In this document: piece after piece, positions 1 through 64,000 of the stretch | Layout: every line of letters starts with the position of its first letter | Position numbering within the stretch: position 1 is the stretch's first letter | Source: Microvirga sp. | GTDB taxonomy: Bacteria > Pseudomonadota > Alphaproteobacteria > Rhizobiales > Beijerinckiaceae | Assembly (NCBI GenBank): GCA_029266525.1 | Contig: JAQSWQ010000034.1 | Coordinates: 1 to 64,000 of the forward strand | DNA: 64,000 bases | Reading direction: 5' to 3' | The notes under the pieces: model-generated | The model's database searches: none | What the model was told of the DNA's origin: nothing | The model's input: the letters and a program-made list of their open reading frames with translations, nothing else | Translations under genes and position numbers: made by a program

Positions 1-174
1 GACTTTTTCTCCGACCCTCCGTTCTCCGATCCGTCGGAGCGGACGGCGGCCAAGCCTCCCGCGCCGCCCTCGAAGGGCGCGAGCGGATCGACGAGAGCCA
101 AAACCTCGGGCCAGCGGCCGCGGGGCTCGAGGCGTATGCCCGCCGAGGACTGCCTGACGATTACGCCTTCTTAA
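1..174 (+). CDS. C-terminal fragment of an unidentified CDS truncated by the window edge
   Basis: Frame 1 is open from base 1 to TAA at 172-174 (DFFSDPPFSDPSERTAAKPPAPPS...LTITPS*). No homology recognised. Confidence 0.35.
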   Translation, partial: DFFSDPPFSDPSERTAAKPPAPPSKGASGSTRAKTSGQRPRGSRRMPAEDCLTITPS

Positions 175-205
175 GCCTGTTCGGCGAAACTCATCAGGAG
201 TTCGG

Positions 206-571
206 TTGCGTTCAGGAGTACCCGCCATGGCCGCTTTCGCGTCCACCAACATCGTCCCTTTCCGGAGCGCGCGGCGGCCGGCCACCCGCCGGGACCAGAA
301 GGGCCTGATGGAGGCGGTCTACACGGCCGGCTCGCTGCCGCTCGAGGCCGGCGACCGCGAGAGCAAAATCATGGTGGCCCGCCTTCAGGTGTTCGGCTTC
401 GTCGTCATCGACGAGATCCAGGCGGACGGAAGCTTGCGCCGCATGCGCCCGTCCGAGGCGATCGAGGCCCGAACCAACCGGCCGTGGCGTGTGTCGAAGC
501 CGTCCTTCGCCGGCGTGAACGCCCGCATGCCGGATGCCGGCGGATCGTTGTCGGAGCCGCAGCCGGCCTAA
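206..571 (+). CDS. hypothetical protein
   Basis: 121-aa ORF from the track. An internal ATG (MAAFASTN...) is an alternative start. It overlaps the convergent acetamidase gene by 4 nt. Confidence 0.5.
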   Translation: MRSGVPAMAAFASTNIVPFRSARRPATRRDQKGLMEAVYTAGSLPLEAGDRESKIMVARLQVFGFVVIDEIQADGSLRRMRPSEAIEARTNRPWRVSKPSFAGVNARMPDAGGSLSEPQPA

Positions 572-1512
572 GTCCGGCCCTGCAGGTAGCGCTTCTCCAG
601 CATCACGTGGACGCCCTTCGAGCCGTTGACGACCTGCGTCACGCGCAGATCCGCCGCGAGGCTGCACAAGGCGTAAGCCTCCTGTTTCGATAGCCGCGTG
701 CGCGCTGCGATGAGCTCGAGCATGTCGCGCAAGGCGATCGTCACGCAGGTATCGAGGTCGGGGTCGAAGGCCATGGTCATGACGTGGGTCGGGGTCTCGG
801 CCCGAGGCCAGGCGAGCGCCATGTCGTCGCGCACCGCCAATTCGAAGGTGCCGACGAGGCCGGTCTCGATCGCGGTGACGCAGACCTCGCCGTCGCCCTG
901 CACGCCGTGGCCGTCGCCGACCGAGAACAGCGCGCCGTCGACATGGATCGGCAGGTAGAGAATCGTCCCGGCGACGAGCTCCTTGTTGTCGAGATTGCCG
1001 CCGTTGCGGCGTGGCGGCAGCGTCGAGACCGCGCCCCAGCCCGGCGGCGGCGCCACCGCCATCACCCCGAAGAACGGCGACAGCGGCAGCTCGAGCCCCC
1101 ACGGAAGCCGCCCGGTCATCCGCTCGCGGTCGAGCGGGATATGGATGAGGTGCATCTCCGGGAAGTCGTCGGGAAGCGCCCCCTTGAGCGGCGCCGAGTA
1201 GTTGTAGCCCCAGTCGTAATGGAGCTCGATCTCCTTGATCCGCACCTCCAGCACCTGGCCGGCCCTGGCGCCGCGGATGGCGACCGGCCCGGTACAGATG
1301 TGGCCCGGCAGCTTCGGGCGATGCGCCGCATGGACCGCGGCAAGCGCAGCGGGCACCTCGAGGGGAGGGGGCGGCATCATCTCCGGCCCGCCGGAGACGG
1401 TCGAGATCGTGACCGTGTCGCCGCTGTCGATCGTGATCAGCGGCGCAAGCCCGGCGTCGAAATAGCCCCAATGGACGGTCTTGGGTCCGGCCTCGATGCG
1501 GTGATCGGCCAT
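568..1512 (-). CDS. acetamidase/formamidase family protein
   Basis: Internal start MADHRIEAGPKTVHWGYFDAGLAPLITIDSGDTVTI with PGHICTGPVAIRGARAGQVLEV and SVGDGHGVQGDGEVCVTAIE, typical of the FmdA/AmdA family. Confidence 0.85.
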   Translation of the reverse strand: MADHRIEAGPKTVHWGYFDAGLAPLITIDSGDTVTISTVSGGPEMMPPPPLEVPAALAAVHAAHRPKLPGHICTGPVAIRGARAGQVLEVRIKEIELHYDWGYNYSAPLKGALPDDFPEMHLIHIPLDRERMTGRLPWGLELPLSPFFGVMAVAPPPGWGAVSTLPPRRNGGNLDNKELVAGTILYLPIHVDGALFSVGDGHGVQGDGEVCVTAIETGLVGTFELAVRDDMALAWPRAETPTHVMTMAFDPDLDTCVTIALRDMLELIAARTRLSKQEAYALCSLAADLRVTQVVNGSKGVHVMLEKRYLQGRT

Positions 1513-1679
1513 GCGGTCCTGCCCGGCTTGGAATCGGCTTCGCCTACAAGCCTCGGCACGGGCGGGAGCGCAAGCCGTCGCGTTGACTTCGCCGCAGCGA
1601 TGCGTGAGACCCGGGGCGATTTTCGCTCCCTCCGCGCGTCGCGCTAGAACGGGCAGAAGCGCAACGGAGTCCCCGGTCG

Positions 1680-3401
1680 ATGTCCAGCCTTGCTGCCGCC
1701 GAGCGCTCGATCGCACCCGCCGCGGCCGGCTCCTCCTTTGCCGATCGGACCTTCGCTTTCGTCGAGCGGAGCCACGCGCGCGCCTGCGCGCTGCTCGTCC
1801 TCCTTTCGCTCGCCTGCTTCCTGCCCGGCTTCGTCTCCCTGCAGCCCATGGACCGGGACGAGCCGCGCTTCGCCCAGGCGACGAAGCAGATGCTCGAGAC
1901 CGGCGATTTCGTCGACATCCGCTTCCAGAACGAGGCGCGGCACAAGAAGCCGGTCGGCATCTACTGGCTCCAGGCCGCCTCGGTCGCGGCTGGCGAGGCG
2001 CTCGGGGTGCCGGAGGCGCGCACGACGATTTGGCTCTATCGCGCGCCCTCGCTGATCGGGGCCGTCGCCATGGTGCTCCTGACCTACTGGGCGGCGCTCG
2101 CCTTCGCCGGACGGCGCGAAGCCTTCCTCGCGGCGGCCTTCATGGGGGCCTCGATCATCCTCATGGTCGAGGCGCGGCTTGCGAAGACCGACGCCGTGCT
2201 CGGCGCCTGCGCGGTCGCCGCCATGGGCGGGCTCGCGCGGGCCTATTTCACGCGGGGCATCGCGACGCTGCCGCTGCCGACCGTGCTCGTCTTCTGGCTC
2301 GCTGTCGCGATAGGCGTGCTGGTCAAGGGCCCGCTCGTGCCGATGTTCGCGGCCCTCGCGGTGCTCGCGCTGTTCTACCGAGAGCGCTCGGCGCGCTGGT
2401 TCCTGGCGCTGCGCCCCTGGCTCGGCGTTGCGCTCGTGCTCCTCCTCGCGCTGCCCTGGTTCGTGGCGATCGCGGTGAAGAGCGGCGGGTCGTTCTTCTC
2501 GGCCTCGGTCGGGCAAGACATGCTCGGCAAGGTCGGCACGGCCCAGACCTATCATTGGGCGCCGCCCGGCTTCTATGTCGTGGCATTTTTCGCGACCTTC
2601 TGGCCGGCGGCGATCCTCGCCGTCATGGCCATCCCCTTCGCGTGGCGGCACCGCAACGATGACCGCGTCGCCTTCGCGCTTGCCTGGATCGTGCCCTCCT
2701 GGCTCGTCTTCGAGGCCGTGCCGACGAAGCTGCCGCATTACGTGATGCCGCTCTATCCGGCGATCGCGATTGTTGCGGTGCTCGCGCTGTCGCGCGGCTT
2801 CGTGCGGCCGGACGGCCCGGCGCGCAAGATCGCGGCGCTTCTCATCCCCTTCATCCCGGCCGGGATCATGGTCGGCCTCGCCTTCGCGGGAAAGACGCTC
2901 GACGGGCGCATGCCCTGGGCCGGCGTTGCCGTGATGGCGCTCGCGACGCTGGTCGCGCTCGCGGCGTGGTGGCGCTTCCTTCGCGACGAGCCCGGCGCTG
3001 CCGCGCTTCTTGGCATCGCCGCCTCGCCGATCCTGGCGCTCGGCATCTTCGCTTTCACCAATCCGGTGCTGCAATCGATCCAGCTCTCGCCGCGGCTCGC
3101 CGCCGTGACGCGCTCGCTCGACTGCCCCGACCGCTGGATCGGAACCTTCGGTTATCGGGAGCCCAGCCTCGTCTTCCTCGTCGGGACCGATCTCGCCATG
3201 CCCGCGAGCCCGGGCGAAGCCGCGGCGTTTCTCAAGGCCGGCACCTGCCGCATGCTCTTCGTCGACCGCCGCTACGAGGAGGCCTTCCGCCGCGAGATCG
3301 AGCGCGCCGGCGTCCGGCCCGCGCTTCTGACCCGTCTCTCGGGCTTCAACATCAATGGCGGCCGGCGCCTCGAGATCGCGGCCTATGCCGTCAGGCCGTG
3401 A
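1680..3401 (+). CDS. ArnT/PMT-like glycosyltransferase family 39 integral membrane protein
   Basis: MDRDEPRFAQATKQMLETGDFVDIRFQNEARHKKPVGIYWLQA is the characteristic GT39/ArnT periplasmic-loop motif; many hydrophobic segments follow. Confidence 0.85.
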   Translation: MSSLAAAERSIAPAAAGSSFADRTFAFVERSHARACALLVLLSLACFLPGFVSLQPMDRDEPRFAQATKQMLETGDFVDIRFQNEARHKKPVGIYWLQAASVAAGEALGVPEARTTIWLYRAPSLIGAVAMVLLTYWAALAFAGRREAFLAAAFMGASIILMVEARLAKTDAVLGACAVAAMGGLARAYFTRGIATLPLPTVLVFWLAVAIGVLVKGPLVPMFAALAVLALFYRERSARWFLALRPWLGVALVLLLALPWFVAIAVKSGGSFFSASVGQDMLGKVGTAQTYHWAPPGFYVVAFFATFWPAAILAVMAIPFAWRHRNDDRVAFALAWIVPSWLVFEAVPTKLPHYVMPLYPAIAIVAVLALSRGFVRPDGPARKIAALLIPFIPAGIMVGLAFAGKTLDGRMPWAGVAVMALATLVALAAWWRFLRDEPGAAALLGIAASPILALGIFAFTNPVLQSIQLSPRLAAVTRSLDCPDRWIGTFGYREPSLVFLVGTDLAMPASPGEAAAFLKAGTCRMLFVDRRYEEAFRREIERAGVRPALLTRLSGFNINGGRRLEIAAYAVRP

Positions 3402-3441
3402 TCCGACGCCGCCGGCGCTTCCGCCCGAGGCCGCGAGCCCC

Positions 3442-4182
3442 ATGGGCCGTCAATCCCTCGAGACGCCCCGCCTCTCGGTGGTCGTCCCGGTCCGCAACGA
3501 GGCCGAGAACGTGCTGCCGCTGATCGAGGAGATCGAGCGGTCCTGCGCGCCGCTGGCACCTTTCGAGCTCGTCTACGTCAATGACGGCTCGACCGACGGC
3601 ACGCAGGGCGAGCTCGTCAAGGCGCGCGCCTCGCGGCACTGGCTGCGGGTCCTGCGGCACGAGAGGAGCTGCGGCCAGAGCGCCGCCGTGCGGACGGGCG
3701 TGCGCGCGGCGCGCGGCCCGGTGATCGTCACGCTCGACGGCGACGGCCAGAACGATCCGGCCTTCATCCCGCAGCTCTACGCGAAGCTCATGGGATCGGG
3801 CGAGCGCGTCGGGCTCGTCGCCGGCCAGCGGATCCGGCGAGTCGGCGGGTTCAAGATGCTGCAGTCGCGCATCGCCAACGGGGTGCGCGGTGCGATCCTG
3901 CGCGACGGCACCCGCGACACCGGCTGCGGGCTGAAGGCCTTCCGGCGCGAGCTCTATCTGTCGCTGCCCTATTTCGACGCGCTCCATCGCTTCATGCCGG
4001 CGCTCGTCAAGCGCGAGGGGCTCGAGATCGCCCATCTCGACGTCGTCGACCGGCCGCGGCACGCCGGCAAATCGAATTACGGCCTGTTCGACCGGCTGTG
4101 GATCGGGATCCTCGACCTGTTCGGCGTGTGGTGGCTAATCCGCCGCCGCCGGCACCTGGCGGCCGTGCACGAGCTCGATTAG
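3442..4182 (+). CDS. glycosyltransferase family 2 (polyprenyl-phosphate/dolichol-phosphate type)
   Basis: LSVVVPVRNEAENVLPLIEEIE...YVNDGSTDGT...VTLDGDGQNDP. The start could also be 3385, overlapping the upstream gene. Confidence 0.85.
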   Translation: MGRQSLETPRLSVVVPVRNEAENVLPLIEEIERSCAPLAPFELVYVNDGSTDGTQGELVKARASRHWLRVLRHERSCGQSAAVRTGVRAARGPVIVTLDGDGQNDPAFIPQLYAKLMGSGERVGLVAGQRIRRVGGFKMLQSRIANGVRGAILRDGTRDTGCGLKAFRRELYLSLPYFDALHRFMPALVKREGLEIAHLDVVDRPRHAGKSNYGLFDRLWIGILDLFGVWWLIRRRRHLAAVHELD

Positions 4183-4205
4183 CCCGCGAGGCTCTGCCGC
4201 GGCGA

Positions 4206-5366
4206 TCAGGCCGGGAGCGCGCTTGCGGTCCGCTGCAAGCCCGCGGCCGTGCCGCGCCACGCCCGGATCTCGTAGGCGGGCACCGGCTCGTGGAAGCCCT
4301 TGAGCGCGAGCGGCTCGAGAGCGCCGGCCTCCACGCTGCCTTCGACCGAGAAGAAGACGGGCTCGCTGACCAGCACCTGCCCGGCCTTCGCCGCCGTGCA
4401 CAGGCGCGCGGCAAGGTTCGGGATGCGGCCGATCGCGGCGTAGTCGAGCCGGCGGTCGAAGCCGATCCGACCGAGCGTCGCCTCGCCTTGCGCGATGCCG
4501 ATGCCGAAGCCGAGCTGATGCCCCGATCGTCGCCAGCTTTCGGTCAATTCGCCGACCCGCGCCTGCATGTCGAGCGCCATGCGAACGGCGCGCTCGGGGT
4601 GGTCCGGGCAGGGCATCGGGTCGTTGAACAGCACCACGAGCCCGTCGCCGAGGAAGCGCTCGAGCGTGCCCTCGTAGAAGAGCACCAGCTCGCCGAGCGC
4701 CGCGTGATACTCCGCGAGGACGGCCATGACCTGCTCGGGCTCGGCCTTCTCGGAAAAGGCCGTGAAGCCGCGCAGGTCGCAGAACACGACCGTCACCTCC
4801 TGCCGATGGCTGCCGAGCAGCATCTCGTGATCGGGCGATGCGATGACGAGATCGGCCACCTGCGGCGGCAGGAGCCGCCGCAGCCTGCCAATGCGCTCGA
4901 TCTGCTCGACCTGCTCGGCGACGCGGCCCTCGAGGGCGCTGTTCCACTCCGCGAGCTCGCGGGCCTGCTCCTGCACCGTGTCGTGCAGCGCCTTCTGGCG
5001 CAGCATGGAGCGCACGCGGGCGAGGAGCGCGGCGTGCTCGAAGGGCTTCGTCAGATAATCGTCGCCGCCCGCGTCGAGCCCCTCGACGATGTCGCGCGTG
5101 TCCGCCTTCGCGGTGACGAGAATGACCGGGATGCTCTTGAGGACGGGATCCTGCTTCAGCGCCCGCACGACCGAGATCCCATCGAGCTTCGGCATCATGA
5201 TGTCGAGGAGGATGAGGTCGGGCTGAAGCTCGCGAGCCCGCGCGAGGCCCTCCTCGCCGTCCTCCGCGGTCTCGACCCTGTAGCCGTTCGCCTCGAGCCG
5301 CACCGAGAGGATCTCGAGGTTCTCGGGCGTGTCGTCCACCGCGAGGATGAGAGGAGGATCGCGCAA
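4206..5366 (-). CDS. response regulator receiver fused to class III adenylate/guanylate cyclase domain
   Basis: N-terminal receiver (ILAVDDTPENLEILSVRLEANGY...LILLDIMMPKLDGI...TAKAD...KPF) and C-terminal cyclase (VFCDLRGFTAFSE...FLGDGLVVLFND...NLAARL). Confidence 0.9.
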   Translation of the reverse strand: MRDPPLILAVDDTPENLEILSVRLEANGYRVETAEDGEEGLARARELQPDLILLDIMMPKLDGISVVRALKQDPVLKSIPVILVTAKADTRDIVEGLDAGGDDYLTKPFEHAALLARVRSMLRQKALHDTVQEQARELAEWNSALEGRVAEQVEQIERIGRLRRLLPPQVADLVIASPDHEMLLGSHRQEVTVVFCDLRGFTAFSEKAEPEQVMAVLAEYHAALGELVLFYEGTLERFLGDGLVVLFNDPMPCPDHPERAVRMALDMQARVGELTESWRRSGHQLGFGIGIAQGEATLGRIGFDRRLDYAAIGRIPNLAARLCTAAKAGQVLVSEPVFFSVEGSVEAGALEPLALKGFHEPVPAYEIRAWRGTAAGLQRTASALPA

Positions 5367-5375
5367 GGCTCGCCT

Positions 5376-5741
5376 TCAGGACGGGAGGTATTCGTTGATC
5401 TTGGCGAGGAGCTGGCGCGGGCTGAACGGCTTCGCGATGTAGCCGTCGCAGCCCGCCGCGCGGGTCTTCGCCTCGTCCCCGGAAAGGGCGTAGGAGGTCA
5501 CGGCGATGATCGGGATGTGCTTCAGCGCCGGGTCGGCCTTGATGCGCCGCGTGCTTTCGTAGCCGTCGAGCACCGGCAGCTGGATGTCCATCAGGATCAG
5601 GTCCGGCCTGTGCTCCGTCGCCATTGCGACCCCGGCGGCGCCGTCATGGGCCTCGATCAGCTCGTAGCCGACGCTGTCGATGAGGTCGCGGACGATCTGC
5701 CGGTTGTCCTCGGTATCCTCGACCATGAGGATTCGCTTCAT
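5376..5741 (-). CDS. CheY-like single-domain response regulator
   Basis: 121 aa, MKRILMVEDTEDNRQIVRDLIDSVGY...LILMDIQLPVLDGYESTRRIK...AVTSY...YIAKPF. Its start overlaps the stop of the upstream kinase by 4 nt. Confidence 0.92.
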   Translation of the reverse strand: MKRILMVEDTEDNRQIVRDLIDSVGYELIEAHDGAAGVAMATEHRPDLILMDIQLPVLDGYESTRRIKADPALKHIPIIAVTSYALSGDEAKTRAAGCDGYIAKPFSPRQLLAKINEYLPS

Positions 5742-8700
5742 TCGGCCGCCTCCCTCTGTTCCTCGGCACGCACCGGCACCGCCACCCGGAAGGTCGAGCC
5801 TTCGCCGAGCACGGACTCGACCGAGAGCGTGCCGCCGTGCATCTCGATCAGCCGCTTCGAGATCGCGAGGCCGAGCCCGGTCCCGCCCTTCTTGCGGGTC
5901 GAGCTGTTGTCGACCTGCTGGAACTCCTCGAAGATGCGCTTCTGGTCGTCGGGTGCGATGCCCGGGCCGGTGTCGTGAACGCAGATATCGAAGAAGCCGT
6001 CCTCGGCGCGCGCTGCTATCTCGACCGAGCCCTTGTCGGTGAACTTGATGGCGTTGCCGACGAGGTTGAGCAGGACCTGGGTGAGGCGCCGCTCGTCGCC
6101 GCGGCCGAGCGGCAGCCCCTCCTGCACCTTGGCGACAAGGGCGAGGCCCTTGGCCTTGGCGAGCGACTCGGTGCCGGAGATCACCGTCTGCACGACCTGG
6201 CCGACGGCGTAGTCCTCGAGCGCGAGCGTCAGCTGGCCGGCCTCGATCTTCGAGAGATCGAGCACGTCGTTGATGAGGCCGAGGAGGTGCTTGCCATTGG
6301 CCTGGACGCGATCGAGCGCCTTCAGCGCCTTGTCCGGCAATTGGCCGTAGAGCCCGTCCGACATCATCTCGGTGAAGCCGAGCACGGCATTCATGGGCGT
6401 GCGCAGCTCGTGGCTCATGTTCGCCAGGAACTGGGACTTGTGCTTGCTCGCGATCTCGATCTCGCGGCTCTTCTGCTCGATCTCGCTGAACAGCCGCGCA
6501 TTCTGGATGGCGAGCACGGACTGCGCCGCGAAGGTCTGCAGGAGGTCGATGGTCGACTTCGCGAACAGGCCCGGCTCCTTGCGGCGAACGACCAACGCGC
6601 CGACGACGCGGCCGGGCCGCAGCAGCGGGACGACGAGAAGCCCGCGATACCCTGAGCCGACTACGAGGTCGCGCATCGGCGAGGGCGGCTCGGCGGCGAG
6701 ATCGGGGATCTGGACGGCCTCGCCGCGCCGCGTCGCGGCGCCGATATAGGACTCTCCGACGCCGATGCTCTGCTTGCCGATCTCGGCGATCATCGCCTCG
6801 CTCATGCCGTAGGTCGCGCGCAGGCGGAACTTCTGGCGAAGATTGCTGAAGACGTAGATGGCGCCGGCGTCGGTCGAGGAGAGCTGCACGGCCTTGGCGA
6901 CGATCGTCGAGAGCACCGTCTCGAGGTCCAAGGTGGAGTTGACGGCGTGGCTGACCTCGCCGAGGGCCTGAAGCTCGCCGACCGAGCGGGCAAGCTCGTC
7001 CGTGCGTGCCCGCAGCTCGTTCAGGAGCCGCGTGTTTTCGATCGCGATGACCGCCTGGTTCGCGAAAGTCCTCAGAGTCGAGAGCTCCTTCTCCGACAGA
7101 GGCCCGGGCGCGACCCGCACGACGCTCAGGGCGCCGATCGCAACATCGCCGCGCATCATCGGCATGATGGTGACCGCCCGATAGCCGCTCCCCAGGAAGT
7201 TCTGCTTGCCGAGCTCGAATTCGTCCGGTGCGTTCTCGACGTCCGGAATGTCGATGACCCTGCGGTCGAGGATCGCCGCGCTGTGCATGTACTCGCGCGT
7301 GAGCGGGAAGGGGAACCTGCGCCACCATGCCTCGGCACGGACGGGATCGGATTCGGCGACGGCCACGGCCTTCACCTTGTCGCCGTCCGGAAGCGCGATG
7401 CTGATCGCGGCGCGCGAGAACAGCTTCAGCCCGCTCTGCACGATCGCGTCGAACACGGGCTGGGTGTCGGTGAGCGAATTGCTGATCACCCTCAGCACCT
7501 CCGAGGTCGCCGTCTGCTGCTCCAGCGCCTCCGTCACCTCCCGCGTGCGCGCCTGCACCTCCTCGAACAGCCGCACGTTCTCGATCGCGATCACGGCCTG
7601 CTCGGCGAAGCTCGTGAGGAGCGCGATCTCCTTGTCCGAGAACGGCCGCACCTCGCCGCGGTAGATCGTGAAGGCCCCGAGAAGGCTTCCCTCCTTGAGC
7701 AGGGGCACTCCAAGCCAGGTGCGCGCCCCAAGTCCCTCGACGGTCCCGATCCGCACCGGGTCGCGGGCCCGGTAAAGGTCGTCGACGACATCGTGGATGT
7801 GCACGACCCGCTTCTCGCGCGCGACCTGCCCGAGGCCGGTGTCCGGTCCCGCCCGCATCGGCTTATCGCCGAACACCGCTCTGGGTGACGGCGTCCCGCG
7901 TTCAGCCGCCATCGTGAAGGCCTCGCCGTCGTAGGTCCAGAGGATGCCGAGCTTGGCGTTGCAGAGCTGCGTCGCCTTGGCGAGCATCGCCTCGAAGACC
8001 GGCGCGAGGTCGCCCGGCGAGGCGTTGATGACCTGGAGCACCTCGGAGGTGGCGGTCTGCTGCTCCAGCGCTTCGGTCAGCTCGCGGGTGCGCGCCTGCA
8101 CCTCTTCGAACAGACGCGCATTCTCGATTGCGATCACCGCCTGGTCGGCGAAGGTCTCGACGAGCTCGATCTGCTTGTCGGTAAAGGGCAGAACCACGAG
8201 ACGGCGCAAGAGAAGACAGCCGACAGCCTCATTTTCGCGGAGGAGCGGGATGGCCAGGGTTGTGCGATGACCGAACTTCTCCGCGATCGAGCTGCCCAAC
8301 GGGAACTCGTCGCCTGCCGCGGCCAGGTCCTGAACGTGGATTGCTGCGCGATCCACGACGGATCGCCCGGCCACCCAACTCCGCTCGATCGGCTTTGCGT
8401 CGAACTCAAGGGGTATTGGGCCATGATGCGCCGCGATGCGCAGGGCTGCGCCCTCCCGCAACAGGATCGCGGTATCCTCAGCTCCGCAAAGCGCGCTCGC
8501 CGTCTCGACGATGGCGTCGAGTACCGGCTGGGTCTCAGAGGGCGAACGGCTGATCACATTCAGGACGTCGCTTGTGGCGGTCTGGTATTCGAGCGACTCC
8601 TGCAGCTCCGCGGTTCGTGCCTGAACCTCCTCGAACAGCCGCACATTCTCGATCGCGATCACCGCCTGGTCGGCGAAGGTTCCGACGAGCTCGATCTGCT

Positions 8701-11700
8701 TGTCAGTGAAGGGCCTCACAACGCTGCGCATCAACGCGATTACGCCGATCGCCACACCGTCGCGGAGGAGCGGAACGCCGAGCGTCGTTCGGTATTTTCC
8801 GACCCTTTGATACTCCAGGACCTCGTATTCCGGATCGGCGAGGCAATCCGGAAGGTGAACCGTGCGGCCCTCCAGCGCCGTGCGGCCGATCAGAGAGCCT
8901 CGTCCGGCCACGAGCGGGTGCTCGATGGCGTATTGAATGAATTCCGCATCGGCGCTGTTGGTTGCCGCCACTGCGTACTTTCCCTCCTGAAGCCTATACA
9001 CGAGCGCGTATTCCGCTTCGCAAAGACGTGCTGCGGTCTCGACGATGGCATCGAAGACGGGTCGCAGCTGCGACGGCGCGCGGCTGATGACGTTGAGCAC
9101 GTCGCTCGTCGCGGTCTGGTACTCGAGCGATTCCTGCAGCTCCGCGGTCCGCGCCTGCACCTCCTCGAACAGCCCGACATTGTTGATGGCGATGACGGCC
9201 TGGTCGGCGAAGGTCTCGACGAGCTCGATCTGCTTGTCCGTGAAGGGTTGAACGAGGCTGCGGGTCAGGACGATGACGCCCGTCACCATTCCATCCCGCA
9301 GCAGCGGGATGCCGAGCGTCGTGCGGAAGCCGCGGTGTCCATCCTCGTTCTTGGTGTACTCGGGATCCGCCAGGACGTCGGTTACCTGGATCGTACGGCC
9401 CTCCAATGCGACCCGTCCGGTGATCGAGCCCCGCGTGATCGCGAATGGGTTCTCGCTGAGAAACTTGACCTGCTCCGGCGAGGCGCCGCCGCTCGCCGAC
9501 AGGTGGAAGCGCTCGCCCCTTCGCGTCATGATGAAGACGTGCTCGGACTGGCAGAGGCGCTGCGCCGTTTCGGCGATGGCGTCCAGCACCGGCTGAATGT
9601 CCGATGGAGAGCGGCTGATGACGTTGAGCACGTCGCTCGTCGCGGTCTGGTACTCGAGCGATTCCTGCAGCTCGGCGGTCCGCGCCTGTACTTCCTCAAA
9701 GAGGCCGACATTGTTGATCGCGATCACCGCTTGGTCCGCGAAGGTGGTGACGAGATCGATCTGGCGGTCGGTGAACGGCATGACCTCGGTGCGTGCAAGG
9801 AAGATCACGCCGATCACGTCGCCTGCTCGCATCAGCGGCACGGCAAGCTGAGTGCGTGCCCTGGACTGCTGCTGCCGCTTGAAGTCCGTGAACCTCGGAT
9901 CGGCGAGGGCGTCGGGGAAGTGGACGGTGCGCTGCTCAAGCGCGGCGAGGCCGGTCGCGGTTCCGTCTCCCTTGGCGATCGGATGCTCGCGCAGCCAATC
10001 GAGGCTGCGGACTGCGTCGGCGTTCTTGCTGGCGGCAAGATGGTAGAGCCCATCAGGCCCGAGCCTGAAGAAGAGGGCATAGCGCGCTTGGCAAAGATCA
10101 TGCGCCGTCTCGACGATCGCATCGAGCACCGGCTGGAGATCGTTGGGCGAGCGGCTGATCACGTTCAGCACGTCGCTTGTGGCTGTTTGGTATTCGAGCG
10201 ACTCCTGCAGCTCCGCGGTGCGCGCCTGGACCTCCTCGAACAGCCGCACATTCTCGATCGCGATCACGGCCTGGTCGGCGAAGGTCGTGACGAGCTCGAT
10301 CTGCTTCTCCGTGAAGGGGCGCACGTGCGGGCGAGAAAGGGCGATCACGCCAATCGGCGTTCCATCGCGGAGGAGCGGCACACCAAGTAGTGTGTGGCTC
10401 CCGGCGTTGCGCGCCACGCCCTCGTTGTATTCAGGATCGGTCTGAACGTCGTGGACATGCACAGCCGTCCCTTCGAGCAGCACCCGGCCAACCACGGACC
10501 CTCGGCCCGGAACGAGTAGCCGCTCGCTCATAAGCTGATTATGGTCCTCGGTGTGGCCGTAGCTTGCCGCAACACGAAATGCCCCGTCCTTCGGCCGCCA
10601 GATGCTCGCCCTGTCCGCCTCGCAGACGCGAGCCGCCGATTCCACCAGCACGTCCAGCACCGGCTGCAGATCGAAGGTCGAGCGACTGATGACCTGCAGG
10701 ACTTCGGAGGTCGCGGTCTGTTGCTCCAGGGACTCCTGCAGCTCCGCGGTCCGCGCCTGCACCTCGTCGAACAGGCGCACGTTCTCGATCGCGATCACCG
10801 CCTGGTCGGCGAAGGTTTTCAGCAGCTCGACCTGGCGGTCCGGCAGCAGCCCGACCTGAGCGCGGGTTACTACGATCGAGCCGATCGGAGTGCCGTCGCG
10901 CAAGATGGGAACGGCTGCGACGCTGCGATATCCGCCGACCGCCGCCATTGCGCCGAGGGGGTATTCAGGGTCGGCCTCGACGTCGGCGATCTGCACGATC
11001 CTTCCCTCCAGGACCGCACGTGGCGCCGCGTGCTCCCTGCTGGGCGGCGCGGGATAGTTGCGGCGGTTCATCTCAAGCACCTCGGGCGTGACGCTGTGGT
11101 GCGCCACGAAGTGGAGGAGCTGGCCGTCGAATCGGTAGACGAAGCAGAACTGGGCTTCGCACAGCCGTGCCGCGCTGTGCGCGATCATGTCGAACACCGG
11201 CTGAATGTCCGTCGGAGAGCGGCTGATGACGTTGAGCACGTCGGAGGTCGCGGTCTGGTATTCGAGCGCCTCGGTCACCTGCCGCGTCCGCGCCTGCACC
11301 TCCTCGAACAGCCGCGCGTTCTCGATCGCGATCACCGCCTGGTCGGCGAAGGTCGTCGCGAGCTCGATCTGCTTCGCGCTGAAGGGCCGCGCCTGCGGCC
11401 GCATCAAGAGGATCACCCCGATGGGCGATCCTTCGCGCAGGAGCGGCACGCCAACCACCGCGCGATAGCGGCCGAGCTTCTGGCCTTCCCGGAACTCGTA
11501 CTCGGCGTCGGCAAGCACGTCCGGAATGTGGGCGATGCCGCCTTCGAGCAGGACGCGCCCGACCACCGTTCCGCGGCCGGGCGAGATCGCATAGTTCGAG
11601 ACGTACTCGAAATAGTCGGACGGGAAGCCGTAGCTCGTTGCCCAATAATACGCGTCCCCCCGCGGACGGACGATGCCCGCCATCTCGGCTTCGCAAAGCT

Positions 11701-12844
11701 GCGCGGCCGATTTCGTGAGCGTGTCCAGCACCGTCTGAAGATCGAAGGTCGATCGGCTGATGACTTTGAGCACCTCGGCCGTCGCGGTCTGCTGCTGGAG
11801 CGACTCCGTCAGCTCCCTGGTCCGCTCCTCGACCTTGCGCTCGAGGCCGGCATAGGATTCCTGGAGCTTCCCGGCCATGTCGTTGAACTGGTCGGCCAGA
11901 GCTTCGAGCTCGTCGCCGGACTTGACCGCGATCCGCTTGGTGAGCTCGCCGCGCCCGATCCGCTCGGCGCCCTCCCGCAATGCCTGGATGGGGATCATCA
12001 TGCGGCGCGCGAGGAACATCCCCGCGAGCGCCGCCAGCAGCAGCGCGCTGAGCACCAGCACGGCCGAGCGCTTGATCGAGTCGTAGAGCGGCGCATAGGC
12101 CTCCTCGACCGGCAGCTCGACGAAAACCAGCCAGCGCAGCGGCGCGACCCGGGCATGGGCCGTCAGCACCTTGCGGCCCTGCATGTCGGGCGCTTCCTTG
12201 AGGTCGTCGGCTTCGTTCGCGCTCTGCGCCGCCTGGACCTGGGGCAGGCGAGACATGTCGGTGTTGCGCAGGACGAGGCTGATGTCGGGATGCGCGATGA
12301 GGCGGCCCTGCGAGCCGACCACATAGGCGTGGCCCTTCTGGCCGACCTTGATCTGCGAGACCACGTCCCAAATCAGCTTGAGGTTGACCTCGGCGACGCT
12401 GACCCCGGCGTCGCGGCGCGTGCCCGCGACCGCGAGCGTCATGTAGGGCTCGGACTCGCGGCGGAAATAGACCGGGCCGTAATAGACCTTCTTCGCGACC
12501 GCTTCGGTGAACTTCGGGTCCTTCGACAGATCGAGCCCGCTGCCGACCACGTCCATGGCGAGGCGCGAGACGCGCAGCTGCTCCTTGCCGGTCGAATCGA
12601 GCTGCGACAGCTCGGTTATCGCGGGAACCTGGCGCAGGAGGCGGAGCGCGTCGAAGCGGCGCTGCTCGAGCGTGCTCGCCGACCAGGGCTCCTGGTAGGA
12701 GAACCAGATCTCGAAGCCGCCGTTTGCGAACAGCGCGAGGCAGACCACGGCGACGAACAGGCCGACATACTTGCGGAACAGCCGTCCGCGGACGCGCCGC
12801 CGCGGCGGGGCGGCCGTCACGGCGATGGCGCCCGCATCGTTCAC
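5738..12844 (-). CDS. giant membrane histidine kinase: TM + Cache-like sensor + TM + HAMP + 10 tandem GAF modules + HisKA + HATPase_c
   Basis: 2368-aa ORF. HAMP region MMIPIQALREGAERIGRGELTKRIAVKSGDELEALADQFNDM; repeated [EY/EQ]QTATS[DE]VL[NQ]VIS linkers; H-box SHELRTPMNAVLGF; N-box NLVGNAIKFTDKG; G-boxes DTGPGIAPDD and GGTGLGLAISKRLIEMHGG. Confidence 0.93.
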   Translation of the reverse strand: MNDAGAIAVTAAPPRRRVRGRLFRKYVGLFVAVVCLALFANGGFEIWFSYQEPWSASTLEQRRFDALRLLRQVPAITELSQLDSTGKEQLRVSRLAMDVVGSGLDLSKDPKFTEAVAKKVYYGPVYFRRESEPYMTLAVAGTRRDAGVSVAEVNLKLIWDVVSQIKVGQKGHAYVVGSQGRLIAHPDISLVLRNTDMSRLPQVQAAQSANEADDLKEAPDMQGRKVLTAHARVAPLRWLVFVELPVEEAYAPLYDSIKRSAVLVLSALLLAALAGMFLARRMMIPIQALREGAERIGRGELTKRIAVKSGDELEALADQFNDMAGKLQESYAGLERKVEERTRELTESLQQQTATAEVLKVISRSTFDLQTVLDTLTKSAAQLCEAEMAGIVRPRGDAYYWATSYGFPSDYFEYVSNYAISPGRGTVVGRVLLEGGIAHIPDVLADAEYEFREGQKLGRYRAVVGVPLLREGSPIGVILLMRPQARPFSAKQIELATTFADQAVIAIENARLFEEVQARTRQVTEALEYQTATSDVLNVISRSPTDIQPVFDMIAHSAARLCEAQFCFVYRFDGQLLHFVAHHSVTPEVLEMNRRNYPAPPSREHAAPRAVLEGRIVQIADVEADPEYPLGAMAAVGGYRSVAAVPILRDGTPIGSIVVTRAQVGLLPDRQVELLKTFADQAVIAIENVRLFDEVQARTAELQESLEQQTATSEVLQVISRSTFDLQPVLDVLVESAARVCEADRASIWRPKDGAFRVAASYGHTEDHNQLMSERLLVPGRGSVVGRVLLEGTAVHVHDVQTDPEYNEGVARNAGSHTLLGVPLLRDGTPIGVIALSRPHVRPFTEKQIELVTTFADQAVIAIENVRLFEEVQARTAELQESLEYQTATSDVLNVISRSPNDLQPVLDAIVETAHDLCQARYALFFRLGPDGLYHLAASKNADAVRSLDWLREHPIAKGDGTATGLAALEQRTVHFPDALADPRFTDFKRQQQSRARTQLAVPLMRAGDVIGVIFLARTEVMPFTDRQIDLVTTFADQAVIAINNVGLFEEVQARTAELQESLEYQTATSDVLNVISRSPSDIQPVLDAIAETAQRLCQSEHVFIMTRRGERFHLSASGGASPEQVKFLSENPFAITRGSITGRVALEGRTIQVTDVLADPEYTKNEDGHRGFRTTLGIPLLRDGMVTGVIVLTRSLVQPFTDKQIELVETFADQAVIAINNVGLFEEVQARTAELQESLEYQTATSDVLNVISRAPSQLRPVFDAIVETAARLCEAEYALVYRLQEGKYAVAATNSADAEFIQYAIEHPLVAGRGSLIGRTALEGRTVHLPDCLADPEYEVLEYQRVGKYRTTLGVPLLRDGVAIGVIALMRSVVRPFTDKQIELVGTFADQAVIAIENVRLFEEVQARTAELQESLEYQTATSDVLNVISRSPSETQPVLDAIVETASALCGAEDTAILLREGAALRIAAHHGPIPLEFDAKPIERSWVAGRSVVDRAAIHVQDLAAAGDEFPLGSSIAEKFGHRTTLAIPLLRENEAVGCLLLRRLVVLPFTDKQIELVETFADQAVIAIENARLFEEVQARTRELTEALEQQTATSEVLQVINASPGDLAPVFEAMLAKATQLCNAKLGILWTYDGEAFTMAAERGTPSPRAVFGDKPMRAGPDTGLGQVAREKRVVHIHDVVDDLYRARDPVRIGTVEGLGARTWLGVPLLKEGSLLGAFTIYRGEVRPFSDKEIALLTSFAEQAVIAIENVRLFEEVQARTREVTEALEQQTATSEVLRVISNSLTDTQPVFDAIVQSGLKLFSRAAISIALPDGDKVKAVAVAESDPVRAEAWWRRFPFPLTREYMHSAAILDRRVIDIPDVENAPDEFELGKQNFLGSGYRAVTIMPMMRGDVAIGALSVVRVAPGPLSEKELSTLRTFANQAVIAIENTRLLNELRARTDELARSVGELQALGEVSHAVNSTLDLETVLSTIVAKAVQLSSTDAGAIYVFSNLRQKFRLRATYGMSEAMIAEIGKQSIGVGESYIGAATRRGEAVQIPDLAAEPPSPMRDLVVGSGYRGLLVVPLLRPGRVVGALVVRRKEPGLFAKSTIDLLQTFAAQSVLAIQNARLFSEIEQKSREIEIASKHKSQFLANMSHELRTPMNAVLGFTEMMSDGLYGQLPDKALKALDRVQANGKHLLGLINDVLDLSKIEAGQLTLALEDYAVGQVVQTVISGTESLAKAKGLALVAKVQEGLPLGRGDERRLTQVLLNLVGNAIKFTDKGSVEIAARAEDGFFDICVHDTGPGIAPDDQKRIFEEFQQVDNSSTRKKGGTGLGLAISKRLIEMHGGTLSVESVLGEGSTFRVAVPVRAEEQREAAE
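6500..11830 (-). repeat. intragenic array of ten GAF-domain modules with period about 525-545 bp
   Basis: Linker copies fall near 7475, 8020, 8545, 9075, 9610, 10150, 10680, 11215 and 11755, plus a diverged one near 6950-7060. A 63-bp exact match (gcggctgatgacgttgagcacgtcgctcgtcgcggtctggtactcgagcgattcctgcagctc) starts at about 9080 and 9611. Confidence 0.9.
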
Positions 12845-12965
12845 GCGAAAGACCTCGTCGGCTTCGTCCTAGCCTGGCGCACAGTCAACCACGCTGGGGC
12901 GTTCCCGCCTAGAGGCGGGAGCCCGGGCGAGGGCTGTCGTCCCCGAGGATCGTCGCTGCGCGGCC

Positions 12966-13637
12966 CTACGATGCGAGCCCTTCGATGGCGAAGGCGCGCG
13001 TCGGGGCGCCGTCGGCGGTCGGCACGAGGAGCGGCGCGGCGCAGAGAAAGGTGCGCGGACCTACGAGCGCGCTCGTGTTGACGAGGTACTCGATCAGCGT
13101 GACGCCGGCCGAGAGCAGCACGTCGTGGGTGACGTGCTCCGGCCGCGGCGCGACCACCCCATCGAGGAGCAGGCGGATCGTGTAATCCTGCGGGAAATCG
13201 ACCGCCACCGCCGAGGGCCGCCGGGCGAGGAGCCATTCCGCGCCCTCGCGAGTCACGAAAGGAGCCTCGCGCCAGAAGGCGTCGGTCCTGTAGTCGCGCT
13301 TCCTGTCCCACCCCGCCGAGAGAAGCAGGATCTCGCCCGCCGGTCCGCCCGGGTCGGCCGCGGCGAGGCGCTCGGCGCCGATCGCGGTATTCGGCTCGAC
13401 GTCGCGGAGATCGAGGATGCGGCAGGGGCCGACGACGCGGTCGAGCGGCGTCGATTCGATCGTCGGCCCGTTCGCCACGAAATGCGCCATGGCGTCGACA
13501 TGGGTGAAGCCATGGCAGGTGGTCGACAGCCGCGTGATCCGGAACGGGTCTCCCGCTCCGATGTCGCCTTTGATCTGGATGTCCGGGCTCCAGCGGAAAT
13601 GCGGCCCGATCGGCATGGTGAGATCGACGATGCGCAT
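12966..13637 (-). CDS. cyclase family protein (kynurenine formamidase-like)
   Basis: MRIVDLTMPIGPHFRWSPD...STTCHGFTHVDAMAHFVANGPTIE; HGFTHVDAMAHF matches the cyclase-family HxGTHxDxPxHF metal motif. Confidence 0.8.
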   Translation of the reverse strand: MRIVDLTMPIGPHFRWSPDIQIKGDIGAGDPFRITRLSTTCHGFTHVDAMAHFVANGPTIESTPLDRVVGPCRILDLRDVEPNTAIGAERLAAADPGGPAGEILLLSAGWDRKRDYRTDAFWREAPFVTREGAEWLLARRPSAVAVDFPQDYTIRLLLDGVVAPRPEHVTHDVLLSAGVTLIEYLVNTSALVGPRTFLCAAPLLVPTADGAPTRAFAIEGLAS

Positions 13638-13646
13638 CGCTCGTCC

Positions 13647-14630
13647 TCAGGGCTTCGCCTTGTCGATGGCATCGACCAAATCCGATCCGAAGCGGTCCAC
13701 GTAGGTCTTCTTGATCTTGTCGCCGAGCGCGTCCTGGAACGGCTTCGGGTCGACCTTCTCGACGACGGCAAGCCCGGCCTGCTTCATCTTGGCAAGGTTC
13801 TCGCCCTCGATGTCGCGGTTCATCTTGCGCTGCTGGACGGCTGCTTCCCTTGCCGCCTCCAGGATCGCGCGCTGCTGGTCGGGGGCGAGGCTGCTGAACT
13901 TGGCGAGGTTCATCGCAACGACTGACACGGTGTAGGCATGCTGGGTCAGCGAGAGGTGCTTCTGCACCTCGAAAAACTTGCTCGCGTAGATCAGGTTGAT
14001 CGGGTTCTCCTGCGCGTCGACGGTTCCGTTCTGGAGCGCCAGATAGACCTCGGGGAACGCGAGCGGAGCTGGGCTTGCGCCGAGGGCCTGGAAAGCAGCG
14101 ACGTGGCCCGGGTTGGGGGTGGTGCGGATCTTGATTCCCTTGAGGTCGTCGGGCCGCAGGATCGGGCGCTTCGAGTTGGTGATGTTGCGGAAGCCGATCT
14201 CCCAGAACGCCAGTCCCTTGAGCTGGTGCTGCTCGAGCTCAGCCAGGAGCTGGTTGCCGACTGGACCGTCCACGACGCGGTAAACGTGCTCGAAGCTCGT
14301 GAACAGGTAAGGCAGGTCGAGCACGTTGAGCTTCGGCACGAACGAGCTGAAGAACGGGTTCCCGGTGAACCCCATGTCGAGGGCGCCGAGACGCAGGTTC
14401 TGCAGGATGCTCGGATCGTTGCCGAGCGCGCCGCCGGCATGCACCTCGATCTGAATCTGGCCGTTCGTGCGCTGCTTGACGGCTTCGGCGAAACGCTGCG
14501 CCGCGAGGTGATGCGTGTCGCTCGCCGGCAGGGTGTGGGCCATCTTCAGCGTGGTCTGCGCCGCGCCCGGCAGGGCGCTGCCGAGCCCCGCCGCGACGGC
14601 GAGGCATGCAAGGAGAACGGGGCGCTTCAT
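13647..14630 (-). CDS. TRAP transporter substrate-binding protein (DctP family)
   Basis: Signal peptide followed by TTLKMAHTLPASDTHHLAAQRFAEAVKQRTNGQIQIEVHAGGALGND...GLAFWEIGFRNITNSKRPI...KIRTTPNP. Confidence 0.9.
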   Translation of the reverse strand: MKRPVLLACLAVAAGLGSALPGAAQTTLKMAHTLPASDTHHLAAQRFAEAVKQRTNGQIQIEVHAGGALGNDPSILQNLRLGALDMGFTGNPFFSSFVPKLNVLDLPYLFTSFEHVYRVVDGPVGNQLLAELEQHQLKGLAFWEIGFRNITNSKRPILRPDDLKGIKIRTTPNPGHVAAFQALGASPAPLAFPEVYLALQNGTVDAQENPINLIYASKFFEVQKHLSLTQHAYTVSVVAMNLAKFSSLAPDQQRAILEAAREAAVQQRKMNRDIEGENLAKMKQAGLAVVEKVDPKPFQDALGDKIKKTYVDRFGSDLVDAIDKAKP

Positions 14631-14744
14631 GGGTGGCTCCTCCCGAATAGCCGTTTCGCGGCGACGCTTGTTTGTTCAAGATTGCACGGGCATGGAAGCC
14701 CGTGAAGGCTTCTTTTCTCGGAAGGGGATTGCGCGGAGCGCTGC

Positions 14745-16103
14745 ATGACTGACATGACAATTGTGGCCGGCCTCGTCGGGGCGGGCGAGTTCGGGGCGAC
14801 CTTCCTCGCGCAGGCCCGCCGCATCGCGGGGCTTCACGTTCGGCTCGTCTGCGATCGGGATCCCGAGCGGGCGCGTGCCGCGCTCGCGGCCGCCGGCGTG
14901 CCCGAAGACGAGATCGCCGCCTGCGCCTCGCGGCCCGCGGCGGTCGCCGCGATCGAAGCCGGGCGCGTGGCGATCGTCGAGGACGTGTCGCTCCTGGCGG
15001 GCCTCCCGCTTACGGTCGTCCTCGAGGCGACGGGCGACCCGGAAGGCGGCGCCCTCACCGCCGAGACGGCGCTGGCGAACGGCTACCACACCGTGCTCGC
15101 GACGAAGGAGACCGAAGTCCAGATCGGCCCCGAGCTCGCGCGGCGCGCCCGCGCCGCGGGCCTCGTCCACGCACCCGTCGAGGGCGACCAGCCGGCGCTC
15201 CTGATCGCGCTCGTGGCGCGCGCGCGGCTCCTCGGCCTGCCGGTGGTCGCGGCCGGCAAGTCGACCGAGTCCGACTACGTCTTTGATCGCGCCGCCGAGA
15301 CCGTCACCTCATGGGGACGCAGCACGAAGGCGCAGGGCTATGGCGATCTTTTCGAGCCCGGCGCGGGGTTGCGGGAACGTCTCGCCGAGCGCGAGCTGCC
15401 CGGCCTTGCAACCGGCACCGTGCCCGATCTCTGCGAGATGACGATCGTCGCGAATTGCTGCGACCTCGCTCCCGACCGGCCGGAGCTGCATGCGCCGGTC
15501 GCGCGCACGACCGAGCTGCCGCAGGTCTTCTCGCCGCAGGGCGACGGCGGCATTCTCGACCGCATGGGGGTCGTCGATGTCTTCGCGCATCTGCGCCGGA
15601 CCGACGAGCTGAGCTTCGCGGGCGGCGTGTTCGTCGTGGTGGAAGCGCCGGATCCGGCCACGGGACGGCTTCTCGCCGGAAAGGGCATCCCGGGCGCGGC
15701 GGAGGGGCGCTATCTCCTCCTGCACAACCCCGTCCACCTTCTCGGCGTCGAAGCTGTCGCCTCGGTCCTCGCAGCCGCCCGCGGCGCCGCACCGCTTGGC
15801 GACGAAGAGGTGCGACCGCGCTTTGACCTCGCCGCCCGCGCCGCCCGCGACATCGCCGCCGGGGAGGTGCTCGCGCTCGGCGCCCGCCACGCGATCGAGG
15901 CGCTCGAGCCCCTGATCCTGCCGGCCGAGCCGATCGCGCCCCGGGGCCGCGTGCCCTATTATCTTGCCGCGGGTCACCGGGCGCTCCGCCCGATTGCCAA
16001 GGGCGAGGTCCTCACGGTCGCGGACGTCGATCTCGATCCGCAGTCGGCCCGCTATCGCCTCCGCCGCTCGCAAGACCGGGCCTTCGGCCTGTCGCTTGCC
16101 TGA
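14745..16103 (+). CDS. NAD(P)-binding oxidoreductase (homoserine-dehydrogenase-like fold) with C-terminal SAF domain
   Basis: VAGLVGAGEFGATFLAQARRIAGLHVRLVCDRD Rossmann motif; C-terminal YYLAAGHRALRPIAKGEVLTVADVDLD is SAF-like. Confidence 0.75.
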   Translation: MTDMTIVAGLVGAGEFGATFLAQARRIAGLHVRLVCDRDPERARAALAAAGVPEDEIAACASRPAAVAAIEAGRVAIVEDVSLLAGLPLTVVLEATGDPEGGALTAETALANGYHTVLATKETEVQIGPELARRARAAGLVHAPVEGDQPALLIALVARARLLGLPVVAAGKSTESDYVFDRAAETVTSWGRSTKAQGYGDLFEPGAGLRERLAERELPGLATGTVPDLCEMTIVANCCDLAPDRPELHAPVARTTELPQVFSPQGDGGILDRMGVVDVFAHLRRTDELSFAGGVFVVVEAPDPATGRLLAGKGIPGAAEGRYLLLHNPVHLLGVEAVASVLAAARGAAPLGDEEVRPRFDLAARAARDIAAGEVLALGARHAIEALEPLILPAEPIAPRGRVPYYLAAGHRALRPIAKGEVLTVADVDLDPQSARYRLRRSQDRAFGLSLA

Positions 16104-16191
16104 AGGCACGAAATGCTGCGGAAACGTCGGGCGCAATCCGCCTGAAACCGACTCGCCCTAAACGACTTCCCAACGACAAGGGGGAGCGTCC

Positions 16192-16287
16192 ATGATGTCG
16201 AGAGCTTTCGAGCTCGGCATGAGCTTGCTTGTGGCGGCCGGCGGCTTCGGCCTCGCCATCCTGATCAGCCCGCACCTGCCGCTCTGA
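16192..16287 (+). CDS. predicted 31-aa single-pass membrane microprotein
   Basis: MMSRAFELGMSLLVAAGGFGLAILISPHLPL*. Shine-Dalgarno-like gggggag 6 nt upstream of the ATG; not in the supplied ORF track because of its length. Confidence 0.5.
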   Translation: MMSRAFELGMSLLVAAGGFGLAILISPHLPL

Positions 16288-16308
16288 GGAGGGCTGGCCG
16301 ATAGCGCC

Positions 16309-16665
16309 TCACTCCTTCTCCTGAAGGGCGGCCGTCGCGCGCGCCATCAGCCCTGCGAAGCCATTGAAGAAGGTCGCGAGCTCCATGGTGACGCGCTCGC
16401 GCGCCTCGCCTTGGAGCTCGGCGTGGTCGGGAAGCGTCGAGAGGCGCTGGAGCGCCGGCAGCGCATCGTTGAGCGCAGCGCCCACCGCCGCGAGCTTCTC
16501 GTCGGCCGCCTGCGCCCGCCGGATGCCGTAGTTGAACAGCGCCGCCGCGACATCGGCGAGCTCGAAGGCGCCGTCCTCGCCGGGCTTGAGCACTCCGCCC
16601 GCTTCCAGCGAGGCGAGAAGCTCGGGCGAAAGCTGGAAGGCCTTGCAGACGCCCTCGCGGGTCAT
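16309..16665 (-). CDS. hypothetical protein
   Basis: 118-aa ORF MTREGVCKAFQLSPELLASLEAGGVLKPGEDGAFELADVAAALFNYGIRRAQA...; no family recognised. Confidence 0.6.
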   Translation of the reverse strand: MTREGVCKAFQLSPELLASLEAGGVLKPGEDGAFELADVAAALFNYGIRRAQAADEKLAAVGAALNDALPALQRLSTLPDHAELQGEARERVTMELATFFNGFAGLMARATAALQEKE

Positions 16666-16705
16666 CTTCAGCGCGGCGACGGAGGGTCCGATGAGCGGCG
16701 CTCCG

Positions 16706-16900
16706 TCAATGCGGCTTGCGCCTGTCCGGGCGCGAGGGCGGCGGCGGCGCGGGGAAGCGCCGCGCCTCGATCACGCGCGCGCGGGCGGCCTCGGCAATCT
16801 CGCTCAGCTCGTTCGCGGAGACACGGTCGCTCGTCATGACGAGCCGGATCAGGGGATCGGCCATGAGCTCGGCGAAGTTCGGCTCGGTGCAGCGAAGCAT
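16706..16900 (-). CDS. small hypothetical protein (64 aa)
   Basis: MLRCTEPNFAELMADPLIRLVMTSDRVSANELSEIAEAARARVIEARRFPAP...; start inside ORF 16706..18046, frame distinct from solA. Confidence 0.6.
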   Translation of the reverse strand: MLRCTEPNFAELMADPLIRLVMTSDRVSANELSEIAEAARARVIEARRFPAPPPPSRPDRRKPH

Positions 16901-16968
16901 GAGGGGCCTCCCCGGCGCGCGACGCGCGATCATAGACCACATCCCGGCCAAGCGCACGCGCCCGGGCG

Positions 16969-18105
16969 TCAGCCGTGGAACCGCCCGAGCCTGAACAGGC
17001 TGAGGTCGAACCGCGGCGCTGCTCCGGTCGCGAAATCGGCCAGCACTTCGCCCATCACGCTCGCGAATTTGTAGCCATGGCCCGAGCAGGGCGAGGCGAC
17101 CACCACCTGCGGCGCGTCGGGCAAGGTGTCGACCACGAAGTGCTCGTCCGGCGTGTTGGTGAAGAGGCAAGCCCTGAGGCTGAGGACCGGCCCGTTCGCG
17201 TCGGGAAAATAGGCGGCGAGCGACTCGCGCAGGCGCGCTTCGTCGCGCGCGGTCGGCTCGCGCGAGAGCTCGTCGGCATGCCCGGTTTCGTGGAGGTGGT
17301 TGTAGACGCCGATCTTGAAGCCCGGGACGCCCCACTCCGGGAAGGTGTACAGCCAGGGATCGCCGTCGATGATGCCGATGGGGCAGCGGCCGAGCCGGAA
17401 ATGCTCGGGCACGAGCGGGCGGAACCAGCCCATGACCTGCCGCTCCGGCACCGCCTTGCCGGCGAGAGCCGGTACGTACTCCGAGATCCAGGCGCCGGTC
17501 GCGAGCACGAGCCGCTCGGCCTCGTAGGCGCCGCGCGCCGTCGTCACGCGCACGGTGCCGGCGTTGGTGATCTCCCAACTCGAGATCGGCTCGCGGGCCC
17601 GGATGTCGGCGCCGGCAGCCAAGGCGAGCTGCACATGGGCGACGATCGCGCGCTCGGAGGCGACGAAGCCGGCGTCCGGCTCCACGACCGCGGCGAAATG
17701 AGCCGGCATGCGAAAGCCGGGATAGCGGGCGCGGAGCTCGGCCGCGCTCAGAAGCTCGTGCTGCAGGTTGTGCTCGCGGCAGGAGGCGAGCGCGCCCTGG
17801 ACGATGCGTCCACGCTCGGGCCCGGCGTCGACGCCGCCCGTGATGAAGAGAAGGCGGTCGCCCCAGGCATGTTCGAGCTCGCGCCACAATTCGTAGGCGC
17901 GGCGCAGCAGGGGCACATAGGAGGGGTGCTCGAAATAGGCGAGACGGATGATCCGGTTCACGCCGTGGGACGAGCCCATGGCGTGCGGGATGTCGAAGCG
18001 CTCGAGGCCGAGCACGCGCTTGCCGCGCTTGGCGAGCTGCCAGCATGTCGCCGTGCCCATGCCCCCGACGCCTGCGACGATCACATCGTAAGGCCCGCCC
18101 GTCAT
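16969..18105 (-). CDS. solA: N-methyl-L-tryptophan oxidase / monomeric sarcosine oxidase-like FAD protein
   Basis: MTGGPYDVIVAGVGGMGTATCWQLAKRGKRVLGLERFDIPHAMGSSHGVNRIIRLAYFEHPSYVPLLRRAYELW; C-terminal SPCSGHGYKFASVMGE. Confidence 0.88.
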   Translation of the reverse strand: MTGGPYDVIVAGVGGMGTATCWQLAKRGKRVLGLERFDIPHAMGSSHGVNRIIRLAYFEHPSYVPLLRRAYELWRELEHAWGDRLLFITGGVDAGPERGRIVQGALASCREHNLQHELLSAAELRARYPGFRMPAHFAAVVEPDAGFVASERAIVAHVQLALAAGADIRAREPISSWEITNAGTVRVTTARGAYEAERLVLATGAWISEYVPALAGKAVPERQVMGWFRPLVPEHFRLGRCPIGIIDGDPWLYTFPEWGVPGFKIGVYNHLHETGHADELSREPTARDEARLRESLAAYFPDANGPVLSLRACLFTNTPDEHFVVDTLPDAPQVVVASPCSGHGYKFASVMGEVLADFATGAAPRFDLSLFRLGRFHG

Positions 18106-18173
18106 AACCGCTCCATGATTCGGCTTTATCCGCCGGCGTTTCCAGGCCGGCTCTCTACCGGAGGAGGACGGCG

Positions 18174-18551
18174 ATGAACATCGACCGCGAGTTCGAGGCG
18201 ATCGCCGAGTATTGGTCGCCGCGCGTCGTCGCTGACGCCAACGGCCAATATGTCAAGCTCGCCAAGGTCAAGGGCGAGTTCGTCTGGCACAGCCACGCCG
18301 AGGAGGACGAGTTCTTCCTCGTGCGCCGGGGCACCTTCGTGATCCGCTACCGCAACGGCGAGGAGGTCGTGCTCAACGAAGGCGATTTCCACGTGGTGCC
18401 GCGCGGCGTCGAGCACATGACCGCGGCGCCCGATGAATGCTGGGTCATCTTCATCGAGCCCGCCGCCACGAAGCATACCGGCGACACAGCGAGCGACCGG
18501 ACGAAGTCGATCAGGGAGCAGCTCGCCCATTTGCACCCGTGGGGCGCGTGA
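18174..18551 (+). CDS. cupin domain-containing protein
   Basis: VWHSHAEEDEFFLVRRGTFVIRYRNGEEVVLNEGDFHVVPRGVEHMT cupin motifs. Confidence 0.9.
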   Translation: MNIDREFEAIAEYWSPRVVADANGQYVKLAKVKGEFVWHSHAEEDEFFLVRRGTFVIRYRNGEEVVLNEGDFHVVPRGVEHMTAAPDECWVIFIEPAATKHTGDTASDRTKSIREQLAHLHPWGA

Positions 18552-18555
18552 ACGA

Positions 18556-19584
18556 TCACCCGCCGGTGACGCTCATGTGGCGTGCGACGGCGGGGCGGCT
18601 GCGGCGCCGGTCGATGACGAAGTCGTGGCCCTTGGGCTTGCGCGAGATCGCCTCCTCGATCGCCTGCTCGACGGCGTCGTTGGCTTCGGAGAGGCGGAGG
18701 GGCGTGCGCAGATCCGCCGCGTCCTCCTGGCCGAGGCACATGTAGAGCTTGCCGGTGCAGGTGAGCCGCACGCGATTGCAGCTCTCGCAGAAATTATGGG
18801 TCAGCGGGGTGATGAAGCCGAGCTTGCCGCCGGTCTCCTTGACGCGCACGTAGCGCGCGGGCCCGCCGGTGCTCTCGGGCAGATCCTCGAGCGTGTAGCG
18901 GTCCATGAGCCGGGCGCGAACGAGCGACAACGGCAGGTACTGGTCGGCGCGCTGGGTTTCGATCTCGCCGAGCGGCATGACCTCGATCAGCGTGAGGTCC
19001 ATGCCGCGCCCGTGCGCCCACTCGATCAGCGCCTCGATCTCAGTCTCGTTCAAGTCCTTCAGCGCGACGGCGTTGATCTTGACGCGAAGCCCCGCGGCCT
19101 GGGCCGCATCGATGCCCTCCATGACCTTGGCGAAATCTCCCCAGCGCGTGATGCGCCGGAACTTCTCCGGGTCGAGGGTGTCGAGCGAGACGTTGACGCG
19201 CTTGACGCCGTGGCCGGCGAGCTCATGCGCATAGCGGGCGAGCTGCGAGCCGTTGGTCGTCAGCGTCAGCTCGTCGAGCGCCCCCGATTCGAGGTGCCGG
19301 GAGAGGCCGGCGAACAGCGTCATGATGTTGCGCCGCACAAGCGGCTCGCCGCCGGTGAGGCGGAGCTTGCGCACGCCGCGCTCGACGAAGACCGTGCAGA
19401 GCCGGTCGAGCTCCTCCAATGTGAGGAGGTCGCGCTTCGGGAGGAAATTCATATCCTCCGACATGCAATAGAAGCAGCGGAAATCGCAGCGGTCAGTCAC
19501 CGAGACGCGCAGATAGGTGATTGCCCGCCGGAACGGATCGACGAGCGGCCGCGCGGCGGCGGATGGACCGGGTTGACCCCACAT
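18556..19584 (-). CDS. moaA: GTP 3',8-cyclase MoaA (radical SAM)
   Basis: [33 protein letters not shown]...[14 protein letters not shown]...[23 protein letters not shown]: both Fe-S cluster motifs present. Confidence 0.96.
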
Positions 19585-19692
19585 GAACGCGTTCGCTTCC
19601 CTGAAGCTTCTCGATTATGCGCTAATCTAGTGCGCCCAAGGCCGGCGTCAAAGCGCAGACGCCTTCTAGCACGGAATTCGAGGGCCTGTTCG

Positions 19693-20067
19693 ATGCATCC
19701 GAAACGGTGGCCGGCCGAGATCCGGCTCGCCAAGGACAAGCGCGCGCTCAAGGTCGCCTTCGACGATGGCGCTGCCTTCGAGCTTCCGGCCGAATATCTG
19801 CGGGTCACGAGCCCCTCGGCCGAGGTGCAAGGGCACAGCCCCTCCGAGCGCAAGACCGTGCCCGGCAAGCGCAACGTCGAGATCATTGGGGTCGAGCCGG
19901 TCGGGAACTACGCGGTCAAGCTCGTCTTCGACGACATGCATTCGACCGGCATTTACGGCTGGGACTACCTCTACGACCTCGGCGCCAAGCACGACGAGCG
20001 CTGGGCCGACTATCTAGCCGAGCTCAAGGCCAAGGGCCTCTCGCGAGACCCGCCGCGGCGTTCTTGA
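19693..20067 (+). CDS. DUF971 / gamma-butyrobetaine hydroxylase-like N-terminal domain protein
   Basis: WPAEIRLAKDKRALKVAFDDGAAFELPAEYLRVTSPSAEVQGH...YAVKLVFDDMHSTGIYGWDYLYDLG. Confidence 0.88.
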   Translation: MHPKRWPAEIRLAKDKRALKVAFDDGAAFELPAEYLRVTSPSAEVQGHSPSERKTVPGKRNVEIIGVEPVGNYAVKLVFDDMHSTGIYGWDYLYDLGAKHDERWADYLAELKAKGLSRDPPRRS

Positions 20068-20101
20068 CGCCCCCTGCGGGCGTCCTTAGGTAGGACCGAC
20101 C

Positions 20102-20176
20102 GGGCGCGTAGCTCAGCGGGAGAGCATTCGCTTCACACGCGAAGGGTCACAGGTTCAATCCCTGTCGCGCCCACCA
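20102..20176 (+). tRNA. tRNA-Val (anticodon CAC)
   Basis: Cloverleaf gggcgcg-TA-gctcagcgggagagc-ATTCGC-TTCACAC-GCGAA-...ggttcaatcc-...cgcgccc-ACCA; 7-bp acceptor stem, CCA encoded, anticodon loop TTCACAC. Confidence 0.95.
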
Positions 20177-20205
20177 GCCGGCTCGTTGACAAGCTTGCTC
20201 GCCGC

Positions 20206-20901
20206 TCAGGCGGCGCTCGCGGCGAGCTCCGCGCCCATGAGGCTGCGCACCGCCGGAAACAGCTCGTCGAAATGATCAATGACGAGATCGGGCCCGTGCT
20301 CGCGGATCGGGCGGTCCGGATAGCCGAAGCTGACGCAGACGACCGGGATTCCGGCGGCCTTCGCCGCGGCGACGTCCGAATAGCTGTCGCCGACCATGAC
20401 CGCCCGGCCCGGATCGCCGCCGGCCCGCTCGATCGTCAGGGTCAGGTGGCGCGGGTCGGGCTTGAACCACGCAAAGGTGTCGCGCCCGCAGATGGTCGCG
20501 AAGCGGTCGGCGACGCCGAGCGCCCGCAGCAGCTTCACCGAATGCGCCTGCATCTTGTTGGTGCAGATGGCGAGGCGGAAGCCGTCGCGCTCGAGCCGGT
20601 CGAGCGCCGCGAGCGCGCCCGGATAGAGCCTGGTCGCGACGCAGAGGTTCTCGCCGTAATAGGCGAGGAAGCGTCGATAGAGCTCCTCGATCAGCGCCGG
20701 CGTCGGCTCGCGCTTCGCCGCCTCGAAGCCCCTTTGCAGGAGCCCGCGGCCGCCGGCCGAGATCATGTCGCCGGCCTCGGCCACGGGAAGCGGGGGGATG
20801 CCCTCCTGGCCGAGGATGACGTTCAGCGTCGCGACGAGGTCGTGTGCGGTGTCGGCGAGCGTTCCGTCGAGATCGAAGACGGCGACCGGGGATTTTGACA
20901 T
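20206..20901 (-). CDS. gph: phosphoglycolate phosphatase (HAD-IA)
   Basis: VAVFDLDGTLADTAHDLVATLN...ICTNKMQAHSVKLLRALG...KPDPRHL...VMVGDSYSDVAAAKAAGIP. Confidence 0.9.
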   Translation of the reverse strand: MSKSPVAVFDLDGTLADTAHDLVATLNVILGQEGIPPLPVAEAGDMISAGGRGLLQRGFEAAKREPTPALIEELYRRFLAYYGENLCVATRLYPGALAALDRLERDGFRLAICTNKMQAHSVKLLRALGVADRFATICGRDTFAWFKPDPRHLTLTIERAGGDPGRAVMVGDSYSDVAAAKAAGIPVVCVSFGYPDRPIREHGPDLVIDHFDELFPAVRSLMGAELAASAA

Positions 20902-20993
20902 CGAACCTCGCTAGGGAGCGCCGGCGGCGCGATCAAGGCAGCGCAAGGGTGCTATCCTCGCCTCGATTCGGTTAACGGCCGCTGGAGGCTTTC

Positions 20994-21452
20994 ATGCAAC
21001 AGTCCGGACCGTGCCTGCTCGCAGCCGTGGCGGCGGCCGGGCTCCACGCGGGCCCCGCCCTTGCGGCCTCCTACGATTTCGTGCCTGCCCCGCAGGCCGA
21101 TCTCAACCGCATGTACCGCATCGACAAGGCGACCGGCGAGGTCATCTCCTGCCAGTACTACCTACAGGAGGGCACGATCGGGGTCACCCTGTGCTTCGGC
21201 CCGGGCGAGGGCGCGGGCGCGCAGGCTGCCGGCGAATACGGCCTCGTGCCGTCGCGCCACACCAAGGAGGCCGGGGTGTTCCGGGTCAACTACCGCAGCG
21301 GCGAGATGAGCGTCTGCTACGTGCTCGAGGACAAGGTCGTGTGCACGCCGCAAGCCGGCCCGGAAGCGGCGGCACCCCAGGCCGCGGGGGCTCCCCCGAG
21401 CGCGCCCGCGACGCCCGGACCGGCCGGCCCGCGCGCTCCTGGAAGACCCTGA
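20994..21452 (+). CDS. hypothetical secreted protein
   Basis: 152 aa, hydrophobic N-terminus (LLAAVAAAGLHAGPALAA), Pro/Ala-rich C-terminus. Confidence 0.6.
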   Translation: MQQSGPCLLAAVAAAGLHAGPALAASYDFVPAPQADLNRMYRIDKATGEVISCQYYLQEGTIGVTLCFGPGEGAGAQAAGEYGLVPSRHTKEAGVFRVNYRSGEMSVCYVLEDKVVCTPQAGPEAAAPQAAGAPPSAPATPGPAGPRAPGRP

Positions 21453-21522
21453 CGACGGCGCGCTTTCGTCGCTTCCGCGCCGGGAGTAGAACCGCGCGAT
21501 CCTCGTCCAAAGGACCGCGGCC

Positions 21523-22971
21523 ATGAAGCTCAACGATCCCTCCCTCCTCATCGAGCGCTGCTTTGTCGGCGGCGCCTGGACCGGCGAGCCCGCGACGCCG
21601 GTGACCAATCCCGCCACCGGCGAGACGATCGCCAGGGTGCCGCGCTTCGGCGGTGCCGAGGCGACTGAAGCCGTCGAGGCGGCGGAGAGGGCCTTTCCGG
21701 CCTGGTCGAAGAAGACCGCGAAGGAGCGCTCGGCGATCCTGCGCCGCTGGTTCGAGCTGATGATCGCGAACAAGGACGATATCGCCCTCATCATGACCAG
21801 CGAGCAGGGCAAGCCCCTCGCCGAGGCGAAGGGCGAGGTCGAGTACGCCGCCTCCTTCATCGAGTTCTACGCCGAGGAGGCGAAGCGCGTTTACGGCGAG
21901 ACCATCCCGAGCCACCGGGCGGACGCCCGCATCATGGTGATCCGGCAGCCCGTCGGGGTCGTCGCCGCCATCACGCCCTGGAATTTCCCCGCCGCCATGA
22001 TCACGCGCAAGGTCTCGCCGGCGCTCGCCGCTGGTTGCTCGGCGGTCGTAAAGCCTGCGGGCGAGACGCCGCTCACCGCGCTTGCCCTCGGCGTTCTCGC
22101 GGAGCGGGCCGGCATGCCGGCGGGCGTGCTCAACCTCATCACCGGCAAGTCGGCTGAGATCGGCGAGGTGCTGACCTCCCACCCTGCGGTGCGCTTCGTC
22201 GGCTTCACCGGCTCGACGGACGTCGGCAAGATCCTCATGCGCCAGGCGGCCTCGACGGTGAAGAAGGTGGGATTGGAGCTCGGCGGCAACGCGCCTTTCA
22301 TCGTCTTCGACGACGCCGATCTCGATGCGGCCGTCGAGGGCGCGATCGTCTCGAAATTCCGCAATATGGGCCAGACCTGCGTCTGCGCGAACCGCATCTA
22401 TGCGCAGGACGGCATCTACGACGACTTCGTCTCGAAGCTCGCCAAGAAGGTCATGGACCTGAAGGTCGGCAACGGCGTCGAGGTCGGCGTCGTGCAGGGG
22501 CCGCTCATCAACATGGACGCGGTCGAGAAAGTGGAGCACCACATTGCCGACGCGGTCGGGCAGGGCGCGCGCGTGGTGGTCGGCGGTAAGCGCCACCCGC
22601 TCGGGCGCACCTTCTTCGAGCCGACCGTCCTCGCGAACGTCACGACGAGGATGCTGATCACCCAGGAGGAGACCTTCGGGCCGGTCGCGCCGGTCTACCG
22701 ATTCAAGGACGAGGCGGAGGCGGTCGCCCAGGCGAACGCGACGCCTTTCGGCCTCGCGGCCTATTTCTATGCCCGCGACCTCGGCCGCGTCTTCCGCGTC
22801 GCGGAAGGGCTCGAATACGGCATGGTCGGCATCAACACCGGCGCCATCTCGACCGAGCTCGCCCCCTTCGGCGGCGTCAAGGAATCGGGCATCGGCCGCG
22901 AAGGCTCCCGCCACGGCATCGAGGAGTTCACGGAGATCAAGTACATGCTGCTCGCCGGTCTCGACGCATGA
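21523..22971 (+). CDS. gabD: NAD(P)-dependent succinate-semialdehyde dehydrogenase
   Basis: ALDH family: ITPWNFPAAMITRKVSPALAAGCSAVVKPAGETPLTALALG...VGLELGGNAPFIVFDDADLDAAVEG...GQTCVCANRIY. Confidence 0.92.
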   Translation: MKLNDPSLLIERCFVGGAWTGEPATPVTNPATGETIARVPRFGGAEATEAVEAAERAFPAWSKKTAKERSAILRRWFELMIANKDDIALIMTSEQGKPLAEAKGEVEYAASFIEFYAEEAKRVYGETIPSHRADARIMVIRQPVGVVAAITPWNFPAAMITRKVSPALAAGCSAVVKPAGETPLTALALGVLAERAGMPAGVLNLITGKSAEIGEVLTSHPAVRFVGFTGSTDVGKILMRQAASTVKKVGLELGGNAPFIVFDDADLDAAVEGAIVSKFRNMGQTCVCANRIYAQDGIYDDFVSKLAKKVMDLKVGNGVEVGVVQGPLINMDAVEKVEHHIADAVGQGARVVVGGKRHPLGRTFFEPTVLANVTTRMLITQEETFGPVAPVYRFKDEAEAVAQANATPFGLAAYFYARDLGRVFRVAEGLEYGMVGINTGAISTELAPFGGVKESGIGREGSRHGIEEFTEIKYMLLAGLDA

Positions 22972-23561
22972 CGTCCTGGCTTCTCGCGCTTCCTACGCTC
23001 CTCCTCGCGAGCGCCGCGCAGGCCCAGACGCCGGCGTCGCGCTACACCGAGCTCGTGGGAGGGCGGTGCAAGTTCGTCTCGATCGAGAAGGAGACGAACG
23101 AGGATCAGGTGAAGCGCTGCCCCGGGCATGGCGGCGCCGAGGTCGAGACGCTCGCGAGCCACACGCGCCTCCACATCAGCTACCGCTTTTCGAAGACGCA
23201 GGTCGCAAAGGACGTCGTCGCCGCCTGGAGCGCCGGCAAGACCGTCGAGTGGCGAGGCTTGAAGTCCAACAAGGGCTTCCAGCCCTATGCCAGCATCGTG
23301 CGCCTGCTGCTGAAGGATCCCGAGAGCGAGAAGCCAGACGCCGATGCCGAGATCCTGGCGGTGATCCGCTTCGACCCGCGCGAGGCGGAGGCCTGCGTCA
23401 TTGCCTTCCTCGACTCGCGCGCCAACAAAGACGCAAACGGGCTCGCCCGCGCCACGGCGGACCGGCTGGGGCCGGAATTCGACTGCCGCTCCGATAAGCC
23501 GGCAGTGGTCGGCACGAGCACGCGCTGGACGACCGAGCTGATGAGGCCCCGCGGCTCTTAG
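22968..23561 (+). CDS. hypothetical secreted protein
   Basis: 197 aa with signal peptide MTSWLLALPTLLLASAAQAQT; 4-nt overlap with the upstream gabD stop. Confidence 0.65.
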   Translation: MTSWLLALPTLLLASAAQAQTPASRYTELVGGRCKFVSIEKETNEDQVKRCPGHGGAEVETLASHTRLHISYRFSKTQVAKDVVAAWSAGKTVEWRGLKSNKGFQPYASIVRLLLKDPESEKPDADAEILAVIRFDPREAEACVIAFLDSRANKDANGLARATADRLGPEFDCRSDKPAVVGTSTRWTTELMRPRGS

Positions 23562-23603
23562 AACATGGTTCCCCGCCAAAGCGGGCTCCGGTTCGCGGTG
23601 CTC

Positions 23604-25415
23604 TTAGGCGAGCCGCACCGATTCGGGTGGCGCGAAGGGCGTCTTGGCGCGGCCGCGGATCGGCGCCGCCAGACGAAGCTCGAATCCTTCCGGCGGGAAG
23701 CGCGTGTCGACCTCGGCCTGGAGCTGTGCCGCGAGCACGCGATTGAGGAGCCGGGAGCCGAAGCCGAGCCGTCGCGGCACGGCCGCCGGCGGTCCGCCGC
23801 GCTCGATCCAAGCCAGGCGGAGCGTCGAAGCGTCGGAACCGCCGGCCGGGGGTTCCAGCGTCCAGGTCACTTGCAGTCTGCCGCCGGTCCGCGAGAGCGC
23901 GCCGTATTTCGCGGCATTGGTGGTGAGCTCGTGGATCGCCATGCCGAGCGGCACCGCTTCCTCGCTCGCAAGCTCGACGAGCGGGCCCTCGAGCGCGATG
24001 CGCGGCCGCGCCGGGTCGTCATAGGGACCAAGCTCGCGCTCCAGCATCTGGCGCAGCGAGGCCGTCTGCCAGGCGCCCTCGGTGAGGAGGTCGTGGGTCT
24101 TGGCGAGGGAGATCACGCGGCCGGCGAAGGCCGCCGCGAAATGCTCGGGCGAGGGCGCCGAGCGCGCCGTCGCGCCGACGATGGCCTGCACCGTCGCGAG
24201 CGTGTTCTTCACCCGGTGGTGAAGCTCGCGAATGAGGAGTTCCTGCCGCTCCTCGATGCGCTTGCGCTCGGTGACGTCGAGCACCACGCCGGTGATGCCG
24301 GACAGGCTGCCGTCGGGACGCGAGGTGGCGAAGCCCATGGTGACGAGCCAGCAAGTGACGCCGTCATGCGGCCGCGTGTAGCGGTACTCGACGCGGTACC
24401 GTGTGCGGCCCTGGGCGGCATGGTCGATCGTCGCCTCAGCCCTGGCGAGGTCGTCCTGGTCGACGAAGCTCCGCAGCCGCGCGCGGGTCATCGTCTCACC
24501 CTCGCGAAACCCGAAGATCTCGCGGGCTCGCGGCGAGAAGCTCATGAGGTCGGTGGCCGCATCCCATTGCCAGTCGCCCATATTGGCGGCAGCAAGCGCG
24601 AGCCGGTGGCGTTCGATCGAATCCTGCAGCTCGGTCACGTCGTCGAAGGTGGCGACCGCCGTGACCACCTCGCCATGCTCGTTCCTCGTCGGGCGCGCGC
24701 TCACCATGAACTTCGCTACCGAGCCGTCGCCGCGGCGATAAAGCATCGGCTCTCGCTCCACTTCTTCCCCGCGCGTCAGGGCGCGCATGATCGGGTAGTC
24801 CTCCGGCGTGTAGAGGGAGCCGTCGGCGTGCAACGCGCCGAATTGCCGGAACGTCGAGAGGTCCTGGCCTGCCTCGACGCCGCGACCGAGGAGCCCGACC
24901 GCGGCGGCGTTGTGCAGGACGATCCGGCCGCCGGGCTCCGCCACCACGACACCCGTCGGCAGCTGTTGGATGATCGCCTCGAGCAGGGCGTGCTCGTATT
25001 CCGGCTGGCCGAGCAGGTTCTCCTGCTCCGTCTCGGCCGTCCTGCGGGCGGAGATATCGCGGAAGAATACCGCCACGCCGGTCTCGATCGGATAGGCCCT
25101 CGCCTCGAACCAGGCCCGGAGCGGCGGGTAGAACTGCTCGCAGGCGGCGGCCGCTCCGTTCATCGCGGCGTTGCACGTCTCCCAGAAGGCGCTCTCGCGC
25201 CCCTCCGGGAACGCGTCCCAGATCGAGCGGCCGATGAGGTCCCGGCCCTGTGCAATCTGATCCCGGGCGCGCCGGTTGAGATAGGCGAAGCGCCACTCCC
25301 GATCGAGCACGAAGACGCTGTCGGTGGTCGCTTCGAGCACGGTCTCGAGCGAGAGACCGCGCGGAGGCGAGCCCTCGGGCGCATGCGGCTTCTTGTTCGA
25401 AGCGTGCTGTTTCAT
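23604..25415 (-). CDS. multi-PAS sensor histidine kinase, HWE family
   Basis: PAS/PAC segments and HWE H-box QELLIRELHHRVKNTLATVQAIVGATAR; MAIHELTTNAAKYGALS N-box. Confidence 0.9.
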   Translation of the reverse strand: MKQHASNKKPHAPEGSPPRGLSLETVLEATTDSVFVLDREWRFAYLNRRARDQIAQGRDLIGRSIWDAFPEGRESAFWETCNAAMNGAAAACEQFYPPLRAWFEARAYPIETGVAVFFRDISARRTAETEQENLLGQPEYEHALLEAIIQQLPTGVVVAEPGGRIVLHNAAAVGLLGRGVEAGQDLSTFRQFGALHADGSLYTPEDYPIMRALTRGEEVEREPMLYRRGDGSVAKFMVSARPTRNEHGEVVTAVATFDDVTELQDSIERHRLALAAANMGDWQWDAATDLMSFSPRAREIFGFREGETMTRARLRSFVDQDDLARAEATIDHAAQGRTRYRVEYRYTRPHDGVTCWLVTMGFATSRPDGSLSGITGVVLDVTERKRIEERQELLIRELHHRVKNTLATVQAIVGATARSAPSPEHFAAAFAGRVISLAKTHDLLTEGAWQTASLRQMLERELGPYDDPARPRIALEGPLVELASEEAVPLGMAIHELTTNAAKYGALSRTGGRLQVTWTLEPPAGGSDASTLRLAWIERGGPPAAVPRRLGFGSRLLNRVLAAQLQAEVDTRFPPEGFELRLAAPIRGRAKTPFAPPESVRLA

Positions 25416-25480
25416 CGGCGCGGCATAGGGCAGGGCGCTTGGCGAGGAAAGGGCGGGCCGCAGGCCGGTGCGCAGCCTTG

Positions 25481-26026
25481 TCAGCCTGGTGACGACTGCA
25501 ACGCCGAAGCGTGCAGCCGTGCGCTCGGTTCGTGGAAGCAGCAGAAGATCACCTTCTCGAACTGCTCCGGCGAGAGATTTCGCAGGACCGTTTCCACGGC
25601 AATCGGAGCGGCGCGCTCGGGCGGGAAGCCGTAGACGCCGGTCGAGATCGCCGGGAAGGCGATGCTGCGCAGCCCGTGCTCGGCGGCAAGCGCCAGCGAG
25701 CGGCGGTAGCAGCTCGCCAGCACCTGATCCTCACGCTCGCCGCCGCCGCGCCAGATCGGGCCGACGGTGTGGATGACGTGCCGCGCCGGCAGCCGATGCC
25801 CGCTCGTGATCTTGGCGTTGCCGGGCTCGCAGCCGCCGAGCCGCCGGCATTCTTCGAGGAGGCCCGGGCCGGCCGCGCGGTGGATCGCGCCGTCGACGCC
25901 GCCTCCGCCGAGGAGCGATGAGTTGGCGGCATTGACCATGGCGTCGAGCGCGAGCGTCGTGATGTCCGCGACGACCACGCTCAGCTCGACGCCCGCGAAG
26001 CTGCGCGAGGCGAGCGACCCTGTCAC
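25481..26026 (-). CDS. macro domain protein (O-acetyl-ADP-ribose deacetylase-like)
   Basis: [42 protein letters not shown]...[12 protein letters not shown]. Confidence 0.93.
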
Positions 26027-26066
26027 GACGCGATCATCGCGCAGCCGGCCGCAATGCGCCGGACCT

Positions 26067-27179
26067 TCACACCTTCTCGTTCTTCTCGACCGGCCGGCCG
26101 AGCAGACGCGCGAACTCCGCCTCGATCTCCTCGACCGAAAAGGGATCGCTCACCCGAGCCGGCGTTTCGGGCGCGGGCTCCGCCTTGGGCGAGGGTGGCT
26201 GCTCCGGGCGGGGCGCGGGCCTCGGTGGGGCAGGGGCCTCGGCTCGGAGCGCGGGTGCGGGCGGCGGCGAGGGAGCGGGAGGCGGCGGAGCCGCCGGCAG
26301 GGGCGGCTGCGGCATCGGCGGCGCCGAGGGCGGCGGCGGGCTCGCCGGCCTCGGTGCGGGTTCGGCGACCGGCCGAGGCGGCATCGGACGCGGAGCAGGA
26401 GGCGCGGCGGGCCGCACAGCGGCGGGAGGTGGCGGCGGAGCGGGTCGCGGCGGAGGTGGTGGCGGCGGTGCCGGGGGCTCGGGCGGACGCGGGGCCGGGC
26501 GCTTCAGCGCCTCCTCGAGCTGGCGCGCCATGTCCGACAGGAGCGCCGGATCGGGCGCGGGCGCACGCGGCTCCACCGGGGCGGGGATCGGGTTCGAGCG
26601 GCGTGGAGCTTCCGGGCGCGGGGCTGGCCGGGCCGGAGACGCTTCCGGGCGGCGCAGCTGGCTCCGTTCGCCTTGAAGCGCCACCACGTCGGGCTTGAGC
26701 ACCGCTTCGGTTCGGCTCGGGCTCGGCTGGAGCGTTGCGCTAACCACCGGCGCCTCCGGCGCCGGAGCCGTGCGGGTCGGTAGCGCCTCGAGCACCGGTC
26801 GCGTCGGCGCCGCCTCGGGTAGGCGTTCGGGCTCGACCCGCTCGGGCTGAAGCTCGGGCGGATGCTGCATCCGTACCCCCGGCACGCGCACGATGTTGGT
26901 CTCGATCACCACATCGTTCGGTCCGCCGATCAAGAGGAGATGCTCGACATTGTCCCGGCGCAGCAGGATCAGCTGGCGTTGCCGGTCGAGGTCGTAGACG
27001 TCCACGATCCCAAGGCGTGGCTGGCGCGTGCGGCCGCCCTGCCCGGACAGCATCGAGCGCCCCCGCGACAGACGACGCAGCACGAGCGCGATCAGCGACA
27101 GGACGATGAAGATGCCGGCGAAGGCGATTGCGTAAGTCACCGCCGGCGAGGTTTCGGGCAGGCCGAATTGAGACAGCAA
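26067..27179 (-). CDS. FliO-like flagellar biosynthesis domain protein with long Pro-rich C-terminal region
   Basis: N-terminal TM then [45 protein letters not shown] (FliO-like), followed by about 200 aa of [18 protein letters not shown]-type low complexity. Confidence 0.7.
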
Positions 27180-27465
27180 GACGCGTTCTCTCGGATGGGA
27201 CGCCGGACGGCGCCGGGCTACGTCCTTCGATTATCACGACTGGGACGGTCAAGGGCAATAATCGCGGCCTGCCGCAAAGGCCTGGAATCACTGGATTCTC
27301 CCATTGGATTTGAGCGCCTCCCGAAGCACCCGCGTCGCGGCGGATGCACCCTTCCCCGAGAAATCCCTGTCGAGGACTGCGCCGCTCCGCCTCTGGCGAG
27401 CGGCTCTGGCCTTGCGGCTGCGGCGGCGTCCGGCATAACCGTGAAGGAGGGGAACGCCGGGATTC

Positions 27466-29997
27466 ATGGCTCAGACGAGCGACACGCCAGGGGGCGCATC
27501 GATCGACCGCTCGGAGCGCCCGGGGCGGATGGGCTTGCTTCTGTTTCTCGCCGCCCTGCTTGTCGGGGCGGCAGTGAGCCTGAGCTTCGTCACGCCGGAT
27601 CGGGCGCAGCCGCTGATCCTGCTCCTGCTCGCGCTCCTCGGCATGGCCGGGGTGTTCTTCCTGTTCGCCTATGCCATCGGCGCGGTGCGGTTCAGCGGCG
27701 CAGACGCACGCAACGACCTCACCAAGGCGATCGCCGACGGCGCCCCGGAAGGTCTCGTGGTCGCCGAGGACGACGGCCGCATCCTCTACGCCAATGAGAG
27801 CTACCTCGCGCTTGCTGGCGGCGAGAGCTTCGCCGATCTCAAGCCGGTCGAGCGCGTGTTCGTTGGAGCTCCCGAGGTTTCGGAGGCGATCTATCGTCTC
27901 GCGCAGGCGGCGCGCGAGGGCCGCGCCGCAAGCGAGGAGGTCCGGGTCTCGCCGCCTCCGGTCGGCGGGCGCGACTTCGGTTGGTTCCGCGTCCGCGTGC
28001 GGCCGCTCGGGCGCGCCGGCGGGCGCATGGCGACGCTGTGGTCCGTCGCCGACGTGACCCACGAGCGCGAGCGGCAGGAGAACGTGTTCCAGGAGCTGCA
28101 GCACGCGATCGACTATCTCGACCACGCGCCCGCCGGCTTCTTCTCGGTCGAGCCCGGCGGCTCGATCGTGTACATGAACGCGACGCTTGCGGCGTGGCTC
28201 GATCACGACCTCGCCCAGGTCGGATCGGGCGGGCTTGCGCTGCGCGACGTGGTCGCGCCCGCCACCGCCGCGATGATGACGGCGGTTGCCGGGGGCCCGG
28301 GCGACGTGCGCACCGAGACCTTCGACGTCGACCTGCGTCGCCGCAACGGCCAATCGCTGCCGGTCCGCCTCTTCCACCGCGTCGCCTTCGGTCAGGACGG
28401 CGATGCCGGCGCCTCGCGCACCCTCGTCCTCAACCGCTCGGCCGGCGAGGACGTCGACGAGGGCCAGCGGGCCGCCGAGGTGCGCTTTGCGCGCTTCTTC
28501 AATTCCACTCCGATCGCGATCGCGACCGTCAACCGGTCAGGGCGCGTGATCCGGGCGAACGCCTCCTTCGCGCGGCTTTTCGGCATGCTGCCGCGCACCG
28601 GCACGGGCGGAGAGGGGCGCTCGGTCGTCGACGCCGTCGCGGAGCGCGACCGCGAGCGCATCGACGCGGCGCTCGCCGCGGCGAGCGAAGGGCGTGGCGA
28701 TCTTCCTCCGACCGATCTTGCGCTCGCCGGCGACCCGACACGCTCGGCGCGGCTGTGGTTCAGCCCAGCGACCGACAGCGAGGAGGGCGAGGTTGCGATC
28801 CTCTACGCCCTCGACATCACCGAGCAGCGCCAGCTCGAGCAGCAATTCGCCCAAGCGCAGAAGATGCAGGCGGTGGGGCAGCTCGCGGGCGGGATCGCCC
28901 ATGATTTCAACAACGTGCTGCAGGCGATCATCGGCTACTCGGACCTGCTGCTCGCCAACCACCGCCCAACCGATCCGGCGTTCCAGGACATCATGCAGAT
29001 CCGGCAGAACGCGAACCGGGCGGCTTCGCTCGTCCGCCAGCTTCTCGCCTTCTCGCGCCGCCAGACCTTGCGGCCGGAAGTGCTGAATCTCGGCGACGTG
29101 CTCTCCGATCTCTCGATGCTTCTGAAGCGCCTTCTCGGGGAGCGGGTCGAGCTCGATCTCAAGCACGGCCGCGACCTGTGGTTCGTCAAGGCCGACGTGA
29201 ACCAGTTCGAGCAGGTGGTCGTGAACCTCGCGGTCAACGCACGCGACGCCATGCCGGACGGCGGCAAGCTTGCGATCCGCACCGCCAACGTCTCGGCGCC
29301 CGAGGCGAATGCGATGAACCTCCAGGGCCTGCCCGCGGCCGAGTTCGTGGTCATCGAGGTGTCCGACACCGGCACCGGCATTCCGCCCGAGGTGATGGAC
29401 AAGATTTTCGAGCCCTTCTTCACCACGAAGGAAGTCGGCAAGGGCACGGGGCTCGGGCTTTCGACCGTGTTCGGCATCGTGAAGCAGTCCAACGGTTTCA
29501 TCTACGTCGATTCGGCGGTCGGAAAGGGCACGACCTTCCGGGTCTTCCTGCCCCGCCACGTGCCGACGCCCGAGGATGTCGAGGAGGCGCGCCCCGAGGT
29601 CGCGAAGAAGCCCGCCGCCGACCTCACCGGCCAAGGCGTGATCCTCCTCGTCGAGGACGAGGATCCGGTGCGCGCCGTCAACGGGCGGGCGCTCGCGGCG
29701 CGGGGCTACACGGTGCTCGAGGCCGCCTCCGGCGTCGAGGCCCTGCAGATCATCGAGGCGCGCAAGACGCCCGTGGACCTCGTCGTCTCCGATGTGGTCA
29801 TGCCCGAGATGGACGGGCCGACGCTGCTCCGCGAGCTGCGCAAGCGCTATCCCGACCTCAAGGTGATCTTCGTCTCGGGCTACGCCGAGGACGCCTTCCG
29901 CAAGAACCTGCCGGAGGGCGAGGAGTTCAACTTCCTCGCCAAGCCCTTCAGCCTGAAACAGCTCGTCGAGGCCGTGAAGCAGGCCGTCGCGGGGTGA
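27466..29997 (+). CDS. cckA: cell-cycle hybrid histidine kinase CckA
   Basis: Two N-terminal TMs, PAS domains, [63 protein letters not shown]-terminal receiver [26 protein letters not shown]. Confidence 0.93.
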
Positions 29998-30058
29998 GCG
30001 GCATACCGGCGTGACATTCGCGCCACACGGGTGGACGACTTGGACGCGAGTGGCACAA

Positions 30059-30073
30059 GAACGAAAAAAGAAC
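30059..30073 (+). promoter_or_regulatory. candidate LexA/SOS box GAAC-N7-GAAC upstream of recA
   Basis: gaac gaaaaaa gaac, matching the alphaproteobacterial GTTC-N7-GTTC direct-repeat SOS box in reverse complement, about 85 bp before the recA ATG. Confidence 0.85.
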
Positions 30074-30158
30074 TTGCGCGTGAGAACAAATCGAGTACAG
30101 AAATCCTGTGCGCGCGCTTTGCGAATCCCGTTTTCCCCATGCGATAAGGACCGCTCCC

Positions 30159-31253
30159 ATGGCACAGTCGGCGCTTCGGCTCGTAGAAGGCTCCCCCATG
30201 CTCGACAAGGACAAGTCGAAGGCGATCGATGCGGCGCTGTCGCAGATCGAACGCGCCTTCGGCAAGGGCTCGATCATGCGGCTCGGCAAGGGCCAGAAGC
30301 CGGTCGAGATCGAGACCATTTCGACGGGCTCGCTCGGGCTCGACATTGCGCTCGGCGTAGGCGGGCTGCCGCGCGGGCGGGTGATCGAGATCTACGGGCC
30401 GGAATCTTCCGGCAAGACCACGCTTGCGCTCCACACCGTCGCAGAGGCGCAGAAGAAGGGCGGAGTCTGCGCGTTCGTGGACGCCGAGCACGCGCTCGAT
30501 CCGATTTATGCGAGGAAGCTCGGGGTCGTCCTCGACGACCTCCTGATCTCGCAACCCGATACCGGCGAGCAGGGGCTGGAGATCGCCGACACCCTCGTGC
30601 GCTCCGGTGCGATCGACGTGCTCGTCATCGATTCGGTGGCGGCGCTGACCCCGAAGGCCGAGCTCGACGGCGAGATGGGCGACGTCCAGCCCGGCCTCCA
30701 GGCCCGGCTCATGAGTCAGGCGTTGCGCAAGCTCACGAGTTCGATCTCCCGCTCGAACACGATGGTCATCTTCATCAACCAGATCCGCATGAAGATCGGC
30801 GTGATGTATGGCTCGCCGGAGACCACGACCGGGGGCAACGCGCTCAAATTCTACGCCTCGGTGCGCCTCGACATCCGCCGGGTCTCGACCTTGAAGGAGC
30901 GCGACGAGGCGATCGGCAACCAGGTCCGGGTCAAGGTCGTCAAGAACAAGGTCGCGCCGCCCTTCAAGCAGGTCGAGTTCGACATCATGTTCGGCGAGGG
31001 CATCTCGAAGGTCGGCGAGCTCGTCGACCTCGGCGTCAAGGCCGGCATGGTCGAGAAGTCGGGCTCCTGGTTCTCCTTCGACAGCCAGCGCCTCGGACAA
31101 GGGCGCGAGAACGCCAAGGCCTTCCTGCGCGACAACCCCGATATCGCGAACCGCATCGAGGCGGCGATCCGCCAGAACTCCGGCCTCGTCGCCGAGCGCA
31201 TCCTCGAGAACGCAAGCCCGACCGAGGAGGACCTCGACGAGGGCGTGGCGTAG
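30159..31253 (+). CDS. recA: recombinase RecA
   Basis: [43 protein letters not shown]...[13 protein letters not shown]. Confidence 0.98.
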
Positions 31254-31280
31254 GCGCTCGCCGCACTGAAATCGGAAGGA

Positions 31281-31310
31281 GCCGCCGCGATCTCGCGGCG
31301 GCTTTTCTTT
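31281..31310 (+). terminator. Rho-independent terminator of recA
   Basis: gccgccgcga tc tcgcggcggc followed by ttttcttt. Confidence 0.85.
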
Positions 31311-31312
31311 GC

Positions 31313-31425
31313 GCCGTCATCCTCGGCGGCGCTTCAGCGCCGACCCGAGGACCTCGTGGGGTTAGGCGCTCTTCCCGCCCGAGGTCCTCGGGTCTCCGCC
31401 TATGGCTCCGCCCGAGGATGACGGC
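31313..31425. repeat. nested inverted-repeat extragenic element
   Basis: Outer perfect 14-bp arms gccgtcatcctcgg / ccgaggatgacggc; inner perfect 14-bp arms acccgaggacctcg / cgaggtcctcgggt. Confidence 0.85.
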
Positions 31426-31542
31426 GTAGGGATGGCGGGCCTTGCCTCGACAGCGCCGTTCCCCCCGATTAGAACCGTGCCGAAACAAGCACGTAGCGGC
31501 GAAACCTCAAGGCCGCGCCAGCACTCCCGAGCCTGTCACCCG

Positions 31543-34203
31543 ATGAGCGGCGTCAACGAAATCCGGTCGGCCTTCCTCGATTACTTCGCGCGGCACGGGC
31601 ACGAGGTCGTGCCGTCCTCGCCGCTCGTGCCGAGGAACGACCCGACGCTGATGTTCACCAACGCCGGCATGGTGCAGTTCAAGAACGTCTTCACCGGCAT
31701 CGAGAAGCGGCCCTATTCGCGCGCCGCCACTTCGCAGAAATGCGTCCGCGCCGGCGGCAAGCACAACGATCTCGACAATGTCGGCTACACTGCCCGGCAC
31801 CACACCTTCTTCGAGATGCTCGGCAATTTCTCCTTCGGCGACTACTTCAAGCCGCTGGCGATCGAGCTGGCCTGGAACCTGATCACCAAGGAGTTCGAGC
31901 TGCCGGAGGACAAGCTCCTCGTCACCGTCTTCTCCGAGGACGACGAGGCGTTCGATCTCTGGCGGAAGATCGCCGGCCTGCCGGAATCGAAGATCATCCG
32001 CATCCCGACCTCCGACAATTTCTGGCAGATGGGCGACACCGGCCCCTGCGGTCCGTGCTCGGAGATCTTCTACGACCACGGCGAGCACATCCCGGGCGGC
32101 CCGCCGGGTTCCGAGGACGCGGACGGGGACCGCTTCATCGAGATCTGGAACCTCGTCTTCATGCAGTTCGAGCAGATCCGGCCGGGCGAGCGCATCACCC
32201 TGCCGAAACCGTCGATCGACACCGGGATGGGGCTCGAGCGCATCTCGGCGGTTCTGCAGGGCACGCACGACAATTACGCCACCGACATGATGCGCGCGCT
32301 CATCGGCGCGGTCGAGAACCTGACCCACGTCCCGGCTGACGGGCCGCAGAAGGCGTCGCACCGCGTCATCGCCGACCACCTGCGCGCCTCGTCCTTCCTG
32401 GTCGCTGACGGCGTGCTGCCCTCGAACGAGGGCCGCGGCTACGTGCTGCGCCGGATCATGCGCCGGGCCATGCGCCACGCCGAGCTTCTCGGGGCCAAGG
32501 AGCCGCTGATGTGGCGGCTCGTGCCGGCGCTCGTGCGCGAGATGGGTCAGGCCTACCCGGAGCTGATCCGGGCCGAGCCGCTCATCACCGAGACCTTGCG
32601 GCTCGAGGAGACGCGCTTCCGCAAGACCCTGGAGCGTGGGCTTGCCATCCTGGACGAGGAGACCCGCAATCTCGGGGCGGGCCAGAAGCTCTCCGGCGAG
32701 ACCGCCTTCACGCTTTACGACACCTTCGGCTTCCCGCTCGACCTCACGCAGGATGCGCTGAAATCCCGCGGCATCGGCGTCGACACGGATGCCTTCAACG
32801 CGGCGATGGAGCGCCAGCGCGAGAAGGCGCGGGCGGCCTGGGCCGGCTCCGGCGAGGCCGCGACCGAGTCCCTCTGGTTTGGGCTGAAGGAGCGCGTCGG
32901 CGCGACCGAGTTCCTCGGCTACGACACCGAGATTGCCGAAGGCGTCGTCCTCGCGATCGTGAGCGACGGCCGCGATGCCTCCGAGCTGAAGGCCGGCGAG
33001 AGCGGGCTCATCCTCCTCAACCAGACCCCCTTCTACGGCGAGGCCGGCGGCCAGGTCGGCGACACCGGCGCGATGACGGCGGTCGATGTGCGCCTGCGCG
33101 TCGCAAACACGCAGAGGAAGCTCGGCGATCTTTTCGTGCACGAGGCCTTGGTCGAGGAGGGCAAGCTCAAGATCGGCCATTCGCTCGAGCTTACGGTCGA
33201 CCACGCGCGTCGCTCGGCCGTGCGCGCGAACCACTCGGCGACTCACCTCCTCCACGAGGCCCTGCGCCAGGTGCTCGGCGACCATGTCGCGCAGAAGGGC
33301 TCGCTCGTCGCGCCGGACCGCCTGCGCTTCGACTTCAGCCACCCGAAGCCGGTGAACGACGACGAGGTCGAGCGCGTGGAGGAGATCGCCAACGCGGTGC
33401 TCCTGCAGAACGCACCCGTCGTCACGAAGCTGATGGCGGTCGACGAGGCGATCGAATCCGGCGCCCGCGCGCTGTTCGGCGAGAAATACGGCGACGAGGT
33501 CCGCGTCGTCTCGATGGGCCGGCCGCTCAACGGCGAAGGCGCGAACCGCGCCTTTTCCGTCGAGCTCTGCGGCGGCACCCATGTCGAGCGCACCGGCGAC
33601 ATCGGCGTGATCGCGGTCCTGTCGGAGGGCGCGGTCGCGGCGGGCGTGCGCCGGCTCGAGGCGATGACCGGCGATGCGGCGCGCCGTCACCTCGCGGGGC
33701 AAAGCCGTAAGCTCCAGGAGGTCGCCGGTCTTCTGAAGACGCCGCTCGAGGAAGTGCCGGAGCGGCTCGCGGCGCTTCTCGATGAGCGCCGCAAGCTCGA
33801 GCGCGAGCTCGGCGAAGCGCGCCGCAAGCTAGCCATGGGCGGCGGCACGGGCGGCGGCGACCCGATCCGCGACATCGGCGGCGTGAAGCTCATGGCGCGC
33901 GCGGTCTCCGGCGTCGAGATGCGTGACCTCAAGAGCCTTGCCGACGAGGGCAAGAAGCGCCTCGGCTCCGGCGTCGTCGCGATCGTGGGTGTCGCGAACG
34001 ACGGCAAGGCCGGCATCGTGGTCGGCGTCACCGACGACCTCACGCCGAAGCTCGATGCGGTGAGCCTCGTCCGCGCCGGCGCCGAGAAGCTCGGCGGCAA
34101 GGGCGGCGGCGGGCGCCGCGACATGGCGCAGGCCGGCGGGCCCGACGGGGATCAGGCCGACGCGGCCCTCGCGGCGGTGGAAGCCGCGCTCGCGGCGGCG
34201 TGA
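31543..34203 (+). CDS. alaS: alanine--tRNA ligase
   Basis: [52 protein letters not shown]...[16 protein letters not shown]...[13 protein letters not shown]. Confidence 0.98.
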
Positions 34204-35467
34204 GCGAGCGCCGCTCCGCGCGCACGGACGCGTGGCACCGCCTACGCCGTAAAACCTACGAGCTCCTCGACCCGACCATCCAGACCTTCTCGGATCGGGT
34301 CGTCCACAATGGGCTCATCGCGCTCGTCCTCGTCAATGTGGTCGCGGTCGTGCTCGAATCGGTGCCCGCGCCGAGGCGCGTTTCCGCACGGCTTTCCTCG
34401 CGATCGAGGTCGCCTCGGTCGTCCTGTTCACGATCGAGTATGGCTTGCGGCTCTGGACCGCCGTCGAGCACATGCCGCTCGCCGGCCGCTCGGGTTGGGC
34501 GGCGCGCTGGGCGTGGGCGCGCACGCCGGGCGCCATCGTCGACCTTCTCGCGATCCTGCCCTTCTACTTCGCGCTGTTCGACGCCGCGGATCTGCGCGCC
34601 CTCGCGCTGTTCCGGCTGGTGCGCTTCTTCAAGCTTGCTCGCTATTCGTCCGGCCTCACCTCGCTCCTCGACGCGATCTATGCCGAGCGGCAGGCGCTTC
34701 TCGCAACCCTCCTGATCCTCGGCGGGGTCACGCTCACCATGGCGACCTTCATGCATCTTGCGGAGCGCGAGGCGCAGCCGGATCGCTTCGGCACCATCCC
34801 GGACGCGATGTGGTGGGCGATCGTCACCCTCACCACGCTTGGCTATGGCGACGTCGTGCCGATCACGCCGCTCGGCAAGGTCATCGCGGCGCTCACCGCC
34901 GTGATGGGCGTGGCGATGCTGGCGCTGCCGGTCGGCATCGTCGCGACCTCCTTCGCCGATGTGATCCATCGGCGCGCCTTCGTCGTGACCTGGAGCATGG
35001 TCGCCAAGGTGCCGCTGTTCACCAATCTCGGTGCGAGCGAGCTCGCCGAGATCATCCAGCTTCTCCACTCGCGCTGGGTTCCGCGAAACGAGGCGGTGGC
35101 GCGTCGCGGCGAGAAGGCTGAGGCGATGTATTTCATCGTCTCGGGCGAGGTCGAGGTCGAGCTCATGGACGCCGACAACGTCCGCCTCGGCCGCGGCGAC
35201 TTCTTCGGCGAGATTGCGATCCTCACCGGCGAGGTCCGCAACGCCACCGTGCGCGCCACCCGGGACGCGCAGCTCCTCGTGCTGCAGGCGCACGACCTCG
35301 AGCGGCTGATGGACCGGGTACCGGAGATCGGCAAGCGCATTCGCGAGATCGGCCACAAGCGGGCGCCGGACCGGGTCGAGGCCGAGGCCGAGGCCGAGCT
35401 GCGCCGGCGTCGGGAGCGAAAGCCAGGGCGCAGCGAAGCCGAGGGGCCGCCCGACGCTCAGTCGTGA
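34200..35467 (+). pseudogene. voltage-gated-like / cyclic-nucleotide-binding potassium channel with one apparent frameshift
   Basis: Frame 0 from GTG 34200 gives ...FSDRVVHNGLIALVLVNVVAVVLESVPA; frame 2 from about 34373 continues EARFRTAFLAIEVASVVLFTIEYGLRLWTAVEHM...TLTTLGYGDVVPITPLGK plus CNBD (FIVSGEVEVELMDADNVRLGRGDFFGEIAILTGEVRNATVRA). Confidence 0.75.
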
Positions 35468-35913
35468 TCGGGATGCTGGCGCGAGGCCATTTTCGGCAGC
35501 CACTCCGCGGGCGTCCCCTCCTCCGTGGTCTCGCCGGGCAGGCTCGCGAGCTCGAAGAAGGCGGGGAGCCGGCTCTCGATCCCATACTGCGTCGTCGGCT
35601 TCACGCGCGCCGGCTCGTCGAGGCTGCCGATCGAGACCGAGATCCGGTCGCGGTTGCGGTAGCGGAAGAACAGCGGCGTGCCGCAATCGCGGCAGAAGCC
35701 GCGCTCGACAAGCTCCGAGCTGTCGAAGGTTCCGGGCCGCCCCCTGGTCCAGGCGAGGTCCGCCATGGGCACGCCGGCGAGTGCGGCAAAGTAGTTGCCG
35801 AAGGCCTTCTGGCACATGCGGCAATGGCAGATGCTCGGCTCGGTCGGTACCGAGTACAGCGCGTACCGCACCGCGCCGCACTGGCAGCCGCCGGTGAGGG
35901 CGGGGGTGCGAAT
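35458..35913 (-). CDS. GFA (glutathione-dependent formaldehyde-activating enzyme) family protein
   Basis: TPALTGGCQCGAVRYALYSVPTEPSICHCRMCQKAFGNYFAAL...GFCRDCGTPLFFRY zinc-binding motifs; no ATG/GTG/TTG in the expected start region (ATT at 35911-35913 is the best position). Confidence 0.75.
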   Translation of the reverse strand: MRTPALTGGCQCGAVRYALYSVPTEPSICHCRMCQKAFGNYFAALAGVPMADLAWTRGRPGTFDSSELVERGFCRDCGTPLFFRYRNRDRISVSIGSLDEPARVKPTTQYGIESRLPAFFELASLPGETTEEGTPAEWLPKMASRQHPDHD

Positions 35914-35921
35914 GACGGTGC

Positions 35922-37136
35922 CTACGCCGCCATCGCCTTCTTGAGGTTCTCGTCCACCTTGTCGAGGAAGCCGGTGGTCGAGAGCCATTTCTGGTCGGCG
36001 CCCACCAAGAGCGCGAGGTCCTTGGTCATGTGACCGGCCTCGACCGTGTCGACGCAGACCTTCTCGAGCGTGCCGGAGAAGCGCTTGAGCTCCTCGTTGT
36101 CGTCGAGCTTCGCGCGGTGCGCGAGGCCGCGGGTCCAGGCGAAGATCGAGGCGATCGAGTTGGTCGAGGTCTCCTTGCCCTTCTGGTGCTCGCGGTAATG
36201 ACGTGTGACCGTGCCGTGCGCGGCCTCGGCCTCGACCGTCCGGCCGTCCGGCGTCATCAGGACCGAGGTCATGAGGCCGAGCGAGCCGAAGCCTTGCGCG
36301 ACCGTGTCGGACTGCACGTCGCCGTCGTAGTTCTTGCAGGCCCAGACATAGCCGCCCGACCATTTCAGCGCCGAGGCCACCATGTCGTCGATGAGGCGGT
36401 GCTCGTAGGTGAGCTTGCGCCTGCCGAACTCGGCCTTGAACTCGGCGTCGAAGACCTGCTGGAAGATCTCCATGAAGCGCCCGTCATACTGCTTCAGGAT
36501 GGTGTTCTTGGTCGAGAGATAGACCGGGTAGTTGCGCGCCAAGCCGTAGTTGAAGGAGGCGCGGGCGAAGTCGCGGATCGAGTCGTCGAGGTTGTACATG
36601 CCCATGGCGATGCCCGAGCCCGGCGCCTTGAACACCTCCTTCTCGATGACCTTGCCGTCCTCGCCAGCGAACCTCATGGTCAGCGTGCCGGCGGTCGGGA
36701 ACTTGAAGTCGGTCGCGCGGTACTGGTCGCCGAAGGCGTGGCGGCCGATGATGATCGGCTGCGTCCAGCCCGGCACGAGGCGCGGCACGTTCTTGCAGAT
36801 GATCGGCTCGCGGAAGATCACGCCGCCGAGGATGTTGCGGATGGTGCCGTTCGGCGAGCGCCACATCTCCTTGAGACCGAACTCCTTCACCCGCCCCTCG
36901 TCCGGCGTGATGGTCGCGCATTTGACGCCGACCCCGTGCTTCTTGATCGCGTTCGCGGCGTCGATCGTGACCTGGTCGTTGGTGGCGTCGCGGTGCTCGA
37001 TGCCGAGGTCGTAATACTCGAGCGTGAGGTCGAGATAGGGGTGGATGAGCTTGTCCTTGATCAGCTTCCAGATGATGCGGGTCATCTCGTCGCCGTCGAG
37101 CTCGACGACCGGGTTCGCCACCTTGATCTTGGCCAT
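35922..37136 (-). CDS. icd: NADP-dependent isocitrate dehydrogenase
   Basis: [80 protein letters not shown]. Confidence 0.97.
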
Positions 37137-37276
37137 GGTCCTGCCTGCGCTTGCGATTTGAGGATGCGGCGCCCGGAAGCGTCAGCGAACGCCTGTCGCG
37201 CGGCGCTATAGCGCGGGGAGGCGATAGGGGGAAGCTGGGCGCTTGCGCAGCGCCGCGCGGGCCGTAGAACCGCTTC

Positions 37277-38014
37277 GTGAGCTTCGCCCCCATCATCATC
37301 CTCGTCGAGCCGCAGATGGCCGAGAACATCGGCATGGCGGCCCGCGCGATGATGAATTTCGGGCTCTCGGAGATGCGGCTCGTCGCGCCGCGCGGCGGCT
37401 GGCCGAAGAAGGGCGCCAGGGCGGCGGCGTCCGGCGCCGTTCGGGTGCTTGAGGAGGCGCGGCTTTTCGCGTCAGCGCGCGAAGCGATTGCCGACCTCAA
37501 TTTCGTGCTCGCAACGACCGCGCGAGAGCGCGGGCAGATGAAGCGGGTGTGGTCGCCGCAGGAGGGGCTGCGCGAGGCGCGCCGGCGCCTCGAAGCCGGC
37601 GAGAAGGCCGGAATCCTGTTCGGGCGCGAGCGCACCGGCCTCGAGAACGAGGAGATCTCGCTCGCCGACGGCATCATCACCTTCCCGGTGAACCCGGCCT
37701 TCTCTTCCCTGAACCTCGCCCAGGCGGTGCTGCTCACCGGATACGAGTGGTTCGGGCTCGGCAACGATGCCGCCGCCTTGCGGTTCGGCGACGAGCCATC
37801 GCCCATGGCGGCGCGCGAGAGCGTCGCCTCCTTCTTCGACTACCTCGAAGCCGAGCTCGACGCGGTGAACTTCTACCCGCCCGACAAGCGCCAGATCATG
37901 GCGCGAAACATGCGCGACATCTTCCTGCGCCGGGAGCTCACCGAGCAGGATGTGCGCTCGATTCGCGGTGCATTGCGGGCGTTGATCGAAGGGCGGCGGT
38001 TGAGAAAACCGTGA
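37277..38014 (+). CDS. TrmJ/SpoU-family RNA 2'-O-methyltransferase
   Basis: PIIILVEPQMAENIGMAARAMMNFGLSEMRLVAPRGGW...ILFGRERTGLENEEISLADGIITFPVNPAFSSLNLAQAV. Confidence 0.92.
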   Translation: MSFAPIIILVEPQMAENIGMAARAMMNFGLSEMRLVAPRGGWPKKGARAAASGAVRVLEEARLFASAREAIADLNFVLATTARERGQMKRVWSPQEGLREARRRLEAGEKAGILFGRERTGLENEEISLADGIITFPVNPAFSSLNLAQAVLLTGYEWFGLGNDAAALRFGDEPSPMAARESVASFFDYLEAELDAVNFYPPDKRQIMARNMRDIFLRRELTEQDVRSIRGALRALIEGRRLRKP

Positions 38015-38069
38015 AAATATGGTCGCTAGAATCCGGTCTCGTCCCATCCACGGAGGTCCGCGCGGATCG

Positions 38070-39290
38070 ATGCGTTCGCTTTTCGCCCGATTGCTTGTCG
38101 CCGTCGCGCTCGCCGCCGCTTCGGCCCCTTGGGCCGCACTCGCTGCGGCTCCGCCGGCGCAGCCCAAGTCCGGGCCGGGCGGCACCGATTACCTCGGCGC
38201 GGAGGTCGTCAAGCGCGCGATCGGACGGGGAAGCTCTGCGAGCTACGTCTTCCACCTCGCCGAGACGCCGACGGCACCGCGACCGGTGGTCGTCTTCCTG
38301 CACGCCTGGGGGCAGCCGAACCCGCAGGCCTACGGCGCCTGGATCGAGCACCTTGCCCGCAAGGGCAATCTGGTGCTGTTCCCGAAATACCAGGAGGTCA
38401 ACCGGATCCGCCCGGCGGACGCTTCGAAAAGGGCCGCCACGCTCGTCAAGGAGGCCCTCGCCATGCTCGCCGAGGACGCGCAGGCTCGGCCGGACCTTCA
38501 GAAAGTGGCTTACGCCGGCCACCTTGCCGGCGCCGCGGTCGCGCTCAACCTCGCCGCCACCGCGAAGGCGGAAGAGCTGCCCGCGCCGAAGCTCGTCTTC
38601 CTCCTGATGCCGGGCGGCATTGCGAGCGACCCGAAGTCCCGCGGCGTCCTGCTCGCGGACCTGAAGGAGCTCGATCCGGCGACGCTCCTCGTGACCATGA
38701 TCGGCGACAAGGATGCCTCGGCGAGCGACCGCGCCTCGAAGCGCATCCTGCGCGAGGCCGCGAACGTGCCCACAAATCGCAAGCTTTTCGTGCGCACTCT
38801 CTCCGACGACCATGGCTTTCCTTCGCTCTCGGCGACGCTGTTCTCGCCGGGCGCCGCGAAGACGGCCTACGACGCCGCGGCGATCAAGATCCCGCCCGAG
38901 CCGCCCCGCGACCCCAAGGCGCCGCGCGAGCGCAGCACCTGGAAATGGACCGCCGACATGGCCCTCACCGGCGAGCAGACCGTGCTCGCCAACCACCTCA
39001 TCGGGGCGACGACCGACACGCTCGACTACATGGCCTATTGGAAGGCCTTCGACATGGCGCTCGATGCGGCGCTCTCGGGCAAGGACGCGGCCTGGCTGCG
39101 CGACAACCCCGCCTTCGTCGACATGGGCCGCTGGAGCGACGGCTGGCCGGTGAAGCGCCTCTATGCCGAGACGCCGAAGACCGAGGCCAACCCGACGCCC
39201 GGAGTGACCCGCAAGACCTCGGCCCCGACCCTCATGCCGGTGCCGAGCAAGGGGCGGCGGCCTGACCCGACCCGGCGCCGCCGCCCATAA
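38070..39290 (+). CDS. secreted alpha/beta-hydrolase-like protein
   Basis: Signal peptide MRSLFARLLVAVALAAASAPWAALA; RPVVVFLHAWGQPNPQAYGAWIEHLARKGNLVLFPKYQ. Confidence 0.7.
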   Translation: MRSLFARLLVAVALAAASAPWAALAAAPPAQPKSGPGGTDYLGAEVVKRAIGRGSSASYVFHLAETPTAPRPVVVFLHAWGQPNPQAYGAWIEHLARKGNLVLFPKYQEVNRIRPADASKRAATLVKEALAMLAEDAQARPDLQKVAYAGHLAGAAVALNLAATAKAEELPAPKLVFLLMPGGIASDPKSRGVLLADLKELDPATLLVTMIGDKDASASDRASKRILREAANVPTNRKLFVRTLSDDHGFPSLSATLFSPGAAKTAYDAAAIKIPPEPPRDPKAPRERSTWKWTADMALTGEQTVLANHLIGATTDTLDYMAYWKAFDMALDAALSGKDAAWLRDNPAFVDMGRWSDGWPVKRLYAETPKTEANPTPGVTRKTSAPTLMPVPSKGRRPDPTRRRRP

Positions 39291-39371
39291 GCAACCGCGC
39301 TCGCCGCTTCGCGTTCTGACTTCTCCAACACGTGAACGGCCGGCGGCACGGCTCGTGCCTATGAAGCTCAC

Positions 39372-40709
39372 ATGCGCTTCTCTCGACGCAGCCTCCTGAC
39401 CGGCGCGGCGGCGATCCTTGTCGCCGGCCGCGCTTCCGCCGCGGCGGATGTCGACGTCGCGATCGTCGGCGCGGGCGCGGCGGGTATCGCCGCCGCCAAG
39501 GCGCTGAAGAAGGCCGGCCGCAGCTTCGTCGTGCTCGAGGCTCGCGACCGCATCGGCGGCCGCGCCTTCACCGACGAGAGCCTCGGCGCACCGTTCGACG
39601 CCGGCGCGCAATTCATTCACTGGGCGGAACGCAATCCGTGGAAGAAGATCGCCGAGCGGTTGAAGGTGCCGCTCGAGGAGGACGGGTTTGGCCAGATGCC
39701 GCTCGTCTTCGCGAACGGCGTGCGGATGCCGGAGGAGGAGCGGACGCGGCGCCGCAGCGGCTTTGCACGGATTTGGCGCGCGCTCGAGGCGGGCGTCGCC
39801 GCCGACCGCTCCTTTGCCGAGGCCGTGAAGGATGCGCCGCCCGAGATCGCCGCGGCAGCCGGCGGCATCACCCAGTTCTCGCTCGGCGAGGAGCCGGAGC
39901 GCGTGTCGATCGCCGATTACGAGCAGCTATGGAGTGGGGACGACTACCTCGTCCCGAGCGGTTACGGCGCGCTCGTCGCGCGCCACGGCGCCGACGTGCC
40001 GGTGCGGCTCTCGACGATCGTCGGCGCGATCCGGCTCGGCGAGCGCCGGGTCGAGCTCGAGACGCCGCAGGGCACGTTGCGCGCCGGCGCGGCGATCGTG
40101 ACGGCGCCGGTCGGCGTGCTGAAGGCGGGCTCGATCCGCTTCGCGCCGGAGCTCCCCCCTGCAATCGCCGGCGCGCTCGATGGGCTCGGCATGGGCGCCT
40201 ACACCAAGATCGCGCTCAAGCTCGACCGCGAGCGGGTTGGACCGCTTGAGGCGACGGACCTCATCGAGGTGGTGGACGGGGGGGCGGTCAGCTTCGAGTT
40301 CTGGCCGTTCGGCCGCGATCTCGTCGTCGTGCTTCTCGGCGGCGATCATGCCCGCAAGCTCTGCGAGGCGGGCGAGCAGGCCGCGATCGATTTCGCTATC
40401 GAGCGCCTCGTGGGGATGCTCGGTGGGCACATCCGCGCGGCGGTCACGGGCGGTCGGCTCGCCGCTTGGTGGACCGACCCTTACAGCCGCGGCAGCTATT
40501 CGGTTGCGCGCCCCGGCCGGGTATCGGCCCGCGAGGCGCTGCGCCAGCCCGTCGGCGGGCGCATATTCTTCGCCGGCGAGGCGAGCGCCGGCGGCGGGGC
40601 CATGACGGTCGGAGGGGCAACGCTCGACGGAGAGCGCGCCGCCCGCGCCGTGCTCGACGCGCAGCATTGGCGCACCGGCTCCCTGCCGCGCCGGCGCGAG
40701 AAGCTTTGA
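39372..40709 (+). CDS. flavin monoamine oxidase family protein, Tat-type signal
   Basis: MRFSRRSLLTGAAAILVAGRASAAADVDVAIVGAGAAGIAAAKALKKAGRSFVVLEARDRIGGRAFT; C-terminal GRIFFAGEASAGGGAMTVGGATLDGERAA. Confidence 0.9.
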   Translation: MRFSRRSLLTGAAAILVAGRASAAADVDVAIVGAGAAGIAAAKALKKAGRSFVVLEARDRIGGRAFTDESLGAPFDAGAQFIHWAERNPWKKIAERLKVPLEEDGFGQMPLVFANGVRMPEEERTRRRSGFARIWRALEAGVAADRSFAEAVKDAPPEIAAAAGGITQFSLGEEPERVSIADYEQLWSGDDYLVPSGYGALVARHGADVPVRLSTIVGAIRLGERRVELETPQGTLRAGAAIVTAPVGVLKAGSIRFAPELPPAIAGALDGLGMGAYTKIALKLDRERVGPLEATDLIEVVDGGAVSFEFWPFGRDLVVVLLGGDHARKLCEAGEQAAIDFAIERLVGMLGGHIRAAVTGGRLAAWWTDPYSRGSYSVARPGRVSAREALRQPVGGRIFFAGEASAGGGAMTVGGATLDGERAARAVLDAQHWRTGSLPRRREKL

Positions 40710-40743
40710 CGCTTCCTTAAGAACATCGGCGGCTTTCTAACCG

Positions 40744-41637
40744 GTGAGCCCCATCGGCGCCGTCGCGATGCGTGTCGACCTCCTCGCCGGAACCTTCTAT
40801 GCCCCGGCGCGCATGCCGCCCCGCGCGCCGACCATCCTCGTCTTCGATTCCGGCCTCGGCGGGCTCACGGTGTTCTCCGAGCTGCGCCGGGCGCGGCCGG
40901 ACGCCCGCTTCGTCTACGCCGCCGACGATGCTGCCTTTCCCTATGGCCGCCTGACCGAGGCGGAGCTCGTCGCACGCGTCCTCACCGTCATGGATCGCCT
41001 GATCGAGCGGCACGCGCCCGATCTCGTCGTGATCGCCTGCCACACCGCCTCGACGCTGGTGCTGCCGCCACTGCGGCAGCGCTTCGCGATCCCGTTCGTA
41101 GGGACGGTGCCGGCGATCAAGCCCGCGGCTGCGCTCTCCGCCTCCAAGCGTTTCAGCGTGCTGGCGACGCCCGGCACCGTGGCGCGCGACTACACCCGCG
41201 ACCTCGTCGAGACCTACGCCGCAGGATGCCGCGTCACCCTGGTCGGGTCGCGCCGGCTCGCCTCCCTTGCCGAGGCGGAACTGTCCGGCGCGCCGGGGCC
41301 CGATGAGGAGATCGAAGCCGAGATCGCGCCGTGCTTCGTGGCGGACGAAGACGGGCGCACCGACGTGATCGTCCTCGCCTGCACGCATTACCCGCTGCTG
41401 CTGCCGCGCTTCATGCCCCTCGCGCCCTGGCCCGTGACCTGGATCGATCCGGCCCCTGCAATCGCCCGGCGGGTCGTCCAGCTGATCGGCGAGCCGCTCG
41501 ATCCCGACGCGGCAACGGATGAAGCGTTCGCGGTTTTCACAAGCGCGGCCGGCATCGGTGAGCCTCTCCGCGGCGCCCTTGCGGCGCGCGGCCTGCCGCG
41601 TTTCAGGGTCGAAACCGTACCGATGGCGCGGGGCTGA
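40744..41637 (+). CDS. murI: glutamate racemase
   Basis: ILVFDSGLGGLTVFSELRRARPDARFVYAADDAAFPYG...VVIACHTASTLVL...VLACTHYPLLLP. Confidence 0.95.
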   Translation: MSPIGAVAMRVDLLAGTFYAPARMPPRAPTILVFDSGLGGLTVFSELRRARPDARFVYAADDAAFPYGRLTEAELVARVLTVMDRLIERHAPDLVVIACHTASTLVLPPLRQRFAIPFVGTVPAIKPAAALSASKRFSVLATPGTVARDYTRDLVETYAAGCRVTLVGSRRLASLAEAELSGAPGPDEEIEAEIAPCFVADEDGRTDVIVLACTHYPLLLPRFMPLAPWPVTWIDPAPAIARRVVQLIGEPLDPDAATDEAFAVFTSAAGIGEPLRGALAARGLPRFRVETVPMARG

Positions 41638-42150
41638 ACGCGCCCGCTTGACGCTACGGCATGCCTTCTTCATCACGCGCCGATGATCGCCCGCTCGGAC
41701 CGCATCCGCATGCGCCGCAGGCTCGCCGTGGCGAGCCTGCTTGTCCGCCTGGCCCATGCGGTTGCGCCGGCGCGCGAGGCTGGTCGGTCCGCACGCTGCT
41801 CGCCCGCTTCCTGCGACGCCTCGCCCGCAACCTGACCCGGTGAGACGGCGACGGCCCGCGCTGGTGCTGTCCTACGGCGGGCAGCATATTCAAATGATCT
41901 ACCCGGATGACGAGGCCGCCCACTGAGGCGGCCTCAAGGGCTGGTGAACGGCGCGCCCCTCGCGGAGTAGAATACGAGAGGGCCATTGGCCTTTGAGTAT
42001 TTTGTCCCGTACCCCGGGCTTAACCGGGGATGTGAGACGCGACCGGTTACTCCGGCGTAATGTTCGGGACCGTCGGCATTTTTCACGCCGCCCACCACCT
42101 CTATTTAGGTGCAAGCGAGCGCAGAAGGGGAGTCTTTTTTGTGCGGCAAT

Positions 42151-42202
42151 TTAGGACACCCGCTTCGGCGATTTAGGACACTGGGGGCCTAACTAGGACA
42201 GC
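42151..42202. repeat. three TAGGACA repeats at about 20-22 bp spacing, possible relict IS end
   Basis: TAGGACA at 42152, 42174 and 42194 (caatttaggacacccgcttcggcgatttaggacactgggggcctaactaggacagc). Confidence 0.4.
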
Positions 42203-42377
42203 ACCCCCGCGCTGTCTTGGTTGACTTCCCCGCCCGGCGCGCTTACATCCCCCTCGTTCGCGCGGTCCTTCGGGGCCGCGCCTGCGTTTTGCGCACCCGC
42301 GCCCCGGCTTTGGGGCTGTCGTCCCGCATGCGGGAAGAGGAGGGCGTGCTCCACTCGAGAGCAGTAAGGATGGATTG

Positions 42378-42995
42378 ATGTCGAAACGCGTCGAGGCGAA
42401 GCACAAGCTTGATCGCCGCATGGGCCAGAACATCTGGGGCCGCCCGAAGAGCCCGATCAACCGCCGCGAATACGGCCCCGGCCAGCACGGCCAGCGCCGC
42501 AAGGGCAAGATGAGCGACTTCGGCACGCAGCTGCGCGCGAAGCAGAAGCTCAAGGGCTACTACGCCAACATCACCGAGAAGCAGTTCCGGCGCTACTACG
42601 CCGAGGCGATCCGCATGAAGGGCGACTCGGGCGGCAACCTGATCGGGCTCCTCGAGCGCCGGCTCGACGCCGTGGTGTACCGCTCGAAATTCGTGCCGAC
42701 CCCGTTCGCGGCGCGCCAGTTCGTCAACCACGGCCACGTCAAGGTGAACGGGCGCCGGGTCAACATCGCGAGCTTCCTCGTGAAGCCCGGCGACGTGATC
42801 GAGGTCAAGGACAAGTCGAAGCAGATGGAATTGGTGGTCGTCGCGGCCCAGCTCGCCGAGCGCGACGTGCCGGACTACATCGAGGTCGACCACACCAAGA
42901 TGACGGCCCGCATGACCCGCGTGCCGGGCCTCGGCGAGGTGCCGTACCCCATCCAGATGGAGCCGAACCTCGTCATCGAGTTCTATTCGCGCTGA
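42378..42995 (+). CDS. rpsD: 30S ribosomal protein S4
   Basis: [65 protein letters not shown]. Confidence 0.98.
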
Positions 42996-43016
42996 TCCGG
43001 CGCGAGCGCCGCGACG

Positions 43017-43044
43017 AAAAAGGCCGCCTCCTGGCGGCCTTTTT
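43017..43044 (+). terminator. Rho-independent terminator of rpsD
   Basis: aaaaaggccgcc tcct ggcggccttttt. Confidence 0.92.
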
Positions 43045-43077
43045 CGTATGCGCGAGGAGGCTTCCTGAAAATAATCC

Positions 43078-43107
43078 TTGACAACTCCTAGAATTTCATC
43101 CTATGGT
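43078..43107 (+). promoter_or_regulatory. sigma70-like promoter
   Basis: TTGACA (43078-43083), 18-bp spacer, TATGGT (43102-43107), directly after the rpsD terminator. Confidence 0.55.
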
Positions 43108-43109
43108 GC

Positions 43110-43637
43110 GGTCGTCCCGTCCGCGAGGGGCGCTTCCGGAGGCGTTCGAAAGCGGGGCGGCATCGCTGCGGTCGAGCACGGGCTGTGAGGTTCGTGGCAG
43201 CCGGGGCGGTGGCTTCGGGGCGTCCGCGAGGGCGCTCTCAAGGCTGACGCGGTGCCGAGACGACCGCTCGCAACGGTCGGCTCGGGGTTCCCGCCTCCCG
43301 GGTTCTGCGCGTTTGAGGGCGCGTTCCCCGGCTTTGGCGGCGGCCTCGCCCGTCCCGGCTTCCCGAAGCCGGGGTCCGCGCGAAAGCGCTTAAGCTCGCC
43401 GCCTCGGTGGCGAAGCGAAGCGCGAGGTCAGGACCAAGGCGCCGCGCGGGAGGTCCGGTCGGCTCGCTTGAGCGGGTCCCGACCCTTCCCTTACCCTTCC
43501 CGTGCCCGCGCGAGCGAGCGCGGATCGGGCCTCCCGCACCCCCTCGGGGTCGTGGGACACCGTGCCGGATCATCGCCCCGGGCCCGCAAGGCCGCGGGGA
43601 CGAAGCGGCGTGGCGGACCGCCTCCCGCCTTGCCGCC
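43110..43637 (+). other. structured non-coding region, candidate ncRNA
   Basis: No convincing CDS between rpsD and purB; several predicted hairpins including gcgc-gaaa-gcgc and cccggctt-cccg-aagccggg; promoter immediately upstream. Confidence 0.35.
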
Positions 43638-44951
43638 TCAGGCCGGCCGATCTCCGAAGACGCGCCTGAAGATCGTGTCCACGTGCTTGAAGTGGTAGCC
43701 GAGATCGAAGCAGGCTTCCAACTCCGGACGCGACAGCAGCTTCGTGACCTCCGAGTCGGCCTTCAGGCGCTCCAGGAAATCGCCCTCGCCGCGCCAGACC
43801 GGCATCGCGTTTCGCTGCACGAGGCGGTAGGCGTCTTCGCGCGAGGCGCCCTTCTGGGTCAGAGCCAAGAGGACCCGCTGGGAGTGCACGAGCCCGCCGA
43901 GCCGGTCGAGGTTGCGGCGCATGTTCTGCGGATAGACCACGAGCTTGTCGACGACGCTGGTCAGCCGCGCAAGCGCGAAGTCGAGCGTCACCGTCGCGTC
44001 CGGCCCGATCATGCGCTCGACCGAGGAATGCGAGATGTCGCGCTCGTGCCAGAGCGCCACGTTCTCGAGCGCCGGCAGCGCATAGGCACGCACCATGCGG
44101 GCGAGCCCGGTGAGGTTCTCGGTCAGCACCGGGTTGCGCTTGTGCGGCATCGCGGAGGAGCCCTTCTGCCCCTCCGAGAAGAACTCCTCCGCCTCGAGCA
44201 CCTCGGTGCGCTGCAGGTGGCGGACCTCGATCGAAAGCCGCTCGACCGAGGAGGCGATCACCGCGAGCGTCGCAAAGAACATGGCGTGGCGGTCCCTGGG
44301 GATGACCTGCGTCGAGACCGGCTCGACGGCGAGCCCCATCTTCTCGGCGACGTACTCCTCCACGAACGGGTCGATGTTGGCGAAGGTGCCGACCGCGCCC
44401 GAGATGGCGCAGGTCGAGATCTCGCGCCGCGCCTCGATCAGCCGGATCTTGCAGCGCTCGAACTCGGCATAGCCTTGCGCGAGCTTCAGGCCGAAGGTCG
44501 TCGGCTCGGCATGGATGCCGTGCGAGCGGCCGATGGTCGGCGTGTGCTTATGCTCGATCGCGCGGCGCTTGATCGCCGCGAGCAGCGCATCGAGGTCGCG
44601 GAGGAGGAGATCGGCGGCGCGCGCGAGCTGCACGGCAAAGCAGGTGTCGAGCACGTCGGAGGAGGTCATGCCCTGGTGCACGAAGCGCGCCTCGGGTCCG
44701 ACGTGCTCGGCAAGGTGCGTGAGAAAGGCGATGACGTCGTGCTTCACCTCACGCTCGATCTCGTCGATGCGCGCAACGTCGAAGACCGCCTTCGAGCCTT
44801 TCTCCCAGATCCTCTCCGCTGCCTCGCGCGGCACCACGCCGAGCTCGGCGAGAGCCGTCGTCGCATGCGCCTCGATCTCGAACCAGATGCGGAAGCGCGT
44901 CTCAGGCGACCAGATCGCCACCATCTCGGGGCGGCTGTAGCGGGGGATCAT
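43638..44951 (-). CDS. purB: adenylosuccinate lyase
   Basis: [38 protein letters not shown]...[14 protein letters not shown]...[22 protein letters not shown]. Confidence 0.97.
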
Positions 44952-44958
44952 CTTCGTC

Positions 44959-45642
44959 TCAGGCCCATTCGCCACGCGCCTGTTCGGCGGCGCGGCGGAT
45001 CGCTTCAATGTTCGCGTTGTAGGCGGAAGGCCCGCCGCGGAACACCGCCGAGCCGGCGACGAGCACGTTTGCGCCTGCCGCCACCACCTGCGGGGTGGTC
45101 TCCGTCGTGACGCCGCCGTCGATCTGAAGATCGATGTCGCGGCCGCCGATCATCGCGCTGATGCGCCGCACCTTGTCGCAGACCGAGCCGATAAAGGCCT
45201 GCCCGCCGAAGCCCGGGTTGACCGCCATGCAGAGCACGAGATCCACCATGTCGAGCACCGGCTCGATCATGGCTTCCGGCGTGCCGGGATTGAGCACGAC
45301 GCCGGCCTTGTTGCCGAGCGCGCGGATGGTCTGCAGGGAGCGGTGGAGATGCGGCCCGGCCTCGGGGTGGATGCTGATGAGGTCGGCACCGGCCTTGGCG
45401 AAGGCTTCGAGGTAGGGGTCGGCCGGGGCGATCATCAGATGGACGTCGAAAGGCTTTGCCGAGTGGGGCCGGAGCGCCTTCACGATGTCAGGGCCGAGCG
45501 TGATGTTCGGCACGAAATGCCCGTCCATCACGTCGATGTGGATCCAGTCTGCCCCCGCCTCGTCGACGGCGCGGACCTCCTCCCCGAGCTTCGCGAAATC
45601 CGACGCCAGGATCGAGGGGGCGATGCGCAGCGGGCGAGGCAT
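44959..45642 (-). CDS. rpe: ribulose-phosphate 3-epimerase
   Basis: [54 protein letters not shown]...[14 protein letters not shown]. Confidence 0.97.
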
Positions 45643-45664
45643 GAGCTGGCGGTAACATGCAAGC

Positions 45665-46633
45665 TCACGAGCCGGCAACCGGCGGCTCTTGCTGCGGCAC
45701 GAGGGCCGGCGCGGCGCTGCGCAGGATCTGCGGCATCAGGTAAATCGGGAATTGCGCGAGGGCGAAGAAGAGGAAGGTGGTCTCCGGCACGCTCGCCCCA
45801 AGCGTCGCGATCAGGAGGCCCATGTTCCGCTGGCCGCTGGCGTAGCCGAACATCAGCCGGTCGCCGGGCGTCATCCAGCGCAAGGCCACCCAGGTCAGGA
45901 GAAGGCAGGCGAGCGAGACCGCGAAAGCGGCAGCGAGGAACGCCGCGACCACCAGCGGGCGCGTCATGATCGCGTAGGTGACGCCGTCCATGGCCGCGAC
46001 CGCGAAGATGAAGTAGCAGACGACGCCGGCGCCATCGATGCTGCGGCGCCGCGCGAGGAGCTTCTCCTCGCCGATCGCCCAGCGCCCGAGGAGCGCGACG
46101 GCGATCGCGCCGCCAATGAAGACCGCAAGCCGCAGTGCGAGCGCCGAGCGGTCGAGCGGCACTGCCGCGCCGGCGACCAGATCGGCCAGAAAGGGCGAGA
46201 TCGCCGGCGCGAGCACGGTCGTGATGACGGTGGCGCTCAGGAGCAGCGATGGCTCGATGCCGAGGAGCGCCGCGACGGCGGATCCCGAGAGGATCGGCGG
46301 CGCGGCGGCGATGATCGCGAGGCCGAGCACCATGCCGGGATCGAGCGAGTCGCGCCCCGCCAGCGTCAGGGCCGCCGCGATCAGGAGCGCCGGCGCACCG
46401 ATCAGCCACAGGCAGGCGATCGCAAGCCGCCGCGGCTGGCGCAGGATGCGGCGGATGATGGAAAGATCGGCCCGCGCGAAGGTCAGCGTGATGAAGGTGA
46501 AGATGCAGGCGCTGAGCAGCGGTCGCGCCGTTGCGGCGAACCCGGGCAGCGCAAGGCCGAGGAAGATGCTGGCCACGAAGCCCTGCGTGCCGTAGCGGCC
46601 GATGAGGGCGAGGACGTCGAGCAAGCGGTTCAT
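45665..46633 (-). CDS. multi-pass membrane protein, bile acid:sodium symporter-like (BASS/arsenite-permease superfamily)
   Basis: [31 protein letters not shown]...; about ten hydrophobic segments; [17 protein letters not shown] resembles the BASS-family signature. Confidence 0.65.
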
Positions 46634-46736
46634 CGGCGACCCTAAGAGCCTGCTTGGCCGGCAAGCGTCAACAGCGGTTGTCGTCGAGGCGCGCCGCCCG
46701 TAAGGACCAGCGACCAAATGGCGAGAGGGGGGCGGA

Positions 46737-47978
46737 ATGCGGGCGGACGTGATCGTGCTCGGGGCCGGCATCGTCGGCGTGTCGGTCGCGGTGCATCTCC
46801 AGAAGCGCGGCCGCGCCGTGATGCTCGTCGACCGCAAACCGCCGGGCGAGGGCACCTCGTTCGGCAACACCGGGCTGATCCAGCGCGAGGCGGTCTATCC
46901 CTACAGCTTCCCGCGCAGCTGGCGTGAGATCCTGAGGCACGGCCGCAACCGCTCGATCGACACGCATTACGATTGGAAATCGCTGCCGAAGCTTGCGCCC
47001 TTCCTCGCGCGCTACTGGTGGCATTCGAGCACCGCGCGTCACGCCGCGATCGCAAAAAAATACGCGCCGCTGATCGAGCGTTGCGTGCCGGAGCACCTCG
47101 AGCTCGCCGAGGAGGCCGGCGCGACCGGGCTGTTGCGACCCGGCGGCTGGATCAAGATCTTCCGCACCCCTGCGGCGATGGAGGAGCGGGTGCGTGACGC
47201 CGAGAAATGGGAGCGCGAATTCGACATCGAGTACAAGGTGCTCGATCCGCGGTCCTTGCGCGAGGCCGAGCCGCATCTCGATACGTCGCTGATCGGGGCG
47301 CTGCATTTCCCCGAGCCGGTCGGGGTCAAGGATCCGCATGCATTGACGATGGCCTATGTCGGCCTGCTCGAGCGGCTCGGCGGCGCGCGCGCGATCGGAG
47401 ACGCCGCGAGCCTCGAAGAGGCGCCGGGAGGCTGGCGGGTCGCGACCGAGAAGGGACCGGTCGAGGCGCGCGAGATCGTCGTCGCGCTCGGTGCCTGGTC
47501 CGACACCGTGACCGGACCGCTCGGTTATCGGCTGCCGCGCGGGGTCAAGCGCGGCTACCACATGCACTACCGGCCGGACGGCAACGCCGTCCTCAACCAC
47601 ACCATCCTCGACGCGGAAACCGGCTACGCGCTCGCGCCGATGGTCCGCGGCGTGCGCCTCACCACCGGGGCGGAGTTCGCCGACAGGGACGCGCCGAAGA
47701 CGCCGGTGCAGCTTCAGCGCGCCGAGCCCATCGCGAAGACGCTGTTTCCTCTCGGCGAGCGCCTCGACCCGGAACCGTGGATGGGCGTGCGCCCCTGCAC
47801 GCCCGACATGCTGCCGGTGATCGGGCAGGCCCCCCGCCACAAGGGGCTCTGGTTCGCCTTCGGCCACGCCCATCACGGCCTGACGCTCGGCCCTGTGACC
47901 GGCCGGCTTCTGAGCGAGATGATGACGGGCGAGAAGCCTTACATTGATCCGGCGCCGTACCGGGCGGACCGGTTCTGA
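46737..47978 (+). CDS. D-amino acid dehydrogenase-like FAD-dependent oxidoreductase
   Basis: MRADVIVLGAGIVGVSVAVHLQKRGRAVMLVDRKPPGEGTSFGNTGLIQREAVYPYSFPR; C-terminal GLWFAFGHAHHGLTLGPVTGRLLSEMM. Confidence 0.85.
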   Translation: MRADVIVLGAGIVGVSVAVHLQKRGRAVMLVDRKPPGEGTSFGNTGLIQREAVYPYSFPRSWREILRHGRNRSIDTHYDWKSLPKLAPFLARYWWHSSTARHAAIAKKYAPLIERCVPEHLELAEEAGATGLLRPGGWIKIFRTPAAMEERVRDAEKWEREFDIEYKVLDPRSLREAEPHLDTSLIGALHFPEPVGVKDPHALTMAYVGLLERLGGARAIGDAASLEEAPGGWRVATEKGPVEAREIVVALGAWSDTVTGPLGYRLPRGVKRGYHMHYRPDGNAVLNHTILDAETGYALAPMVRGVRLTTGAEFADRDAPKTPVQLQRAEPIAKTLFPLGERLDPEPWMGVRPCTPDMLPVIGQAPRHKGLWFAFGHAHHGLTLGPVTGRLLSEMMTGEKPYIDPAPYRADRF

Positions 47979-47997
47979 GCCTCTCGCCCTGCCGCGT

Positions 47998-49011
47998 TCA
48001 CGAGACGCGCGGGCCCGCGAATTTGTCCGCCCAGGCCGGGAGCGCGCCCGCGAAGGGCAGGGCGGTCGCGGCATGGACCCCGCGAGCGATGGCGCGCGCC
48101 ATGCAGTTCGTCGCGGCCGCGCAGATCTCGATGACGTGGTGCGCCGGATCGTGCATCCTCTTGCGGCCGGTCGCGGCGGAGAAGATCGTGTCGCCGTCGA
48201 AGAGCGCGTGCGACAGGTTGAGCGCCTTGGCGAGCCCGAGATGGGCCGCGATGGCGAGGCGCTTCGCCATGCCCTTCGAGAGATGCGCGTCGGTCGCGAT
48301 GAGCCCGATGGTCGTGCCCGGCTGCGGGCCGCCCTTCCAGGCGAGCCGCCGCATCTCCGGCGTGATCGCATGAGGCCAGCCGAGCCCGCCGAACTCGGCG
48401 TCTTCCTCGTAGGGAGCGGCCCAGAAATGCGGGCCGTCGCCGATCACCGCCGAGCCGATCGCATTCACCACGACGAGCGCACCGATGGTGTAGCCCGATG
48501 GCGTGACGAGACTCGCCGAGCCGAGCCCGCCCTTGAGGTTGACGGTGGTCGCGCCGTGCCCGGCGCCGGCAGTGCCGAGGGCGAAGTCGGGCGCGGCCCG
48601 CTCGACCGCCTCGTAGGCGAGCTCGCGATAGGGCGGATAGCGCCCCCACTCCTTGTCGCCGCCGTTGAGGAGGTCGAAGCAGATCGCCTCCGGCACCACC
48701 GGCACCCGCATGCGGCCGACTTGGATGCCGATGCCGCGCTCGCGCAGCCAGGCTTGCACGCCGGAGGCGGCGTCGAGGCCGAACCCCGAGCCGCCGGAGA
48801 GCACGATCGCGTTCACCTGCTCCACCGCCATCTCGGGCTCGAGACAGCCGGCGTCGCGGTTCGCCGGTGCGCCGCCGAGGACGAGGCCCGAGGCGACGGC
48901 CGGCTCCTCGAACAGCGCCACCGTCACCCCGGAGGCGAGGCGCTCGTCAGCGGCGTTGCCGACGAGGATGCCGGGGACATCGGTGATGAGGTTCAATGGG
49001 CCGGTCATCAT
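47998..49011 (-). CDS. P1 family peptidase (DmpA/S58-like)
   Basis: LITDVPGILVGNAADERLASGVTVALFEEPAVASGLVLGGAPANRDAGCLEPEMAVEQVNAIVLSGGSGFGLDAASGVQ. Confidence 0.9.
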   Translation of the reverse strand: MMTGPLNLITDVPGILVGNAADERLASGVTVALFEEPAVASGLVLGGAPANRDAGCLEPEMAVEQVNAIVLSGGSGFGLDAASGVQAWLRERGIGIQVGRMRVPVVPEAICFDLLNGGDKEWGRYPPYRELAYEAVERAAPDFALGTAGAGHGATTVNLKGGLGSASLVTPSGYTIGALVVVNAIGSAVIGDGPHFWAAPYEEDAEFGGLGWPHAITPEMRRLAWKGGPQPGTTIGLIATDAHLSKGMAKRLAIAAHLGLAKALNLSHALFDGDTIFSAATGRKRMHDPAHHVIEICAAATNCMARAIARGVHAATALPFAGALPAWADKFAGPRVS

Positions 49012-49183
49012 GAAAGAGGTGCGGCGGGCCGGTCATCATGAACGACGTTCGATGAGGCGTCATGCTCGGTCATGATGAAAATGCGCAGGGGGCGGTCATG
49101 ACGGAAGGAGCGGAATCGCGGCCGGTTTCACAAGACCGGGACGCCCGCTTCCGCCGCCGCCCGGCAGCCGGTAGAACCCCGCC

Positions 49184-49912
49184 ATGCTCGACGTGTCCTT
49201 CGCCGCCGCCCTGTTCGGCGGGCTGATCAGCTTCCTGAGCCCCTGCGTCCTGCCGCTCGTGCCGCCCTACCTGTCCTATCTCGCCGGGGTGACGCTCGAC
49301 GAGCTTCGGGCGAAGGACGCTTGGGGCGTGCGCCGGCGCGCCTTCCTCACCGGGCTCCTCTTCGTCGCCGGCTTCACGACCGTGTTCGTGCTTCTCGGCG
49401 CGACGGCTTCCGCGCTCGGCAACGTCGTGCGCCAGCATGTCGGGATCCTGAGCACCGTCGCCGGCATCGCGATCATCGCGATGGGCCTGCACTTCATCGG
49501 CGTGTTTCGGATCGGGCTGCTCTACCGCGAAGTGCGCCTCAGCGGCGGCAGCTCGACCGGGATGTGGGGGGCCTATCTCATGGGCCTCGCCTTCGCCTTC
49601 GGCTGGACGCCCTGCATCGGCCCGATCCTCGCCGCGATCCTCGCCGTCGCGGGCTCCGAGACGAGCGTCTGGCGCGGGGCGGCGCTGCTCGCGGTCTATT
49701 CCGCCGGGCTCGGCATCCCCTTCATCCTCGCGGCTTTCGCCATGAAGCCGTTCGTCGCGCTCATGAAGCGCGTGCGCTCCCGCTTCGCCTATGTGGAGAA
49801 AGCGATGGGCGCGCTCCTCGTGCTCACCGGCATCGCCTTCCTGAGCGGCTGGATCCAGACCGCGTCCTATTGGCTCTTGGAGGCGTTCCCGGTGCTGGGA
49901 CGGCTGGGGTGA
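49184..49912 (+). CDS. ccdA: cytochrome c biogenesis protein CcdA
   Basis: FAAALFGGLISFLSPCVLPLVPPYLSYLAGVTLDEL...LMGLAFAFGWTPCIGPILAAIL. Confidence 0.95.
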   Translation: MLDVSFAAALFGGLISFLSPCVLPLVPPYLSYLAGVTLDELRAKDAWGVRRRAFLTGLLFVAGFTTVFVLLGATASALGNVVRQHVGILSTVAGIAIIAMGLHFIGVFRIGLLYREVRLSGGSSTGMWGAYLMGLAFAFGWTPCIGPILAAILAVAGSETSVWRGAALLAVYSAGLGIPFILAAFAMKPFVALMKRVRSRFAYVEKAMGALLVLTGIAFLSGWIQTASYWLLEAFPVLGRLG

Positions 49913-49917
49913 GCCGT

Positions 49918-50078
49918 TCCCTCTCCCGGATGGGAGAGGGGCAGGGGTGAGGGACCGCTCTCTGCACAGAAAGCGCGCACGGCGCCATTTGCGCCGGCTC
50001 CGCCCCCGCGGCCGATCCCTCACCCGGTCGCGGCTCACGCCGCGACTCGGCCTCTCCCGTTCGGGAGAGGCGGCGCGC
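49918..50078. repeat. repetitive extragenic element of the 'ctctcccggatgggagaggg...cctctcccgttcgggagagg' type
   Basis: Two short palindromes plus tgaggga/tccctca words flanking a GC-rich centre. Confidence 0.6.
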
Positions 50079-50133
50079 TGCAAAAAGGGCCGCCCCGAAG
50101 GGCGGCCCCTCGCGCCAGGCTCGCGACCGAGCC

Positions 50134-51261
50134 TTACATGCCCATTTCGTTGCCCGAGTAGTCGATCTTGCCGTCGGCGCCCTTCTTCCAGACATACATG
50201 ACGTAGTCCGGACGGGTGATGTCGCCCTTCTTGTCGAAGGAGATGTCGCCGATCACGGTCTTGTACGGCGTGCCCTTCTTCATGGCCTCGGCCATCTTCT
50301 TGCCGTCGATGCCGCCCGCCTGCTTCGCGGCTTCGGCCATGATCTGGACCGCCGCGTAGGTGTAGAGCGTGTAGGCCTCGGGCTCGAAGTTCTTGGCCTT
50401 GAACTTCGCTACCGCGTCCTTGGCGTTCGGGTTCTTGCGCGGGTCGGGCGAGAAGGTCATCAGCGTGCCTTCGGCGCCGGGGCCGGCGATCGAGACGAAC
50501 TCCGACGATACGATGCCGTCGCCGGACATCATCGGGGCGTTGAGGCCCTGGTCGCGCATCTGGCGGATGATCAGGCCGGCCTCGGTGTGCAGCCCGCCGA
50601 AATAGACCACGTCGACATTCGCCTGCTTCAGCTTCGACACCAGCGCCGAGTAGTCCTTCTCGCCGGTGTTGACGCCCTCGTACATGACCTCCTTGAGGCC
50701 GAGCTTGTTCATGGATTTCTGGGTCTCGTCGGCGAGGCCCTTGCCGTAGGGGGTCTTGTCGTGGACGATGGCAACCTTCTTGCCCTTGAAATTCTTGGAC
50801 AAATAGGTGCCGGCGACCTCGCCCTGCTGGTCGTCGCGGCCGCAGGTGCGGAAGGTGTTCCACATGTTGCGCTCGGTGAAGCGCGGGTTGGTCGAGGCCG
50901 GGGTGATCTGGAGGATACCCGATTCCTGGTAGACCTCAGACGCCGGGATCGACACGCCGGAGTTGAAGTGGCCGACCACCAGCTTCACGCTCTCGGACAC
51001 GAACTTGTTGGCGACGGAGACGCCCTGCTTCGGATCGGAGACGTCGTCGCCGACCACGAGCTGGAGCTTCTGGCCGTTGATGCCCCCGGCGGCGTTGATG
51101 TCCTCGACCGCCTGCTCGGCGCCGTTCTTCAATTGCGCACCGAAAGCCGCGTTCGGTCCGGTGATCGGCCCGGCGACGCCGATCTTGATCTGGGCGCTCG
51201 CCGCGGTCGCGAAGGCGAGACCGAGACCGAGCGCAACGCCGGTCAACAGCATTTTCTTCAT
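50134..51261 (-). CDS. livJ: branched-chain amino acid ABC transporter substrate-binding protein
   Basis: MKKMLLTGVALGLGLAFATAASAQIKIGVAGPITGPNAAFGAQLKNGAEQAVEDINAAGGINGQKLQLVVGDDVSDPKQG. Confidence 0.93.
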   Translation of the reverse strand: MKKMLLTGVALGLGLAFATAASAQIKIGVAGPITGPNAAFGAQLKNGAEQAVEDINAAGGINGQKLQLVVGDDVSDPKQGVSVANKFVSESVKLVVGHFNSGVSIPASEVYQESGILQITPASTNPRFTERNMWNTFRTCGRDDQQGEVAGTYLSKNFKGKKVAIVHDKTPYGKGLADETQKSMNKLGLKEVMYEGVNTGEKDYSALVSKLKQANVDVVYFGGLHTEAGLIIRQMRDQGLNAPMMSGDGIVSSEFVSIAGPGAEGTLMTFSPDPRKNPNAKDAVAKFKAKNFEPEAYTLYTYAAVQIMAEAAKQAGGIDGKKMAEAMKKGTPYKTVIGDISFDKKGDITRPDYVMYVWKKGADGKIDYSGNEMGM

Positions 51262-51355
51262 CAGTCGCTCCTCTGGATGAAATTTCGGGCCGTGTTCCCC
51301 GAGACGGCGAGGCAACCCGCCGATGCGCCGTATCTTGCTTTTTTTCGCGCGGAAG

Positions 51356-51739
51356 TCACGCCGGATTTCGGGGCATTGCCTCAGCTTCGCCCTGGGGCTT
51401 CTCGCGCCAGGTGAGGGGGCCGGTGCGCTCGTAGAGCCAGCGGTACTGGCTCGTCATCTGGCTCGTGCGCGTGTAGCGGTAGCCGAGGAGCCCGATTGCC
51501 AGAACCACGACCGCGTCGACGACATAGTAGTGCAGCGTCAGGAGCGTGCCCTGGAAGAGGGCGTAGTGGAAGAAGCGCACGACGGCCGCGAGCACCAGCA
51601 TCGCCGCGACGCACTGCCAGACCGGCCGCCAGGTGATGGCGATGGCGCGCCCGGTCATCCAGGCCGCCCAGCCGCCCATGGCGACCGTCACCAGGCCGAA
51701 GAGCCAGAAGGAGGGTTCCTCGTAGAGGATGCCTTGCAT
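51356..51739 (-). CDS. conserved membrane protein within the liv cluster
   Basis: MQGILYEEPSFWLFGLVTVAMGGWAAWMTGRAIAITWRPVWQ...; 127 aa, 3 hydrophobic segments. Confidence 0.75.
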   Translation of the reverse strand: MQGILYEEPSFWLFGLVTVAMGGWAAWMTGRAIAITWRPVWQCVAAMLVLAAVVRFFHYALFQGTLLTLHYYVVDAVVVLAIGLLGYRYTRTSQMTSQYRWLYERTGPLTWREKPQGEAEAMPRNPA

Positions 51740-51753
51740 GGGTTTTCGTCCTG

Positions 51754-52395
51754 CTATCCCCTGCCCGCCCGGGCGTCGCCGGCGAGAAGCCGCACGCCGA
51801 GCCCGATCATGACCGCGCCGGCGAGCCGCTCCTGCCAAAGGATGAGGCCCGGGCGGCGTGCGATCCAGTCGCCTACCGTGCCGGCCGCAAAAGCGGTCGC
51901 GGCCAGCACCACGAGGCCGCACAGCTTCTGCGTCGCTCCGAGGACCAGCAGCTGGACGGCGACCGATCCCCTCGCCGGATCGACGAACTGGGGCAGGAAG
52001 GCCAGCATGAAGACGAGCACGTTGGGGTTGGTCAGGTTCGAGATCATCCCTTCCAGGAAGGCGCTTCGCGGCGTCGCGCGAACGGGGCTCAGCGCGGCGT
52101 CGCCCCGGCGGCGGCGCAGGATGAGCCTGAGGCCGAGATAGATCAGATAGCCTGCGCCGAGGTAGCGCAGCGCCTCGAAGGCGAGCGGCGAAGAGCGCAC
52201 CAGCGCGGCGACGCCGGCCGCCAGCAGCGGCAGCTGGACCACGCCGGCCCCGACCGCGCCGAGCGCCGTCGCGATCGCGACCGTCCTCCCCTGGCCGACG
52301 CCCCGGCTGACGACGAGGAGGGTGTCGGGTCCCGGCACGGCCTGCATCGCCAGGACGGCGGCGACGAAGGCGAGGTATGTGGCAAGCTCAGGCAT
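51754..52395 (-). CDS. LysE/RhtB family amino-acid exporter
   Basis: FVAAVLAMQAVPGPDTLLVVSRGVGQGRTVAIATALGAVGAGVVQ...NPNVLVFMLAFLPQFVDP. Confidence 0.93.
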   Translation of the reverse strand: MPELATYLAFVAAVLAMQAVPGPDTLLVVSRGVGQGRTVAIATALGAVGAGVVQLPLLAAGVAALVRSSPLAFEALRYLGAGYLIYLGLRLILRRRRGDAALSPVRATPRSAFLEGMISNLTNPNVLVFMLAFLPQFVDPARGSVAVQLLVLGATQKLCGLVVLAATAFAAGTVGDWIARRPGLILWQERLAGAVMIGLGVRLLAGDARAGRG

Positions 52396-52406
52396 CCTGC
52401 ATGCGC

Positions 52407-53189
52407 TCAGTGCCGCCCACCTTCGAGATAGGCCGCCTTCACTTGCGGATCGTCGAGGAGCTCCTTGCCGGTGCCGGTCATCGTGATGGTGCCGGTCACC
52501 ATCACATAGCCCCGATGGGCGAGCTTCAGGGCGTGGTAGGCGTTCTGCTCGACGAGGAACACGGTCATGCCGTCGCGCTCGTTGAGTTCGCGGATGACGT
52601 TGAAGATCTGCTTCACGACCAGGGGCGCGAGGCCGAGCGAGGGCTCGTCGAGGAGGAGGAGGCGCGGCCGGCTCATCAGGGCGCGGGCGATGGCGAGCAT
52701 CTGCTGCTCGCCTCCCGACAGCGTGCCCCCGCGCTGGTGCAGCCGCTCTTTCAGGCGCGGAAAGGTCGCGCAGACGCGCTCGAGATCCTCTGCGAAATGG
52801 GCGAAGTCGTTGACCGCGGCGCCCATCTGCAGGTTCTCGAACACGGTCATGCGCGGGAAGATGCGCCGCCCCTCCGGCGCCTGAGCGATGTTGAGCCGCG
52901 CGATCTCGTGCGTCGGCAGCCGCGTGATGTCGCGGCCGGCATAGGTGATGGTGCCTTCGCGGGCTCGCGGGCTGCCGAAGATCGTCATCATCAGCGTCGA
53001 TTTGCCGGCCCCGTTCGCGCCTATGAGGGTGACGATCTCGCCCTCGTGCACGTCGAGATCGACGCCTTTCAGTGCGATGATGTTGCCGTAGTAGGTCTTG
53101 ACCCCGCGCACGCTGAGCAGCGGCAGCTTCGCGGCCTCGGTCGCGGCGCGCGTCTCCTCGACGAGGACGTTGATGCCGGCGACGCTCAT
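52407..53189 (-). CDS. livF: branched-chain amino acid ABC transporter ATP-binding protein LivF
   Basis: Walker A GANGAGKST, LSGGEQQMLAIARAL, LLLLDEPSLGLAPLVV. Confidence 0.95.
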   Translation of the reverse strand: MSVAGINVLVEETRAATEAAKLPLLSVRGVKTYYGNIIALKGVDLDVHEGEIVTLIGANGAGKSTLMMTIFGSPRAREGTITYAGRDITRLPTHEIARLNIAQAPEGRRIFPRMTVFENLQMGAAVNDFAHFAEDLERVCATFPRLKERLHQRGGTLSGGEQQMLAIARALMSRPRLLLLDEPSLGLAPLVVKQIFNVIRELNERDGMTVFLVEQNAYHALKLAHRGYVMVTGTITMTGTGKELLDDPQVKAAYLEGGRH

Positions 53190-53208
53190 CTGTGTTGCAC
53201 CGCTACCC

Positions 53209-54051
53209 TCATACCCCGACCTCCGCCTCGACCACGGCGACCTCCTCGTCCTCGACGCCGAGATAGGCCGCGACGACGCGCTGGTCGTTGCGCACCTCCT
53301 GCGGCGTGCCGTCGGAGATCTTGGTGCCGTAGTCGAGCACGACGACGTGGTCGGAGATCTCCATCACGACCGACATGTCGTGCTCGATGAGGAGGATCGA
53401 GGTCCCGTGCTCCTCCCGGATCGAGAGCAGCAGCCGGTTGAGCTCGGTGCTCTCGCGCGGATTCAAGCCTGCGGCGGGCTCGTCGAGGCAGAGCAGGATC
53501 GGATCGGTGCACATGGCGCGCGCGATCTCGAGCCGGCGCTGTGCGCCGTAAGGCAGGTCGCCGGCGGGATCGTCGGCGCGATCGATGAGGTTGATCTTCT
53601 CGAGCCAGTGGGTGGCCTTGGCGACGGCGCTACGCTCCGCCTCGGCGTAGCCGCCGATCCCGAGCACGCCGAGAAAGGTGAAGCCCGAGGCGATCATCAG
53701 CGGGTTGTGCTGCGCGACGAGGAGGTTCTCGAGCACGGTCATGCCCGAGAACAGTCGGATGTTCTGGAAGGTGCGCGCCACCCTGGCCTTCCAGGCGATG
53801 CGGTGTCCGGGCAGGCGCTCGAGAAGGTATTCGGAGCCGTCCTCCTGCCGGAGCGTCATCATGCCTTCGGTCGGCTTGTAGAAGCCGGTGATGCAATTGA
53901 ACACGGTGGTCTTGCCGGCACCGTTCGGCCCGATGATCGCGGTGATCTCGCGCCGCCCCGCCTGGAACGAGAGATCTCCGACCGCGACGAGGCCGCCGAA
54001 GCGCATCGTCAGGTGCTCGACCTCGAGCACCGGGTCCGCAAGCCACCGCAT
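53209..54051 (-). CDS. livG: branched-chain amino acid ABC transporter ATP-binding protein LivG
   Basis: LTMRFGGLVAVGDLSF...GPNGAGKTTVFNCITGFYKPTEG...LDEPAAGLNPRES. Confidence 0.95.
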   Translation of the reverse strand: MRWLADPVLEVEHLTMRFGGLVAVGDLSFQAGRREITAIIGPNGAGKTTVFNCITGFYKPTEGMMTLRQEDGSEYLLERLPGHRIAWKARVARTFQNIRLFSGMTVLENLLVAQHNPLMIASGFTFLGVLGIGGYAEAERSAVAKATHWLEKINLIDRADDPAGDLPYGAQRRLEIARAMCTDPILLCLDEPAAGLNPRESTELNRLLLSIREEHGTSILLIEHDMSVVMEISDHVVVLDYGTKISDGTPQEVRNDQRVVAAYLGVEDEEVAVVEAEVGV

Positions 54052-55472
54052 CAGCCATGGCCCTCCTTCACGAGGGCGGCCGAAATGCCCTTGCTCTCCT
54101 TCAGCACCACCGAAGGCTCGCGCTGCGCGATGAGGCCGCGCGGGCGCCACACCATCATCGCCACCATGCCGAGGCCGAAAAGGAGGAGGCGGTACTCGGC
54201 GGGGTCGAAGCCCTCCCCGAAGATGCGCTTGAGGAAGTCGAGGTTGCGCAGGAGCTCCGGTCCCCCGATGAGCGCGACGGCGGCGATCGCGACGCCGAAC
54301 TGCGAGCCCATGCCGCCAAGCACCACGATCGCGAGGATGATCGCCGATTCGAGAAAGTTGAAGCTCTCCGGCGAGACGAAGCCCTGGCGCACGGCGAAGA
54401 AGGAGCCGGCGAAGCCCCCGAACATCGCCCCGATCGCGAAGGCGGTGAGCTTGGTGTTGACCGTGTTGATGCCGAGCGAGCGGCAGGCGATCTCGTCCTC
54501 GCGCAGCGCTTCCCAGGCCCGTCCGACCGGAAGCCTGCGCAGCCGCATGGTCACGAAGTTGGTGATGAGTGCGAGGACGAGGATCAGATAGTAGAGGAAG
54601 ATGATGCGGTGCATCGGGTGGAACTGCAGCCCGAACAGGCTCGCGAAGCCGCCCTCGTCGCTGTTGAAGGGGATGCCGAAGAAGGTCACCCTCGGGATCG
54701 AGGAGATGCCGGCGCCCCCATTGGTGAGGTCGACCCAGTTGATCAGCACGAGGCGGATGATCTCGCCGAAGGCAAGCGTCACGATGGCGAGGTAGTCGCC
54801 GCGGAGGCGCAGGACCGGGAAGCCGAGGAGGACGCCCCAGAACGCCGCGAGGATGCCGGCGACGGGCAGGCAGATCCAGAAGGACAGGCCGTAGGTCGTG
54901 GCGAGCAGCGCGTAGGCGTAGGCGCCGACGGCATAGAAGGCGACGTAGCCGAGGTCGAGGAGCCCGGCGAGCCCAACCACGATGTTCAGCCCCCAGCCGA
55001 GCATGACATAGGTCAGGATCAGGATGCCAAGGTCGACCCAGTAGCGCGACTCCGACAGCCCTCCCTGCGTGAAATACACAATAATCGGGAAGGTCAGCGC
55101 GATGCCGAGGAAGGCGGGCAGCCCGAGCTTGCCGATCCGCTGGACCGTGCTCAGCTGTGACGGGTCGGTCGCAAGCGCCTGGGGGCGAGCCGGACGCGTC
55201 CGGCGGTGACTCGCGAAGGCATGGACGAAGAGGCGCGTCGCGAAGACGAGGGCGCAGACGAGCGCGACGAGACCCCAGCGCGGGCGCAGGATCAATTCGT
55301 TCGCCGGCCCCTGGTCGGTGCGGAAGGCGAGGATCGGCACCGAGAGCCCAAATGCGATCAGGGCCGCGAGCCCCGCCTGCTTCAGCGCCGCCCCGAGATC
55401 GACGCGGCCGCGGACGGCCGTCGTGCGGCCGGCGACGGAAGCCGGAAGCGTCGCGGCGTGCTGGCCGTCCAT
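54051..55472 (-). CDS. livM: branched-chain amino acid ABC transporter permease LivM
   Basis: [39 protein letters not shown]...[22 protein letters not shown]. Confidence 0.95.
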
Positions 55473-55476
55473 GCCG

Positions 55477-56397
55477 TCAGACCTTCTCGACTTCCGGGCG
55501 CCCGAGAATGCCGGACGGCATGAAGACGAGGACGATGGCCAGGATGGAGAAGGCAGCGACGTCCTTGTACTCGATCGAGAAGTAGGCCGACCACAAGGTC
55601 TCGATCAGCCCGATGATGAGGCCGCCGAGCACCGCGCCGGGCAACGAGCCGATGCCGCCGAGCACGGCTGCGGTGAAGGCCTTTACGCCCGGCACGAAGC
55701 CGTCGGCGAAGCTCACCACGCCGTAATAGAGGAGGTACATGGTGCCGGCGACCGCGGCGAGCGCCGCGCCGATGACGAAGGTCAGCGAGATCGTGCGCTC
55801 GACGTCGATGCCGAGGAGCGCCGCCATGCGCCGGTCCTGCTCGCAGGCCCGCTGGGCGCGTCCGAGCGCCGTGTGCTGGACGAGATACCAGAAGATCGCG
55901 AGGAGCACCGCGGTCACCATCATGATGATGATCTGCTTGTAGGAGAGCGCCACCGCGTAGCCCTGGCTGCCTTCCCAGAGCACGATCACGTCGCGCACCA
56001 TGGGCGGCGTCGGCTTGTTGCGCGCCCCCTGCGCCACCTGCACGAAATTCGAGAGCGCGATCGAGACGCCGATGGCCGAGATCAGCGGCGCGAGGCGGAA
56101 GGAGCCCTGCAAGGGGCGGTAGGCGATGCGCTCGATGCTCCAGCCCCAGAGCGAGGTCAGCACCATGCCGATCAGCATCACGATGAAAAGTGCGAGCGCG
56201 ACCGAGGCGATGCCGACCCAGGTGGTCAAAATCAGAAAGAATATCAATGCGATGAAGGCGGACAGCATGAACACGTCGCCATGCGCGAAGTTCACCATGC
56301 CGATGATGCCGAACACCATCGTGTATCCGATGGCGATGAGACCGTAGATCGAGCCCAGCGTCAGCCCGTTGATGAGCTGCTGCACGAACACTTCCAT
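55477..56397 (-). CDS. livH: branched-chain amino acid ABC transporter permease LivH
   Basis: [48 protein letters not shown]. Confidence 0.95.
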
Positions 56398-56531
56398 TGA
56401 GATCGCCGTCCTCTGGTCGGCCGCCTTGATCCGGCTCCGTTGCGACGATCATGCCTTGAAAAAAGGTACCCCGCCAGCGCCAAAGCCCGGGGGTGCCCCC
56501 CAAGCAATCGGCGTACCGACGGAAACGCGCC

Positions 56532-56930
56532 TCAGCGCTGTGCGCGTCCGGCCTCCGCCTCCATCTCTGCGAGCACCGCAGCCGCTTCCTTGAAGCCGGT
56601 GCGCGCCGCCGGAAAGCCGCCGTAGATCGCGGTATGGAGGAGAACCTCCTTCAGCTCGTCCCGGGTGAGCCCGTTATTGATTGCGCCCCGGACATGGACG
56701 CGGAACTCGTCCCATTGGCTGCGCGTCGCAGCGATGACGAGCGTGACGACCGAGCGGATCTTCGGGTCGAGGCCGGGCCGCGACCAGGTCTCGCCCCAGG
56801 CGATCTCGGTGATGAAGCTCTCGAGGTCGCGGTTGAAGTCGGTCGTGGTGCCGCCGCGGCTGTCGACATAGGCGTCGCCCAGGACCTTACGGCGCATGCG
56901 CTCGCCCGTGGCGCGTCGGTCGTCTGTCAT
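56532..56930 (-). CDS. carboxymuconolactone decarboxylase family protein
   Basis: TEIAWGETWSRPGLDPKIRSVVTLVIAATRSQWDEFRVHVRGAINNGLTRDELKEVLLHTAIYGGFPAA. Confidence 0.9.
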   Translation of the reverse strand: MTDDRRATGERMRRKVLGDAYVDSRGGTTTDFNRDLESFITEIAWGETWSRPGLDPKIRSVVTLVIAATRSQWDEFRVHVRGAINNGLTRDELKEVLLHTAIYGGFPAARTGFKEAAAVLAEMEAEAGRAQR

Positions 56931-57030
56931 GCGGCATCCATGGCTGGAGGGCGCCCGTGGCGCGGGGCCGGGCTTGCGCTAGAGTAGACGCCGAACCGCT
57001 CCGAGCACCAGCACCAAAGGATTTTCCGGC

Positions 57031-57480
57031 ATGGCGATGACGATGAACGGCGAGGTCGCGCTCCCGGCCGACCGCGCGACCGTGTGGGCGGCGCTCAACG
57101 ACCCCGCTGTGCTCAAACGCTGCATCCCTGGGGCGCAGGAGCTCGAGAAGCTCTCAGACACCGAGTTCCAGGCGACTGTCAGGGCGGCGGTCGGTCCGGT
57201 CAAGGCGACCTTCAAGGGTCGCGTCACGCTGACCGACCTCGACCCGCCGAACGCTTATCGGATTTCCGGCGAAGGGCAGGGCGGGGTCGCCGGCTTCGCC
57301 AAGGGCGGGGCGAGCGTGCGCCTCGCCGACGCCGATGGCGGCGGCACGCTCATGGCCTACGACGTCGAGGCGAATGTCGGCGGCAAGCTCGCCCAGCTCG
57401 GCGGGCGGCTGATCAACGGCGTGGCGAAGAAATACGCGGACGAGTTTTTTGCGAATTTTGCGAAGGAGCTGACGATTTAG
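57031..57480 (+). CDS. coxG: CoxG-like SRPBCC family protein
   Basis: MAMTMNGEVALPADRATVWAALNDPAVLKRCIPGAQELEKLSDTEFQATVRAAVGPVKATFKGRVTLTDLDPPNAYRISGEGQGG. Confidence 0.92.
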   Translation: MAMTMNGEVALPADRATVWAALNDPAVLKRCIPGAQELEKLSDTEFQATVRAAVGPVKATFKGRVTLTDLDPPNAYRISGEGQGGVAGFAKGGASVRLADADGGGTLMAYDVEANVGGKLAQLGGRLINGVAKKYADEFFANFAKELTI

Positions 57481-57518
57481 GACCTACGACCCGGACGTAA
57501 ATCCCCGCTAGGAGAGAT

Positions 57519-58328
57519 ATGATGGCCAAAGCCTCCAAAGGATTAGATGAGAGACACTGTCGCACCTGGGATGATCTGCGCGCTCAGATTCAAGGCGTCC
57601 AAGCTACGCTCCGGGATAGTGGGGAAGTACTGTGGTTCAGAGGATGCAGAGAGGCCAACCATAGCCTGCTGCCCTCCCTGATGCGAGACACTACTAATCT
57701 CAGCGAAAAGGACCACGACCAATTTGAACAGGACGTATTCTTCGAGTTCCAAGCACGGGCCGGTGAGCTTAGAACGAAGAATCTGAGCGAGTGGGAATAC
57801 TTGTTTTACGGCCGTCACTATGGGGTGCCTACTCGTACTAGACTGGACAGATACATTCGCTGTTGCTTTGTATTTTGCGCTAGAGGGCTGGACAGAACAC
57901 AATGAGCCGAGTATCTGGGTGGTTAATCCTTATCAGGTAAACGAGATTACGTGGGAGGACGCGATATAATATTACCTCGATACCTTGGAGAGTACGGGGA
58001 AGAATATTGGGATTTTGGTGAGTTGCTGGTATCTGGAGGAAAATGGGCGTGGGATGGCCCCGTTGCGATCTATCCTATACAGATTAATGAGCGGGTCAGA
58101 GCGCAGCGGGGGTGGTTCACGATCCATGGGAATGATCGAAGGCCCCTTGAAGAGCAATTTCCAAAGTTGGTGATCAAACTCGTGCTCGATGCGCCCTGCG
58201 TCACGGAAGGACGCTCGTTCCTTCAGATGTCGGGCTTCAATAGATTCTCGATCTACCCCGATCTAGAAAATCTCGCGCGTTGGATCCGCGAAGAGCGATT
58301 GCTCTGGGCGGACCGGAGGCGAGTTTGA
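57519..58328 (+). pseudogene. FRG-domain-containing protein gene with two frameshifts
   Basis: Frame 0: VLWFRGCREANHSLLPSLMRDT...EWEYLFYGRHYGVPTR; frame 1: LDWTDTFAVALYFALEGWTEHNEPSIWVVNPYQVNEITWED; back to frame 0: RDIILPRYLGEYGEEYWDFGELLVSGG... Confidence 0.8.
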
Positions 58329-58385
58329 CATGCGCCCGTGCTCGATTCGGTGCCGATCGGGTGGGTTCGACGACAGCCCCGGAAT

Positions 58386-58406
58386 CGCTCAAGAATGAGC
58401 GTTTTT
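58386..58406 (+). terminator. Rho-independent terminator after the FRG gene
   Basis: cgctca agaa tgagcg followed by ttttt. Confidence 0.65.
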
Positions 58407-58559
58407 GGGGGGACTGTTCAATCGGAGGGGCGCTTGACCAGCGAATCCGCCCGGTTCACACTCTTTTTTGACAGTCCAATGTCCAAGCGCCGGCCGCCCT
58501 AGGCCTGCGCAAATGAAGAGCCGGCCGTCACGTGCCGGCCCGCGAGGAGGAGGCAAGAC

Positions 58560-59054
<495 letters not shown>

Positions 59055-59074
59055 CCTGAAGCACCAGTGGCGCT

Positions 59075-59140
59075 GGCGGACAACGCCGACGATGTTGGCG
59101 GAAAACACCGACGATGTTGGCGGACGACGCCGATGATGTT
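59075..59140. repeat. three 22-bp tandem repeats between coxS and coxL
   Basis: tggcggacaacgccgacgatgt / tggcggaaaacaccgacgatgt / tggcggacgacgccgatgatgt. Confidence 0.9.
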
Positions 59141-59179
59141 GCGCAACATGATGCGCCACACGACGAAGGGGAGGGGATC

Positions 59180-61543
59180 ATGACGGCCACCGGCATCGGC
59201 GCTTCGGTGCGCCGCAAGGAGGATCAGCGCTTCGTCACGGGGCGGGGCCACTACGTCGACGACCTCACCCGGCCGGGACAGGCCTATGCCTATTTCCTGC
59301 GCTCGCCGCACGCCCATGCCGTCATCCGCGCGATCGACACGGGCGCCGCGCGGGCGAAGCCGGGGGTGCTTGCGGTGCTCACCGGCGAGGAGCTCGCGGC
59401 CGACAAGGTCGGCGGGCTGATCTGCGGCTGGATGATCCACTCGAAGGACGGCACGCCGATGAAGGCCGGCCCGCACCCGGCGCTGGCGCAGGGCAAGGTG
59501 CGCTACGTCGGCGACCACGTGGCGCTCGTGGTGGCCGAGAGCCTCGCCGAGGCCAAGGACGCGGCCGAGGCGATCCAGGTCGACTACGAGGTGCTGCCGG
59601 CTGTGGTCGATGCCGGTGCGACGCAGACGAGCGGCGTGCAGATCCACGAGGTCGCCCCGGACAACACCGTGTTCCGCTGGCACCTCGGCGACAAGAGCGC
59701 CGTCGATCAGGCCTTCGCGAACGCGAAGCACGTGACGAAGCTCGACATCACGAACAACCGCCTCGTCCCGAACGCCATCGAGCCCCGCGCCGCCATCGGC
59801 GAGTACGATCCGGGCAGCGACAGCTTCACGCTCTACACCACGAGCCAGAACCCGCATGTGGCGCGGCTCGTGCTGTCGGCCTTCATCGGGATTGCGCCCG
59901 AGCACAAGCTGCGCGTGATCGCGCCGGACGTCGGCGGAGGCTTCGGCTCGAAGATCTTCATCTATGCCGAGGAGACCGTGTGCCTATGGGCCGCGAAGAA
60001 GGTCGGCCGCCCCGTCAAGTGGACCTGCGACCGCATGGAGGCCTTCCTCTGCGACGCGCATGGGCGCGACCACGTCACCCATGCCGAGATGGCGCTTGGC
60101 GAGGACGGCAGGATCCTCGCTCTGCGAGTCTCCACGATCGCTAATCTCGGCGCCTATCTCTCGACCTTCGCCTCCTCGGTGCCGACCTATCTCTACGCGC
60201 CCCTCTTGTCCGGTCAGTACGACATCCCGGCGATCTATTGCGAGGTGGACGGCGTCTACACCAACACCGCACCGGTCGATGCCTATCGCGGCGCCGGAAG
60301 GCCTGAGGCGACCTTCGTGGTCGAACGCCTCGTCGAGGTCGCGGCGCGCGAGACCGGCATGGACCCGGCGAAGTTCCGCAAGAGGAACTACATCAAGAAG
60401 TTCCCCCACCAGACCCCGGTCATCATGACCTACGACGCCGGCGACTATCACGCGTCGCTCGCGAAGGCGCTCGAGCTTGCCGATTACAACGGCTTCTCGC
60501 GGCGCAAGCGCGAGAGCGCGCGGAACGGCAAGCTGCGCGGCATCGGGTTCTCATCCTATATCGAGGCTTGCGGCATCGCGCCGTCGGCTGCAGTCGGCTC
60601 GCTCGGCGCCGGCGTCGGCCTCTGGGAATCGGCCGAGGTGCGGGTGAACCCGACCGGCTCGATCGAGATCCTGACCGGCTCGCACGCGCACGGTCAGGGC
60701 CACGAGACCACCTTCGCCCAGCTGGTCTCGGACCGCCTCGGCGTATCGATCGACACCGTCAGCGTCGTCCACGGCGATACCGATAAGGTGCAGTTCGGCA
60801 TGGGCACCTACGGCTCGCGTTCGGGCGCAGTCGGGATGTCGGCGATCTACAAGGCGATCGACAAGGTCATCGCCAAGGGCAAGAAGGTCGCCGCCTACGT
60901 CATGGAGGCGTCCGAGGGCGACATCGAGTTCAAGGACGGCAAGTTCTCGGTCGCCGGCACCGACAAGTCGGTCGGCTTCGGCGATATCGCGCTGCAGGCC
61001 TACATCGCGCACAAATTCTCAGGCCAAGAGCTCGAGCCCGGGCTGAAGGAGGGGGCGTTCTACGACCCGACCAACTTCACCTTCCCGGCGGGCGTGCACA
61101 TCTGCGAGCTCGAGCTCGATCCGGACACCGGCATCGTCGCGATCGCGAAATGGACCGCGGTCGACGATTTCGGCGTGCTCATCAACCCGATGATCGTCGA
61201 GGGCCAGGTCCATGGCGGCGTCGCCCAGGGCGTCGGCCAGGCGCTGCACGAGGGCGCGGTCTACGACCAGTCCGGCCAGCTCGTGACCGCGAGCTACATG
61301 GATTACCAGATGCCGCGCGCGATCGACCTGCCCTCGCTCACCGTCGGCATGACCGTGACGCCCTGCCCGTCGAACCCGCTCGGGGTGAAAGGCTGCGGCG
61401 AGGCGGGCGCGATCGCGGCGCCGGCCGCGGTCATCAACGCCATCACCGATGCGCTTGGCCACGAGGACATCGCCATGCCCGCGACCCCGCAGGCGGTGTG
61501 GCGCGCCGCGCAGAAGGCGCGCATGCCGATAGCGGCAGAATAA
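59180..61543 (+). CDS. coxL: molybdopterin-binding large subunit of CO dehydrogenase-like hydroxylase, form II
   Basis: [47 protein letters not shown]...[10 protein letters not shown] (60281-60301)...[14 protein letters not shown]. Confidence 0.94.
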
Positions 61544-61651
61544 GGGTAGATGGTCAGTCGTGATTAGTCAGTCGGCAGTCGGTTCGAGCATTCGACTCCA
61601 CTGACGATTGACGACTCACGATCGACTGCCGAACGAAAAGGGAGCCGACCA

Positions 61652-62458
61652 ATGTACGCCTTCGCATACCACCGCCCGACGAGCGTCCGGCAGGCCGCAA
61701 ACCTCCTCGGCAAGCTCGATGAGGCGAAGATCGTCGCCGGCGGGCACACGCTGTTGCCGACCATGAAGCAGCGCCTCGCTGCGCCCGCGAACCTCGTCGA
61801 CCTTAACGGGGTCAACGAGCTGCGCGGCATCGAGCGCTCCGGGCGCTCGGTCACGATCGGCGCCATGACGACGCACGCCGAGGTCGCCGAGTCGGCAGAT
61901 GTGAAGGCTGCGATCCCGGCGCTCGCCGAGCTCGCCGAGATGATTGGCGATCCCGCCGTGCGCCATCGCGGCACCATCGGCGGCTCGGTCGCGAACAACG
62001 ACCCGGCGGCAGACTACCCGGCGGCCTGCCTTGCGCTCGGCGCGACGATCGTGACCAACAAGCGCAAGATCGCGGCGGACGAGTACTTCAAAGGCCTGTT
62101 CGAGACGGCGCTCGGGGATGGCGAGATCGTCACCAAGGTGAGTTTCCCGATCCCGCAGAAGGCCGCCTACATGAAGTTCCGCAACCCGGCCTCGCGCTAC
62201 GCGCTCGTCGGCGTGTTCGTGGCGAAGCGGGCGGCCGAGATCCGCGTCGCCGTGACAGGCGCCGGCCAAAACGGCGTCTTCCGCTGGGCGGCCGCCGAGG
62301 AGGCGTTGAAGAAGCGCTTCGCCGCGAAGTCGCTGGAGGGGCTTGCCCACCCGGCCGAAGGGCTCAACGGCGACATCCACGCCGACGTCACCTACCGCGC
62401 CCACCTCATCGGGGTGATGGCTAGGCGCGCTGTCGCGGCCGCGACGGATCGGGAATAG
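61652..62458 (+). CDS. coxM: FAD-binding medium subunit of CO dehydrogenase-like hydroxylase
   Basis: MYAFAYHRPTSVRQAANLLGKLDEAKIVAGGHTLLPTMKQRLAAPANLVDLNGV...HRGTIGGSVANNDPAADYPAACLALGA. Confidence 0.94.
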   Translation: MYAFAYHRPTSVRQAANLLGKLDEAKIVAGGHTLLPTMKQRLAAPANLVDLNGVNELRGIERSGRSVTIGAMTTHAEVAESADVKAAIPALAELAEMIGDPAVRHRGTIGGSVANNDPAADYPAACLALGATIVTNKRKIAADEYFKGLFETALGDGEIVTKVSFPIPQKAAYMKFRNPASRYALVGVFVAKRAAEIRVAVTGAGQNGVFRWAAAEEALKKRFAAKSLEGLAHPAEGLNGDIHADVTYRAHLIGVMARRAVAAATDRE

Positions 62459-62472
62459 CGGCGCTTCGGCTT

Positions 62473-62562
62473 TGTCATGGCCGGGCTTGACCCGGCCATC
62501 CCGATCAGTGAGGCGTGATCGCCCCATTCGCTGAGATGCCCGGGTCAAGCCCGGGCATGACA
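62473..62562. repeat. inverted-repeat extragenic element
   Basis: tgtcatggccgggcttgacccggccat ... atgcccgggtcaagcccgggcatgaca. Confidence 0.85.
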
Positions 62563-62565
62563 ATA

Positions 62566-63483
62566 ATGGCTGACCGGTACGCTCTTCCTACCTCCATCGA
62601 CGACACCCTCGCGCTCCTCAAAGGCGGCGGCTACGTCGCCGACCGGCCCCTCGCGACGGTGCTGTTCCTGGCGCTGAAGCTCGGGCGGCCGCTCTTCCTC
62701 GAGGGCGAGGCGGGCGTCGGCAAGACCGAGATCGCGAAGGTGCTATCGGCGGCGCTCGGCCGGCGGCTGATCCGGCTGCAATGCTATGAGGGCCTCGACG
62801 TCGCTTCCGCGGTCTACGAGTGGAATTACGCCGGCCAGATGATGGCGATCCGCCTCGCCGAGGCCGGCGGCGAGGTCGACCGCGGGCGGCTCGAATCCGA
62901 CCTCTTCTCCGACCGCTATCTCGTCCGCCGTCCCCTCCTGCAGGCGCTCGAGCCCGATCCCGCCGGCCCGCCGGTGCTCCTCATCGACGAGCTCGACCGC
63001 ACCGATGAGGCCTTCGAGGCCTTCCTCCTCGAGGTGCTGTCCGATTTCCAGGTCACCATCCCCGAGCTCGGCACGATCAAGGCCGAGCACCCGCCGATCG
63101 TGATCATCACTTCGAACCGCACCCGCGAGATCCACGACGCCTTGAAGCGCCGCTGCCTCTACCACTGGCTCGACTATCCCGACGCCGCCCGCGAATTGGC
63201 GATCCTGAAAGCCCGCGTGCCGCAGGCGCCGGCGAAGCTCTCGAAGGAGATCGTCGGCTTCGTCCAGGCGATCCGCAAGGAGGACCTGTTCAAGTCGCCG
63301 GGGGTCGCCGAGACCCTCGACTGGGCCTCGGCGCTCGTCGAGCTCGACGCGGTCGCCCTCGACCCGGCGCTGGTTTCGGATACGCTGGGGGTGCTCCTGA
63401 AGTATCAGGACGATATTCAGAAGATGCAGGGCTCGAAGGCCAAGGCCGCGCTCGATGCGGTGCGCGCCGAAGGGAGAACTTGA
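62566..63483 (+). CDS. coxD: MoxR-type AAA+ ATPase, CoxD-like
   Basis: LFLEGEAGVGKTEIAKVLSAALGRRLIRLQCYEGLDVASAVYEWNYAGQMMAIRLAE...VLLIDELDRTDEAFEAFLLEVLSDFQVTIPELG. Confidence 0.93.
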   Translation: MADRYALPTSIDDTLALLKGGGYVADRPLATVLFLALKLGRPLFLEGEAGVGKTEIAKVLSAALGRRLIRLQCYEGLDVASAVYEWNYAGQMMAIRLAEAGGEVDRGRLESDLFSDRYLVRRPLLQALEPDPAGPPVLLIDELDRTDEAFEAFLLEVLSDFQVTIPELGTIKAEHPPIVIITSNRTREIHDALKRRCLYHWLDYPDAARELAILKARVPQAPAKLSKEIVGFVQAIRKEDLFKSPGVAETLDWASALVELDAVALDPALVSDTLGVLLKYQDDIQKMQGSKAKAALDAVRAEGRT

Positions 63484-63484
63484 G

Positions 63485-63889
63485 ATGACCAACGAAAGCC
63501 AAGAACGCCAGGCGATCGAGAAGGCGGTGCAGACCTATCTCGACGGACTCTACGAGGGCGACACCGAGAAGCTCGCGCGCGTCTTCCATCCGACGAGCGC
63601 GCTGACGGGCGATCTCGGCGGCAAGCTCACCATCGTGCCGCGCGACCAGTGGCTCGAGGCGGTGAAGAATCGCCCCTCGCCCAAATCGCAGAACCTGTCG
63701 CGTCACGACGAGATCGTGCAGATCGACATCGCCGGCCCGACTACCGCCTTCGTGAAGGTCAAATGCGCCATCCCGCCGCGCTTCTTCACCGACTACCTCT
63801 CGCTCCTCAAGCTCGACGGGCGCTGGCAGGTGGCCCAGAAGATCTACGCCGCCGAGAGGCGCGAGGCGGCGAGGGTCGCGGCTGAGTGA
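63485..63889 (+). CDS. nuclear transport factor 2-like / putative lumazine-binding family protein
   Basis: RQAIEKAVQTYLDGLYEGDTEKLARVFHPTSALTGDLGGKLTIVPRDQWLEAVKNRPSP...FFTDYLSLLKLDGRWQVAQKIY. Confidence 0.8.
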   Translation: MTNESQERQAIEKAVQTYLDGLYEGDTEKLARVFHPTSALTGDLGGKLTIVPRDQWLEAVKNRPSPKSQNLSRHDEIVQIDIAGPTTAFVKVKCAIPPRFFTDYLSLLKLDGRWQVAQKIYAAERREAARVAAE

Positions 63890-63917
63890 ACGGCGGGGGC
63901 GAGCGCGACGTTAATTC

Positions 63918-63980
63918 CTCCCCCCTTGTGGGGGAGGACCGACTCGGGCGAAGCCCGAGCGAGGAGGGGGGGCGGTGGGA
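63918..63980. repeat. repetitive extragenic element, cctccccccttgtgggggagg type
   Basis: Palindromes cctccccccttgtgggggagg and ctcgggcgaagcccgag downstream of the last CDS. Confidence 0.55.
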
Positions 63981-64000
63981 CCCGGCACAGGGCGCGACGA

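Follow-up and report, generated by a model that had tools for sequence, protein, structure and literature searches.

An AT-rich islet between coxG and coxS

The stretch of DNA analysed here (the window, 64 kb) encodes a full-length FRG-domain (PF08867) protein at positions 57519-58328, laid out as three pieces that pass from frame 0 to frame +1 and back to frame 0. This is the single gene, on the plus strand, of an islet whose GC content was 0.51 over positions 57500-58249, compared with 0.65-0.71 across most of the flanks. The codon-position GC of the first and third FRG pieces (0.59/0.41/0.59 and 0.59/0.42/0.57) differed from that of coxG (0.68/0.47/0.87), with third-position values of 0.57-0.59 in the FRG pieces versus 0.87-0.91 in coxG and coxS.

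The flanking genes are both intact and also lie on the plus strand. To the left is coxG (57031-57480; PF06240, E 2e-36), and to the right is coxS (58560-59054; Fer2_2, E 2e-32), which shares 86% identity with its counterpart in a congener. Upstream of coxS, the plus strand carries a promoter-like element at 58434-58462 (TTGACC-N17-CACACT), the only match in the window. Of 29 relatives, 15 carry the form TTGACC-N16-18-CANNCT ahead of coxS; we read this conserved element as the native coxSLM promoter. As it is kept, the islet separates coxG from the coxSLM promoter, and its outer bounds on the plus strand can be placed at 57481-58433, from the coxG stop to the promoter-like element. An AT-richer islet had been described in the original prediction at about 57500-58480. 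Base composition agrees with this, but the islet ends near 58430, with native spacer from 58434.

Downstream, coxL (59114-61543) carries the motif AYRGAGR, and the genes follow the order S-L-M. AYRGAGR is a signature of form II (BMS) enzymes (PMC12582533). Because of this motif and gene order, the cox cluster is classified by sequence as a form II (BMS), not form I, CO dehydrogenase-type operon. The CO-oxidising role of the form II type is less certain. Between coxS and coxL, at 59074-59141, a 22-bp repeat (TGGCGGACAACGCCGACGATGT) occurs three times with 86% matches.

The 3' side of the islet, beyond the FRG stop codon, carries a strong terminator-like hairpin at 58377-58410 on the plus strand (-21.7 kcal/mol, z -4.3), within which a terminator scan matched 58386-58401 followed by TTTTT. 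The hairpin occurs once in the genome. The FRG start lies 38 nt from the coxG stop, and the islet gene probably rides on coxG transcription, which would end at this hairpin.

Several other accounts of the islet were discarded. A transposon or repeat insertion was rejected: flanking repeats amounted to short chance pairs, no target-site duplication or mobile-element remnant was seen at the islet, and neither the hairpin nor the tail that follows the FRG gene was repeated elsewhere in the genome. A structured RNA was rejected for lack of any Rfam match. Foreign DNA beginning within coxG, whose last 15 codons are AT-richer, was also rejected, as the coxG C-termini of relatives are similar as protein and freely variable in length.

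Organization of the FRG gene

Piece 1 (57519-57833, plus strand, frame 0) begins at an ATG preceded by an AGGAG ribosome-binding-like site at 57510-57514 and extends from the N-terminus through the HYGVPTR motif (PF08867 profile positions 3-69, E 6.3e-10). Alone, it scored 40.3 bits in the profile search against a curated cut-off of 25. Piece 2 (57835-57966, plus strand, frame +1) continues with LDWTD and VALYFALEG (profile positions 72-93, E 0.002). Piece 3 (57963-58328, plus strand) was assigned by alignment to intact relatives. Here frame 0 is back at about 57963, and the C-terminal half, with the conserved C-terminal motifs of the family (RxxAQRGxFTIHG and FSIYPDLENLA), runs to a stop codon at 58326-58328.

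The FRG-domain identity given in the original prediction was thus confirmed by PF08867 matches in consecutive frames, and the frame moves it had located, from 0 to 1 near 57832-57838 and back to 0 near 57963, were right in both coordinates and frames. Their description as compensating did not hold. Both shifts are present, but the frame 0 middle stretch contains two stops, TGA at 57903-57905 and TAA at 57924-57926; the shifts therefore do not rescue each other and translation stops at 128 aa. The sole product of ordinary translation from ATG 57519 spans 57519-57905 on the plus strand, and the last ~23 of its 128 residues are out of frame.

TRLLDW, a motif invariant in intact FRG relatives, is interrupted by the first frame change (about 57834). 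It lacks one residue as a result, and a small deletion therefore seems likelier than an insertion. With this invariant motif disrupted and only 128 aa translated, the copy as sequenced should be inactive. With two frame changes in place of a single open reading frame, the gene was classed as a broken copy. No second FRG match or intact copy was found in the same genome, where the window gene is the only FRG match.

Recent inactivation or sequence error

Apart from the two shifts, the FRG gene shows no sign of decay. The read-through protein matched 14 PADLOC PDC-S15 models (best E 1.4e-39) and scored 134.2 bits on the best of them, compared with 135.6 and 135.7 bits for intact relatives. Among 43 near-invariant columns it matches the family at 35, a level comparable to that of the more divergent intact FRG members, and 2 of the 8 misses lie at the break itself. 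No further stops were present. The earlier view of a decaying gene, offered alongside that of sequence errors, does not fit a protein with no degradation beyond the two shifts.

The break is thus either very recent or a sequence error. We favour a real pseudogene, arising by very recent double inactivation rather than long decay. Possible, though on balance the poorer account, is that the organism carries a working, uninterrupted gene and that at least one of the frame changes was introduced by sequencing or assembly of this 135-contig draft. The undegraded read-through protein, scoring as intact relatives do, is what such errors would leave. To estimate the frameshift background of the draft, 417 kb of the genome was compared with 1.8 Mb of the congener. 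This revealed 3 candidates in 72 orthologous genes (26,891 codons, about 81 kb of conserved coding sequence). None was at an obvious homopolymer, and one was a phage-capsid-like pseudogene that also contains a stop. That other conserved genes of the draft also look frameshifted, away from homopolymers, counts against a real break, and sequence error is therefore possible at the FRG gene.

Other evidence argues for a genuine lesion. At the background rate of the draft, 0.02-0.03 shifts would be expected in the 0.8-kb FRG gene; two were observed, ~130 bp apart, and a uniform error process is therefore unlikely, while a local assembly fault is possible. Neither FRG shift lies in a homopolymer, and no convincing frameshift was found among the neighbouring orthologous genes across the ~24-kb cox region of the same contig. 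Two script flags in that region were dismissed: the first came from a match in an antisense frame, the second from a SnoaL-like gene with an upstream extension that overlaps an AAA gene.

By our reading of the alignments, the same genome contains an apparently frameshifted ComEC-like gene (L140, ~400), an apparently frameshifted polysaccharide-deacetylase-like gene (L143, ~18528), and a phage-capsid-like pseudogene (L128, 5220-6324) with a duplicated fragment at 3948-4292.

Origin of the FRG gene

The coxG-coxS junction is empty in the relatives checked. In the one congener compared, the spacer is 165 bp and lacks both islet and FRG gene. Likewise, no FRG match was found in this spacer (5-540 bp) in any of the 15 relatives in which coxG lies directly ahead of coxS. 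Because FRG is missing from these 15 spacers, the site has the empty state in relatives that marks a recent horizontal acquisition. Horizontal acquisition had been proposed at the outset, and it is borne out both by the foreign composition and by the lack of the gene at this site in the congener and the further relatives compared.

FRG genes are patchy within the family, occurring in 31 of 298 genomes (about 10%) and 16 of 43 genera. The closest FRG proteins share only ~31% identity with the window protein within the family and ~34% within the order. A non-exhaustive search of 84,980 GTDB genomes using two degenerate patterns gave a best match of 37% identity, from a Limisphaerales MAG. The window protein grouped with this MAG in a phylogenetic tree (support 90/86), in a clade that mixes Bacillota, Chloroflexota, Pseudomonadota, and Verrucomicrobiota. 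No close donor was found among the GTDB genomes (degenerate pattern), viral contigs, phages, or plasmids. Relatives are also carried on plasmids (77 records, many conjugative) and on viral contigs (50).

These data point to a new member of a known family, gained horizontally by the host lineage, in an ordinary case of gain then loss (or sequence error). It is highly improbable that the gene is ancestral at the coxG-coxS site and was lost in relatives. The presence of FRG genes in about 10% of the family would be in keeping with ancestry, but the foreign composition, the low identity to FRG proteins of the family and order, and the absence of FRG at this site in every relative checked all oppose it.

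Our preferred reading, to which we assign a probability of roughly 0.6, is that the FRG gene was gained by horizontal transfer into the gap that separates coxG from the coxSLM promoter, and that its frame was then broken very recently. A stand-alone gene of the PADLOC PDC-S15 kind would have entered the host lineage and settled at this point, leaving both coxG and the form II coxSLM promoter undisturbed; two short indels ~130 bp apart would then have broken its reading frame. The lack of a target-site duplication or mobile-element trace at the insertion counts against this reading, as do the other apparent frameshifts of the draft.

More improbable still than ancestry is that the cell produces two fragments (the 128-aa N-terminal product and a 125-aa C-terminal product from an internal GTG at 57951, which does exist in the C-terminal frame) or that programmed frameshifting yields the full-length protein. 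Two opposite shifts would be required, intact relatives have a single open frame, and the first break deletes a residue of an invariant motif; programmed frameshifting was rejected on the first of these grounds and because by-eye inspection showed no slippery sequence at either site. That the gene functions through unusual double recoding, or that two half-proteins form a split FRG enzyme, is scarcely credible.

Read as horizontal gain followed by a very recent break, the locus joins other examples of candidate single-gene defences that are gained and soon lost. It illustrates a neutral landing site, downstream of coxG and ahead of the coxSLM promoter, and adds nothing new on FRG mechanism.

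Predicted function and setting of FRG relatives

Like other members of the FRG family (PF08867), the window protein contains WFRG, HYGxPTRLLDWT, ALYFA, RxxQxGxFT, and YPDLxxLA in order over about 270 residues. It differs in its twice-interrupted reading frame and shares at most 37% identity with any relative found. The phage-defence candidate PDC-S15, a single-gene system, was its best family match with a score like that of intact relatives, although the window copy is broken. PDC-S15 is an uncharacterised candidate system (PMC12482510).

Frg domains have been placed in the ADP-ribosyltransferase superfamily as potential anti-viral effectors with possible NADase activity (PMC9503650). Membership of the Frg clade, as that paper proposes, would extend to the window protein, but a model of the FRG relative L041 (pLDDT 85) gave no significant fold match, with no PDB match at E<=0.001. 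Its best weak PDB matches included several ADP-ribosylating proteins (ParT, RhsP2, pertussis-like, cholix, and Arr) together with unrelated Arp2/3 chains, and its top viral structure matches, also weak, were ART-PolyVal domains. These modelled similarities agree with the ADP-ribosyltransferase proposal, short of proof. Sequence searches gave no credible relative of solved structure.

FRG is a widespread family suspected of phage defence and predicted to provide ADP-ribosyltransferase/NADase-type effectors. Judging from the literature and from relatives, the intact protein would most likely be an ADP-ribosyltransferase-fold enzyme (an effector with NADase or ADP-ribosylating activity) that arrests the cell upon infection.

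The accessory, defence-like contexts that the original prediction ascribed to FRG genes were recovered among relatives, on plasmids and viral contigs and next to or fused with defence-like genes. By their annotated neighbours, some relatives are located by or within defence-like genes: one adjoins an SMC/AAA_21 protein (L060), one stands before a GmrSD_N gene (L047), and one adjoins HicA (L038). In Pseudoalteromonas (L062, 2510-4612), an FRG domain is fused to the C-terminus of the type I methylase HsdM, with the specificity subunit downstream.
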